NCBI RefSeq assembly: GCF_014467015.1
Contig: NZ_CP058559.1
Location: forward strand, 1,736,001-1,800,000
Length of the DNA stretch: 64,000 nt
Direction: 5' to 3'
From: Alkalicella caledoniensis
Lineage (GTDB): Bacteria; Bacillota; Proteinivoracia; Proteinivoracales; Proteinivoracaceae
The position numbers and the translations under genes are program-made. This document shows positions 1 through 64,000 of the stretch, piece by piece. The notes under the pieces are model-generated. The model was not told where the DNA came from. It saw nothing but the letters and a program-made list of their open reading frames with translations, and searched no databases. Position 1 is the stretch's first letter. The number at the start of each line of letters is the position of its first letter.

Positions 1-17
1 CATTCTTGACACAGCAT
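1..17 (-). CDS. mcsA: McsA, extreme N-terminus only (gene runs off the window)
   Basis: Only the first codons are present: an ATG at 17-15 gives MLCQE, a very typical McsA start that leads into its first zinc-binding CxxC pair. The Shine-Dalgarno GGAGGTG lies at 30-24 and overlaps the end of ctsR, so the two are one operon. In the family, McsA activates the protein-arginine kinase McsB and helps control CtsR. The call rests on five residues plus the gene order, so it is good but not certain. Confidence 0.75.
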
Positions 18-32
18 ATTTTTCACCTCCGA

Positions 33-491
33 CTAGCTTTCTAAAATATTTTTTAGTGCCACCTTTACCATTTCAGCCCTAACCTGATCCCTTAAGGGCA
101 AAGGTATCCGTAGCACATTGGCACTGGTAATTTCTATTAGTATTTTTCCTTCCCTTTTAGTAAATATTCCCGTTTCCTCAAGTCTAATCACTAAGTCTTT
201 ACACTGATTGTGAGTTATCCCCCCATCAAAATAGTCCTTTAAGTGTGTTAAGATATCAGTGGCCTTAGGAGAAATTTTACTTATTCGTATATAACCTCCA
301 CCACCCCTTTGGCTTTCTACCTTGTACCCTCTCTCAGGAGAAAATCTAGTTTGTAATACATAGTTTATCTGAGAAGGGACACATCTAAGTACAATAGCCA
401 TTTCGTTTCTTTTAATTTCCACAAACTTACCTTGAGATTCTTCAATTAAACCTTTAATATATCGTTCTATATCATTAGATAATCTTGACAA
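33..491 (-). CDS. ctsR: CtsR, repressor of class III heat-shock genes
   Basis: 152 aa, the normal family length. CtsR is a dimeric winged-helix repressor of clp and ctsR operons. The N-terminal half carries the helix-turn-helix; the glycine-rich wing RGGGGY is at residues 62-67, and Arg62 aligns with the arginine that McsB phosphorylates in Bacillus and Geobacillus CtsR. The C-terminal half is the dimerisation/McsB-binding domain. The start is TTG at 491-489, behind GAGGTG. It is the first gene of an operon continuing into mcsA, and its own operator lies just upstream at 520-536, so it is very likely autoregulated. Confidence 0.96.
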   Translation of the reverse strand: MSRLSNDIERYIKGLIEESQGKFVEIKRNEMAIVLRCVPSQINYVLQTRFSPERGYKVESQRGGGGYIRISKISPKATDILTHLKDYFDGGITHNQCKDLVIRLEETGIFTKREGKILIEITSANVLRIPLPLRDQVRAEMVKVALKNILES

Positions 492-519
492 AAAATCACC
501 TCTTTGATTTGGTTCTGAC

Positions 520-536
520 TTTGACTTTCTTTGACT
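520..536 (-). promoter_or_regulatory. CtsR operator (tandem heptad)
   Basis: On the minus strand this reads AGTCAAAGAAAGTCAAA: two direct AGTCAAA heptads separated by 3 nt, matching the known CtsR consensus (A/G)GTCAAA-NAN-(A/G)GTCAAA. It lies just downstream of the -10 element and upstream of the ctsR ribosome-binding site, an ideal repressing position. Confidence 0.9.
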
Positions 537-544
537 ATAATTTA

Positions 545-573
545 AATATATTAAGTTTTATAAATAAAGTCAA
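545..573 (-). promoter_or_regulatory. SigA-type promoter of ctsR
   Basis: -35 TTGACT (573-568), 17-nt spacer, -10 TATATT (550-545). The predicted start falls directly in front of or within the CtsR box at 520-536. Its -35 is only about 10 bp beyond the stop codon of the upstream acetamidase-like gene. Confidence 0.7.
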
Positions 574-581
574 TACCCTTC

Positions 582-1469
582 TCAAAAATAACCTAGGTCA
601 GAAAATAATCTTTCTGGAAACGATATTCCTACAGTGATATTAGGGTTTACTAACTGAAATATTTCTAGGTTTCCTATAACGCTTGTAAGGTGATACGCCT
701 CATTAAAGGATATTTTAAAACTATCCATTAAAAAAGAAGTCACTTCATTTGTGGCTCTTTCTATGGCCAATTCCAGTGATTGATCACTGTATAAAAAGCT
801 AATCATTCCACTTTTTTTTACAATGGGCATATTAAGATAAAATGAATTTATAACATCAACTTTAATTTTAATTTCCCCAGAACATTCGATTCCCGAACCT
901 GCTAATTGACCTAAGCCTTGTCTAGCTTTAAGCCCTCCCAATGCTAAATATCCACCTTTATTAAAAATAGGTAAGTAAACAGTTGCTCCCTCTGTTACAT
1001 GGGGGCAGTCCATTTTTCCACCGTGTGATTGAGGAATGGCACATGCAATATTCTTTATGCTCGATCTTGGTGCCACTCCGATAATCGATAAAAAAGGGTT
1101 AAGACTTATTGCTAAATTACCCATCTTCGTATTCTCTCCATTTATACTATATCTATATACTTCGCTTTTATGTACTTTGGATCCTAAAACCCCTAATCCC
1201 TCTACAACTACTCCAATTCCTTTGTCGTCTAAACTTATATGGAGAATATTTACTTTTAGCATAGTTTGAGGAAGAGCTTGATGTATATAAAAAGGTCCTG
1301 TTACAGGATTCGTTTTGTCAAAGTTTATTTCTTCTATCTGATTAGTTTTACTCATTTGGTTATTAAATATATCTTTTACTTCAATAATAATAGTTTCCCC
1401 TGCTTCAATTGTTTCCACTGGAGGGTTGTCCACTCCAAAACTATAAACAACTTTATTTTCAAAAAGCAT
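582..1469 (-). CDS. Acetamidase/formamidase family protein
   Basis: 295 aa from the ATG at 1469, which has AAGGAG 8 nt upstream; an in-frame GTG three codons earlier sits on top of the Shine-Dalgarno and is unlikely. The protein belongs to the FmdA/AmdA family, which hydrolyses short amides such as formamide or acetamide to ammonia and the acid. Supporting segments are the FDKTNPVTGPFYI and HGGKMDCPH stretches and the GLKARQGLG region near the middle. It is probably cytosolic. It stands alone between the ABC transporter and ctsR; the true amide substrate cannot be told from sequence. Confidence 0.85.
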   Translation of the reverse strand: MLFENKVVYSFGVDNPPVETIEAGETIIIEVKDIFNNQMSKTNQIEEINFDKTNPVTGPFYIHQALPQTMLKVNILHISLDDKGIGVVVEGLGVLGSKVHKSEVYRYSINGENTKMGNLAISLNPFLSIIGVAPRSSIKNIACAIPQSHGGKMDCPHVTEGATVYLPIFNKGGYLALGGLKARQGLGQLAGSGIECSGEIKIKVDVINSFYLNMPIVKKSGMISFLYSDQSLELAIERATNEVTSFLMDSFKISFNEAYHLTSVIGNLEIFQLVNPNITVGISFPERLFSDLGYF

Positions 1470-1528
1470 ATTGACCACTCCTTTTAAGGAGATTATATCA
1501 TAATTTTCTGGATAATTCTTTGAAAAAA

Positions 1529-1548
1529 AAGTGGCCCGGGGCCACTTT
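1529..1548 (-). terminator. Rho-independent terminator of the amino-acid ABC operon
   Basis: AAGTGGCC-CGG-GGCCACTT hairpin with a run of eight A on the plus strand at its left side, i.e. a U-run in the leftward transcript. It overlaps the stop codon of the ATPase gene. Confidence 0.85.
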
Positions 1549-2269
1549 ATAATATTTTGCTTAAAAACTCCTGGGTACGTTCATTTTTGGGGTTGGAGAA
1601 TATCTCTATAGGGCATCCTTCTTCGACTATACACCCTTCATCAACATATACGACCCTATCTGCAACCTCTTTTGCAAAGCCCATCTCATGGGTAACTATT
1701 ACCATGGTCATGCCTTCTTCGGCTAGATCTTTCATTACCTGCAAGACCTCACCGACGAGCTCAGGGTCCAAAGCTGATGTAGGTTCGTCAAATAACATTA
1801 CTTCAGGTTCCATTGCTAGCGCTCTTGCTATGGCCACACGTTGCTGTTGTCCACCTGATAGCTGGGATGGATAAGAGTACGGTTTGTCGCTTAACCCAAC
1901 TTTATCTAGTAAGTCTAAGGCCAGTTTTTTAGCCTCTTCCTTCTCCATCTTTTTTACTTGAGTTGGCCCCTCCATAACATTCTCCAATGCTGTCATATGG
2001 GGGAATAGGTTAAATCTTTGGAAAACCATACCTACTTTTTGACGCATTTTATTAATTTTGCTTTCCAAGCCTAGAATCTCTTCTCCATCTATTACTATCT
2101 TTCCTTTTTTAAATTGTTCTAGATAGTTAATACACCTAAGCAACGTACTCTTCCCAGAGCCACTGGCACCTATTATTACAACAACCTCTGATTTATCTAC
2201 AGTTAAGTCTATATCTTTTAATACATGTAGTTTTCCAAAATGTTTGTTTAATCCTGATATTTTAATCAT
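1547..2269 (-). CDS. Polar amino-acid ABC transporter, ATP-binding protein (GlnQ/ArtM type)
   Basis: 240 aa from ATG 2269; an in-frame start 15 codons upstream lies inside the permease gene and is less likely. Walker A GASGSGKS is at residues 34-41, the signature LSGGQ at 137-141 and Walker B with [11 protein letters not shown] at about 159-168. It energises uptake of an amino acid by the permease encoded immediately upstream. All ATPase motifs are intact. Operon order is binding protein, permease, ATPase. Substrate (Glu/Gln, Arg, His, Lys or Cys class) is not determined by sequence. Confidence 0.95.
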
Positions 2270-2282
2270 ATATTCTATACAC

Positions 2283-2930
2283 CTACCTTTCACCAACACT
2301 AAGTTTCTTCTCAACCTTATCTACAATTAATGAAATTATTGTAGTTATAATCCAATAGTAAAGACCAGCTATAAAGAAAATTTCATAGTTAAAGGTTGAA
2401 GCCACAAAGGTTCGAGATGTTTGAATAATTTCCCTTACACCGATTACCGATGCCAAGGAAGAGTCTTTAAGGGCTATACTGAATTGATTTCCTAGGGGAG
2501 GAATTGCCCTTTTAAGTGCTTGGGGCAAAATTATTCTGCGCATACTTTGAGAATGAGACATCCCCAAAGACCTAGATGCTTCCATTTGGCCATTGGCGAT
2601 AGATATTATGGCACCCCTAAATATCTCAGCTATATATGCACCATTATGAATTGCAAGGGCTATGGATGCAGACATAATTCTATCCAAGTTGATGAATGGC
2701 AATGAGCCAATAACCATATAAATAGTTAGAATTTGTAATAATAAAGGGGTACCCCTTATGATACTTATATAAATTCTGGCGATATATTGTAAGGGCAGTA
2801 TACGTGACACTCTGAAAAGTCCCATTATCAATCCAATTACTGTCCCGAATAATATCCCCATTAAAGTAATCCTGAGTGTTAAAACAATAGCTGAATTAAA
2901 CATAAATAAATAATCTAATAATACTTCCAA
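2283..2930 (-). CDS. Polar amino-acid ABC transporter, permease (HisM/GlnP type)
   Basis: 215 aa, typical for the His/Glu/Gln/Arg/opine family. It starts at TTG 2930, with AGGAGG 9 nt upstream. Several hydrophobic membrane segments are visible, with the inner-membrane EAA-type loop ([20 protein letters not shown]) near residues 135-155, where the ATPase docks. It sits between the binding protein and the ATPase; the ATPase Shine-Dalgarno overlaps its end, suggesting translational coupling. Confidence 0.95.
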
Positions 2931-2974
2931 TTATTGTAACCTCCTCTTTTCACATAAGTTACCTTAAAAAATAC

Positions 2975-2995
2975 ATCCCCCTAAATAAGGGGGAT
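2975..2995 (-). terminator. Intra-operon hairpin between binding protein and permease
   Basis: ATCCCCC-7 nt-GGGGGAT stem-loop followed in the leftward transcript by GTATTTTTT. It lies directly behind the binding-protein gene. Such partial terminators or 3'-stabilising hairpins commonly keep binding-protein mRNA above permease/ATPase mRNA; that role here is inferred. Confidence 0.6.
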
Positions 2996-3002
2996 AGTTG
3001 TG

Positions 3003-3788
3003 TTATCTTGGTTGACTGATGTCCTCTCCAAAGTATCTATAACTAATCTCTTCATAGGTTCCATCAGCGATCATTGCAGCTAAAGCAGTATTTACTGCCT
3101 CTCTGAGCTCATCATCACCTTGTCGAAAAGCTACTGCTAGCCTTTCTGTGTACAACCACTCCCCAACGAATTCAAAATCATAATTAAACTCTTCTATTGC
3201 CATCAAACCAACTAGAAAATCCGTTATTACTCCATCTATATTGCCGTTATCTAGTTCCCTCAATGTCATGTCATCACCATCATAAAATACCGGGGTTGCT
3301 CCTAATTCTTCTACCACGTCGGCAAAAGTGGTACCAGTAACAACACCTATCTCCAAACCTTCCATATCTTCAAAACTACTAATACCAGACCCTGCTTTAA
3401 CAACTAATTGTGCTCCAGAGTAGTAGTAGGGATCTGAAAAGTCCGCCCTTTGTTGTCTCTCTTCTGTTATTGCCATACTACCTAAAATTCCGTCGTAATC
3501 CCCTGTTTGTAGGCCTACTAAAATTCCATCCCAAGCAGTTGTAACGGGCTTAGATTCAACACCTAATCTTTTGGCGATTTCAGCTGCTATCTCAACATCA
3601 AAACCAACTAACTGGTTATTATCATCATAATAGTTAAATGGGGGATACCCGCCACTCATTGCAAAACTAATGGACCCTCTTTCAATTACTTCTTCATAAG
3701 TATTTTCTGCATCACTTGAACAACCGAATAAACCAATAGATAAAACTAACACAATACTCAATACAAAAAACTTCTTAAATAAACTCAT
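3003..3788 (-). CDS. Amino-acid ABC transporter, substrate-binding lipoprotein (SBP family 3)
   Basis: 261 aa from ATG 3788, chosen because a lipoprotein signal (MSLFKKFF, hydrophobic core, lipobox LFGC) follows directly and GGGAGG lies upstream. After cleavage the cysteine would be lipidated and the protein anchored outside the membrane. The body shows the family-3 pattern: GGYPPFNYYDDNNQLVGFDVEIA near the start, TAWDGILVGLQTGDYDGI, and the hinge region GSMAITEERQQRADFSDPYY. It delivers the ligand to the downstream permease/ATPase. The structured RNA at 3893-4145 ends about 105 bp upstream, so this operon may be controlled by it or merely adjoin it. Confidence 0.95.
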   Translation of the reverse strand: MSLFKKFFVLSIVLVLSIGLFGCSSDAENTYEEVIERGSISFAMSGGYPPFNYYDDNNQLVGFDVEIAAEIAKRLGVESKPVTTAWDGILVGLQTGDYDGILGSMAITEERQQRADFSDPYYYSGAQLVVKAGSGISSFEDMEGLEIGVVTGTTFADVVEELGATPVFYDGDDMTLRELDNGNIDGVITDFLVGLMAIEEFNYDFEFVGEWLYTERLAVAFRQGDDELREAVNTALAAMIADGTYEEISYRYFGEDISQPR

Positions 3789-3892
3789 GTAATAAAAAAC
3801 CTCCCAATATTTTTTTTGCAAATATCAAAAGTAAATTGAAGAGACTTCTACTTTTATTTGGGTTATATGCCATTATTTTCCCTTATTGAGGA

Positions 3893-4145
3893 TGAAAAAA
3901 AGCACTCTAGTCTCATAAAGAGACTAGAGTGCTTGGATTTCGTCTATTAGACTAGCCCAGACCACCACTTATTGTGATAGTCTCGCTTTGGCCCCCCTGA
4001 GCCAAAACAAAGCCACTTTCCTCATAAAGTTTTTCACATTTATGCCTCAGCTATTATGGTTAACTTACTTCCATCCAACATAGGTCGTATAGAAGCTCGC
4101 CTAACCGCTTACTACATAATGCTAATTCACTTTTCATATCTGCCT
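3893..4145 (-). ncRNA. Free-standing structured RNA of about 250 nt, family not assigned
   Basis: A leftward transcript is bounded by a good SigA promoter (4152-4180) and a 15-bp terminator hairpin (3900-3934). No ORF of note lies inside. Helices read by eye: a 10-bp hairpin pairing 3974-3983 with 3959-3968 around a 5-nt loop; an 8-bp hairpin pairing 4001-4008 with 3985-3992 around a G-rich loop; a CAUAAA/UUUAUG hairpin; a long-range AGC-AUUAUG / CAUAAU-A-GCU helix enclosing GGUUA/UAACC and CUUC/GAAG. It does not show the lysine, T-box, SAM, TPP, FMN, cobalamin or RNase P core motifs. A non-riboswitch clostridial RNA such as the raiA-motif class is one possibility that I cannot confirm. The segment GAGACUA could alternatively pair with UAGUCUC of the terminator arm, so a switching function is also possible. 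Confidence 0.7.
3900..3934 (-). terminator. Terminator of the structured RNA
   Basis: Perfect 15-bp stem (AAGCACTCTAGTCTC with its complement) and ATAAA loop, followed by seven U in the leftward transcript (plus-strand A-run 3894-3900). It is one of the strongest terminators in the window. Confidence 0.9.
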
Positions 4146-4151
4146 ATAAAA

Positions 4152-4180
4152 ATTATAACACGAAGGGCAAAGATGGTCAA
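4152..4180 (-). promoter_or_regulatory. Promoter of the structured RNA
   Basis: -35 TTGACC (4180-4175), 17-nt spacer, -10 TATAAT (4157-4152). Predicted transcription start is about 4145. It lies just beyond the stop codon of the lipoprotein gene ending at 4186. Confidence 0.85.
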
Positions 4181-4185
4181 GAATT

Positions 4186-5394
4186 TTATTTAAATGCATC
4201 TTTAATGTGGTGATATTGATTCCCTGCATTCCATATTAAGTATTCATTTATGCCTAGCTCACGGGCAGCCCTTATTTGCTCACGAACTTCGTGGGGTCCA
4301 TATGCAGGCTTACCTTGAGTAAATCCTTGTAACCACGGCCTAATAAGGGTTTCTGACCCCATCTCTTCCATTCTTTTTTGGTAGTCTAGCAATGCATATT
4401 TAATTGTTTCATAGGGTCTTGCATTGTTAGATGGATATAAACCGTAGTTATTATGTGCATAGTGAGATGGATAGACCATTGGACAGATAATATCTAGGAC
4501 GTCTGGACCTAAGATGGTTTCTAGGTGTTGACCTATACCCATGTCACTGGTGGTGGTTCCGATTAGTCCAAAAATATCTGCGGATAATTCTACATCATAG
4601 GGTTCTATTTCGCTAGCCATGAACTTCATAAACTCAGCGATAACTTTAGCTCTATACTGTTCTTCATCCTCATTAACTAACTCAAAAGTGGCTTTATGAT
4701 CATATCTAACCCTATCACCTACTCTATCAGGAAACCTTATATAATCCAACTGGATTTCCCTAAAGCCTAACCTTGCTGCTTCCTTTGCAATATCAGCAAC
4801 ATATTCCCAAACTTCTCTGCTATGGGGGTCTACCCAAGATACATTGCTCCCAGATTCAACCCATAGTGAACCATCTAAGTTCTTAACCGCTAAGTCTTGT
4901 CTAGCTCTACCAAGTTTATTATCTTTAAAAACAACAATCCTTGCAATAGGGTAAATGTTATTTGCTGCTAATTGTTCCATGAATGCTTCGATGTCTCTAA
5001 TCTTATTCACAGGAGCACCTATCTCATGTGCTAATTCTACCTCGGTAGCCAAGAAAGATATTTCTCCCTTATCATCTTTAACATCTATTACCATGGAGTT
5101 TAGTTCTGTTTCGTTTACCATGTCAACTAGGCTTGCAAACCTCTCTGTTAAGCCCGCAGAGTTACCAGTTAAGTATATACCTTTAACATGTTCAGGCCTT
5201 TCGATATATGGGCCTGTAACAAGGGATGGCTGAGGCTCTGGTTCTTCTTCAGTGTCATTATCTTCATCTGTTGGTTCCGAGATGGGACTTTCATCACTGG
5301 GGTCTTGTGGGTTTGGTGTAGTTGTGGATGTACTACAACCTACTAGTAAGAGCAGTAGTAAAAAGATACTTAAAAACTTAATGTACTTATTAAT
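4186..5394 (-). CDS. Putative glycoside-hydrolase-like lipoprotein (DUF4015 type), apparent ATT start
   Basis: The open frame extends 91 codons upstream of its first ATG (5121) without a stop. It encodes a complete lipoprotein signal: MNKYIKFLSIF, a leucine run and lipobox LVGC with Cys at residue 20. This is followed by an acidic Ser/Thr/Pro/Glu linker (about 22-58) and the first strand of the TIM-barrel domain (VKGIYLTGNSAG). No ATG, GTG or TTG exists between the Shine-Dalgarno AAAGGGGG (5410-5403) and the signal peptide; ATT at 5394-5392, 8 nt downstream, is the best start, giving 402 aa. The domain resembles the putative glycosyl hydrolase family with motifs REIQLDYIRFPD and DIICPMVYPSHY. 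It is expected to be extracellular and membrane-anchored, acting on an unknown polysaccharide. Starting at ATG 5121 would remove the signal and the first barrel strand. Confidence 0.85.
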   Translation of the reverse strand: MNKYIKFLSIFLLLLLLVGCSTSTTTPNPQDPSDESPISEPTDEDNDTEEEPEPQPSLVTGPYIERPEHVKGIYLTGNSAGLTERFASLVDMVNETELNSMVIDVKDDKGEISFLATEVELAHEIGAPVNKIRDIEAFMEQLAANNIYPIARIVVFKDNKLGRARQDLAVKNLDGSLWVESGSNVSWVDPHSREVWEYVADIAKEAARLGFREIQLDYIRFPDRVGDRVRYDHKATFELVNEDEEQYRAKVIAEFMKFMASEIEPYDVELSADIFGLIGTTTSDMGIGQHLETILGPDVLDIICPMVYPSHYAHNNYGLYPSNNARPYETIKYALLDYQKRMEEMGSETLIRPWLQGFTQGKPAYGPHEVREQIRAARELGINEYLIWNAGNQYHHIKDAFK

Positions 5395-5623
5395 TTTAAT
5401 CTCCCCCTTTAAATTTACTTAATTGAATTATACAACCTCTAGTTCATTTTTTATAGTGACAAATATTTCTAAGTATACTTAATCACCCATTCTAACAACA
5501 TTTAAGCATGTTTATTAATTCGGTGTATTAGTCCAAAAACCTTCTAACATTTGTACTATATTAAATTTTAATGAAATTAACTTTTGGACGTTATAGTATT
5601 TTATCAGGTTAACTTGATAACTT

Positions 5624-5779
5624 TGTGGATAATTCATCTCTTTATCTTATTAAAAAGATTTATCATCTGTGGATAATACCCTTTTTGTGGGTATCTTTGT
5701 GGATTTATTGTATTTATCAACAAAAATTCTATAGCCTCTTTTATTGTATTAAGGGAGTTTGTTTTATTTTTGTGGATAA
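5624..5779. promoter_or_regulatory. Cluster of DnaA boxes
   Basis: Three perfect 9-mers TGTGGATAA (reverse of TTATCCACA) occur at 5624-5632, 5668-5676 and 5771-5779. A one-mismatch box TTATCAACA lies in the opposite orientation at 5714-5722, and weaker variants are at 5686-5694 and 5698-5706. The surrounding 5395-5839 interval is very AT-rich and has no credible gene. Neighbouring genes on both sides point the same way, so it does not look like a bidirectional origin; a DnaA-binding regulatory or titration locus is more likely. Confidence 0.65.
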
Positions 5780-5822
5780 AAGAAGAAGCCCAAGGTTAAA
5801 CCCAACCTGGACTTCTTCTTTT
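5778..5822 (-). terminator. Probable terminator of the upstream G5/RlpA-like gene
   Basis: Outer stem AAAAGAAGAAG / CTTCTTCTTTT and inner AGGTT / AACCT, lying just beyond the stop codon at 5840. The U-rich outer arm serves as the U-tract in the leftward transcript. Confidence 0.6.
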
Positions 5823-5839
5823 AATTTTCTAATATTTTT

Positions 5840-6820
5840 TTATCTACCTATTCCTATTACCCTAACCCTTACATCACCAATACCATAAGGGCGTAATCCA
5901 ATTTGATTTGCTGCGGCTTCCGATAAATCTATTATTCTTCCAGCAATAAATGGTCCTCTGTCATTTATTCTAACTGTTACTGATTTTCCTGTTCTTAAGT
6001 ATGTTACTTCTACCATTGTTCCAAAGGGGAGTGTTCTGTGCGCTGCTGTTAAAGCATTCATGTTATACACCTCACCGTTTGCTGTAGTTCTACCATGGAA
6101 TTTTGACCCATAATATGAGGCTACACCAACCACAGCATAATCCCTACTAGATCTTGAAGCTAACTCTCTAGTGTTCTGATGAATTACACCTTGTACCGGT
6201 TGAGAAATAACTTCCTCTTCAATTTTTTTTCTATCTACTTCAACCCCGTCATTGTATGTTACTTTATAAGTTATTTTCCTAACTCCGTCCTTTGATTGCT
6301 TTTGTACCCTTTGTGACCCAGCCTGTAGTCTAGAGTCATAGTAGTAAAGGTTTGTTGCAGGTATCTTAACTTCTTCAGTCTCCATTTTACTGATTACCCT
6401 TACTACTTGGATCTGTTGGCCAGACTTGAGACTTCTTTCTAAAGGCATGTTGACAATGTCACCCCCACCAAGCTCAATCTTTTGTTCCTCCAAAAGATCT
6501 TCGATGGTCTCAGCCCAAGTAATTATTTCTTGTTCCTCTCCGTCTACTCTCAGTACCACAAGTGCCGCCTTTTTAATGGCAATGTAGTCTGTCACTAACT
6601 CTTCGTCAATACCAGGAAATACTCTCTGTGTTTTTTCATCTACAACTATATCTGCATCTTGTAATATTTCTTCAATTATAGTTTTATTGGTTTTTACTTC
6701 AACGAATCCAGTGTCAGTGAAAATTGTGACAGTACTTTTAGGCTGAAAACCAGAAGCCACGGTCACTGCCGCTGTTGCCACCAAAGCACCTGTGACTAAC
6801 AGCGTCTTCATCTTTGACAT
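5840..6820 (-). CDS. YabE-like cell-wall protein with G5 and RlpA-like barrel domains (paralog 1)
   Basis: 326 aa from ATG 6820 (GAGGTG 6 nt upstream; a GTG three codons earlier is rejected on spacing). It has an N-terminal signal/anchor, two DUF348 ubiquitin-like repeats (about 30-85 and 90-145), a G5 domain (about 150-222) and a C-terminal double-psi beta-barrel of RlpA type (about 230-326) with [19 protein letters not shown] and INDRGPF..GRIIDLS. Such proteins bind or remodel peptidoglycan. Its location downstream of near-origin genes parallels Bacillus yabE, although yabE carries a 3D rather than a clear RlpA C-terminus. A second copy lies immediately upstream at 7108-8166. Confidence 0.88.
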
Positions 6821-7074
6821 TTTTATCACCTCATAAAAATTTTATGCTATAATAATGGAATTTATTATAGTATACGTTCTAGTTTTCCCCCAAAACATAA
6901 TATTATACGCTTTTACACAGCAATATTAACATTTTATACCAAGGGTTCAAATAAGGCAAGAATTATGTCGAATTTTGTCATATAAATAGAAAACTAAGCA
7001 TCTACTTTTATTACCAATTAGTCTAGAAAATAAGTAAAACAGCTAATAAAACACTTTTGTTAGCACAAAAAAAA

Positions 7075-7096
7075 GTCAGAGCACTATAGCTCTGAC
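7075..7096 (-). terminator. Terminator of the second YabE-like gene
   Basis: GTCAGAGC-ACTATA-GCTCTGAC hairpin with an A8 run on its left side (U-run in the leftward RNA), 12 bp beyond the stop codon. It separates the two paralogs into independent transcripts. Confidence 0.85.
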
Positions 7097-7107
7097 CCTT
7101 CAATATA

Positions 7108-8166
7108 CTATTTAACTACCTCTATTCGTACTCTACCTATTCCGGCAGAGTAGAGACCTATTTCTTTGGCAGCTGCTGCAGATAAGTCAATAATTCTATT
7201 TGCCACATGTGGACCTCTATCATTTATCACAACAATTACTGACTTTCCTGTAGCTAAATATGTTACTTTAACTTTGGTTCCAAATGGATAAGTATTATGA
7301 GCAGCTGTAAAGGCATTCATGTCAAATCTTACCCCACTTGCAGTATAATTGCCATGTAACTCTGATCCATAAAATGAGGCTATACCCTCTGTGGCATTAG
7401 TAGTACCTGTATTGACTGACGCGTTGGTTTCCCTACTGCCACTCCTAGATGCAAGTGCCTGAGTTCCCCTAAGAACAACTCCTATAACTGGTTCAGTGAT
7501 TACTTCTTCACTAACCTTAGTCTTAGATACCTGAACCCCATCATTAAAAACTACCTCGTAAGTAACTTTCTTGGCACCTTCTTTTGCCTGAGTTTGCACC
7601 TGTTCTTTACCTAATGCTAGGGATGAGTCGTTTCTATACGTTGTTTGTGTAGGAATTGGCACTTCTTCATATACTAAATTTCTCTGAACTCTAACTATCT
7701 CTACTTGTTGCCCGTCTTTAACAATTTCATCTAGGGATAAGCTGATAATATCTTCATCTAGTTCAATACTTAATTCTGCAAGTAAATCTTCTACAGTTTC
7801 TGACCAAGTAATAATTTCTAGGTCTTCACCATCTACTTTAACTAAAACCGATGCTCCGTTTACTATAGTGATGTAATCGGTTTCTACTTCCTCGTCAATT
7901 GAAGGGTAAACTTTCTGGTAGTTTTCATCAAAGACTATATTTGCCTCTGCTAGAATCTCAGCAACTATAGTTTTATCGGTGGTAATTTCAGTGAATCCTT
8001 CAGAAGTAAAAATAGTTATAATACTTTTATGTCCTGCGACTTGAAGTTGATTCAGTCCTGCAAGTATTACTATACTTAATAGAAGAACTACTGAACTGAT
8101 AATTAGCTTTATTTTTTTCGAAAACATATTCTTTTTATCTTTGGTCCTATTTCCGATCATCGTCAT
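7108..8166 (-). CDS. YabE-like cell-wall protein with G5 and RlpA-like barrel domains (paralog 2)
   Basis: 352 aa from ATG 8166 (AGAGGTGAT upstream; the preceding in-frame GTG is too close). It has the same architecture as the gene at 5840-6820: a positively charged N-terminus and membrane segment (IIISSVVLLLSIVILAGL region), two DUF348 repeats, a G5 domain and an RlpA-like barrel (GIASFYGSELHGNYTASG..INDRGPHVANRIIDLS). A Thr/Asn/Ser-rich spacer before the barrel is longer than in paralog 1. The two are clearly paralogous but diverged throughout, so the duplication is not recent. It is expected at the cell surface. Confidence 0.88.
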   Translation of the reverse strand: MTMIGNRTKDKKNMFSKKIKLIISSVVLLLSIVILAGLNQLQVAGHKSIITIFTSEGFTEITTDKTIVAEILAEANIVFDENYQKVYPSIDEEVETDYITIVNGASVLVKVDGEDLEIITWSETVEDLLAELSIELDEDIISLSLDEIVKDGQQVEIVRVQRNLVYEEVPIPTQTTYRNDSSLALGKEQVQTQAKEGAKKVTYEVVFNDGVQVSKTKVSEEVITEPVIGVVLRGTQALASRSGSRETNASVNTGTTNATEGIASFYGSELHGNYTASGVRFDMNAFTAAHNTYPFGTKVKVTYLATGKSVIVVINDRGPHVANRIIDLSAAAAKEIGLYSAGIGRVRIEVVK

Positions 8167-8367
8167 CACATCACCTCTCTTATTAAAAGGTATATTTCTG
8201 CCTTATATCCATTAGTACCAACTTTTATACATTTAAAAAGCAAGTATATAAATTATATACTAAAAATTCCTTTTTGGCTAGGGTTTTAGGGTGGGAATTA
8301 TTAGGACCTAAGTCATAAGATGGTAGTTAAAGGTTAGTGATCCACAATCAGTAAAGAATTAAGGCTA

Positions 8368-8440
8368 AATTCAAATCTTAGCCACTGATGGCACTATTAA
8401 ATAGGTCAAGAATTTCACTAACTTACACAAAAGATTTTTA
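8368..8440. repeat. rrn-downstream repeat, copy 1
   Basis: About 70 bp beginning AATTCAAATCTTAGCCACTG and containing AATAGGTCAAGAATTTCACT. It recurs with a few differences at 20293-20366. Both copies sit just downstream (leftward) of a 5S gene terminator, for operons 1 and 3. The rest of the 8167-8367 interval upstream of the YabE-like gene shows no gene. Confidence 0.8.
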
Positions 8441-8453
8441 TTAATAGATATGC

Positions 8454-8487
8454 AAAAAGACACCAATCATAAGATTGGTGTCTTTTT
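8454..8487 (-). terminator. Terminator of rRNA operon 1
   Basis: AAAAAGACACCAATC-ATAA-GATTGGTGTCTTTTT, a perfect 15-bp stem with a U-run in the leftward RNA, 5 bp beyond the 5S gene. Confidence 0.92.
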
Positions 8488-8492
8488 AAGTA

Positions 8493-8606
8493 CCTAGCGA
8501 CGTCCTACTCTCCCAGGGGGTAACCCCAAGTACCATCGGCGCTGAAGAGCTTAACTGCGGTGTTCGGAATGGGAACCGGTGTATCCTCTTCGCCATCATC
8601 ACTAGA
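8493..8606 (-). rRNA. rrf: 5S ribosomal RNA (operon 1)
   Basis: The leftward strand shows the conserved 5S core CCGAACACCGCAGTTAAGCT and GCGCCGATGGTA. The terminal helix CTAGTGA / TCGCTAG defines the ends to within 1-2 nt. Confidence 0.96.
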
Positions 8607-8682
8607 TGAAACTATCACACTAAATTCATAGCAAGGTTTTCAAAGGTTTGTTCTTAATTGTTAATTGTCAATTGGTTTTTTA

Positions 8683-11655
<2,973 letters not shown>

Positions 11656-11909
11656 AAATAAATGCTTACGCATTTGATCGTTTATTGCTCTAAGAACACT
11701 CTTTGTTTTTCGTTAACTAAGTTAATAGTTAACTAACCTTTGCTTATTGAATTTCGTGTGTAGTTTTCAAAGATCGTTAGAAAGAAAATGACCAACATAG
11801 TTAGCCTTTAGTTCTTTCAAAATTAAACAGCATATACCATATTTGAGTTGTGATTTTGTTTTGTGTAATACTTAAGAAGTAGATATCACTTAATGTGATA
11901 TCAGTGTCT

Positions 11910-13440
<1,531 letters not shown>

Positions 13441-13680
13441 TTGAAAAGTTATATCATTCGCACATCGCTATTGGCAGTTAGCAGTTAGCTAAATACTAAT
13501 AACTTAATGCGTTGATTACTGACTTCAGACTTTCGTCTGGTTTTAATCACTTTAAACTCAAATTCGAAATTAACTTTTACCAAGTTATATTTCTTATGGT
13601 ATAGTGCTGTTCAATTTTCAAAGAACTGTCAGTAGCTCGTGCTACTTTTTTTGTATCATCACCTCTCGGCGACAAAGACT

Positions 13681-13709
13681 ATCTTATCATTTTTTATTCA
13701 TGTTGTCAA
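13681..13709 (-). promoter_or_regulatory. rRNA promoter, operon 1
   Basis: -35 TTGACA (13709-13704), 17-nt spacer, -10 TAAGAT (13686-13681). A leader of about 240 nt follows, containing the antitermination-like GTTCTTTGAAAATTGAAC motif around 13605-13625. The 13710-13930 interval upstream is AT-rich with no gene seen. Confidence 0.85.
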
Positions 13710-13946
13710 TACTTTTTTATTTTTTATTTTTCAAAAGTGTTGCTTGCCTATATTGTTACCTTTAGGCATTTTTTATTTTGAAAATTAAAATGTTGCTCGT
13801 GTTAAGCAACGAATTATATCATACCACTAGATCTATTTTCGGTCAATGGATATTAATGTAATTTATTTATTTGAACTAGAATCTATTTATTTAAGATCTT
13901 TTCCCATCCAACTACTGAAAGAACATACTGGGTTATATGATGTAGT

Positions 13947-14007
13947 GTAAAGCTAGCTTGACATTAATGTTCTACTTCTATATAATTAGCGTAAAGTTAA
14001 CTTTACG
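13947..14007 (+). promoter_or_regulatory. Paired operators of the XRE regulator
   Basis: CGTAAAGTTAACTTTACG (13990-14007) is a perfect 18-bp palindrome at the expected transcription start. A related imperfect site GTAAAGCTAGCTTGAC (13947-13962) overlaps the -35. Centres are 44 bp apart, about four helical turns, as expected for cooperative autorepression. That the XRE protein binds here is inferred from position. Confidence 0.7.
13958..13986 (+). promoter_or_regulatory. Consensus SigA promoter of the XRE cassette
   Basis: -35 TTGACA (13958-13963), exactly 17-nt spacer, -10 TATAAT (13981-13986): a perfect consensus promoter facing right, against the direction of the rRNA operons. Confidence 0.88.
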
Positions 14008-14032
14008 TTGTGTTGGGAGGTGAATATTTTAA

Positions 14033-14248
14033 GTGAAGAGTCGTTTAGAGGAAATTAGGAAAGCAAAAAAATTAAGTCAAGATGATTTAGCAGAAGCTCT
14101 ACAAGTTTCCAGGCAAACTATAAGTTCATTAGAAAATGGTCGCTACAATCCCTCAATTCTATTGGCATTTAAAATATCTCACTTTTTTAAAGTTAGGATT
14201 GAAGATATTTTTATATATGAGGAGGAGGAAGATGGAGAACAAGCTTAA
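14033..14248 (+). CDS. XRE-family transcriptional regulator
   Basis: 71 aa, a single Cro/C1-type helix-turn-helix: KSRLEEIRKAKKLSQDDLAEALQVSRQTISSLENGRYNPS, then the common LLAFKISHFFKVRIEDIF tail. It starts at GTG 14033 with GGGAGGTGA upstream (spacing on the long side). It most likely represses its own consensus promoter through the two palindromes upstream. It overlaps the next gene by 17 bp, so the two are translationally coupled. Plus-strand orientation, opposite to nearly all neighbours, and its location between two rRNA operons suggest an inserted cassette. Confidence 0.93.
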   Translation: MKSRLEEIRKAKKLSQDDLAEALQVSRQTISSLENGRYNPSILLAFKISHFFKVRIEDIFIYEEEEDGEQA

Positions 14249-14645
14249 AAAGTACAGATTTAAACGTGCTATTTTTCAGTTTGTAGCCTTTGCCGTAGGA
14301 TATGAACTATACAGCTGGTTGGGAAGTGGAAACGACTTCCTAAGGTTTTTGTCCGGGGGTTTATTTAGTTTTATTACTATCGAAATCTACTATACTTATA
14401 TTCTTAAAAAAAACCCCAAAGTATTGGATAAAGAAAAACACCTTGAAAATGATGAACGCATAAAAATCATTAAAGAAAAAGCAGCTAACTCTACATTGGT
14501 TGTCATATTAGTCCTTTTAGTGGGGTCTTATATCTCTGCGCTAATAATGCAACTAGAGGACCTACATTTCTATTTAAGTATACTAATTGGATTTATTGTT
14601 ATCCTTAATAAAATTAGTAGATATTACTGGAACAGTAAAATTTAA
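14232..14645 (+). CDS. Small membrane protein of the XRE-coupled DUF2178 type
   Basis: 137 aa from ATG 14232, with AGGAGG just upstream; the frame is open further left but that part only overlaps the regulator gene. It shows four predicted membrane segments in two pairs (about residues 12-28, 33-50, 85-105, 110-128) separated by a charged loop KKNPKVLDKEKHLENDERIKIIKEKAA. This matches the layout of DUF2178-like proteins that commonly follow a short XRE regulator. The function is unknown. It is expected in the cytoplasmic membrane and controlled with the regulator. Confidence 0.75.
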   Translation: MENKLKKYRFKRAIFQFVAFAVGYELYSWLGSGNDFLRFLSGGLFSFITIEIYYTYILKKNPKVLDKEKHLENDERIKIIKEKAANSTLVVILVLLVGSYISALIMQLEDLHFYLSILIGFIVILNKISRYYWNSKI

Positions 14646-14789
14646 TCGTTTGGTTAGAGAACTAGCAATTAGGAGACAGGAAAACCTTTTAAAAAACTCG
14701 ACCCCATTTAGTGGCGGTTGGTGATAGATGGTGGTGGTTCTTTTGGTGCCGATGGTGGCTGAGGGTTTGTATGTTTTAGATTTCCATGC

Positions 14790-14824
14790 AAAAAAGACAC
14801 CAATCATAAGATTGATGTCTTTTA
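14790..14824 (-). terminator. Terminator of rRNA operon 2
   Basis: AAAAGACACCAATC-ATAA-GATTGATGTCTTTT. It is the same hairpin as operon 1 but with one mismatch in the stem (GATTGATG instead of GATTGGTG), shared with operon 3. The 14646-14789 gap to the cassette holds no gene. Confidence 0.85.
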
Positions 14825-14829
14825 AAGTA

Positions 14830-14943
14830 CCTAGCGACGTCCTACTCTCCCAGGGGGTAACCCCAAGTACCATCGGCGCTGAAGAGCTTAACTGCGGTGT
14901 TCGGAATGGGAACCGGTGTATCCTCTTCGCCATCATCACTAGA
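14830..14943 (-). rRNA. rrf: 5S ribosomal RNA (operon 2)
   Basis: The sequence matches the operon 1 copy at an offset of 6337 bp. Confidence 0.96.
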
Positions 14944-15019
14944 TGAAACTATCACACTAAATTCATAGCAAGGTTTTCAAAGGTTTGTTCTTAATTGTTA
15001 ATTGTCAATTGGTTTTTTA

Positions 15020-17992
<2,973 letters not shown>

Positions 17993-18246
17993 AAATAAAT
18001 GCTTACGCATTTGATCGTTTATTGCTCTAAGAACACTCTTTGTTTTTCGTTAACTAAGTTAATAGTTAACTAACCTTTGCTTATTGAATTTCGTGTGTAG
18101 TTTTCAAAGATCGTTAGAAAGAAAATGACCAACATAGTTAGCCTTTAGTTCTTTCAAAATTAAACAGCATATACCATATTTGAGTTGTGATTTTGTTTTG
18201 TGTAATACTTAAGAAGTAGATATCACTTAATGTGATATCAGTGTCT

Positions 18247-19777
<1,531 letters not shown>

Positions 19778-20016
19778 TTGAAAAGTTATATCATTCGCAC
19801 ATCGCTATTCGCAGTTAGCAGTTAGCTAAATACTAATAACTTAATGCGTTGATTACTGACTTCAGACTTTCGTCTGGTTTTAATCACTTTAAACTCAAAT
19901 TCGAAATTAACTTTTACCAAGTTATATTTCTTATGGTATAGTGCTGTTCAATTTTCAAAGAACTGTCAGTAGCTCGTGCTACTTTTTTGTTTCATCACCT
20001 CTCGGCGACAAAGACT

Positions 20017-20045
20017 ATCTTATCATTTTTTATTCATGTTGTCAA
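20017..20045 (-). promoter_or_regulatory. rRNA promoter, operon 2
   Basis: -35 TTGACA (20045-20040), 17 nt, -10 TAAGAT (20022-20017), same as operon 1. Homology with the operon 1 upstream region continues to about 20150 and then ends. Confidence 0.85.
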
Positions 20046-20224
20046 TACTTTTTTATTTTTATTTTTCAAAAGTGTTGCTTGCCTATATTGTTACCTTTAG
20101 GCATTTTTTTATTTTTGAAAATTAAAATGTTGCTCGTGTTAAGCAACGAAGATTACTATATCATTAATTATCTTGTTAGGTCAATGTAAATTAATGGTTT
20201 ATTACATTAAAATTATAGTCAAAA

Positions 20225-20278
20225 AGCCTAGCGCGGAATTGCAAAAGAGATTACGCGGATTTTAGGGTTAGTTTTGGA
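20225..20278. repeat. Dispersed repeat, copy 1
   Basis: AGCCTAGCGCGGAATTGCAA followed by AAAGAGATTACGCGGAT and a GTTAGTTTTG end. It resembles 55994-56054 over its whole length. It lies in the gene-free 20046-20449 interval between operons 2 and 3. Confidence 0.6.
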
Positions 20279-20292
20279 GGGTTAGGATGAGG

Positions 20293-20366
20293 AATTCAAA
20301 TCTTAGCCACTAATGGCACTATTATAATAGGTCAAGAATTTCACTAACTTACACAAAAGATTTTAT
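20293..20366. repeat. rrn-downstream repeat, copy 2
   Basis: Near-identical to 8368-8440 (AATTCAAATCTTAGCCACTA start). It sits downstream of the operon 3 terminator; operon 2 lacks it and has the XRE cassette in that place. Confidence 0.8.
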
Positions 20367-20449
20367 TATTTTTAGTGTTAGTTAGTGTAGAGATTTTTAG
20401 TGAAGTTAGTGGCAATTTTTTATTCGTATTGGTGTAAAATTACATATGC

Positions 20450-20484
20450 AAAAAAGACACCAATCATAAGATTGATGTCTTTTA
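20450..20484 (-). terminator. Terminator of rRNA operon 3
   Basis: The same imperfect hairpin as operon 2, with a U-run in the leftward RNA, next to the 5S gene. Confidence 0.85.
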
Positions 20485-20489
20485 AAGTA

Positions 20490-20603
20490 CCTAGCGACGT
20501 CCTACTCTCCCAGGGGGTAACCCCAAGTACCATCGGCGCTGAAGAGCTTAACTGCGGTGTTCGGAATGGGAACCGGTGTATCCTCTTCGCCATCATCACT
20601 AGA
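20490..20603 (-). rRNA. rrf: 5S ribosomal RNA (operon 3)
   Basis: Same sequence as the other copies. The 5S-23S spacer differs from operons 1 and 2 from about 20645 to 20700. Confidence 0.96.
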
Positions 20604-20703
20604 TGAAACTATCACACTAAATTCATAGCAAGGTTTTCAAAGGTTTTATTCTTAAAGTTTTTCCTGACTGCTGACTACTGTCAGCTGACAGCTTAAATAT
20701 TTA

Positions 20704-23676
<2,973 letters not shown>

Positions 23677-23867
23677 AAGTAGAACAGTTCTTTTCACTGT
23701 TCATGTACACAAATCCTTAGATTTGTTTGATCTTTATTGCTCTAAGAACACTCTTTGTTTTTCGTTAACTAAGTTAATAGTTAACTAACCTTTGCTTATT
23801 GAATTTCGTGTGTAGTTTTCAAAGATCATATATTTAAAAATGCATAAGCATTTTTAAAGCAAATTAG

Positions 23868-23944
<77 letters not shown>

Positions 23945-24060
23945 TAGTTAATTTAATTGTTTTAAGGTCAAAAGCTTTGCAAAGGTGAACCGTCTTTGCA
24001 AAAAGGCTCTGGGTCCTTTTTCTGTATTTATTTTCTAAAACGAAGTTTTAGATAATAAAG

Positions 24061-24136
24061 TGGTGGAGATGAGCGGGATCGAACCGCTGACCCCCTGCGT
24101 GCAAGGCAGGTGCTCTCCCAGCTGAGCTACACCCCC
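24061..24136 (-). tRNA. tRNA-Ala (anticodon TGC)
   Basis: Starts GGGGGTGTAGCTCAG, anticodon loop CTTGCAC, T-arm GGTTCGATCC, encoded CCA. It lies between tRNA-Ile and 16S in operon 3. Confidence 0.96.
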
Positions 24137-24254
24137 ACATTTTTGAAAGAAACTAGTTCTTTCAAAATTAAACAGCATATACCATATTTGAGTTGTGATT
24201 TTGTTTTGTGTAATACTTAAGAAGTAGATATCACTTAATGTGATATCAGTGTCT

Positions 24255-25785
<1,531 letters not shown>

Positions 25786-26012
25786 TTGAAAAGTTTATAT
25801 TAGTTGGTTAGTTTCTAGTTGGTTAGTTGGTTAGGTTGCCCTGTCCAACTGTCTACTGTCCACTAACTACTTAATTAACTGACTTCAGACTTTCGTCTGG
25901 TTTTAATCACTTTAAACTCAAATTCGAAATTAACTTTTACCAAGTTATATTTCTTATGGTATAGTGCTGTTCAATTTTCAAAGAACTGTTTTACTTGTTG
26001 ACTGCAAAAATT

Positions 26013-26041
26013 ATATTATCATAATTTCAATCTGCTGTCAA
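26013..26041 (-). promoter_or_regulatory. rRNA promoter, operon 3
   Basis: -35 TTGACA (26041-26036), 17 nt, -10 TAATAT (26018-26013). The core sequence differs from the other two rRNA promoters, so regulation may differ. The 26042-26258 interval to the lysS terminator is AT-rich with no gene seen. Confidence 0.83.
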
Positions 26042-26258
26042 TATGTTTTTTTGTTTTTTGTTTTTTTGTCAAACTGATGTGTTGACAACGAAGATTATCT
26101 TAACAGAAATTCACCGGTGGCGCAACTCTTATATTTTTTCATTTAGCGTCTTTTTTTTGTTTTAAGTCATCCTTAGTGCTTTAATCTCCTTTTTAGTATA
26201 TTTTTCGTGTTAATTCTAATAATTTTCATTTTAAATTCCTCGTGTTTTTAGTACAAAA

Positions 26259-26280
26259 ATAGGCGCCTTTCGACGCCTAT
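26259..26280 (-). terminator. Terminator of lysS
   Basis: ATAGGCG-8 nt-CGCCTAT hairpin with ATTTTTG following in the leftward RNA, 14 bp after the stop codon. Confidence 0.8.
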
Positions 26281-26293
26281 AGCATATATAGTG

Positions 26294-27760
<1,467 letters not shown>

Positions 27761-27878
27761 TTATTATCAACTCCTAAATTCAAACAATCATATTAACTAG
27801 GTATAAGTGCCGTATCTATTATTTTATAATTTTTTTAATTTATTCCTTTATCTTTTGTTCTGTTTTCAAGTATTGCTT

Positions 27879-28355
27879 TTATTCTATAGACATAATCCTA
27901 TATTTTATTGTTCCTGCAGGCACTATTACTTCTACCTCACTACCAATAGGTTTTCCTAATATTGCTTTGCCAACAGGGGACTCATTTGAGATTTTACTAT
28001 CGTTTGGATTGGATTCAGCAGATCCAACTATTGAATACTGTAGTTCTTCATCATACTCTAAGTCTTTTAGGACAACAGTGCATCCTATATTAACGACGCC
28101 TTTATCGATTTCGCCTTCATCAATTACTGTAGCGTTTCTAAGCATTTTTTCTAGGGTTAAAATCCGGCCTTCTACAAAGGCCTGTTCATTTTTAGCATCT
28201 TCGTACTCAGAGTTTTCACTTATGTCGCCGTAACTAATGGCAATCTTAATTCTTTCAGCTACTTCTCTTCTTTTTGTTGATTTTAAATACTCTAATTCGT
28301 CTTCGAGCTTTTTTAAACCTGTAGGTGTTAAAATAACTTCTTTGTTATTACTCAT
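27879..28355 (-). CDS. greA: Transcription elongation factor GreA
   Basis: 158 aa. GreA rescues backtracked RNA polymerase by stimulating transcript cleavage. The N-terminal coiled-coil (about 1-75) carries the tip motif [13 protein letters not shown], whose acidic residues reach the polymerase active site. The C-terminal FKBP-like domain (about 85-158) has the [19 protein letters not shown] pattern. It is about 120 bp upstream of lysS and probably cotranscribed with it. Confidence 0.97.
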
Positions 28356-28474
28356 CTTTGTCTCTCCTTTAAGTTAAAATAAGTATCTGTTACATGATGA
28401 TATGTATTTTTAGGGTTATTTATTCACAATTTGGTTAACACATATTACCATGAGGTCTCCATTAATACGAATAA

Positions 28475-28511
28475 CAAGCACCAAAGGGATTTATTCCCCT
28501 TTAAGTGCTTG
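28475..28511 (-). terminator. Probable terminator of the HTH/dehydrogenase trio
   Basis: CAAGCAC-c-AAAGGG ... CCCTTT-aa-GTGCTTG stem with small internal loops, followed by UUAUU in the leftward RNA. It separates the trio from greA. Confidence 0.6.
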
Positions 28512-28541
28512 CAAATATTATAAGTGACTTACAATTTTTTG

Positions 28542-29645
28542 TCAAACTCTTACAGCACATTTTTCTAAATTAAGTGAATTTAGTGTAGCATTGTCTTTTA
28601 TTTTTAATATTTCCTTTTCAGTCAATGCCCTTTCAAAGCTTCTAAAACCAGCTAATTTAAAACCATGTTTCGCTGCAAGAGAGCTAATTTCGTCTAATTG
28701 TTCTATAGAAAGATCTCTTCCTAGGGTAAAGTTTTCATATTTTTTTTCTAAACTGAGAATCATTGTTTCAGCCATGCAGGCATAAGCAGTTTTTTGAGGA
28801 AATCCAAAGTTAAAGTTAAAGTTTACATCTCCAGGAACCTCTATAACTCCTCCTTCTATCACTAACACATCGTCTCTCTTTTCTTGTACTTGTTTAGATA
28901 CGTCTCTTGGCCTTGCTACATCACAAACTATTGCTCCTGGTTTTAAGTCATCAGGCTCTATTAGATGATCCACAGATCCAGAGACTGAAATCAAAATATC
29001 GCTTTTTCTTAAAGTCTTTTTAAAATCATCTGATATCCTTACTGAGTTTTTAGTCTCAAAGTAAATTTTCTCAGCTAGGTTATGTAATCTTTCTTCATTT
29101 CTGGCCACAAGGTTTATATTTTTAGCTTTGGTTGCTAGGGATCTCGATACCAAACCTCCTATGGAACCAGTTGCACCTATAATAGTTATTTCTGCATTTT
29201 CGAAGTCATGTCCCATGATTGTTGCAGCCTTTTGAGTTCCTTCAAGGGCAGACGCTACAGTGTAGCTATTTCCAGTTGTGACTGGAATCGATAGATTTTT
29301 TGCCACTGTAATACCTGCGTCCCCCACTACAGAAGTCATTGCCCCTAGACCTACAATTTTTGCCCCTAGCTTTTGTGCAAGTTTACCTGACTGTATTATT
29401 TTCTTTAATACAAATTTTTCAGGAAGATTGACCATCTGTTCACTGGTTAGTGTGCATCCAACGAAATAGCCAGATGTTTTATTGTAACCAGATTCAACTC
29501 CATTTATTTCTGAAACCTTTATGGCTGGAAGATTTTTTATTAAGCCGTTAAGCATTGATTTTGGCACCTTTTGCAAAACAGGAAATTTCCTATACATATC
29601 TTGAAGACTAATGGGATGTATTATAAAGGCAAAGTCTTTATCCAT
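28542..29645 (-). CDS. Rossmann-fold NAD(P) oxidoreductase related to shikimate dehydrogenase and acyl-ACP reductases
   Basis: 367 aa. A nucleotide-binding motif IIGATGSIGGLVSRSLA lies near residues 150-170. It is preceded by GLGAMTSVVGDAG and TTGNSYTVASALEGTQKA, a pattern reminiscent of cyanobacterial long-chain acyl-ACP reductase (GA.TS...TTGNS.T), as well as of the shikimate/glutamyl-tRNA reductase fold. Near the end are CDVARPRDVS and VIEGGVIEVPG. It overlaps the upstream gene by 8 bp, so the two are translationally coupled. Substrate is unknown; an acyl or aldehyde substrate is a guess from the resemblance. Confidence 0.65.
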   Translation of the reverse strand: MDKDFAFIIHPISLQDMYRKFPVLQKVPKSMLNGLIKNLPAIKVSEINGVESGYNKTSGYFVGCTLTSEQMVNLPEKFVLKKIIQSGKLAQKLGAKIVGLGAMTSVVGDAGITVAKNLSIPVTTGNSYTVASALEGTQKAATIMGHDFENAEITIIGATGSIGGLVSRSLATKAKNINLVARNEERLHNLAEKIYFETKNSVRISDDFKKTLRKSDILISVSGSVDHLIEPDDLKPGAIVCDVARPRDVSKQVQEKRDDVLVIEGGVIEVPGDVNFNFNFGFPQKTAYACMAETMILSLEKKYENFTLGRDLSIEQLDEISSLAAKHGFKLAGFRSFERALTEKEILKIKDNATLNSLNLEKCAVRV

Positions 29646-30564
29646 GAAGCAAATCCCTCCTTCTATCTTCTTGATCCAATTTTACTATCCTTGGCAAAAA
29701 GTTAACCTTATGCAACAAATCTTCATACTGTTTCACAGATAATTCTTTTTCACCAGACATTGCCACAAGAACAGCTTCCATGACATTAGTTCCAAAAGAT
29801 CTTCCGTTTAGTTCAGGGGTACTAGTGACTAAATAACCAGCATTCTTTGACTTAAGTACTTCTATATCTTTACTTGTAACTGTGTTGGTAATTATAATTT
29901 TATTACTCAAGTCTTCTGGCATAAATCTTTTAATATAATGATAGTCACCTGCTATTATATCAGCCCATTTGAATAGCTCCTTATGTTTTTTGATCTGTGT
30001 CTCCTGTTTATTGCCAGTTGGGTAGAACAATTTAAAAGGCAAATACTTTATAACAGGCATTACTATTTTTGCAATTTTATATAGAGTCTTAAGAGAACGT
30101 ATTTTAACAGGAATACCTAGGGTAAATACTAAATCTCCATATACCATATTGGCTTTAAACTTTTCAAATGTTTGGGCCATACCAAACCTATCCATAGCAC
30201 AGACCATTAAAACTTTTTTATCTGAAAAGTCCCATCCCTGATCATTAAGGTACTCCAAAGTTCTTCTCTCTAGAGTGTTCTTTAGACCAGAACCATCTAC
30301 TATCGGTGTTAATTTAGCGTTAGCAACAATTTTTTTAGCGTCATGGAGTGTATAGCGTTTTTCTCCTGCGAATAAATATAAGTCTATCCCTCCAAGACCA
30401 AAAGCATCTACTTTACCATCTAATTCTTTTATAGTATCAATCATGGAGCTTATACTTCCATCTGTACCGATTCTCTCTATCTCAAATTCTTCAGAACCCA
30501 TAACGGTATTTACTTTATGGTTTCTTTCACTGGACCCTAAGCTTATACTAACAACCCTTTTCAA
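29638..30564 (-). CDS. Conserved protein of the type often labelled 'quinate 5-dehydrogenase' (true function unknown)
   Basis: 308 aa. The N-terminal part has FGLGGIDLYLFAGEKRYTLHDAKKIV; the middle has KVLMVCAMDRFGMAQTF, which looks like a Rossmann-type strand-turn-helix. The C-terminus has LVTSTPELNGRSFGTNVMEAVLVA. No membrane segment is clear. Homologs in Clostridia are usually labelled quinate 5-dehydrogenase, but I see nothing diagnostic of quinate metabolism and no aro genes nearby. It is the middle gene of a tight trio: 11 bp after the HTH gene and overlapping the reductase gene by 8 bp. Confidence 0.6.
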   Translation of the reverse strand: MKRVVSISLGSSERNHKVNTVMGSEEFEIERIGTDGSISSMIDTIKELDGKVDAFGLGGIDLYLFAGEKRYTLHDAKKIVANAKLTPIVDGSGLKNTLERRTLEYLNDQGWDFSDKKVLMVCAMDRFGMAQTFEKFKANMVYGDLVFTLGIPVKIRSLKTLYKIAKIVMPVIKYLPFKLFYPTGNKQETQIKKHKELFKWADIIAGDYHYIKRFMPEDLSNKIIITNTVTSKDIEVLKSKNAGYLVTSTPELNGRSFGTNVMEAVLVAMSGEKELSVKQYEDLLHKVNFLPRIVKLDQEDRRRDLLHG

Positions 30565-30575
30565 TATACCGCCTC

Positions 30576-31097
30576 CTATTTTAGGTTTTTCATTATCTCC
30601 TCTAGTTTTTCTAGATCAACCACTACATCTTCTTTTATTGGAGATTCACCTATTTCTATACCAATTATTTCACCATCTAGTAGAGATTCTAAAAGATTTA
30701 TTCTCATATCTGAGCCAATAAGTATCACAGTATCATATGTCCTGATTTCTGCCACGATATCTATTAGGTTATTGAAGAGTTCCAACCCGTGTTTAACTGT
30801 TAAAAATTCATATCTTTGTTTTTCACTAAGAAGCAATGTGTAGTTTACACCGTAACTTTTTGATAGTTTTTCCACTTCCTCTATATTGGCAATGGGGAAA
30901 CCAATAAGAGCCACTTTCTTTCCTTTTCTGATTTCTCCTAAAGTTTCTATCCTAGAAATGAAGGTACGATCAATATTAAAACAATTTGCTACTTCAGCTT
31001 GGGAACTTCCTAAGGACCGCATAGTTAGTATTTTATCTATATGATGCATTATTTTATCTTTACTTACTGTTTTATCATTTATTTTATAAAATTCCAT
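30576..31097 (-). CDS. HTH regulator of the dehydrogenase trio
   Basis: 173 aa. The first 55 residues form a helix-turn-helix (LTMRSLGSSQAEVANCFNIDRTFISRIETLGEIRKG). The remainder (about 60-173) is a Rossmann-like domain (KVALIGFPIANIEEV; YDTVILIGSDMRINLLESLLDGEIIG) that may sense a ligand. It starts at ATG with GGAGG upstream. The promoter carries two 12-bp operator repeats directly in front of it, so autoregulation is likely. It is the first gene of the operon with the two genes downstream. Confidence 0.75.
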   Translation of the reverse strand: MEFYKINDKTVSKDKIMHHIDKILTMRSLGSSQAEVANCFNIDRTFISRIETLGEIRKGKKVALIGFPIANIEEVEKLSKSYGVNYTLLLSEKQRYEFLTVKHGLELFNNLIDIVAEIRTYDTVILIGSDMRINLLESLLDGEIIGIEIGESPIKEDVVVDLEKLEEIMKNLK

Positions 31098-31115
31098 TGA
31101 TTCCTACCTCCTTTA

Positions 31116-31168
31116 TTGTGCACAAAATTGTATACATTTATTATATTTAAAAATATTATTTTTAACAA
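31116..31168 (-). promoter_or_regulatory. Promoter and double operator of the HTH/dehydrogenase trio
   Basis: -35 TTGTTA (31168-31163), 17 nt, -10 TATAAT (31145-31140). Immediately downstream are two palindromes, TTGTATACAT (31128-31137) and TTGTGCACAA (31116-31125), whose centres are 12 bp apart. They cover the start site, an arrangement that fits repression by the HTH protein encoded next. Confidence 0.65.
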
Positions 31169-31184
31169 CTTAATATTACAAAAA

Positions 31185-31219
31185 ATATATAATAGTGGCC
31201 AGGAGCCACTATTATATAT
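31185..31219 (-). terminator. Terminator of the dus gene
   Basis: ATATATAATAGTGGC-CAGGA-GCCACTATTATATAT, a 15-bp perfect stem overlapping the end of the dus gene, with a U-rich tail (plus-strand AAAAA at 31181-31185). Confidence 0.8.
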
Positions 31220-32174
31220 TTTCGCTATATTGGGTTAGTGTCTTATTAATCTCTGCAACTGTTTCAAGGGTATTTATTAGATCCCTAATATTCGCTGCAT
31301 TTGGTAGCCCTTTTAAATACCAGGCAATATGTTTTCTCATTTGTCTAATTCCCTGATATTCGCCCTTGTACTCTACGTGAGCATATAAGTGGTCAATGGC
31401 TGCTTTTATTCTTTCTCTCCCCGTGGGAGGCTCAATGATTTCCTTGAATTTTAGTAGATTGTAGCTTCTACTAAATAGCCAGGGGTTTCCCATTGCTCCT
31501 CTCCCTATCATAACACCATCACATTTTGTATAGTCCAGCATCTCTTTCACATCTTCTGGTTCGAATAAATCTCCATTACCTATCACGGGAATTTTTATTG
31601 TACTTTTAATTAACTTAATGATATCCCAGTCTGCTTTCCCGCTATAAAATTGTTCTCTAGTTCTGCCATGAATGGCAATCCCTTGTACTCCAGTGGCTTC
31701 TGCCATCTGTGCAAATTCAGTTGCAACAATGTTTTCTTCATCCCATCCTTTTCTTATTTTTACTGTAACTGGAATAGATGAATTCCTTACTACTGCTCTC
31801 ATGATGGACTCAGCTTTCTTGAAGTCTTTCATTAAAGCTGCACCTTCCCAGTTCTTAACAATTTTCAATGCAGGACAACCCATGTTTATATCTATGAAGT
31901 CTGCACCCTTTTTCTGTGTAAATTCTACAACTTTTTCAAATTCTGATGGGTCATTTCCAAATAGCTGAACAGATATTGGATGCTGACTCATATCTATATC
32001 GATCATATCTTCTGTTCTGTCACTTCCATATATAAGCCCTTTTGTACTTATCATCTCTGTATAAAGAAGCCCGCAGTTATGGTCTTTGACAATTCCCCTA
32101 AAGGTTTTGTCAGTAACTCCAGCCATAGGAGCTAGTACCAATGGGTTTTGTTTTAAAATTTCTTTTAGGTTCAT
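31212..32174 (-). CDS. dusB: tRNA-dihydrouridine synthase (DusB family)
   Basis: 320 aa from ATG 32174 (GGAGGAAGGA upstream); an in-frame upstream start would fall in the preceding terminator. This flavoenzyme reduces uridines in tRNA D-loops. The FMN barrel begins with LAPMAGVTDKTFR (near residue 15). The catalytic cysteine is in DINMGCPALKIVKNWEGAALM, and there are IHGRTREQFYSGKADW and VIGNGDLF..GVMIGRGAMGNPWLF motifs. The C-terminal helical domain binds tRNA. It lies upstream of greA-lysS with the dehydrogenase trio in between. Confidence 0.96.
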   Translation of the reverse strand: MNLKEILKQNPLVLAPMAGVTDKTFRGIVKDHNCGLLYTEMISTKGLIYGSDRTEDMIDIDMSQHPISVQLFGNDPSEFEKVVEFTQKKGADFIDINMGCPALKIVKNWEGAALMKDFKKAESIMRAVVRNSSIPVTVKIRKGWDEENIVATEFAQMAEATGVQGIAIHGRTREQFYSGKADWDIIKLIKSTIKIPVIGNGDLFEPEDVKEMLDYTKCDGVMIGRGAMGNPWLFSRSYNLLKFKEIIEPPTGRERIKAAIDHLYAHVEYKGEYQGIRQMRKHIAWYLKGLPNAANIRDLINTLETVAEINKTLTQYSENI

Positions 32175-32198
32175 CTTTATCCTTCCTCCAAAAAAATA

Positions 32199-32221
32199 AG
32201 TCATAGTTTATCTATGACTTT
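32199..32221 (-). terminator. Terminator of the GGDEF/small-protein unit
   Basis: AAGTCATAG-TTTAT-CTATGACTT hairpin with A7 on its left side (U-run in the leftward RNA). Confidence 0.85.
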
Positions 32222-32235
32222 ATTATACCTAATTA

Positions 32236-32724
32236 TTAAGCTAATAAATTCAAATTTTGGCCCTTTAGTTTCTTTATTACCTCTTCTTTCAACATTTCCT
32301 TAGTAGAGTGATGGCCAAACTTATATTTCCTAATATATTCATGCTGTTTTTTAGTAACCTTGTTTTCTCCTAGCAAACTATCAAGACAAGGTATGTCAAA
32401 CCTATGTTGAAGTAGCTCTGCAACTAATTTTTTATTTCCACCTTGCCCTAGATAGACTTGAATAGCCATGGGTATTGCATCAAACCCATCTTTAGTTACT
32501 GACTCCACTGTTATGTCTTTGATAAAATTTCCATTTTCTGTGATTGCCGAGTTAGGAACACTGGTGTAATAAACTATTCTTTCAGTCGAAAAAGGCATGG
32601 TGCTTATGGTGAAGTCAGAGTCATCAGGCAACAAGCTTTTCTCTATTTTTTTCTCTCCTTTAAATACTGAGATATGAAATGTAATGAATAAAAAAGCTAT
32701 AAAGGCTAAGCTTGCTGTTATCAT
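32236..32724 (-). CDS. Uncharacterised protein with N-terminal membrane anchor
   Basis: 162 aa, not recognised. Residues 1-20 (MITASLAFIAFLFITFHISVF) look like one membrane segment with a short outside or inside tail. A soluble part follows, with GFDAIPMAIQVYLGQGGNKKLVAELL and a Lys-rich C-terminal helix. It begins 15 bp after the GGDEF gene and ends at its terminator, so the two form one transcript; a role with the c-di-GMP synthase is possible but only positional. Confidence 0.6.
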   Translation of the reverse strand: MITASLAFIAFLFITFHISVFKGEKKIEKSLLPDDSDFTISTMPFSTERIVYYTSVPNSAITENGNFIKDITVESVTKDGFDAIPMAIQVYLGQGGNKKLVAELLQHRFDIPCLDSLLGENKVTKKQHEYIRKYKFGHHSTKEMLKEEVIKKLKGQNLNLLA

Positions 32725-32739
32725 AACTCCCTGTCCTCC

Positions 32740-34308
32740 TTAACTTACAGTGTCTTTACCTAATACCTTAGAAATTTTCAACTTCCCATCAGCCATTTTA
32801 AATAAGTTTTCTTCATCCACTGAATCATCCGGATATAAAGCCAAACCTATACTCAGGGTTAGGGGACGCTTTACAATACCTTTAAATCCCAGTGAAACCC
32901 CTTTTATACTCTTTTGGATATTTAAAGCAATCTGTTTTGAAGATTCTCTGCATTGGTTAGGTAAGAGGACTGTGAACTCGTCTCCGCCATATCTACACAC
33001 TATACCCTTTGTTCCTATCACTTCTTTTAGGCTTTTGCCGACTTCTGTCAATACATTATCACCGCATGTGTGCCCATATTCTTCATTAAATAGCTTAAAA
33101 TCATCTATATCTATAACTAAAAGAGAAAATTTTTGATTTTTATTTATGTAAGTTCTTAATTGTTCCTTAAAGTATCTGTGATTATAAGTAGATGTAAGTC
33201 CATCAGTAATCGCCAATTGTGAAACCTGTTCATATAGCTTTATATTTTCTATTGCAAGGGCAGACTGATTTGCAAAGGTCACAAGTGAGTCAACATCTTC
33301 TTCTGTTATTATCTTTTCATTAAATCTATTATCTACCAAGATAACGCCTATTGATTGATTTTTAGAGATCAGAGGCACAACAGCATAGTTTTCAAAGGCT
33401 AGGCGTGAAAGCTCCTTCCCTAGGACTTCCTTGTTTGCATTTTTAATGTTTAAAGGGGTTTTCGTTTTAATACACTTAATTATAGGGTTTTTTTCATTTG
33501 CATACAAATCCAATTTCACCTTGCGAACATAGTCACTAAGGGTTTCATCTATGTCATCTTCCACTTCAATTACTTCTTTTAATGTTGCTTGATTTCTGAC
33601 AAGCTTACCCCAAATTTTATAGGCTTCTTTTCTGGAAGGTGGCCCTATTGCTGTTTTACCTTTAACTAGGTTACCTTCAACTAAAAATATCGCCGCCCGA
33701 TTGAATCCAAGGCCATAGCCTGCTGTAATAGCAGTGAGTACAATTTTATTAATTTTCTTTAGCTCTGTAGTTGTTTGCATGGAGTTGGTAATTTCCCTTA
33801 GCAATGATAGTTCATTGATTTTTGCATGAAGTTTTTCTAGCCACTTTTCGTTTTCAAAACTTATTTCGGCTTTCTTAATAGCAAAATAGCAAAATCCTAA
33901 AGTAGACAGGCCCAGTATAAATATATTCTCTATAAATAAACTTTTTTCAATTTGTGTGTTTAGAATAAAGGCATAAGATAAAGTACAAATAAAATAAGTA
34001 ATAATCCCACCTTTTGAGCCGTAAGCTAGGATGCCTAGTACTATGGGTATTAAGTAACACAAAAATGCAAGACTAGCCCCTAAGCCAATGTGGTATAAAG
34101 CCAAATTACTCAACATAAGAGCCCCGAAAACTATCGATGGTTTATATAAACTAGGCAAGTACCCTTTCAGGAAGTCACATATAAATGCTATCACCATTGC
34201 GTACAATATTAATTCTATATTGTCTAGTAAATACACCCTTTCAATATTTAGGAGCATAATAAAAAGTACTGATATAAAGAGAGTCAGAATAATTCCATCT
34301 TTTTTCAC
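32740..34308 (-). CDS. Membrane-bound diguanylate cyclase (TM-GAF-GGDEF)
   Basis: 522 aa. Five to six membrane helices occupy about residues 1-150. A GAF-like sensory domain (about 180-345) follows, and a GGDEF domain (about 355-520) has the intact active-site motif YGGDEF and TDGLTSTYNHRYF at its start. It should make cyclic di-GMP from GTP. The RxxD inhibitory site expected just before the GGDEF motif is not present (GTKG instead), so product inhibition through that site is unlikely. Its partner is the small membrane protein downstream. Confidence 0.92.
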   Translation of the reverse strand: MKKDGIILTLFISVLFIMLLNIERVYLLDNIELILYAMVIAFICDFLKGYLPSLYKPSIVFGALMLSNLALYHIGLGASLAFLCYLIPIVLGILAYGSKGGIITYFICTLSYAFILNTQIEKSLFIENIFILGLSTLGFCYFAIKKAEISFENEKWLEKLHAKINELSLLREITNSMQTTTELKKINKIVLTAITAGYGLGFNRAAIFLVEGNLVKGKTAIGPPSRKEAYKIWGKLVRNQATLKEVIEVEDDIDETLSDYVRKVKLDLYANEKNPIIKCIKTKTPLNIKNANKEVLGKELSRLAFENYAVVPLISKNQSIGVILVDNRFNEKIITEEDVDSLVTFANQSALAIENIKLYEQVSQLAITDGLTSTYNHRYFKEQLRTYINKNQKFSLLVIDIDDFKLFNEEYGHTCGDNVLTEVGKSLKEVIGTKGIVCRYGGDEFTVLLPNQCRESSKQIALNIQKSIKGVSLGFKGIVKRPLTLSIGLALYPDDSVDEENLFKMADGKLKISKVLGKDTVS

Positions 34309-34430
34309 TGTTAGTACCCCCGGGATAATTTAGTCTTCTTTTTTTAACTAATTCTACTTAACAACCCAATTTTCCTTCCTGGGCTAGAATTTTTTTCGTG
34401 TGCGAAGACTTTAGGAAAGCTAAGTAAATA

Positions 34431-34474
34431 AAAAACAGCTTCAACACAGTATTTTCTGTGTTGAAGCTGTTTTT
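34431..34474 (-). terminator. Terminator of the GntR-ABC / CoA-binding gene group
   Basis: AAAAACAGCTTCAACACAG-TATTTT-complement, a 19-bp perfect stem with U-runs possible in both directions. It directly follows the stop codon at 34476. Confidence 0.9.
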
Positions 34475-34475
34475 A

Positions 34476-34865
34476 TTAGATTAAATTTCTCAACTCTACT
34501 AATACACAACCATCTGATACAACATCATAACCCTTGGATTGGGCATATTGAACTAATTCATCATCAAAGCTCCCTGGTTGAAACCATAGAATAGTTTCCT
34601 TAGGAATATTTCCAGTGTCTATAATGGATTTCCCTACCTCTTTAGGTACTACAAAATCAATAACTTCTGGAGTTTGTGGTAGCTGTGTTATATCCGAATA
34701 GGATTTTAAACCTAAAATTGTTTCTTCCTTAGGGTTTATGGGATTAACCGTTTTACCTGCTTCATTCAAAGCTTTTGTTATTTTATAACCAAATTTTTGA
34801 GGATTATTACTTGCACCTAGTACAGCCCATACCCTTAATTTTATAACTTTTTCCTTTTCAGCCAT
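34476..34865 (-). CDS. CoA-binding domain protein (YneT/YccU family)
   Basis: 129 aa, a single CoA-binding Rossmann domain: WAVLGASNNPQKFGYKI at the start gives the nucleotide loop; VNPINPKEETILGLKSYSDI and DFVVPKEV follow; the last third has ILWFQPGSFDDELVQYA and DGCVLVELR. It is the size of stand-alone members. Proteins of this type are widespread and bind CoA, but their role is not established. It is 16 bp after the small membrane protein gene. Confidence 0.88.
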   Translation of the reverse strand: MAEKEKVIKLRVWAVLGASNNPQKFGYKITKALNEAGKTVNPINPKEETILGLKSYSDITQLPQTPEVIDFVVPKEVGKSIIDTGNIPKETILWFQPGSFDDELVQYAQSKGYDVVSDGCVLVELRNLI

Positions 34866-34881
34866 TCATATCACTCCTATC

Positions 34882-35091
34882 CTAGATTTTATATATTAGT
34901 ATCAGTAATACTAATACAGAGTTTATTAATAGTATAAGGGGGAAATCATTTTGAAATCTTACGGACTTCAGAGCTTGCTGTATTGTAGATCCTGTACAGG
35001 CCACCCCGTAACTTCTTTTAATTTTCATCTCAGAACTTAAGACTATTGTTAACACAACTATGAGTAATGTTAAGAATCTAATAATCAGCAT
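34882..35091 (-). CDS. Small hypothetical membrane protein
   Basis: 69 aa, with hydrophobic segments at residues 1-19 and 50-68 and a short charged middle (SSEMKIKRSYG..). AGGGGTGG lies 5 nt before the ATG, and it sits snugly in front of the CoA-binding gene, which supports it being real. No family recognised. Confidence 0.5.
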   Translation of the reverse strand: MLIIRFLTLLIVVLTIVLSSEMKIKRSYGVACTGSTIQQALKSVRFQNDFPLILLINSVLVLLILIYKI

Positions 35092-35193
35092 CTAAACCAC
35101 CCCTTAATTATTATATAAACATTATACTATATATTTATACAACTTGGTGGATTATTTTGATAATTATACTTTAATTGAAAAATTCTTTTTCCT

Positions 35194-35496
35194 TTATATC
35201 TTTACAGCAGTACCATAAACAATTATTTCAGCAATTCCTTGCCCTATTGACGAAGAGGAATATCTGATTCCTATAATAGCATTAGCTCCCATTTTCTCCG
35301 CTTCCTTTATCATATCTTCAACTGCCGTATCCCTTGCTTCACTTATCATTTTGGCATATTCCGTTACGTTACCCCCTACTAACCTTCTCAGGCCCGCAAC
35401 AATGTCTTTCCCTAGATGCACAGCCTTAACCCTTGAACCCTGTACCATTCCAAGTACTTCATAATCAGTTCTTAAATGAGATGTGGCTAATAACAT
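35194..35496 (-). CDS. YbjQ/UPF0145 family protein
   Basis: 100 aa, the full family length. It has EVLGMVQGSRVKAVHLGKDIVAGLRRLVGGNVTEY then AEKMGANAIIGIRYSSSSIGQGIAEIIVYGTAV, the typical pattern of this pentameric heavy-metal-binding-like family of uncertain function. It is 12 bp downstream of the ABC permease gene and probably belongs to the GntR-controlled operon. Confidence 0.9.
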   Translation of the reverse strand: MLLATSHLRTDYEVLGMVQGSRVKAVHLGKDIVAGLRRLVGGNVTEYAKMISEARDTAVEDMIKEAEKMGANAIIGIRYSSSSIGQGIAEIIVYGTAVKI

Positions 35497-35508
35497 AGTA
35501 AACCCTCC

Positions 35509-36279
35509 TTAGTATTCTTTTTTTATGAATTTTTTATAACTTAAAAAGCCAAAGATTATCGAAACAATAGCCAAAATAATAATACTTAAAATGGGTAGAT
35601 TCCCATTTATAACATAATCAATTCCTTTAGCATGATATGAAAGGCTAAGCTTTTGGGTTGATGAGAAAAAGCCAAATACTGAGTTAAGTATTAACAATCC
35701 TGCACTATATGCAAAGGCTTTAATAGAATCATCACATAAAATTGAAAAAAATAATGCTATAAAATAACTGGCTATCATGCCTACAAACACCGGAACAATA
35801 CCTAAAAAAACTATGCTTCCAAAGTATCCTTTATTAGCTAAGATTGAAGCTATGAGCATTGCTAAAGTAGAAATCAGTGTAAATATAAAAATAAAGCTAA
35901 CTGATACTATAATCTTCGTTGTCAGTATCTTAGTCTTACTGGTAGGCTTTGTTAACAAATATGCAATTGTACCTCTACTCACCTCTGATGCAATAGCAGT
36001 TGCACCAAGTAACAAGGATATGATAGTACCGATTTGCGTAAGGTTCTTACCATTCCACTGTGCCCAAACATAAATATCATAATCTGAAAGATATAGGTTT
36101 ATCTCCTTAGCTATACCAGTTCCTATAGCCAAAGGAAGTTCTTCTAGATGGGGTAATATATCATGCATATAATCAAATGTTATGGGTATGGTCACCCCTA
36201 ATATAATTAATATAATCGTTCCTATAATTAGTTTCCACTTATGTTCTGCAATCTCTTTTAATACTAAGTTTTTATACAT
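35509..36279 (-). CDS. ABC-2 type exporter permease
   Basis: 256 aa. Six membrane helices with an N-terminal first helix (KWKLIIGTIILIILGVTIPI) and a cytoplasmic/extracellular loop before the second, followed by EVSRGTIAYLLTKPTSKTKILTTKI, a segment typical of ABC-2 permeases such as those for antibiotic or lantibiotic self-protection. It overlaps the ATPase gene by 8 bp. Substrate unknown. Confidence 0.88.
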   Translation of the reverse strand: MYKNLVLKEIAEHKWKLIIGTIILIILGVTIPITFDYMHDILPHLEELPLAIGTGIAKEINLYLSDYDIYVWAQWNGKNLTQIGTIISLLLGATAIASEVSRGTIAYLLTKPTSKTKILTTKIIVSVSFIFIFTLISTLAMLIASILANKGYFGSIVFLGIVPVFVGMIASYFIALFFSILCDDSIKAFAYSAGLLILNSVFGFFSSTQKLSLSYHAKGIDYVINGNLPILSIIILAIVSIIFGFLSYKKFIKKEY

Positions 36280-37177
36280 CCTTTTTCACCTCTTTTTTTG
36301 CATATTCCATAAATATGTCTTCGAGGTTACGCTCTAGTATCTCCACAGTAAAGTGTGGTATTTCAGTAATGGCTCTATAAACCTCATCAAAATTTTCTGC
36401 GACCTTTATAATATAGCCTTTGCCCTGTCTAGATATTTCCCTAACACCTTTGAATAACAGTTTCTCTTCGTTTATTTCCCTTTGAAAAACTACTCGTATT
36501 ACTTTTTCATTTAACTTAATGTCATCCATTTGCCTTTGTAAGGCAATTTTACCGGATTTTATAATTGCTACTGTATCTGCTATTCTCTCCACTTCACTAA
36601 GTATATGGGACGAGAAAAATACTGTGTTACCCCAGTTTGCTATCTCGCCAATTATAGCTTGTAGAAAGTCTTGTCGCCATATGGGGTCAAGCCCACTGGT
36701 AGGCTCATCAAGTATTAGTAGGTCTGGTTTATATGAAAGTGCTGCTATCAAACTCAATTGATTTTTCATTCCCTTAGACAGATTTTTAACTCTATCTTTC
36801 TTTCTAAGGGAAAACATCTCTAAGTACCTTTCTTCTAGACTTTTATCCCATTGGGGATAGAAACCTTGGGTAAATTTTAATATCTCTTCAACAGTCATGT
36901 TAGGATACAACGTTGATGACTCAGATACATAACCTATTTTTTGTAGTAGTTTTTGTCTATTTGTGGGTATCTTTTGGTTAAATATAAGTGCTTCCCCTTT
37001 GGTAGGCTCCATTAATCCTAAAAGGATTTTTATAGTTGTAGTTTTACCTGCCCCATTTGGACCTATAAGTCCAAAAATCTCACCTTTATTTACAGATAGA
37101 TTTAAACCGTCTATTGCTCTTCGTCCATTAGGAAACTCTTTTATCAGATCTTTAATTTCAATGATTTTATGAGTCAT
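36272..37177 (-). CDS. ABC transporter ATP-binding protein (YtrB/CcmA type)
   Basis: 301 aa. Walker A GPNGAGKTT near residues 38-46; the signature is LSKGM rather than LSGGQ, which is common in this exporter subfamily; Walker B LLILDEPTSGLDP; a C-terminal extension of about 80 residues follows the ATPase domain. It works with the permease just downstream. It overlaps the GntR regulator by 11 bp, giving a regulator-ATPase-permease operon of the YtrABC kind. Confidence 0.95.
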   Translation of the reverse strand: MTHKIIEIKDLIKEFPNGRRAIDGLNLSVNKGEIFGLIGPNGAGKTTTIKILLGLMEPTKGEALIFNQKIPTNRQKLLQKIGYVSESSTLYPNMTVEEILKFTQGFYPQWDKSLEERYLEMFSLRKKDRVKNLSKGMKNQLSLIAALSYKPDLLILDEPTSGLDPIWRQDFLQAIIGEIANWGNTVFFSSHILSEVERIADTVAIIKSGKIALQRQMDDIKLNEKVIRVVFQREINEEKLLFKGVREISRQGKGYIIKVAENFDEVYRAITEIPHFTVEILERNLEDIFMEYAKKEVKKDV

Positions 37178-37556
37178 GATTATCCCCCTCTATCTTAAGA
37201 CATTGGTTTATGATTTCAAGTAGAGTGTTGTTATCAATTTGTAAATGATATGCCTCAACTATCAATTCTTTAACCTTAGGCAATATTTTTTCTTTTTTAT
37301 CTTTGTCGTTTAGTTCTGATCCTTCTGAAATGAAAGTTCCCATACCCTTTCTTATTTCAATAATCCCTTCTATCTCCAATGTTGAATATGCTTTAGAGAC
37401 AGTATTGGGGTTTATTGCAAGAGTTATAGCTAGATCTCTTACGGACGGGAGTTTTTCTCCAGGGTTTAATAATCCTCCCGCTACACTTCCTTTTACTTGA
37501 TTTACAATTTGTAGGTATATTGGAAGACCAGAGTTTGTACTTATAAAAAAATCCAT
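37167..37556 (-). CDS. GntR-family regulator (YtrA subfamily)
   Basis: 129 aa from ATG 37556, with GGGAGG upstream; an upstream in-frame start would extend through the operator and is rejected. The winged helix-turn-helix spans about residues 7-75 (PIYLQIVNQVKGSVAGGLLNPGEKLPSVRDLAITLAINPNTVSKAYSTLE), then a short C-terminal dimerisation tail as in YtrA. It is probably an autorepressor released by an antibiotic or envelope stress signal; the palindrome at 37570-37593 is the likely operator. Confidence 0.93.
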   Translation of the reverse strand: MDFFISTNSGLPIYLQIVNQVKGSVAGGLLNPGEKLPSVRDLAITLAINPNTVSKAYSTLEIEGIIEIRKGMGTFISEGSELNDKDKKEKILPKVKELIVEAYHLQIDNNTLLEIINQCLKIEGDNHDS

Positions 37557-37569
37557 AAAATTACCTCCC

Positions 37570-37633
37570 AGTGTACCAATGTTATAATACACTAATTTGC
37601 TTTTATAATAATACTTTTTTAGCATTGTGTCAA
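37570..37633 (-). promoter_or_regulatory. Promoter and operator of the GntR-ABC operon
   Basis: -35 TTGACA (37633-37628), 17 nt, -10 TATTAT (37610-37605). Downstream, AGTGTA-12 nt-TACACT (37570-37593) is an inverted repeat covering the start site and reaching the Shine-Dalgarno, as expected for a YtrA-type operator. Confidence 0.7.
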
Positions 37634-37701
37634 ACTTTTATATATTTCTTTATGTTACTTAAAAACCCTTATGAAAGCACATTCTACATTGACACAATAA
37701 A

Positions 37702-38025
37702 AGCGCCTAGGAGGCGCTTCAGCTTGTAGACAAATCTCAGACAAAGTCATTGACCCAAGATGTGCATATTAAAAAGCAGTACAATTAGTTCGAGGAGACT
37801 GGTAGGGGGTCCCCTTGTGGGGACCTGACAATCAAAACCGTCTAGAGCTTCTTGGAAGTCAGGGTGGTACAAGACCACCCCCTACAACCATGGACGGTGA
37901 ATTGGAGCGGTCCCCTTGTTTAGATAGAAGCCTTAAGGCTCGGCGCAGAATTTTGTACAGTGTTTAATATGCGACATTCACCAAAAAATGACTTTGTCAT
38001 CAGTCTGAGCGCCTAGGAGGCGCTT
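37702..38025. repeat. 18-bp direct repeat flanking a MITE-like insertion
   Basis: AGCGCCTAGGAGGCGCTT occurs at 37702-37719 and again at 38008-38025. Outside them lie GACACAATAAA (37691-37701) and TTATTGTGTC (38024-38033), which are inverted relative to each other. Removing one repeat and everything between restores a single long terminator hairpin for the nadABC-coaX-rhodanese operon. The repeat behaves as a target duplication, although 18 bp is long for one. Confidence 0.75.
37740..37998. mobile_element. MITE-like palindromic element, long copy
   Basis: Bounded by GACAAAGTC and GACTTTGTC. The two ends form imperfect inverted repeats of about 45-50 bp (GACAAAGTCATT, then GCATATTAAA, then GTACAA on each arm). 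The centre (about 37795-37950) is GC-richer and has two 7-bp hairpins, GGTCCCC-TTGT-GGGGACC and GGGTGGT-ACAAG-ACCACCC, inside a GTAG/CTAC helix. No coding potential. A related short copy is at 56075-56182. Confidence 0.75.
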
Positions 38026-38033
38026 TATTGTGT

Positions 38034-38474
38034 CTAGTCTATTGTTTCCACATCATACTTCCACCCTAGCATTCCTTCTTCTAAATTCATAACATTAGGG
38101 TGCTTAGCTTTGGCTATTATTTCGCTTGCTGTAACACTTCTACTACCCGATCTACACACCACTAATATATAGTCTTTATTTCGGGCAAGATTACTTACTT
38201 CATTTAGCCTATCTTCGAGCTCATCTAGGGGTATAAGTACAGCATTAGGTATATGACCCTGAGCGTATTCTTCTGGTGTTCTAACATCTATTATCAGAAG
38301 TTGGTTAGAATATTGATCTATTAATACTTTAGCTTCTTCAGCACTTATATTATTATAATAAGGCTCTGTTTTAGGTAACAATAAATAGCCTATAAACATT
38401 AATAAAAATGCAGGAATAAGCATTATTAGTACTGTCTTAAAATACAACCTTAACTTCAATCTACTGTCTTCCAT
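38034..38474 (-). CDS. Membrane-anchored rhodanese-domain protein
   Basis: 146 aa. One membrane segment at about residues 13-32 (VLIMLIPAFLLMFIGYLLL), then a single rhodanese domain (about 45-143) with DVRTPEEYAQGHIPNAVLIPL and the active-site loop CRSGSRS, containing the sulfur-accepting cysteine. The domain probably faces the outside. It handles sulfane sulfur or senses redox state; the actual partner is unknown. It starts 2 bp after coaX and is the last gene of the NAD/CoA operon. Its stop codon abuts the inverted repeat of the disrupted terminator. Confidence 0.9.
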   Translation of the reverse strand: MEDSRLKLRLYFKTVLIMLIPAFLLMFIGYLLLPKTEPYYNNISAEEAKVLIDQYSNQLLIIDVRTPEEYAQGHIPNAVLIPLDELEDRLNEVSNLARNKDYILVVCRSGSRSVTASEIIAKAKHPNVMNLEEGMLGWKYDVETID

Positions 38475-38476
38475 TT

Positions 38477-39250
38477 TTAATCCTCTTTCTTGTTTTTTTG
38501 ATAAAGAATCCTGAGCCCATCTAAAGTTAAGTATGGGTCAACATGGTCAACTAAGGTGCTTTCAGCTGCTATTAAAGGTGCTAAACCACCAGTAACAACG
38601 ACTTTATAGCTTTCTTGGGTTTCCTCTGATATTTTCTTTATCAAACCTTCCAATTGTCCTAAATATCCATATATAATTCCACTTTGCATGCTTGAAATTG
38701 TATTCTTACCTACAATGCTGGCAGGTTTTATTAACTCAATCCTTGGAAGCTTAGCGGCCCTTTCAAATAAGGCCTCAGTAGAGATGCCTATTCCTGGAGT
38801 TATGCAGCCTCCTAGATATTCACCCTTTCTGTTTATAACACAGAAAGTTGTTGCAGTACCATAGTCTACAACTATGGCTGGTGCCCCATACTTATGCAGA
38901 GTTGCCACAGCGTTGACAATTCTATCTGCACCAACTTCCCTCGGGTTTTCTGTCTTTATTGAAAGTTGGGTTCTAATTCCTGGCCCTATAATTATTGGTT
39001 CTATATCAAAATACTGTTTTGCCATTTTCGATAACGCTGGCATCACAGGTGGTACCACAGAAGAAATAATAATTCCTTCTATTTTCAAGTCTCCCAAGTT
39101 ATTATGTACAAATAAGTTCTTAATGACTATACCATACTCATCTGACGTTCTGTTTCTTAAAGTGGCAATACGCCAGTTGTATATTAGGGATTCGCCATCA
39201 AAAACTCCTACAACTATGTTAGTATTTCCTACATCTAATGCTAATAGCAT
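38477..39250 (-). CDS. coaX: Type III pantothenate kinase
   Basis: 257 aa. It phosphorylates pantothenate in the first step of CoA synthesis, without feedback by CoA. ASKHA-fold motifs: LALDVGNTNIVVGVFDG at the N-terminus (phosphate loop), PREVGADRIVNAVA with the GADR motif in the middle, VDYGTATTF with the second phosphate loop, and VVTGGLAP near the end. It lies 12 bp downstream of nadC, linking NAD and CoA synthesis in one operon; in Bacillus it follows ftsH. Confidence 0.97.
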   Translation of the reverse strand: MLLALDVGNTNIVVGVFDGESLIYNWRIATLRNRTSDEYGIVIKNLFVHNNLGDLKIEGIIISSVVPPVMPALSKMAKQYFDIEPIIIGPGIRTQLSIKTENPREVGADRIVNAVATLHKYGAPAIVVDYGTATTFCVINRKGEYLGGCITPGIGISTEALFERAAKLPRIELIKPASIVGKNTISSMQSGIIYGYLGQLEGLIKKISEETQESYKVVVTGGLAPLIAAESTLVDHVDPYLTLDGLRILYQKNKKED

Positions 39251-39262
39251 GTTTCTCCCCCT

Positions 39263-40102
39263 TTATCCCTTTTTTTGAAACATATCTAGGCTTATATCCA
39301 TAGATTTGTAGGAGTGGGTTAGTGCTCCAACTGATATATAATCTACACCTGTTTTAGCAACTTCCTCAATTGTCTCAAGGGTTATACCTCCCGATGCTTC
39401 AACTAGAGCTTTTTTGTCTATAATTTTAACTGCTTCCTTCATGTCTTCTATGGACATATTGTCAAGCATAATTATATCTGCTCTATTTTCCAATGCTTCT
39501 TTAACTTGTTCTAGGTTCTCCACTTCAACTTCTATTTTCATGGTATGGGGTATTTGGGATTTTAAATCTGAAATAGCTTTTGTAATAGAGCCAGCAATCT
39601 TTATGTGGTTATCCTTTAGCATGACAGCATCATACAAGCCAAAGCGATGGTTTCTTCCACCACCTATCTGCACAGCGTATTTTTCGAAAATACGAAGCCC
39701 AGGTGTAGTTTTCCTTGTATCAGTTACATATACTCCATATTTTTCTACTTTTTTCTGATAGGTATCAGCCATTGTTGCAACTGCACATAACCTTTGCAAA
39801 AGATTTAAGGCTAAGCGTTCCCCTTGTAGAATTATCTTGGCTTTTCCTTCAACAGTGGCAATAGTAGTACCTTTAGTCACATATGTACCTTCAGTAACCT
39901 TACTTGAAAATATCATGTCCTTATCAAGAATCTCAAAAACCATCTTCGCGATTTCTAAACCACAAACCACTCCATTTGCCTTTGAATGGATAACTGCTTG
40001 TGTGTTTAAGTTCTCATCTATCATAAAAGTACTCATGTCACCAGTACCTAAATCCTCTATTAAAAAGTCCCTAAGGGCTTTTTCCATAAGCAAGCGGTTC
40101 AT
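39263..40102 (-). CDS. nadC: Nicotinate-nucleotide pyrophosphorylase (carboxylating)
   Basis: 279 aa from ATG 40102 (GGAGG 7 nt upstream; the ATG two codons earlier is too close). It converts quinolinate and PRPP to nicotinate mononucleotide, the third step of de novo NAD synthesis. Family motifs: EDLGTGDMST, LNLLQRLCAVAT, TDTRKTTPGLR, GGGRNHRFGLYDAVMLKDNHI, and EVEVENLEQ..ADIIMLDNMS toward the C-terminus; all catalytic Lys/Arg/His residues appear intact. 11 bp after nadB. Confidence 0.97.
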   Translation of the reverse strand: MNRLLMEKALRDFLIEDLGTGDMSTFMIDENLNTQAVIHSKANGVVCGLEIAKMVFEILDKDMIFSSKVTEGTYVTKGTTIATVEGKAKIILQGERLALNLLQRLCAVATMADTYQKKVEKYGVYVTDTRKTTPGLRIFEKYAVQIGGGRNHRFGLYDAVMLKDNHIKIAGSITKAISDLKSQIPHTMKIEVEVENLEQVKEALENRADIIMLDNMSIEDMKEAVKIIDKKALVEASGGITLETIEEVAKTGVDYISVGALTHSYKSMDISLDMFQKKG

Positions 40103-40113
40103 CTGCATCCCTC

Positions 40114-41709
40114 CTATATATCAGTATACCAAGGTTCTTTGCAAATATTAAAGTTTATATTTTTTTTCCATTTTTTAAATGTTTGGGGGAAATCTGATCT
40201 ATAGTGCCCCCCCCTGCTCTCTTCCCTTATAAGGGCACCTTTTGCTAGGAGTATACCTATTTGTAACATGTTAATAGCTTCAAAGTCTTCTATCTCTGTA
40301 GGGACATTAATCTTTTCCATTAGTTCCTCAAGCTTAGAAATTAAGATTTGTAAACCTTCTTTACTTCTTTTTAGCCCCGCGTAAGTCCAGAGAAGTTTAC
40401 TTATCTTTTTCTTTATCTCCCTAGGCTTAGTTTCACCATTAAAGTTAAATGTTTCCGAGATGCTAAACTTACTTGAAATCTCGACCTCATTTATATTTTT
40501 ATTAATAACATCTGCTATATTTCCACCAAAAACAAGAGCTTCTAGTAAGGAGTTACTGGCAAGCCTATTGGCACCGTGTAGACCACTACTTGTTACCTCT
40601 CCACATGCTAAAAGCCTTTGTACATTCGTTTTTCCTTCTATATCCACCGTTATCCCCCCCATTATATAGTGAGCCGCAGGAGCAACGGGTATTGGTTGTG
40701 TAGGAATCTTAATACCGTATTGGTGACAAGTCTTATATATAGTAGGAAATCTTTTCGATACCTTCTCTTCTGTTAGATGAGATAAATCTAAAAATAAATA
40801 CTCACTAACTTCTCTTTCCATCTCTTCAGCCATGGCCCTTGATACTATATCCCTAGGAGCTAACTCTAAAAGTTCATGGTATTTTTCCATAAACCTTTCT
40901 TTGCTATTGTTTAATAATATAGCACCTTCACCACGAACAGCTTCAGATATTAGAAAGCGGGGAGCTCCATCTATTGCTAGAGCTGTAGGGTGGAACTGGA
41001 TGAATTCTAGATCCCTTATATTTACTCCGGCTCTGTATGCCATAGCTATGCCATCCCCTGTGGCCACTTCAGGGTTAGTAGTATTTTTATAAAGTTGGCC
41101 TGCTCCACCAGAAGCTAATACCACGTATTTAGCTAATATTAGTTTATATCTATGTCCCACCTTTGTAAGAACACCCCTTGATATATTATCTTGGGTATAT
41201 ATATCTATGGCGAAAGTATCTTCTAAAACCCTTACGTTTTCTAGCTCTAAGACCCTAGCTGTAAGGCTTTCTCGTATTACCCGACCTGTGCCATCTCCAC
41301 TGGCATGTAGCACCCTTCTACAGCTATGAGCTCCTTCTTGGGTTAAAGCTAGTTCTCCCTCTTTAGTATCAAAGGGAACACCAAATTCCAACAGAGCCTC
41401 TATAGCCTCTGGCCCTTTTTCCACCACTTGCTCAACAATTTTTTCATCACATAGCCCGTGGCCTGCGCTTAATGTGTCCTTTTTATGCAGTTCAGTGGAA
41501 TCATCCTTGCATATTGCAGCGGCTATTCCCCCTTGAGCTTGCTCAGTATTACTGTCTGAAATAGATTCTTTGGCAATAATGGTCACACTTAAATTTTTGT
41601 TAAGCCTTAGGGCTGTATACAATCCTGCTAACCCTGCTCCTATTATAATAACGTCTGTAGTTTCCACTTGAATTTCTGCATCTTTAGTATTAATTAAATA
41701 TCTTGGCAT
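40114..41709 (-). CDS. nadB: L-aspartate oxidase
   Basis: 531 aa from ATG 41709; an ATG four codons upstream abuts the Shine-Dalgarno, so the start is slightly uncertain. This FAD enzyme oxidises aspartate to iminoaspartate for quinolinate synthesis. It has the FAD-binding loop VIIIGAGLAGLYTALRL, SDSNTEQAQGGIAA, the active-site segment HSCRRVLHASGDGTGR, VLASGGAGQLYKNTTNP, FHPTAL and APAAHYIMGGI..GLHGANRLASNSLLE. In an anaerobe fumarate, not oxygen, would be the electron acceptor. It lies 33 bp after nadA. Confidence 0.96.
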   Translation of the reverse strand: MPRYLINTKDAEIQVETTDVIIIGAGLAGLYTALRLNKNLSVTIIAKESISDSNTEQAQGGIAAAICKDDSTELHKKDTLSAGHGLCDEKIVEQVVEKGPEAIEALLEFGVPFDTKEGELALTQEGAHSCRRVLHASGDGTGRVIRESLTARVLELENVRVLEDTFAIDIYTQDNISRGVLTKVGHRYKLILAKYVVLASGGAGQLYKNTTNPEVATGDGIAMAYRAGVNIRDLEFIQFHPTALAIDGAPRFLISEAVRGEGAILLNNSKERFMEKYHELLELAPRDIVSRAMAEEMEREVSEYLFLDLSHLTEEKVSKRFPTIYKTCHQYGIKIPTQPIPVAPAAHYIMGGITVDIEGKTNVQRLLACGEVTSSGLHGANRLASNSLLEALVFGGNIADVINKNINEVEISSKFSISETFNFNGETKPREIKKKISKLLWTYAGLKRSKEGLQILISKLEELMEKINVPTEIEDFEAINMLQIGILLAKGALIREESRGGHYRSDFPQTFKKWKKNINFNICKEPWYTDI

Positions 41710-41742
41710 CTCTTGGCACATCCTCCCCGCTTTGGAAGGTAT

Positions 41743-42660
41743 TTATTTAACCTCAAGCATTCTATCAAGCGCTTTTCTAGCCTTTACCCTAACTTCTTCA
41801 TCTACTGTAATAACAGGCTCTAAAGTTTGTAATGATTCTAATATCTTATCAAGGGTGTTTGCTTTCATATTAGCACATACTAAGTTTTTGCTCGGAAAAA
41901 TAAATTCCTTTTCTGGAAATTTTTTTTGCAAAGCATGTTTTAAGCCACTTTCAGTCCCAATAATATATTTTTTGGCATCAGATTGTTCTATGTATTTGAA
42001 CATTCCACTGGTACCTGTTACTTCGTCAGCAACTTCTACCACTTCTTTAGGGCACTCTGGATGTACAACTATTAGACTTTCTGGATGTTCTTCTTTAGCT
42101 TTTAATACTTCTTCTTGTAATAATCTGTCATGGGTGTAGCAGTAGCCCGCCCACGGTATAATTGTTTTATCAGTTATCTTTGATAAGTAATCAGCCATGT
42201 TTTTATCAGGAACATAGATTATTTCTTTATTAGGTAAGGAGTTTACAACATTTAAGACGTTAGCCGAGGTACAGCATATGTCACATTCTGCCTTTACTTC
42301 CGCTGTGGTGTTCACATACCCAACCACTGCCGCATTAGGATATTTCTTCTTTAGCTCTTTTAATCCCTCTGCATCAGCCATATCTGCCATTGGACAGCCA
42401 GCCTTGGGCTCTGGTAAAAGAACTTTTTTGTCAGGAGATAAAATAGCTGCACTTTCTGCCATAAAATGTACTCCACAAAAAACAATTACTTCCGCGTCTG
42501 TTTCTGCTGCTTGTTGACTTAGTCCGAATGAATCTCCTACAAAGTCTGCAACATCTTGAATTTCTGGTCTTTGGTAATAGTGGGCCAATATTATAGCATT
42601 TTTCTCTTCTTTTAACTTTTTTATTTGAGCTTGAATTGCAGTAAAGTCTCTGACTGTCAA
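41743..42660 (-). CDS. nadA: Quinolinate synthase
   Basis: 305 aa, starting at TTG 42660 with AAGGAG 8 nt upstream. It condenses iminoaspartate with dihydroxyacetone phosphate to quinolinate, using a [4Fe-4S] cluster. Cysteines fitting the cluster ligands are in CGVHFMAESA, PECPKEV and FPSKNLVCANMK; ILAHYYQRPEIQDVADFVGDS near the N-terminus binds substrate. It is the first gene of the nadA-nadB-nadC-coaX-rhodanese operon. The oxygen-labile cluster suits an anaerobic host. Confidence 0.97.
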   Translation of the reverse strand: MTVRDFTAIQAQIKKLKEEKNAIILAHYYQRPEIQDVADFVGDSFGLSQQAAETDAEVIVFCGVHFMAESAAILSPDKKVLLPEPKAGCPMADMADAEGLKELKKKYPNAAVVGYVNTTAEVKAECDICCTSANVLNVVNSLPNKEIIYVPDKNMADYLSKITDKTIIPWAGYCYTHDRLLQEEVLKAKEEHPESLIVVHPECPKEVVEVADEVTGTSGMFKYIEQSDAKKYIIGTESGLKHALQKKFPEKEFIFPSKNLVCANMKANTLDKILESLQTLEPVITVDEEVRVKARKALDRMLEVK

Positions 42661-42695
42661 TTAAAACACTCCTTCAGTTATTTTATAATACAATA

Positions 42696-42724
42696 ATTTT
42701 ATACCGTTGCATAAATATTGTCAA
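42696..42724 (-). promoter_or_regulatory. Promoter of the nad operon
   Basis: -35 TTGACA (42724-42719), 17 nt, -10 TAAAAT (42701-42696). The 42661-42805 region is a divergent promoter region shared with the plus-strand membrane protein gene. Confidence 0.65.
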
Positions 42725-42805
42725 TTTAATGTGCTAAGCAGGGAAAATGTGTTAGCGTATAGAATTATTAAATAAATAATAAGCACTTAAAATGGAGGTT
42801 GACTA

Positions 42806-44185
42806 ATGAGTAATATTTTAATAAGTATATATAAAAATCCCGTAGGAAGAACTTTCCTAGGATTAATCTTTGCTTTTTTGTTTGGGATATCAGCCCTGTT
42901 TCTTTCGATATTTTATAGCAGTCATTTGGGGGATATGTCTACACCTTATGATATAAAAGAAACTTACAAATTCGATAGTTGGGTTATAAACTATGATTTT
43001 CTAACACTAGATTTTCCTCAAGGTGGGTATGTAGTTCCTGGCTATCAAAATGATCGTATATCGTCTGTCTTAATTATAGCCGAAGGAAGAATGAAACTAG
43101 ATACTTCAGACTCTTTTAAGTTAAACTCAGATTTAACTTTCCCCATGGAAGATACAATCTCAGAAGTTATAATTCCTATACATCATGAAGATTTTGATCG
43201 TCTTAAAAAAGATACAATTTTTATTCAAGAGGAAATTAACTATCCAATAGATTATTTGAAAGAAAGGTTCGATTCTGCTTCTGATCTTTTTTTTAGGGGT
43301 AATATTTTAGGAGTAGAAAAAATTATTCCTCCTAAACCAAGAACAGTTCTTCTAAAAATTAACTCAGCACAGTTTGGCTATATAAACTATAAAGAAGACA
43401 GTATTGTAACCTTAACTTCGGAGACAGTTGGTTATTCCTTTAGTCATCCCATAGGGCATCGAATTTATCCCCCTAAAAATTCTAGTTTAGCTATGGTTAT
43501 CTATAATTTGCTTTTATCTTTGGCCTTTTTAGGGCTGATTGCTTTTTTAACCACAGATATAGACAATAAGTCTCCTATAAAAACTGGTCATTTAGATTCC
43601 TTGTCAACAACCCTACATATGGTAGGATTCTTGGGTTATGTGTATTTAATTAAATGGCTATCTATCACTTATTATTTAGAAAGCGTAATACTGATTATTC
43701 TTTATTTACTGCCCGTTTGTTATCTGATTTATTGTATGATTACAGCGAAAGTTTCAATGGATTACTTAGGTATAAAAAAAGAAAAAGTAATTAAGTCTAT
43801 TATGGTCTCCATAGTAATTTTTTATTTATGGTTTATAACGGCCACTTTTGAGATTTTTCCTACAAGTACTTATGACAGTACCTCCCTGGTTAAGGTTTTA
43901 ATAATTGTTTTTTTAGGTCAAATAATCCTGCGGGGATTTATTCAAACAACCTTAGAGCTTGTTGTAGGAAAATGGCTGGGATTATTTTTATCAAGTTTTT
44001 TAATAATGGTATTACCACTAATAAATTACCTTGGTTCTTTTAATAGCACAAACTGGCTACTTACCATGATGGGATACTTTGCAATAACTTTAATTACTTC
44101 TTATAGCTTTCAACGGACTAGAAATATACTGACACCCACCTTATTAACCATATTATTTAGTTTGGTAATCCCTCATATGTTCTAA
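42806..44185 (+). CDS. Polytopic membrane protein with degenerate CPBP-like C-terminal domain
   Basis: 459 aa; GGAGG 7 nt before the ATG. Residues about 10-32 form one membrane helix; about 33-215 is a large extracytoplasmic part (with GYQNDRISSVLIIAEGRMKL) of no recognised family; about 225-459 contain eight or so helices. The C-terminal set has ILRGFIQTTLELVVGKWLG, which lines up with the EExxxRG motif of CPBP intramembrane proteases, but the two glutamates are replaced (GQIILRG). The final NILTPTLLTILFSLVIPH resembles the last conserved helix. Probably non-catalytic. It is single, on the opposite strand to its neighbours. Function unknown. Confidence 0.6.
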   Translation: MSNILISIYKNPVGRTFLGLIFAFLFGISALFLSIFYSSHLGDMSTPYDIKETYKFDSWVINYDFLTLDFPQGGYVVPGYQNDRISSVLIIAEGRMKLDTSDSFKLNSDLTFPMEDTISEVIIPIHHEDFDRLKKDTIFIQEEINYPIDYLKERFDSASDLFFRGNILGVEKIIPPKPRTVLLKINSAQFGYINYKEDSIVTLTSETVGYSFSHPIGHRIYPPKNSSLAMVIYNLLLSLAFLGLIAFLTTDIDNKSPIKTGHLDSLSTTLHMVGFLGYVYLIKWLSITYYLESVILIILYLLPVCYLIYCMITAKVSMDYLGIKKEKVIKSIMVSIVIFYLWFITATFEIFPTSTYDSTSLVKVLIIVFLGQIILRGFIQTTLELVVGKWLGLFLSSFLIMVLPLINYLGSFNSTNWLLTMMGYFAITLITSYSFQRTRNILTPTLLTILFSLVIPHMF

Positions 44186-44224
44186 ACAAAATTAGGCTAC
44201 CTACAATATCCTGAATTAAATGCA

Positions 44225-44257
44225 CAAAAAGACAGAAGCTTGACTTCTGTCTTTTTG
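44225..44257. terminator. Bidirectional terminator between convergent genes
   Basis: CAAAAAGACAGAAG-CTTGA-CTTCTGTCTTTTTG, a perfect 14-bp stem with A/T runs on both sides, between the plus-strand membrane gene and the minus-strand fhs gene. Confidence 0.92.
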
Positions 44258-44262
44258 TATTT

Positions 44263-45933
44263 CTAAAATAATCCTGTTATAACACCTTTTTCGTCAATAT
44301 CCATTCTAGTAGAAGCAGGGACTTTAGGTAGTCCAGGCATGGTCATTACATCCCCTGTTAAGGCAACTAAGAAACCAGCACCTGCGGAAACCTTGATTTC
44401 CCTAACTGTCACCTCAAAACCTTCTGGACGACCTAGTAATGTTGGGTCATCAGATAGGGAATATTGAGTTTTCGCCATACAAATTGGCATTTTATCAAGC
44501 CCTAGTTTTTCTAACTGCTTGATGTTAGATTCAGCTTTCTTATCAAAGTTAACACCCTTAGCACCATAAACTTCCTTTGCAATTATAGTGACCTTTTCTT
44601 TAATTGAAAGATTTTCGTCATATAAAACTTTGAAATTACTTTGTTTATTTTCCACAAGATTAACTAGTTTTTCTGCTAAGTCAGTACCTCCGTCGCCACC
44701 TTTAGCCCAAACTTCCGATTGTGATACTTCTACACCCATCTCTTCACAGCGCTCTTGAATATACTTAACTTCCTTTTGTGTATCAGTTGGGAAGTTGTTT
44801 ATTGCTACTATCAATGGTACATTGTATTTTTTGACATTCTCTATATGCTTTTCTAGATTCTCAAAACCTTTAGCCAAAGCATCTACGTTTTCTTCTGATA
44901 GATTATCTTTCTTAACTCCACCATGCATCTTAAGGGCCCTTACCGTTGCCACGATCACTACAGCGTCGGGTTTAAGTTTTGCGAATCTACACTTAATATC
45001 AAAGAATTTTTCTGCGCCTAGGTCAGCACCGAAACCAGCTTCAGTTATTGTATAGTCAGCTAGTTTTAGCCCTAACTTTGTTGCACTAACACTGTTACAG
45101 CCATGGGCGATATTTGCAAAAGGGCCACCGTGTATAAATGCAGGGACATTTTCAAGGGTTTGTACTAGGTTTGGCTTAATTGCATCTTTAAGTAGTAAAG
45201 CCATTGCACCATTAGCTTTTAGATCTTTAGCAGTTATAGGTTTCTTATCATAGTCGTACCCAACTATGATTTTACCTAGTCTTTCTTTAAGGTCCATTAA
45301 GTCGTTTGCTAGACACAAGATAGCCATAACCTCTGAAGCAACAGTTATATCAAATCCATCTTCTCGAGGAACCCCTTGCGCCCTTCCTCCTAGTCCCACA
45401 ACGATATTCCTTAAAGCTCTCTCATTTAAGTCCATAACCCTTTTAAATATAATTCTCCTAGGGTCAATATTTAGGTCGTTTCCTTGATGAATATGATTAT
45501 CAAGCATTGCAGCTAGCAAGTTGTGTGCCGTGGTTATAGCATGTAAATCGCCAGTAAAATGAAGGTTAATATCTTCCATTGGGACAACTTGTGAGTATCC
45601 CCCACCTGCTGCGCCACCTTTAACCCCCATACAGGGTCCTAAGGACGGCTCTCTTAGGGCTATTATGGTTTTCTTGTTGATCTTTTGTAACCCTTGACCT
45701 AGACCTACTGTAGTAGTTGACTTACCTTCACCTGCAGGTGTTGGATTTATTGCTGTAACTAATATAAGCTTTCCATCGGGTTTTTCTTTAAGTCTGTCCC
45801 ATACTTTTAAAGAAACCTTAGCTTTGTAATTACCGTAAAGTTCAACTTCTTCAGGTTCTAGACCAATCTTTTTAGCAATGTCCATGATTGGTTCCATCTT
45901 AGCACTTTGTGCAATTTCGATATCAGTCTTCAT
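44263..45933 (-). CDS. fhs: Formate-tetrahydrofolate ligase
   Basis: 556 aa, the standard length. It makes 10-formyl-THF from formate, THF and ATP; the reverse direction can yield ATP from formyl-THF in amino-acid fermenters. The P-loop is [24 protein letters not shown] near residue 60. [37 protein letters not shown] and [13 protein letters not shown] are family hallmarks, and the C-terminus has [13 protein letters not shown]. Being next to the hut genes suggests it recovers energy or carbon from the folate one-carbon unit produced by histidine breakdown. Confidence 0.98.
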
Positions 45934-46021
45934 GTAAACCCTCCCTAAAATAGTTATACTTTATTACATTCGCCAAACTATTGGCAAAGTCCTATATTGT
46001 GCAAAAATTAACACAGTTTTT

Positions 46022-47248
46022 TTATACTACTTTTTTTCCTCTTTTAAACACATCTGTTACATGGTTTATACCGAAGTGATACGGTATATAGTCAACATTT
46101 GTACAGTCAAATATTACAATATCCGCTAGCTTGCCAATTTCCAGACTACCTCTATCTCCTGCAAGGTTAAGGCTATGGGCACCATTTATGGTAAATGCAG
46201 CTAAAGCTTGAGCAGGGGTTAATTTCATGTTGAGGCAAGCTAGGGTCATTATCAGCTGAGGGTTTTCAGTGGGACAGCTTCCAGGGTTGTAATCTGTGGA
46301 AAGAGCAATTGGCACACCTTTTTTAATCATTTCCTGGGCAGGAGCATATCTTTTAGACATTAGGTTAAAGCTAGTTCCTGGTAGTAGGACTGCAATAGTA
46401 TTGGCCTTTGCCATTTCAAGCATACCCTCTTCATCTATTGCCAATAAATGATCTGCGGAAATACAGCCCAGTTTAGCCGCCAATTGAGCTCCTTTGGTTG
46501 GCACTATTTCATCGGCATGGATTTTTAACTTAAATCCATGTTTTTTAGCCTCTAAGAATATTCTTTCAGTCTGTTCTACAGTAAATACACCCTCTTCACA
46601 GAATACATCGCAAAATTCAGCAAATGGCTTAACTTCCGGGAGCATATCTATTATCTCATCAACAAATTTATCAGGATTCGACTTGTATTTTTCTGGTATA
46701 GCATGTGCACCTAAAAAAGTAGAAAAGACGTCAACACAGTGTTGATCATTAAGCTGGTTACTTACTTTAAGTTGTTTTAACTCAGTATCTAAAGTCAACC
46801 CGTAACCACTCTTACTTTCTACAGTGGTTACACCCATACTTAACATAGTATCTAAACTCTTTTTACTTTGGGAGAAAAGTTGCTCTTCAGTGGCATTTGC
46901 AGTCTGACTTACTGAATTTAGTATTCCTCCCCCCTCTTTTAGGATATCCATATAGGGTTTGCCTTGAATCCTCCAGTTATACTCTCTTTCCCTACTCCCA
47001 TAATGTACTAAGTGTGTATGGGAATCAATAATGCCTGGTGTTACAAGTCTCCCTTGGGCATCAAATATTTCATACTCTGAAGGTACCACAATTTGGCTTG
47101 TTAAACCAATATCTTTAATTATTCCACCTTCTATTAAAATAGTACCATTTTCTACCAATCCTAGATCTCCAAAATTTTCTCCCTTTTGGGGCGTGTGTGT
47201 GTACCCTTTAAAAGTTGCAAGGTTTCCATTTATTATTGCTAATTTCAT
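46022..47248 (-). CDS. hutI: Imidazolonepropionase
   Basis: 408 aa. It hydrolyses 4-imidazolone-5-propionate to N-formimino-L-glutamate, the third step of histidine degradation. It is an amidohydrolase-fold enzyme with the metal-binding pair in TPGIIDSHTHLVHYGSRERE, further ligands in LKIHADEIVPTKGAQLAAKLG and SADHLLAI, and the catalytic Asp in ALSTDYNPGSCPTENPQL. It starts 5 bp after ftcD and is the last gene of the hut group before fhs. Confidence 0.97.
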   Translation of the reverse strand: MKLAIINGNLATFKGYTHTPQKGENFGDLGLVENGTILIEGGIIKDIGLTSQIVVPSEYEIFDAQGRLVTPGIIDSHTHLVHYGSREREYNWRIQGKPYMDILKEGGGILNSVSQTANATEEQLFSQSKKSLDTMLSMGVTTVESKSGYGLTLDTELKQLKVSNQLNDQHCVDVFSTFLGAHAIPEKYKSNPDKFVDEIIDMLPEVKPFAEFCDVFCEEGVFTVEQTERIFLEAKKHGFKLKIHADEIVPTKGAQLAAKLGCISADHLLAIDEEGMLEMAKANTIAVLLPGTSFNLMSKRYAPAQEMIKKGVPIALSTDYNPGSCPTENPQLIMTLACLNMKLTPAQALAAFTINGAHSLNLAGDRGSLEIGKLADIVIFDCTNVDYIPYHFGINHVTDVFKRGKKVV

Positions 47249-47253
47249 GGTAC

Positions 47254-48150
47254 TTAACCTTGAAATAGCCTATTCTCTAGAATTTGGTCCTTCTTAAATT
47301 CTTCAAGGCCTAAATAATAATCCACAGTTTCAATAAGAGCGTCCATGGGTACTAAACCTATAACTTCGGAACCTATAACTGAAACTCCGTAACGTTGTGC
47401 CTCTACCTTTATGAGCTCCTTGGCACGATAAAGTGGTGTTTTTTTGTAATCTACCATATTCATTGATATTTGAACTATGCCTCTTTCCTTTAATTCAACG
47501 CCCATTGCCTTGACACTGTGTAGCCCGCCGCCTGCATGCCTCACATTTTTAGCTATTTTATTTGCTATGTCAATGTTATTTGTATCTAAATTAACATTGA
47601 AAGCCACTAAAGGCATTCTGGCTCCAACTGCAGTTGCCCCTGACTTAGGGTTAAACGCTGAAGGACCATAGTCCGGTTTCCACTTGTCTTCTTGCATCTT
47701 TTCTTGTAACCCTTCATATTCACCTTTGCGAACTTTTGCTAAGTTCGTTCTGTGAGTTGCCGATGCAGCTTTTTCATATAGATACACAGGGATTTTTAGT
47801 TCTTCTCCTATTCTTTGACCTAACGTTCTTGCCAAATCAATACATTCCTCCATGGTTACATCTTTTATGGGTATAAATGGAATTACATCTGTTGCCCCCA
47901 TTCTTGGATGCTCACCTTTATGGGTGGTCATATCAATTAACTCTGCTGCTTTTTTAGCACCTTGAAACACACCTTCAACAATTTTTTCTTTGCTTCCCAC
48001 AAGGGTTACCACAGTCCTGTTATGATCTTTGTCTGAAGAGTAGTCAAGGACTTTGATACCCTCTACGGACCTAATAGCCTCAACTATTTTTTCCACGACC
48101 TCTTGGTTCATTCCTTCACTAAAGTTTGGCACACATTGTACAATAGACAT
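47254..48150 (-). CDS. ftcD: Glutamate formimidoyltransferase (single-domain FtcD)
   Basis: 298 aa: the formiminotransferase N- and C-subdomains only, without the cyclodeaminase part found in the bifunctional mammalian enzyme. It transfers the formimino group from formiminoglutamate to THF. Motifs: VQCVPNFSEG at the start, MTTHKGEHPRMGATDVIPFIP, and NPKSGATAVGARMPLVAFNVNL. No separate cyclodeaminase (fchA) gene is in the window, so the next step must be encoded elsewhere. It lies between hutU and hutI. Confidence 0.96.
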   Translation of the reverse strand: MSIVQCVPNFSEGMNQEVVEKIVEAIRSVEGIKVLDYSSDKDHNRTVVTLVGSKEKIVEGVFQGAKKAAELIDMTTHKGEHPRMGATDVIPFIPIKDVTMEECIDLARTLGQRIGEELKIPVYLYEKAASATHRTNLAKVRKGEYEGLQEKMQEDKWKPDYGPSAFNPKSGATAVGARMPLVAFNVNLDTNNIDIANKIAKNVRHAGGGLHSVKAMGVELKERGIVQISMNMVDYKKTPLYRAKELIKVEAQRYGVSVIGSEVIGLVPMDALIETVDYYLGLEEFKKDQILENRLFQG

Positions 48151-48202
48151 CTAATTACCTCCTTTTATTATATAAAATAAGCATACTTTAAGTTTATTTT
48201 GA

Positions 48203-50236
48203 TTACTTTCTATTTGCCATGGCCTTTTTCACAAGACTTTTTACTAGGTCTTCCTTTGGTATGAAGGGTAGTGTAATATGACTATTATTTTTTGGATCCT
48301 GATTAAATTCCACACTTGTTGTAATGGAATTCTCATTCCTAGCCCATGCCCTTCTCGCCACACCACCCATTACATCCCAAGGCATGGCTGACTTTAGTAT
48401 AGTATCTACCCGTTCACTTCCATCTAAAACCATTCCAAAACCACCATTAATTGATTTTCCTATTCCAACTCCACCACCGTTATGTAGAGCGATTAAACTC
48501 ATACCCCTAGCAGCGTTTCCTGCAAAGCAGTGGGTTGCCATCTCTGCCATTATATTGCTTCCATCCTTAATATTTGCAGTTTCCCTAAAAGGTGAGTCGG
48601 TGCCACTAACATCATGATGATCTCTTCCAAGCATAATAGGCCCAACTTCTCCATTTCTAACCATTTCATTAAATTTAAGTGCGATTTTTGTTCTTCCAGA
48701 AGCATCCTGATATAGTATTCTTGCCTCGGTTCCCACAACCAGTTGGTTTTTCTCGGCATCTCGAATCCAAACATAATTGTCCCTATCTTGGCCCCTTCTA
48801 TTTGGATCAATGCAATCCATTGCCGCCTTATCGGTTTTTACTAAATCTTCGTGCTTCCCACTTAAACATACCCATCTAAAGGGTCCATATCCATAATCAA
48901 ATAATTCTGGTCCCATAATATCTTCTACATAAGAAGGAAAAATGAAGCCATCCTTTTCATCTATACCGTTTTTAGATATTTCCTTTACTCCTGCATCATA
49001 TACTGCTTTCATAAAAGCATTTCCATAGTCAAAGAAATAAGTACCTTTGCTTACTAGGCTCTTTATAAGTTTAAAATGTCTTTCTAGTGATTTATCAACC
49101 TGTATTTTAAATGTTTCTCTGTCATTTTTGAGCATTTGTGTTCTTTCTTCAAAGGTTATGCCTTGGGGACAATACCCTCCTTCGTATACAGCATGGCAGG
49201 ACGTTTGATCTGATAGCAAGTCAATTTTTATGTTGTTTTCGTCAGCGTAAGCTAGTAAATCTATAATATTGCCGTGATACCCAATTGATATGGGTTCCCT
49301 ATTCTCCATGTATTTTATCGCCGTTCTATATACCTCATCTAAATCAGAGGAAATAAGACTAACCCATCCTTGTTTATACCTAGTTTCTATTCTAGAGTAG
49401 TCTACCTCTGCTATTATCCCTACACCATTTGCGATTTCAACTGCCTTAGGCTGGGCACCACTCATTCCACCTAGACCAGACGATACAAAGAGTTTTCCCC
49501 TTAGATCCTCATGCTCTCCTAAGCCTAGTTTCAGTCTTCCTGCATTTAACAGAGTGTTAAATGTGCCATGTACTATACCCTGAGGTCCTATGTACATCCA
49601 TCCACCGGCAGTCATTTGCCCGTAGTTGGCTACCCCCATTTGTTCTGCAATATCCCAGTCCTTAGGATTATCAAACATACCTACCATAAGGGCATTGCTA
49701 ATTATTACTCGGGGGCTGTCAGGCTTTGAGTCAAATAAACCTAAAGGATGACCAGACATTATCACCAGCGTCTGATGCTCTGTCAATGCTTCAAGATATT
49801 TTTTAATTAGTCTATATTGCATCCAGTTTTGACATACTTTACCTGTTTCCCCGTAGGTTACTAATTCGTATGGGTATAGGGCAACATCAAAGTCAAGATT
49901 ATTATCCATCATAACTTGAAATGCTTTACCTTCAATACAGTTACCTCTATAATGGTCTATTGATTTAGCTTTTATATTACCTTCCGGTCTAAAACGGTAC
50001 CCGTATATCCTACCCATTGTCAATAGTTCATCCAAAAATTCTGGAGCTAGTTCCTCATGAAGCTCTTCTGGCACGTATCTTAGGGCATTTTTCAATGCTA
50101 TTTCTGTTTGGCCAGGGGATAAACTAAACCCTCTATCTGGAGCCCTCCGTATTCCCTCTACAAACTCAGGCATCTTAGGTAGTTCATTGTCTAATTTAAT
50201 AATCATACCCTTTGCTATATCATAGTTTGATATCAT
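48203..50236 (-). CDS. hutU: Urocanate hydratase
   Basis: 677 aa, belonging to the longer form of the family (Bacillus HutU is about 550). It adds water to urocanate, with NAD+ as a tightly bound electrophile, giving imidazolonepropionate. Hallmarks: MTAGGWMYIGPQGIVHGTFNTLLNAGRL, LFVSSGLGGMSGAQPKA, DYGNAFMKAVYDAG, GPFRWVCLSGKHEDL with the active-site cysteine, and GRDHHDVSGTDSPFRET. It follows hutH by 80 bp. Confidence 0.97.
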   Translation of the reverse strand: MISNYDIAKGMIIKLDNELPKMPEFVEGIRRAPDRGFSLSPGQTEIALKNALRYVPEELHEELAPEFLDELLTMGRIYGYRFRPEGNIKAKSIDHYRGNCIEGKAFQVMMDNNLDFDVALYPYELVTYGETGKVCQNWMQYRLIKKYLEALTEHQTLVIMSGHPLGLFDSKPDSPRVIISNALMVGMFDNPKDWDIAEQMGVANYGQMTAGGWMYIGPQGIVHGTFNTLLNAGRLKLGLGEHEDLRGKLFVSSGLGGMSGAQPKAVEIANGVGIIAEVDYSRIETRYKQGWVSLISSDLDEVYRTAIKYMENREPISIGYHGNIIDLLAYADENNIKIDLLSDQTSCHAVYEGGYCPQGITFEERTQMLKNDRETFKIQVDKSLERHFKLIKSLVSKGTYFFDYGNAFMKAVYDAGVKEISKNGIDEKDGFIFPSYVEDIMGPELFDYGYGPFRWVCLSGKHEDLVKTDKAAMDCIDPNRRGQDRDNYVWIRDAEKNQLVVGTEARILYQDASGRTKIALKFNEMVRNGEVGPIMLGRDHHDVSGTDSPFRETANIKDGSNIMAEMATHCFAGNAARGMSLIALHNGGGVGIGKSINGGFGMVLDGSERVDTILKSAMPWDVMGGVARRAWARNENSITTSVEFNQDPKNNSHITLPFIPKEDLVKSLVKKAMANRK

Positions 50237-50316
50237 TATGAATCTCTCCTTTCAAAGACTAAATTTTGATACTTTGGTCTTTTAGAACGTCTAAAATTAG
50301 AAATAGATTTGTCCGT

Positions 50317-51840
50317 CTAGTTTAATTTCACAAGGCCTTCTATGTTTTTTAAAATATTGCCAGATTTAATTATCTCTGCACACTTGTTTATGTCTATATG
50401 AAGCTCTCTATCTTTTGTTAGTTTTGCTACTTCTCCCCTAACTAATTTATAAACTTCCTTTGTTACAGGTGACATCATTTCTGGTTCTTTAAAATCTAAA
50501 GCTTGAATGGCACATAAAAGTTCTATAGCAAAAACGTTAATTGTGTTATCAATAACCTTTAAAGCTTTTCTTGCTGCTATGGTACCCATACTAACATGGT
50601 CTTCTTGGTTAGCTGAACTTGGGATTGAATCAACGGATGCCGGAGAACAAAGACCTTTGTTCTCAGATACAAGGCTTGCAGCCACATACTGAGGTATCAT
50701 AAACCCTGAATTTAACCCACCTTCCTCCACTAAAAATGGTGGTAGACCACTTAATTGCGGGTTAACTAATCTTTCAATTCTTCTTTCTGATATGTTTGCA
50801 AATTCAGATACTGCGATTGCTAGTACATCCATAGCTATTGCAACAGGCTGCCCATGGAAATTCCCTCCTGAAATAACTTCACCTGTCTCTGTAAAAATTA
50901 GAGGGTTATCTGTTACTGAGTTAATTTCTGTATTAATTATTTTCCCAACGTAGTCTAAAGCTTCTCTAGAACCACCATGTACCTGGGGTACACATCTTAA
51001 AGTGTAAGCATCTTGAACTCTAACTTCCCCTTGTCTTGTCACAAGTTTACTTCCTTCTAAGATTGTCCTTAAGTTTTCTGCACTGTCTTTTTGGCCTTTA
51101 TGTGGCCTAATCAGAGCAATTCTGTGGTCATATGCATCTATAATACCTCCGAGGGCCTCACAGGTAACAGAAGCTATTAAATCAGCGAGCTTTTTTATTT
51201 CATTACTTTTATCTACGCCTATTACACCACAAGAGGTCATGGCCTGGGTGCCGTTAATTAACGCTAAGCCCTCCTTAGCTTTTAACTCAACGGGCTTTAA
51301 CCCAGCATCATTCAAAGCCTGTTCCCCCGTTAAGATTGCACCATTAAAGGCTGCCCTTCCTCTACCTAACATAACCAGTGCCATATGAGCTAATGGCACC
51401 AAATCACCACTAGCTCCCAGTGACCCTTGACTAGGAACCACTGGGATGACATTTTTATTAATCATGTCTATAAGTAGTGTTAATGTCTCCATGGTTATTC
51501 CAGAGTATCCAGTGGCCAAGGAGTTAGCACGTAGTAACATCATGGTTTTTACAATATCATCACTGAATTTCTCACCTACTCCACATGCATGGCTTATTAT
51601 TAGGTTTAATTGTAACTGAGAGGTCTTTGAACTATCTATGAATACATCACTAAATTTCCCAAATCCAGTTGTTATGCCATATATTATTTCCTCTTTACTG
51701 ATAATATCGTTTACATATTCCCTACTTCTTTTAACTTGTTCTATTCCATTTGCAGATAATTCCACCGGTATATTTTCGTAAATAACTTTTTTAATTTGAT
51801 CAATAGTAAGTGATTGTCCATCTAATAAGACTTTATCCAT
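50317..51840 (-). CDS. hutH: Histidine ammonia-lyase
   Basis: 507 aa. It deaminates histidine to urocanate, the first step. The MIO cofactor forms from the Ala-Ser-Gly in PSQGSLGASGDLVPLAHMAL near residue 143. YGITTGFGKF near residue 54 carries the catalytic tyrosine; also NFHGQPVAIAMDVLA and QEDHVSMG. It opens the hutH-hutU-ftcD-hutI set, 109 bp after ftsH with only a weak terminator between; no clear HutR or catabolite-control site was recognised. Confidence 0.98.
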   Translation of the reverse strand: MDKVLLDGQSLTIDQIKKVIYENIPVELSANGIEQVKRSREYVNDIISKEEIIYGITTGFGKFSDVFIDSSKTSQLQLNLIISHACGVGEKFSDDIVKTMMLLRANSLATGYSGITMETLTLLIDMINKNVIPVVPSQGSLGASGDLVPLAHMALVMLGRGRAAFNGAILTGEQALNDAGLKPVELKAKEGLALINGTQAMTSCGVIGVDKSNEIKKLADLIASVTCEALGGIIDAYDHRIALIRPHKGQKDSAENLRTILEGSKLVTRQGEVRVQDAYTLRCVPQVHGGSREALDYVGKIINTEINSVTDNPLIFTETGEVISGGNFHGQPVAIAMDVLAIAVSEFANISERRIERLVNPQLSGLPPFLVEEGGLNSGFMIPQYVAASLVSENKGLCSPASVDSIPSSANQEDHVSMGTIAARKALKVIDNTINVFAIELLCAIQALDFKEPEMMSPVTKEVYKLVRGEVAKLTKDRELHIDINKCAEIIKSGNILKNIEGLVKLN

Positions 51841-51878
51841 TGAATTCTTTCCTCCTTTAGTGTGGTCAAGGGTAAAGC

Positions 51879-51923
51879 AAAGAGGGCCCGATACTTCATT
51901 TTAATGAAATACCTAGCCCCCTT
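51879..51923 (-). terminator. Possible terminator of ftsH or leader hairpin of hutH
   Basis: An imperfect stem of AAAGAGGGC with GCCCCCTTT, closed by TACTTCATT / AATGAAATA. The U-tract in the leftward RNA is broken (CUCUUUGCUUU), so termination may be leaky. Confidence 0.5.
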
Positions 51924-51949
51924 TCTTTAAGAGTTTATCTTTATATTTT

Positions 51950-53797
51950 TTACTTTTCTATGTTTGGATCCTCTGTTTGTTCTTGCTCAGCATTTTCTAG
52001 TTCTCTTCCTTCAACTAAAGCTAAAAATTCTTCGGCGTTTATTGTTTCTTTTTCTAAAAGAGTCTTAGCCACAAGCTCAAGTTTATCCCTATGTGTTGTC
52101 AATACATCTTCTGCACGTTTATAGCAATTTTCTACAATATCCTTTGTTTCTTCGTCGATTGCTTTTGCGATCTCTTCACTGTAGTTTCTATCTCTACTTA
52201 TATCTCTCCCTAGGAAAACCTGATCTTGCTTTTGTCCAAATGTCAATGGTCCAAGTCTTTCACTCATACCAAATTCCATAATCATTTTATGGGTAAGTTG
52301 AGTCACTCTTTCTATGTCATTTTGAGCTCCAGTACTAATTTCATTTAACATTAGCTGTTCTGCAACTCTCCCACCAAGGAACATTGCAAGTTTGTCAAGT
52401 ATCTCACTTTTAGACATAAAATATCTATCCTCAATGGGTAGTGCCAATGTATAACCACCGGCTCTGCCGCGAGGGACAATTGTTACTTTATGGATAGGAT
52501 CGGCATGCTCTAAAAAGTGACCAACTAGGGCATGACCTGCTTCATGATAAGCTACTAGCTTGTTTTCAGCATGGCTACGGACTTTCTTCTTCTTCTCAGG
52601 ACCTGCCATTACTCTATCAATGGCATTTTCCAAATCGTCCATGCCTACAATTTTTAAATTTCTTCTTGCTGCTAAAAGAGCCGCTTCATTTATTAAATTC
52701 TCTAAGTCTGCACCAGTAAATCCAGGTGTTCTCTTTGCTAACACTTCCAAGTTAACGTTTTCTGCCAAAGGTTTTCCTTTGCTATGAACTTCTAGGATTT
52801 CTTCCCTCCCCTTAACATCAGGTGAATCCACTGTAACTTGCCTGTCAAAGCGTCCTGGCCTTAGAAGGGCATTATCTAATATATCTGGTCTATTTGTAGC
52901 AGCCATAATTATAATTCCTTCATTTGCTCCAAATCCATCCATTTCTACCAGGAGCTGGTTTAAAGTCTGTTCCCTCTCATCGTGACCACCACCAAGCCCT
53001 GCTCCCCTTTGTCTACCTACTGCATCTATCTCATCAATAAATATAATACATGGAGAATTTTTCTTAGCGTTTTCAAATAAATCTCTAACCCTAGAAGCTC
53101 CCACACCAACAAACATCTCTACGAAATCTGAACCACTTATACTGAAGAAAGGAACTCCTGCCTCTCCGGCCACAGCCCTTGCTAACAAGGTTTTACCTGT
53201 TCCTGGAGGCCCAAATAACAAAATTCCCTTTGGAATCCTAGCTCCTAGATCGATGAATTTTTTTGGTGCTTTTAAAAAGTCTACAACTTCTTCTAATTCT
53301 TCTTTTGCTTCATCAACACCTGCTACATCATTAAATGTAACCTTCTTTTGGTTCCCGTCATGTAGCTTAGCTTTACTTTTTCCAAAGTTCATAACTCTAC
53401 TTCCCCCACCTTGGGATTGTTGCATAAAGAAGAAAAATACAACAAGCAGTAAGACAAAGGGAAGAATGTAAGTTAGTATGGATACAAAGAAGTTAGGTCT
53501 TGGAGCAGGTCTTATATCTATTGGAATGTTTCTTTCCTGAGCTATTGGGGCTATATCTGAACTGAAAAGATCTTCCGTTACATTCACAGTGAAGTTTTCA
53601 CCATCTATAAGTTCTCCTCGAAGGACTGTTTCTTCTTTCTCAATGTTTTTAATTTGACCTGCTTCGAGCTTTGATAAAAACTCTGTATAGGTCAGCTCAT
53701 TCCTTTCGGGGAAACTTAGGTCAAGGCCCCCTCTAAATAAAGTAAATGCTACTAATAGTAGTAATATATATATGCTTAATCTGCGATAGTTTTTCAT
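51950..53797 (-). CDS. ftsH: ATP-dependent zinc metalloprotease FtsH
   Basis: 615 aa. It is a membrane AAA+ protease for quality control of membrane and regulatory proteins, also needed for sporulation in Bacillus. Two membrane helices (about 7-23 and 105-125) flank an extracytoplasmic domain. The AAA module has Walker A GPPGTGKT (near 202), Walker [16 protein letters not shown] and the pore loop FVG. The protease domain has HEAGH with a downstream Asp ligand. The C-terminus is a short acidic tail. Immediately downstream of hpt, as in Bacillus. Confidence 0.98.
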
Positions 53798-53855
53798 CCG
53801 TTTCCTCCTCTCATTATCTGTTATTATTTTAACACATTCTGTAAATCTTTACAAT

Positions 53856-54392
53856 TTACTTAATAATTTCAGCTTTAGGAATAAATACATAAGGAACATT
53901 TCTAAATTTTTCATCATAATCCAAACCATAGCCTACTACGAAATGGTCTTCTATTACGAAACCAGTATAGTCAGGTTTTACCCTTGATACTCTACGGGCT
54001 GGTTTGTCTAGCAAAGTACAAATTGCTAAAGAAGCTGGTTTTCTGCTTTCTAAGTTTTGAATTAGGTAACTTAAAGTGAGACCTGAGTCAATGATATCCT
54101 CAACTATAATTATATGACGATTTTCTATGGATGTATCTAAATCTTTTATTATCTTAACTACTCCAGATGACTGTGTAGAAGCTCCATAGCTAGATACGGC
54201 CATAAAATCCATATCCATAGGTATAGTAATTTCCTTCGATAGATCTGACATGAACATAATAGCTCCTTTTAAAACACAAATGAGCAAAAGGTCTTTACCT
54301 TTATAGTCTAAGGATATTCTTTCACCTAGTTCCTTCACTTTTTTAGCTATCTCATCTTCTGTTATTAAAATTTCTTCCACAAACTGCTTCAT
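53856..54392 (-). CDS. hpt: Hypoxanthine-guanine phosphoribosyltransferase
   Basis: 178 aa. A purine-salvage enzyme making IMP/GMP from hypoxanthine/guanine and PRPP. The PRPP-binding motif is IIIVEDIIDSGLTLSYL in the second half; the flexible loop MAVSSYGASTQSSG and the purine-binding segment KPDYTGFVIEDHFVVGYGLDYDE are intact. It directly abuts tilS (1-bp separation), conserved in Firmicutes. Confidence 0.97.
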   Translation of the reverse strand: MKQFVEEILITEDEIAKKVKELGERISLDYKGKDLLLICVLKGAIMFMSDLSKEITIPMDMDFMAVSSYGASTQSSGVVKIIKDLDTSIENRHIIIVEDIIDSGLTLSYLIQNLESRKPASLAICTLLDKPARRVSRVKPDYTGFVIEDHFVVGYGLDYDEKFRNVPYVFIPKAEIIK

Positions 54393-55763
54393 TTAATTTC
54401 CTCCGTTTCTATTTATGTAAATATAATATTTGTGCCCCTTACCTTCTTTTATATAGTAAGGGCCACTAACCCTATGCCCCAATATAGCTATAATGTTATT
54501 TTTTGCATCTACCAGCAATGGTATTTCATCACGGTTATGCTTAGCTATTTTCTTGTCGATAAATATATCCTTAACTTTTTTTGTGCCTCCATTAGGCGAT
54601 AATTTTATAATGTCGCCATCTTCCCTCTTTCTAATAGTCAGAGGCATATGGGCATTGCTCAAGTCTACCACGTGATTAGGATTTCCTACTAGATCTTTTG
54701 TAATTAGGATTTTTTCATCTCCATGCACAGTAATCTTGTTGATTTCTACACCTATATTTTTATTATTCTCTAATGTTTTATTTCCTTCTTGCACTTTGAT
54801 AAAAAACCCTAAATTGCTTCCCCATCGTGCAAACTTAATCCCATTAGGCAATTGTAGTGTGGTAGCCTTATTGGTCACGATGCTATCTATTAATACTTGA
54901 TAGTGTGAGGAACTAAGCTCCCGCAGATCGTATAAATCGTTTTTGACAAAGGCTATTCTTAGTACCCACCCAATTAAGGCTGGGTGATATTCACTTAGAC
55001 TAGTATCCAAAACAAGTTTGTAGCCCTGGTGCTCTTTTGTTTTATCCACTAAGGATAAAACCCTTGTGGCCTCTTGAGTAAAGTACTCTTCTTCAAGTTT
55101 ATGTATTTTAGAATTGTTGATGACAGCACTTTTAAACCCGTCCCCTAGCTCTTTTTCCAAGAAGGGTATAATGTTAAGTCTAAATTTATTGCGAGAGTAT
55201 TTATCTTTTTTATTACTGCTATCTACTCGATATTTTATGCTATTTTCATCTAAAAATTGCATAATATCCTTTTTTGTAAAATCCAAAAGTGGTCTTAATA
55301 AAATAAGCCCTTTTTGATTCACCATTTCTTTGATCCCAGATAATCCCGTCAAACCCGCTCCTCGAAAAAAATTCATGAGTATAGTTTCTAATTGATCATC
55401 TTTGTGCTGTGCCAACGCCACTATGTTAGTTGATTCTTTATCACATACGTCCCTTAAAAAATTATATCTAGTTTTTCTCGCTTGGTTTTGTAAGGAACCA
55501 CCTTGTAAAACCTGCCTCTTCTCAATTGTATAAGGCAGCCCTAGGGATTTTGCTATATACTTTACAAACTGTGCATCTTTTTCTGATTCTTCACCACGTA
55601 AGTCATGATTTAAATGTGCTACGTGAATACAAAGTCCCATATTCTTTAGAATGTATAGTAGAGCTATAGAGTCTGGCCCACCGGACACAGCAACAACAAC
55701 TTTTTTTCCTTTTAAATTATACTTAATAATAAACCCTTTAATATGATTCTCTAGGTGAAGCAT
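54393..55763 (-). CDS. tilS: tRNA(Ile)-lysidine synthetase
   Basis: 456 aa. It modifies C34 of the CAU-anticodon tRNA-Ile to lysidine so that AUA is read as isoleucine; essential. The N-terminal PP-loop ATPase has VVVAVSGGPDSIALLYIL (near 22-38), then HLNHDLRGEES, ALAQHKDDQLETILMNFFRGAGLTGLSG and RPLL. The middle and C-terminal parts form the tRNA-binding TilS domains. First gene of tilS-hpt-ftsH. Confidence 0.97.
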   Translation of the reverse strand: MLHLENHIKGFIIKYNLKGKKVVVAVSGGPDSIALLYILKNMGLCIHVAHLNHDLRGEESEKDAQFVKYIAKSLGLPYTIEKRQVLQGGSLQNQARKTRYNFLRDVCDKESTNIVALAQHKDDQLETILMNFFRGAGLTGLSGIKEMVNQKGLILLRPLLDFTKKDIMQFLDENSIKYRVDSSNKKDKYSRNKFRLNIIPFLEKELGDGFKSAVINNSKIHKLEEEYFTQEATRVLSLVDKTKEHQGYKLVLDTSLSEYHPALIGWVLRIAFVKNDLYDLRELSSSHYQVLIDSIVTNKATTLQLPNGIKFARWGSNLGFFIKVQEGNKTLENNKNIGVEINKITVHGDEKILITKDLVGNPNHVVDLSNAHMPLTIRKREDGDIIKLSPNGGTKKVKDIFIDKKIAKHNRDEIPLLVDAKNNIIAILGHRVSGPYYIKEGKGHKYYIYINRNGGN

Positions 55764-55967
55764 TTTAACACCTCTAAATCCTTTATATTATTTTATAGTA
55801 GTTTATAAATGTTTTTTTTTCAATACTAATTTCGATTATTTTCAAATATAACAGTAAATATTCCCTTTCTTTTCAAAGTTATGCTTTTATTTTACACAAA
55901 CAGTGAATCATTTTTAACCCTACTTTATAGTTTGTTGGGACAGGCAAACAGTCCCATAAGAACAAAA

Positions 55968-55981
55968 GCGCCGTTCGGCGC
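55968..55981 (-). terminator. Isolated terminator hairpin
   Basis: GCGCCG-TT-CGGCGC followed in the leftward RNA by UUUUGUUCUU. No gene ends directly before it; it could be the old terminator of spoIIE, now separated by the repeats at 55994-56182. Confidence 0.6.
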
Positions 55982-55993
55982 GTAAGTTCAAAA

Positions 55994-56054
55994 GAGCCTA
56001 ACACGGATTTTGAAAAGAGATTACACGAATTACACGGATCTGTTAGTTTTGAAA
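55994..56054. repeat. Dispersed repeat, copy 2
   Basis: AGCCTAACACGGATTTTGAA, AAAGAGATTACACGAATTA, then GTTAGTTTTG, similar to 20225-20278. It lies directly next to the short MITE-like copy in a 488-bp gene-free interval between tilS and spoIIE. Confidence 0.6.
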
Positions 56055-56074
56055 GACCTTCATTGTAGCTTTCT

Positions 56075-56182
56075 GACAAAGTCTTTGACCCCAGTGCATG
56101 ATTAACTAAAGCAGTACCATTAAATCTCGACGTAGAGTTTCCACTGCGTAGTTAATCTGCGACATTCAAAAATGACTTTGTC
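56075..56182. mobile_element. MITE-like palindromic element, short copy
   Basis: 108 bp from GACAAAGTC to GACTTTGTC. The whole sequence folds on itself: GATTAACTA..GCAGT on the left arm is mirrored on the right, with a CTC-GACGTA-GAG tip. The ends match the long copy (TTGACCC, TGCAT..ATTAA, AAAGCAGTAC on the left; TGCGACATTC and AAAAATGACTTTGTC on the right) but the centre differs. Confidence 0.75.
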
Positions 56183-56237
56183 GCTATCAAAAATATCCAC
56201 ATGGCTAGGCAATCTATACTTTCCTATGCAAAAATAA

Positions 56238-56270
56238 ATGCAAAAAGGGAGTTACACCCCTTTTTGCATT
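56238..56270 (-). terminator. Terminator of spoIIE
   Basis: AATGCAAAAAGGG with CCCTTTTTGCATT around a short loop, followed by UAUUUUUG in the leftward RNA; overlaps the last codons of spoIIE. Confidence 0.85.
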
Positions 56271-58645
56271 AGCCACCTTCCTAGAACCGCCGGTTGATTA
56301 TTGCTTTCCATTTTTATAACTATAACAGATAGATCATCAAGGTTTGTTTCTATGCCCCGTTGCCTGCTTTTATGCAGAATTAGTTCTGAGAGTCTATTAG
56401 GGCTAATATTTGGAGTTATGTTTTCCAGTAGCATTTTGAGCCACCCTTCTTTATCCGTGGCCGTGGGGTTACTATCTAAAATTCCATCTGATACCATTAC
56501 TAAAAAATCACCCTTTTGAAGAGTATGACTACTAATGCTTGATTCCACGTCATCAACCATACCCACTGGCAAGTTACTGTTATCCACTGATAAAACTTCA
56601 TTTCCTGACTTAATGAATGATGACACTGCTCCATTTTTATAAAAGTCAGTTTTGCCTTTATATAAATCAATAACAGCTATGTCCAAGGTAGCAAAACTTT
56701 CTTCTTTATTTCTCAAAGACAGTATACTGTTGACAGATTTAATTGCCTTCTCTGTATCAAACCCTATTTGCAATAACTTTTTGATAAGGCCTACTATACG
56801 TTCACTTTCCTCTTTTGCCTTTTCTCCTTTACCCATGCCATCACTAAGTACAACAACATGTTTTCCGTTATTTATGGCAAACTGATTAAATGTATCTCCA
56901 CTTACTTCCCCTTGTGCTTTTTGCGCTATGGCAATGGACATTTTGTACTTCTCCTTCGGCATTAGTAAGAATTCGCATGCCCCCTTTGAATGCAGCCCAC
57001 AGTTCCCCTTGAGAACACACATCTGGGTTTTGAATCTTTTTTCTAAAACACTGGTTATAGTTTGTTCACACTCATGACAACCATTGCATGCAGTTTTTAT
57101 TATTTGAACCTCTGGATTTTCCCTTTCTAGACCTTTAACCTTTATATCATCGCATTCAATACCAGCGTTATATAAAAGGTCCCAGAGCTCCTCTTCCACA
57201 TTCTTTCTTGGTCCAATGTCTAAGTTAATATCCATGGCCAGTTGCTCCATAACTGATGCCATGCCTTCTAGCTGGTTAGCTACCAAACTTTTACTCTCAA
57301 TGAGCCTTTGCTGCCATTTATAGTTCACCTTATGAAGCTCGTAAGAACTTTCAGTTATGTCAATTATATTAGTTATGTTTATACATTTTCTAAATAATTG
57401 ATCTGGCACATTGCTTTTGTTTAGTTTCCCTTCCTCAGCCAAGGAAACTAAACTGAAAACATCTTTATATGTCCCGTAAAATTCGTTATGCCAGCATAAA
57501 CTATATTTTTTACAGTCCTTACAGCCTCTCTTTTGAACGGTATCTATAATTTCATTAACACTTTGCTGTTCAACATTAAGCTTTGATACCGCCACCTCTG
57601 AGAATCCTTGAGATAATTCTCTAAATATACCTGAAAATTGATATATTTTCTTTATGGCTGCATCCTTTACTTGCTTCTGAAAATGTTTTTCTTCCAACTC
57701 ACCTGTTAAAATCTGAGTAATTTTTACCTGCAATGATTTAGGGATAGAAGTAAATAATATAATCGCCACCGCACTTTCCATAAGCAAGGAAGATACTTCA
57801 AAGAATTCAATACTATACATATACATGACTATGGATCCAGCAATAAACCCAAGGAGCACCCCCAATTTTCTCCATTGATTCATCACGCCGGCAGTTAAAC
57901 TCACAAAGCCGTAGTAAGAAATAAAGTAGGTTATGTGTGGATGACTAAAGTTTGTCAAAAGACCTACAATTAGCCCGAAGGCTGCTGCGTACTTCATTCC
58001 ACCAATCAACGCCACTAGAAGTAATGATAGTTTACTTAAAGTCCCTATAACTGACACTCCTAGTATAGTAAGTGTGCTTATACCAGACAATGCAATCCCC
58101 GTCATAATAACAGCGCATATTTTGATCTCTAAATTTTTATTAACACCCTTTGATAATTCAAGAAGTTCTACTCCTTGTTTAAATATATAACCCGCAGTCA
58201 CTCCAATAATAATTTGTAACGTTAGTAAAAGAAGATCAAAGGATAAGAACTCACTCATTACAAGATTTGGCAAGTAACTAAAACCTATTAAAAGTGGAAG
58301 TACCAACATGACATAGTTGGTTTTATCCTGAGATTTAACTTTAATCCACCAAATAACAGAAGCAGAAAATAAAATTAAAAGTGTGTTTGGGTTTTGTACA
58401 GCGACTCCATAAACAGTTGTTAATAAGACTGCCCCTGGCATGTTTGCCACTGGAATCACTGCTAAAAATGGCAGTAAAAACGGAGAAATTCCCTCTAATA
58501 TACTAACATTTGCAAAAAGTAAAACAAAAATATTGAATAAAATATAATTAGGGCTTACAAAAGATTTTATAAAATCCTTAATGGATGAAAGAATTCCTTT
58601 ATTGGTCTTTGGTGTAGCCCAGCGATAAGTTTCTTTGTTTATCAT
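56252..58645 (-). CDS. spoIIE: Stage II sporulation protein E (serine phosphatase)
   Basis: 797 aa from ATG 58645 (AGGAG 8 nt upstream; the open frame extends 34 codons further but without a good ribosome site). About ten membrane helices occupy residues 20-300; a central oligomerisation/FtsZ-interaction region follows, with two cysteine clusters (KRGCKDCKKYSLCW and ACNGCHECEQT) common in clostridial SpoIIE. The C-terminal PP2C phosphatase domain has VVLSDGMGKGEKAKEES and VMVSDGILDSN metal-binding motifs. It dephosphorylates SpoIIAA to activate SigmaF in the forespore. Confidence 0.96.
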   Translation of the reverse strand: MINKETYRWATPKTNKGILSSIKDFIKSFVSPNYILFNIFVLLFANVSILEGISPFLLPFLAVIPVANMPGAVLLTTVYGVAVQNPNTLLILFSASVIWWIKVKSQDKTNYVMLVLPLLIGFSYLPNLVMSEFLSFDLLLLTLQIIIGVTAGYIFKQGVELLELSKGVNKNLEIKICAVIMTGIALSGISTLTILGVSVIGTLSKLSLLLVALIGGMKYAAAFGLIVGLLTNFSHPHITYFISYYGFVSLTAGVMNQWRKLGVLLGFIAGSIVMYMYSIEFFEVSSLLMESAVAIILFTSIPKSLQVKITQILTGELEEKHFQKQVKDAAIKKIYQFSGIFRELSQGFSEVAVSKLNVEQQSVNEIIDTVQKRGCKDCKKYSLCWHNEFYGTYKDVFSLVSLAEEGKLNKSNVPDQLFRKCINITNIIDITESSYELHKVNYKWQQRLIESKSLVANQLEGMASVMEQLAMDINLDIGPRKNVEEELWDLLYNAGIECDDIKVKGLERENPEVQIIKTACNGCHECEQTITSVLEKRFKTQMCVLKGNCGLHSKGACEFLLMPKEKYKMSIAIAQKAQGEVSGDTFNQFAINNGKHVVVLSDGMGKGEKAKEESERIVGLIKKLLQIGFDTEKAIKSVNSILSLRNKEESFATLDIAVIDLYKGKTDFYKNGAVSSFIKSGNEVLSVDNSNLPVGMVDDVESSISSHTLQKGDFLVMVSDGILDSNPTATDKEGWLKMLLENITPNISPNRLSELILHKSRQRGIETNLDDLSVIVIKMESNNQPAVLGRWLMQKGV

Positions 58646-58681
58646 GATATCAGCTCCTCTTAAAGTTATTACTTGATTTTG

Positions 58682-58747
58682 ATTATACAATACTTGTTTC
58701 AAAAAACATGTCATAACATGGAGGGCGTTTAAATAAATTATCGACAA
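58682..58747 (-). promoter_or_regulatory. Candidate Spo0A-controlled promoter of spoIIE
   Basis: -10 TATAAT (58687-58682) with ATGACA 21 nt upstream, the unusually long spacing known for Spo0A-activated SigA promoters such as Bacillus spoIIE and spoIIG. A 0A-box-like TTGTCGATA (58747-58739; consensus TTTGTCGAA) lies upstream. The 58748-58925 interval up to the tRNA terminator has no gene; it contains a further TCGATAA near 58829. Confidence 0.5.
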
Positions 58748-58925
58748 GAAACTAGGAAAAATTGATGTTTATGATTTATAACAACAATTTCCCTAGCATT
58801 TTGTGTATTTTCCTATAAGTTGGAGTCGATAATTAGCTAAATGTTTTCAATTTTTTTCTAATTATTGAATAATATTTTAGATTTGCTTTTTTTAATGTGG
58901 CTCCTAACCAGCTTTATAAATAAAA

Positions 58926-58952
58926 AAACTGTACTCTTAATGAGTACAGTTT
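58926..58952 (-). terminator. Terminator of the tRNA cluster
   Basis: AAACTGTACTC-TTAAT-GAGTACAGTTT with an A-run at left, 12 bp beyond the last tRNA. Confidence 0.88.
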
Positions 58953-58964
58953 GGTTTCATAATA

Positions 58965-59040
58965 TGGTGGGCGATGACGGGATCGAACCGCCGACCCCCT
59001 GCTTGTAAGGCAGGTGCTCTCCCAGCTGAGCTAATCGCCC
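58965..59040 (-). tRNA. tRNA-Val (anticodon TAC), copy 1
   Basis: Starts GGGCGATTAGCTCAG, anticodon loop CTTACAA, T-arm GGTTCGATCC, encoded CCA. Identical to the copy at 59279-59354. Confidence 0.96.
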
Positions 59041-59049
59041 ATATTATAT

Positions 59050-59124
59050 TGGTGACCCCTAGGGGAATCGAACCCCTGATACCGCCGTGAAAGGGCGGTG
59101 TCTTAACCGCTTGACCAAGGGGCC
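59050..59124 (-). tRNA. tRNA-Glu (anticodon TTC)
   Basis: Starts GGCCCCTTGGTCAAGCGG, anticodon loop CTTTCAC, T-arm GGTTCGATTCC, encoded CCA. Present once. Confidence 0.95.
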
Positions 59125-59129
59125 ATGGT

Positions 59130-59206
<77 letters not shown>

Positions 59207-59278
59207 TCATTGACAACAATAAAAATTATACTATATTATTTCTTTCTTGTCAAATTTTATTTTATCTTATTTTTAATA

Positions 59279-59354
59279 TGGTGGGCGATGACGGGATCGA
59301 ACCGCCGACCCCCTGCTTGTAAGGCAGGTGCTCTCCCAGCTGAGCTAATCGCCC
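59279..59354 (-). tRNA. tRNA-Val (anticodon TAC), copy 2
   Basis: Same sequence as 58965-59040, including the encoded CCA. Confidence 0.96.
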
Positions 59355-59367
59355 ATATTATTTTAAT

Positions 59368-59444
<77 letters not shown>

Positions 59445-59634
59445 TTGTTTCTTCAACGCTTAATTATATTAACATTTTAAAACTCTTTTGTCAATACTTT
59501 TTTATATTTTTATTTCTTATTACTCTTTTGCTTAACTGGTACTTTAATAATATAAACGTTTTTTGACAAATAGTCAACACATCAAAATTTTCCACATCTA
59601 AAATATAGTATGCCGAATCTTCCCTTAAAGTCAA

Positions 59635-59659
59635 AAAAGCATCTTGATAGATGCTTTTA
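59635..59659 (-). terminator. Terminator of the S1-domain gene
   Basis: AAAAGCATC-6 nt-GATGCTTTT hairpin with a run of T in the leftward direction, overlapping the stop codon at 59657. Confidence 0.8.
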
Positions 59660-60079
59660 ATATCCTTTGGCCCCTCTGCCGCCTCTTTTAGAGTCTGTAT
59701 GTTTTTTGAGATCTTGATGTTTTTCATCACTATCTTTTAAGAACTTTGCTAACCTATCCTCAAAGGAAATGTCAGGAACCTGTCTTCTTGGTCTATGGGA
59801 TGGAGGTCTACTGTTTGAACTTGTGCTTGGGCTTGACGCAGGTTTAGGGTTTGCTTGTCTAATGGATAGCCCTATTTTACCATCCTTTTCAACTGATAAA
59901 ACCTTAACCTTAACTTCTTCACGATCTTTTAAATAGTCTTTTATATCCTTAACATAGCTATCAGCTACTTCAGAAATGTGAACAAGGCCAGTTACTCCTC
60001 CAGGTAATTGTACAAAAGCACCAAAGTTGGTAATACCCGTCACTGTTCCTGTTAATATGTTTCCTACTACTATAGACAT
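59657..60079 (-). CDS. yabR: S1 RNA-binding domain protein (YabR-like)
   Basis: 140 aa. One S1 domain (about 1-75): VGNILTGTVTGITNFGAFVQLPGGVTGLVHISEVAD..VKVKVLSVEKDGKIGLSIRQA. A low-complexity Pro/Ser/Arg linker (about 76-105) and a charged C-terminal tail with DRLAKFLKDSDE follow, as in YabR/general stress protein 13. Likely ribosome- or RNA-associated. It lies after divIC in the conserved yabP-yabQ-divIC-yabR order. Confidence 0.93.
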   Translation of the reverse strand: MSIVVGNILTGTVTGITNFGAFVQLPGGVTGLVHISEVADSYVKDIKDYLKDREEVKVKVLSVEKDGKIGLSIRQANPKPASSPSTSSNSRPPSHRPRRQVPDISFEDRLAKFLKDSDEKHQDLKKHTDSKRGGRGAKGY

Positions 60080-60153
60080 TATTTAAAAATTCCTCCCCTA
60101 ATATGTTGTATAGCTAATTATACCTTAAGCTTCAGAATTATGTCAATGTGGGC

Positions 60154-60444
60154 TTATTTAGAAAATATGTAAATTTTTTCATGTTCCCTTATTAGCCCCA
60201 GCTCTTTTCGAGCTATAATCTCTATATAATCAAGATCATGCAGCTTCTCTATTGTACTAGTATGTTCTTCATTTTCGTTATTTATGGTTGTGATTAGTTC
60301 CTTGTAACTGTTCATTTCTTCGTTAATTTTAGCTAAGGTTATCTGTTGGTTAATAATTAATATAATTGCATATGTAATAGCAGCAAAAAGAACTAACTTT
60401 CTTATTTTACTCCCTGTTGTAGAAAATTTACTAATTTTTTCCAT
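60154..60444 (-). CDS. divIC: Septum formation initiator family protein (DivIC/FtsL)
   Basis: 96 aa. A short cytoplasmic part, one membrane helix (about 16-34, LVLFAAITYAIILIINQ), then an external coiled coil (INEEMNSYKELITTINNENEEHTSTIEKLHDLDYIEIIARKELGLIREHEKIY) with the closing motif typical of DivIC. It helps assemble the division septum with FtsL and DivIB. Neighbour genes support DivIC over FtsL. Confidence 0.92.
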   Translation of the reverse strand: MEKISKFSTTGSKIRKLVLFAAITYAIILIINQQITLAKINEEMNSYKELITTINNENEEHTSTIEKLHDLDYIEIIARKELGLIREHEKIYIFSK

Positions 60445-60496
60445 AATACGAAAACTCCCTTTAAAAGTATTTTAAACTATTTTCTACAAATTTATT

Positions 60497-60991
60497 TTAT
60501 TTCCTGCTTATTTTATTAATTATTTTTTTAAATGGAGCTATAGTAGGTTTAAATATAATGAAAATTAGCCACCTAAAGGGGAAAAGTAGAAACATTACTA
60601 TCTTTTTGATTATATTCATAATCATTTTTATAATAATAAAAATCTTTCTCAATATTTTTCTTAGAATTGAATATACCTTGATAATTACTTTTCTAATGGC
60701 AGTTAATATTTTTAAAGTTAATCTACTGAATAACAGCATGTAAAGCACAAAACCTATTGCCATAGCAAAAAGCAAATAAATCCTCACCTGACCATGATCT
60801 GTAAATATGAGTACACCAAATGTTGCTACAGTGACAGATATCCAAAAAAGAGTGTCAAGGATATACTGAGTAATACCTTTTACTTTGTTAGAGGGAAATA
60901 TAAATCTGTATACATCAAAAACTACCCCTAATATAAGACCCCAAATCAAGGTACCTATAAATATATTAACTTGTAACCAAATTGTATACAT
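60497..60991 (-). CDS. yabQ: Spore cortex biosynthesis protein YabQ
   Basis: 164 aa. The first four membrane helices span about residues 8-100 (FIGTLIWGLILGVVFDVYRFI is the family's opening signature), followed by an Ile/Lys-rich amphipathic tail. In Bacillus YabQ is an outer forespore membrane protein needed for cortex. It starts 7 bp after yabP, one SigmaE-type unit. Confidence 0.92.
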   Translation of the reverse strand: MYTIWLQVNIFIGTLIWGLILGVVFDVYRFIFPSNKVKGITQYILDTLFWISVTVATFGVLIFTDHGQVRIYLLFAMAIGFVLYMLLFSRLTLKILTAIRKVIIKVYSILRKILRKIFIIIKMIMNIIKKIVMFLLFPFRWLIFIIFKPTIAPFKKIINKISRK

Positions 60992-60998
60992 ATATCAC

Positions 60999-61292
60999 TT
61001 ACCGAAACAGCTTGCCAATTATTCCTTTTCCTTTTTTACCACTATCCTTATCAGCCGCATAAATTATTTCATATACAGTCCCCTCTATACTTACTTTTCC
61101 CACATCTGTACTAAGATTTTTAACATTTAAATCTTCTCCCTTTATGGCTAGCAGATCATTATCAAAGGTCACTAATATAATTTCTTCTTGGTTAAAACTA
61201 TCTACTTCTTCAATCCCCGTTATCTCAAGTTTCTTCTGGTTAGTTAACACCAATTTATGTTCTTTGTTTTCCCTTTGTTTTTCTAAACTCAT
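60999..61292 (-). CDS. yabP: Sporulation protein YabP
   Basis: 97 aa, full family length. It has NQKKLEITGIEEVDSFNQEEIILVTFDNDLLAIKGEDLNVKNLSTDVGKVSIEGTVYEIIY, the YabP/YqfC pattern. It is co-encoded with yabQ and expected to be expressed in the mother cell. An insertion-free C-terminal Lys/Gly tail follows. Confidence 0.93.
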   Translation of the reverse strand: MSLEKQRENKEHKLVLTNQKKLEITGIEEVDSFNQEEIILVTFDNDLLAIKGEDLNVKNLSTDVGKVSIEGTVYEIIYAADKDSGKKGKGIIGKLFR

Positions 61293-61363
61293 TACGTCCC
61301 CTCCTTGTGTTTACTTTATATATATCAATTATGTGGATAGTTCTATTTTTATTACTTAAATAC

Positions 61364-61390
61364 AAAAAAAAGCGCTGATGCGCTTTTTTT
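61364..61390 (-). terminator. Terminator of the SpoIID-like gene
   Basis: AAAAAAAAGCG-CTGATG-CGCTTTTTTT, a strong A/T-flanked hairpin 37 bp beyond the stop codon; usable in both directions. Confidence 0.88.
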
Positions 61391-61426
61391 AATTAACTTA
61401 CCAACTTTAGTTAATATAATAACAAC

Positions 61427-62464
61427 CTAATCCCAAAGCTTTTGTATAGTTACATCTTTGAAATAATGTTTCACTATTTCCTCTGCACTGCGTCCTTGAT
61501 CTCGGGCAAATATTTGAGCGCCCCACTGGCAAAGTCCAACTCCGTGGCCATATCCTTGCCCACTGAATGTGACATTATTACCACTTATATTTATCTCGTT
61601 AAGTATTGTAGACTTAAACTCTGTACTTCCTAGTGCTAATCGAAACTCTGGTGCATTAACTTCTGTTTCATTAACCATAATAGTAACAGCTCTGCCTTCT
61701 GATTCTTCTCCTACTTCTATGGAATTTACTGCACCGGGGTCACTGCCAGCTATTTGTCTTGTAACATTGCGTATTCTATCTAAAGTATATGACTTCTCCC
61801 AGTATCTTAAATCTGCTTCTATTCCATCGAAGCATGGGCACTCTGCCCTATGAATAAAGGGTGGTTCTTCCCCTTGGAAATTTAAGCCCTCTGCAGCTGT
61901 TGCAGTCATACCTCCACAGTATGCATGAAACCAACCTCTAACAAATTCACCTTCATATACTGCCACTAGGCCTCTGGTACTCTCAACAGCCTCTCTTACG
62001 TTATCATTAATCCTTTCAGCATTATATGCCTGAAATTCTTGAATATCAGACGAAGCATCTGCGTTCCTTGCTGGCACACCGCCGTCCTCGTCAATTCTCT
62101 GCAGTGCAAATGTCCTAGCCTTGATTGCTTGTGCTGCTAGAGCCTCTTTTTCCCATGTGGGTTCCATCTCAGCAGCTACTACCCCCATAATATACTCTTC
62201 CATCATCAGCGTCTGAATAGAGCCTGTTTCTGCTATGAATACCCTTAATTGCGGTTCGCTCTCTTCACCTTGAGAAACTTGTTCAGGTATTTCAACTGTT
62301 GTCTCTTCTTCAACATCTGATTCTGTGTCATCTTGAGGTTGAGAATCTTGAGGTGGTGGATCTGGTACAGGATCTGGCACTGGTCTTCTAAACGCTCTAC
62401 ACCCTGATAAAGATAGCAATATTAATGACGCACATAGTATGTATACAGCAAATTTTTTGTTCAT
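61427..62464 (-). CDS. SpoIID/LytB-domain lipoprotein
   Basis: 345 aa with RBS GGAGGAG. A signal peptide ends at lipobox SLSGC (Cys about residue 22), then a Pro/Asp/Glu-rich linker (about 28-70). The SpoIID domain (about 75-343) has EEYIMGVVAAEMEPTWEKEALAAQAIKARTFAL, WFHAYCGGMTATAAEGL, and FSGQGYGHGVGLCQWGAQIFA, all conserved in lytic transglycosylases of the SpoIID family that cut peptidoglycan during engulfment. Canonical spoIID has a membrane anchor rather than a lipobox and sits elsewhere, so this may be a paralog. It lies between hup and yabP, where rqcP is usually found. Confidence 0.9.
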   Translation of the reverse strand: MNKKFAVYILCASLILLSLSGCRAFRRPVPDPVPDPPPQDSQPQDDTESDVEEETTVEIPEQVSQGEESEPQLRVFIAETGSIQTLMMEEYIMGVVAAEMEPTWEKEALAAQAIKARTFALQRIDEDGGVPARNADASSDIQEFQAYNAERINDNVREAVESTRGLVAVYEGEFVRGWFHAYCGGMTATAAEGLNFQGEEPPFIHRAECPCFDGIEADLRYWEKSYTLDRIRNVTRQIAGSDPGAVNSIEVGEESEGRAVTIMVNETEVNAPEFRLALGSTEFKSTILNEINISGNNVTFSGQGYGHGVGLCQWGAQIFARDQGRSAEEIVKHYFKDVTIQKLWD

Positions 62465-62518
62465 ATTTTCTGCTCCTCCTTTTTATGTTATTTTTAGTAT
62501 TTGTAAGGAAAATAAAAA

Positions 62519-62562
62519 AAATGCAATAAGAAGTTACATTTGTAACCTCCTCAATTGCATTT
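62519..62562 (-). terminator. Terminator-like leader hairpin before the SpoIID-like gene, with a mini-ORF
   Basis: AAATGCAAT / ATTGCATTT with inner GTTAC / GTAAC, followed by U8 in the leftward RNA, 55 nt before the SpoIID-like start. Inside it GGAGG (62550-62546) is 6 nt before ATG-TAA (62539-62534). The same frame opens at ATG 62560 to give MQLRRLQM. It could be a leader peptide/attenuator or just a second hup terminator. Confidence 0.55.
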
Positions 62563-62613
62563 ATCCTTTGTTCTCTCTTTTTAATTTAACGGCAGTCACT
62601 TACGAAGACAAAA

Positions 62614-62645
62614 AAAATTGGGCCTTTTTGATAGGTCCCAATTTT
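62614..62645 (-). terminator. Terminator of hup
   Basis: AAAATTGGGCCT ... AGGTCCCAATTTT hairpin (about 11 bp, with one bulge) with a U-run in the leftward RNA. Confidence 0.85.
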
Positions 62646-62651
62646 CTTTAA

Positions 62652-62924
62652 TTACTTAACGCTATCTTTGAATGCTTTACCAGCTTTAAAAGCAGGTACC
62701 TTTGTTGCAGCGATGTTAATTACTTCTCCTGTACTTGGGTTTCTACCTTCTCTTGCTGCTCTTTCTCTAGCTTCGAAAGTACCGAAACCGATTAGTTGAA
62801 CTTTCTCATCTGCACTTACCGCCTCGATGATAGTTTCTAAAATAGCAGTAACAGCTTTCTCACTGTCTTTTTTGGTTAAACCGCTTTTTTCAGCTACACT
62901 TTGAATTAATTCAGTTTTGTTCAC
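62652..62924 (-). CDS. hup: DNA-binding protein HU
   Basis: 90 aa. [24 protein letters not shown] is the helical body; [26 protein letters not shown] with the Pro of the DNA-intercalating arm follows, and it ends in [15 protein letters not shown]. It binds and bends DNA as a homodimer. It has its own strong Shine-Dalgarno and its own terminator, so it probably forms a separate transcript between mazG and the SpoIID-like gene. Confidence 0.97.
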
Positions 62925-63019
62925 GGATATTACCTCCTGATTTAGATAGATTTCAAATATATTTATTCTCTATATATCCCTTAATTCCTGCAAGATTATC
63001 GGTTTTTTTTTAAATTTCC

Positions 63020-63838
63020 CTATAATTTACAAGTTTTTACGGCATTTTCCCACTTTTTGATACTTTTTAGTAGTTCAAAAGTTGTATTAAAGCCTTGTAG
63101 CTTACCATAAATTATTAATTCCATCAGATATTGCCCATAGTCTTCTTGAGTAATATTCTTTCTAGAAATTTGACTCAATAGCCCCTTACCAATATTTTTG
63201 TCCAAATCCTGTAACTTATTCTGTTTTTTTAGTATATCTAAGTTTTTTTCTATTCTCTGGATTGGGGGTAAGCTTTCTAAGGAGGATGAATTTGCTTTTT
63301 CCTTTTTCTTTTGCTGTTCCCAGATTTTTTCTACGTCCTGAGAGCTAGTTACATTATTCTCTTTTCCCGCTCCCTTAAGAAAGATATGGGGATGTCTAAA
63401 TATCAATTTATCCTTTATGGTTTGCGAGACCCTATCGAAGTTAAACTCATTGTTTTCCTTGGCGATCTGGCAATGAAAGACTATTTGCAGTAATAAGTCT
63501 CCCAATTCTTCAGTTATTTTATTCATATCTTTTGACACTACAGCATCACAGTATTCATTAGCCTCTTCTAAGAGATAAGGCAATAAACTTTCATGGTTTT
63601 GTTTTTTATCCCATGGACAACCAGTATCTGACCTTAGTTTCTCCATAATATCTAATAGTTGTTCTATTTCAGATGGTATGTATATTAGTTGGATATTTCT
63701 GATTAAAGGAACCCTATCTAACAAAACCTTAAAAACTGATTTATTATTTCTTACATATACGGTCATCTTTGGCCCAAACCTATTTATCATTAGATCTATA
63801 ATTTTTTTGTTAGGATTAAGATAAATTCTATTTTTCAT
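63020..63838 (-). CDS. mazG: MazG-type nucleotide pyrophosphohydrolase with short N-terminal extension
   Basis: 272 aa. The MazG domain has LLDIMEKLRSDTGCPWDKKQNHESLLPYLLEEANEYCDAV and EELGDLLLQIVFHCQIAKENNEF (Mg-binding EExxE/ExxD set), then a second, degenerate MazG-like half with IEKNLDILKKQ. In Bacillus the equivalent YabN is about 490 aa, with a full tetrapyrrole-methylase-like N-terminal domain; here only about 60 residues precede MazG. The start is ATG 63838 with AGGTAGG before it. It probably removes non-canonical NTPs. Confidence 0.85.
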   Translation of the reverse strand: MKNRIYLNPNKKIIDLMINRFGPKMTVYVRNNKSVFKVLLDRVPLIRNIQLIYIPSEIEQLLDIMEKLRSDTGCPWDKKQNHESLLPYLLEEANEYCDAVVSKDMNKITEELGDLLLQIVFHCQIAKENNEFNFDRVSQTIKDKLIFRHPHIFLKGAGKENNVTSSQDVEKIWEQQKKKEKANSSSLESLPPIQRIEKNLDILKKQNKLQDLDKNIGKGLLSQISRKNITQEDYGQYLMELIIYGKLQGFNTTFELLKSIKKWENAVKTCKL

Positions 63839-63844
63839 AACTAC

Positions 63845-64000
63845 CTACCTATATATTTTTAGTTTAGTCAGCATTCCTACTAATTTATTCCCTATTTTGG
63901 GTATATTCGTTAATTCCTCTTTACTAATTGTACCTGATACAAGTAGTAATATTCCGTATACTACCACGCCAATACCTACAGAAGCTAAAACTGATAAAGA
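63845..64000 (-). CDS. SpoVB/MurJ-like polysaccharide export protein, C-terminal end only
   Basis: The last 51 codons, open to the window edge, read SLSVLASVGIGVVVYGILLL, then VSGTISKEEL and TNIPKIGNKLVGMLTKLKIYR. A final membrane helix plus a '(S/T)xEEL..IP..G' cytoplasmic tail is typical of the SpoVB/YabM polysaccharide flippases. It is placed directly before mazG, as yabM before yabN in Bacillus. Confidence 0.7.
   Translation of the reverse strand, partial: SLSVLASVGIGVVVYGILLLVSGTISKEELTNIPKIGNKLVGMLTKLKIYR

Follow-up and report, generated by a model that had tools for sequence, protein, structure and literature searches.

A structured RNA locus upstream of an amino-acid ABC transporter operon

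The stretch of DNA analyzed here (64,000 nucleotides from Alkalicella caledoniensis, hereafter the window) carries on its minus strand, at about 4146-3895, a locus in which a promoter is followed by a highly structured non-coding RNA with a terminator. The locus is flanked by two ORFs on the same strand, 4186-5121 and 3003-3821: the promoter begins a few bases past the stop codon of the former, and about 106 nt separate the end of the RNA from the probable ATG of the latter (3788, chosen by eye), which encodes a substrate-binding protein. This spacing agrees with the 105 bp to an amino-acid ABC operon given in an initial annotation of this DNA. The parts of the locus and the genes that follow it are listed below.

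4152..4180, minus strand: promoter TTGACC-17-TATAAT with TG before the -10 box; probable start site near 4145
4028..4131, minus strand: 5' domain, from covariation, mapping onto the window and motif counts
4131-4130/4029-4028, minus strand: helix P2a of the 5' domain
4126-4123 (AUUA) with 4035-4033 (GAA), minus strand: loop-E-like module 1; the consensus is AGUA/GAA
4122-4115/4044-4036, minus strand: helix P2b of the 5' domain
4113-4110 (AGUA) with 4048-4046 (GAG), minus strand: loop-E-like module 2
4109-4107/4051-4049, minus strand: helix P3 of the 5' domain
4063..4100 (4100-4086/4077-4063), minus strand: hairpin P4 with conserved GAGY and UAYG, from covariation and mapping
4012..4022, minus strand: 5' strand of P1 (putative anti-terminator), AGGAAAGUGGC in the window, consensus AGAACUGGGG; partner within 3932-3919
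3985..4008, minus strand: hairpin Pa, two-sided changes in 6 of 9 pairs
3959..3983, minus strand: hairpin Pb (the 10-bp hairpin of the initial annotation), two-sided changes in 6 of 7 pairs, 99% of cells paired
3935..3957, minus strand: hairpin Pc with a conserved GUGAGUY...GGCGAAAC internal loop
3895..3934, minus strand: intrinsic terminator, stem 3934-3920/3914-3900 and U tract; its 5' arm (conserved CACUCUA) is the 3' strand of P1
3003..3788, minus strand: amino-acid ABC substrate-binding lipoprotein, the putative regulated gene (TIGR01096, 182 bits, below the cut-off of 256)
2283..2930, minus strand: amino-acid ABC permease, next gene (TIGR01726, above cut-off)
1547..2314, minus strand: amino-acid ABC ATPase, next gene (best match GlnQ NF007027, 359 bits, below the cut-off of 379)

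The promoter (4180-4152) matches the consensus at 11 of 12 positions, and the terminator (3934-3900) has 15 pairs followed by a T run. Taken alone, counts of such patterns say little: the 1-kb region contains 3 promoter-like sites against 3.9 expected from shuffles, and 2 terminator-like sites against 0.5. The RNA body (4146-3893) has a fold energy of -93.6 kcal/mol, compared with -61.7 (SD 4.7) in 200 dinucleotide shuffles (z = -6.8), none of which equals its stability, and no ORF of at least 60 aa overlaps it on either strand. The promoter, non-coding folded body and 15-bp terminator seen in the initial annotation are present as described, on the minus strand, and its structured RNA of about 250 nt is real, by fold stability as well as by conservation and covariation in relatives; judged by sequence comparison, the latter two place the window RNA far beyond chance.

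The ORF preceding the RNA (4186-5121) gave no NCBIfam match at E 1e-5. ORFs that look similar by eye occur at two other loci (L002, 132-1343; L003, 138-1343), and this ORF stays adjacent to the RNA in all three genomes of the window's family. Elsewhere on the minus strand, the window contains two adjacent, similar-looking ORFs of 329 and 353 aa (5840-8169), which we take by eye to be G5/3D-domain proteins of the RpfB or YabE type, and three rRNA operons arranged head to tail (8492-25784). The 16S, 23S and 5S copies of these operons have identical covariance scores, and the operons look like recent or homogenized copies.

Phyletic distribution

A nucleotide search of 41 genomes identified copies of the RNA in two further genomes of the window's family, where an operon of the same kind follows, and one copy in a distant family, where it precedes a betaine-type ABC ATPase (a type confirmed by a protein-family scan). 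A covariance model of the 3' part built from 4 sequences (R1) had matches in 30 of 299 genomes. Four of these matches (L033, L034, L035 and L037) were judged false, being by eye terminator-only or T-box-like; another, L036, was initially doubtful and was later matched by a second model, R2 (E 1.3e-7). Scanning named genomes with a sequence pattern yielded 57 loci, 55 of which have the conserved core by eye (L064 and L077 are without it). They come from Acetobacterium, Thermincola, Fusibacter, Maledivibacter, Anaerotalea, Propionigenium, Psychrilyobacter, Fusobacterium mortiferum, Izimaplasma, a Treponema, another Spirochaete and others.

The R2 model was built from 71 sequences, with the 3' arm of the terminator omitted. 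It was matched in 30 of 398 genomes from the window's phylum, 17 of 98 from the phylum of a Propionigenium, 16 of 391 from the class of an Acetobacterium, 4 of 295 from the phylum of an Izimaplasma, 2 of 21 from one order and 1 of 149 from the phylum of a Spirochaete, the last match being the centre genome itself; these samples overlap partly and include centre genomes picked for carrying the RNA. Together, the covariance models and the pattern scan place the class in Bacillota, Fusobacteriota, two Spirochaete genomes and Izimaplasma. A genome may carry up to 4 copies, with 3 or 4 in five genomes of the Propionigenium-phylum sample and a single R2 match in the genome of the window. In one contig (G779:C145, 23828-26035; L169 and L182), two divergently oriented copies are separated by about 2 kb; AblA follows one of them and an amino-acid ABC binding protein the other. 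We aligned 98 copies; a 72-sequence alignment was obtained by removing 8 near-duplicates, and L078 (run of N) was omitted from one of the alignments. The homolog collection and covariation test proposed in the initial annotation thus yielded relatives in several phyla and helices with significant covariation.

Secondary structure and covariation

Covariation supports a division into two domains, one a long helix interrupted by two loop-E-like modules, the other a four-way junction. The 5' domain runs from P2a through an internal loop, P2b, a second internal loop and P3 to the hairpin P4; in the 3' junction, P1 closes Pa, Pb and Pc. Under the R2 structure, 94.2% of 2250 cells are paired, compared with 80.1% when shuffled and 38-45% when slid, and 22 of the 32 pairs show two-sided changes. 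Statistical support was assessed on 95 of the 98 full-length copies (L031, L036 and L153 omitted; 262 columns) against a null in which substitutions are redistributed on the tree. Eight column pairs reach E < 0.05, all of them in helices and with 79-98% standard pairs. Further pairs from the same helices follow from E 0.07; we call only the eight pairs significant because pairs unrelated to helices appear from E about 0.6 (50-144). For the P4 column pair 46-76, an equally high value occurred in none of 60 simulated null alignments.

The two internal loops share a motif, AGUA opposite GAA, which we take to be the bulged-G (loop E) pattern. Among the 98 copies, loop 1 has AGUA in 92, GAA in 88 and both strands in 83; the corresponding counts for loop 2 are 77, 67 and 63. 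Both modules of the window deviate from this consensus (AUUA/GAA and AGUA/GAG).

Three other candidate features were set aside. A long-range GAGC/GGCUU pairing, taken from the 4-sequence fold, was not upheld by eye in the larger alignment and is absent from the top 75 pairs. An extension of P1 by the column pair 134-211 is suggestive, with 95 of 95 standard pairs, but is not claimed (E about 37, with a single double change across the tree). Finally, a minimal start-stop ORF in the conserved GUGAAGUA was rejected, the third codon often being no stop by eye.

Two predicted partners of the terminator's 5' arm

By eye, the 5' arm of the terminator, CACUCUAACUCU, is nearly invariant, and its 3' arm varies via wobbles; therefore, the 5' arm may have a second partner, the conserved AGAACUGGGG that precedes Pa. 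The helix formed by these two strands, P1, has standard pairs in 843 of 882 cells across the 98 copies. Its outermost pair (n = 71) is U-A in 23, G-C in 18, U-G in 15, A-U in 5, G-U in 5 and something else in 5 copies. Tested singly, the P1 pairs do not covary significantly against the tree null: the best of them, the outer pair, has E about 1 and keeps pairing in two of four double-change branches.

Predicted folds place the arm in the terminator in all 98 full transcripts. When transcripts are cut after the arm, at least 4 expected base pairs of P1 form in 57-59 of the 98; in a control comparison, this was the case for 57 of 98 real and 148 of 490 strand-shuffled transcripts (mean 4.7 versus 2.5 pairs). 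P1 of the window is weaker, with 5 of 9 model pairs standard, and its 7.6 expected base pairs arise in shifted registers. In the predicted fold of the window transcript cut after the arm, P1, Pa, Pb and Pc all form alongside the P2 domain. By sequence and the folding model, P1 and the terminator are mutually exclusive, with the 5' arm of the terminator as their common strand.

The initial annotation had pointed to a different switch, in which GAGACUA of Pb would pair with UAGUCUC of the terminator. This pairing has 7 bp in the window but reaches at least 6 bp in only 3 of 98 copies, each belonging to the window's family, and we rejected a switch between the 5' strand of Pb and the terminator arm as not conserved. 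The conserved partner of the arm is the upstream AGAACUGGGG, not the 5' strand of Pb.

Genes behind the RNA

We took the first ORF on the RNA's own strand as the first gene, irrespective of any gene lying on the opposite strand, and used BLAST clusters as gene classes. The first ORF starts 1-325 nt past the end of the model (median 66), and 94 of the 98 copies precede one of five gene classes. Betaine-type ABC transporters follow 24 copies (ATPase first in 20, permease first in 4), BCCT betaine transporters 22, amino-acid ABC substrate-binding proteins 24 (the window included), lysine 2,3-aminomutase AblA, an enzyme of acetyl-beta-lysine synthesis, 18, and APC-type permeases 6. The four exceptions are a threonine-synthase-like protein (L075), a D-Ala-D-Ala ligase (L157), an HPRT (L036) and one locus that ends before any ORF (L074). 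Cut-offs of NCBIfam models were passed by all 20 betaine ABC ATPases and by the second-gene ATPase in all four permease-first loci (TIGR01186), by all 22 BCCT proteins (TIGR00842) and by the 11 AblA proteins scanned, of 18 (TIGR03820). For the amino-acid substrate-binding protein (window, L085), APC (L062) and Opu permease (L042) classes, representatives only were scanned, and they fall below the cut-offs. The second gene of 10 AblA loci falls into a cluster whose one scanned member passes the AblB model (beta-lysine N-acetyltransferase).

Among 20 loci fetched later, at least 2 of which repeat known loci, 18 fit these classes or AblB: 7 have an amino-acid substrate-binding protein, 5 AblA, 4 an AblB-like protein and 2 a BCCT transporter. 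Of the remaining two, one has a PLP enzyme and the other a first gene of neither kind. AblA lies behind both of the two weakest matches among the later loci (E 3e-4 and 6e-4), which points to specificity.

Betaine uptake and acetyl-beta-lysine synthesis are osmoprotection functions, and the downstream gene set, as read from sequence, appears to serve mainly osmoprotection; passages of PMC9337991 likewise link ablA to osmoprotection. The gene in the window, which encodes part of an amino-acid importer, can be counted only as a putative osmolyte system. Its genome also has a BCCT gene elsewhere, which is not under the RNA because the sole R2 match lies at a different place. Related PLP enzymes (46% identical) follow the RNA in two loci, L075 (6049-7350) and L173; the L075 protein is threonine-synthase-like but below cut-off. 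These loci fall outside the betaine theme and might hint at the ligand.

Comparison with known RNA families

A scan with the 4227 models of Rfam 15 gave no match at 3893-4146, whereas rRNAs and tRNAs were matched elsewhere in the window, and there was no gathering-level match at the RNA in 37 further loci (19 + 18). With relaxed E-values, the best matches in 3860-4210 were far below gathering and mostly microRNA models on the terminator hairpin. We therefore rejected membership in a known Rfam family; this check had been suggested in the initial annotation, whose statement that the RNA matches no familiar riboswitch core holds across all 4227 models. The models presumably include the Na+-I riboswitch family, for which there was no match at the RNA in the window or the 37 loci.

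No description of the class was found in sections or passages of PMC9337991, PMC8632094 and PMC11109978 (most weak candidates of the last are in its supplement only), or by word searches of PMC2864571 and PMC6429828. The RNA class is apparently undescribed.

Several known systems resemble it in part. According to passages of PMC9337991, the Na+-I riboswitch (DUF1646 motif) is an ON switch in which aptamer and terminator have a common strand, as proposed for our class, and it is likewise linked to ablA, eam and other osmotic genes. However, the construct described there has 66 nt and two stems, P1 and P2, whereas our class is about 240 nt long, with two domains and a four-way junction. The c-di-AMP riboswitch (RF00379) controls osmotic-stress genes via a terminator, as stated in parts of the same paper and as proposed for our class; its model has no match at the RNA, and although it occurs in 17 of 40 RNA-bearing genomes, there is none anywhere in the genome of the window. 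The trpB motif (SRC-39-1) is, in passages of PMC11109978, likewise distributed over Firmicutes and Fusobacteria, mostly before an amino-acid-type ABC transporter, and likewise combines a terminator with an antiterminator. Yet the description there gives it two or more hairpins, places the antiterminator in P1 and has it sometimes preceding trpB, and those passages do not mention betaine or ablA genes. No first-gene cluster of ours was named trpB (members scanned in part; L075 is the threonine-synthase-like PLP enzyme). The trpB motif is the closest description found; as far as that text goes, it differs in size and genes, and it may conceivably coincide with part of our class. The proX motif (PMC8632094) and the opuB motif (PMC11109978) are riboswitch candidates that also precede glycine-betaine-type transporter genes, but in sections of these papers the former is mostly from Spiribacter and the latter mostly from Enterobacteriaceae, and ribosome-binding-site control is proposed for both.

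The T-box leader (RF00230) is another large leader with an antiterminator and a terminator. Two weak R1 matches (L034 and L037) looked T-box-like by eye, but RF00230 has no match at the RNA, T-boxes being found elsewhere in L013, L046 and L065; the T-box antiterminator sequence was not seen by eye in the RNA.

Mode of action and alternatives

The position of the promoter bears on whether the RNA acts in cis. A near-consensus site (at most 2 of 12 mismatches to TTGACA/TATAAT) precedes the RNA in 69 of 97 copies (with no mismatch at all in 21 of these), versus 5 of 97 in shuffled controls; behind the RNA, in 68-nt stretches starting 30 nt past the model end, such a site occurs in 1 of 97. With the promoter before the RNA and almost never behind it, the downstream genes appear to depend on transcription passing the terminator. 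An autonomous abundant RNA (raiA-like or 6S-like), located by chance before transporter genes with incidental read-through, would also have a good promoter and a strong terminator, and by default the locus should yield a terminated RNA of about 250 nt. However, the short distance to the first ORF, the recurrence of five functional classes, the near absence of promoters behind the RNA and the presence of up to 4 copies per genome, with the four copies of G461 preceding four different gene types, make this reading highly improbable, and we rejected it. The autonomous RNA gene put forward in the initial annotation is therefore unsupported, the same RNA standing before different osmoprotection and transport genes in 98 copies; of its two options, the controlled terminator is the better one.

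We consider it probable that the window RNA serves the amino-acid ABC operon as its 5' leader, a riboswitch-like attenuator that is ON with an osmotic signal and that belongs to a widespread, apparently undescribed cis-acting class mainly controlling osmoprotectant genes. Comparison among relatives shows the class with its structure, the dual role of the terminator arm, the set of genes that follow and where the promoter lies; we infer that the RNA itself senses an osmotic signal, such as a K+ or Na+ ion, ionic strength or an osmolyte, in the ON direction. RNA polymerase would start at the promoter and produce the 5' domain, then the 3' four-way junction (P1, Pa, Pb and Pc). Without signal, the terminator would displace P1, and transcription would stop near 3895 with an RNA of about 250 nt as its product; with signal, the folded junction would hold P1 until the polymerase has passed, and the transporter operon would be made. 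An ON switch is predicted because the closing helix of the junction and the terminator use a common strand, provided that the signal binds the junction. As is typical of a riboswitch, the conserved structure lies upstream of functionally related genes, and its expression platform is, in sequence and the energy model only, exclusive with a conserved helix.

The osmotic state is suggested as the signal by the downstream genes. Osmotic upshift raises the cation level and ionic strength, and for this reason a cation or ionic strength is favored. Amino acids such as lysine may be the signal, given that 42 of 98 contexts are AblA or amino-acid ABC importers; the 46 of 98 with betaine systems speak against this. 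The chances are about even that this is a large orphan riboswitch class that reads the osmotic state directly (K+, Na+, total ionic strength or a key osmolyte), independently of c-di-AMP, and that turns on the uptake of betaine and of amino acids as well as acetyl-beta-lysine synthesis in Bacillota, Fusobacteriota and a few Spirochaetes.

Importers are often repressed by their own substrate, which would suit an OFF switch, in which a signal such as an accumulated osmolyte or amino acid destabilizes P1 and favors the terminator as feedback; the arm is also paired in the terminator in every predicted fold of a full transcript. On the other hand, P1 closes the conserved junction, so binding to the junction is expected to stabilize it, and the top covarying pairs include no conserved third strand that would sequester the 5' strand of P1; the OFF direction is thus doubtful. 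A regulatory protein, either an RNA-binding antiterminator or a repressor, might sense the leader in place of a small molecule or ion: the conserved antiterminator/terminator pair fits protein-controlled antitermination too, and the two loop-E-like modules, common as they are among the copies, could be protein sites. Still, the size of the RNA, its two domains and its many near-invariant bases seem more aptamer-like, the class spans several phyla and unrelated genes, and no first-gene class is a regulator, all of which makes a protein sensor unlikely. As for a second class of c-di-AMP riboswitch, the gene types are those reported for c-di-AMP riboswitches (osmotic stress), and the diadenylate cyclase domain (PF02457) is present in 37 of 40 RNA-bearing genomes. 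However, no RF00379 match was found at the RNA, and three genomes of one genus (G025, G108 and G170; 98, 98 and 94% complete) carry the RNA before AblA with no PF02457 match found. Because these RNA-bearing genomes have no detectable diadenylate cyclase, c-di-AMP is unlikely as the ligand, and a second class of this kind is very improbable.

How bacteria sense their osmotic state is an old open question. If the preferred reading, direct osmotic sensing by a riboswitch-like leader, is confirmed, the RNA would be a new class of gene-control RNA in several phyla, present in up to four copies per genome and tied to osmotic adaptation. One answer to the osmosensing question would then become testable in vitro, with purified RNA and a terminator read-out, and the uncharacterized amino-acid ABC transporters behind the RNA, such as that of A. 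caledoniensis, would gain a candidate function.
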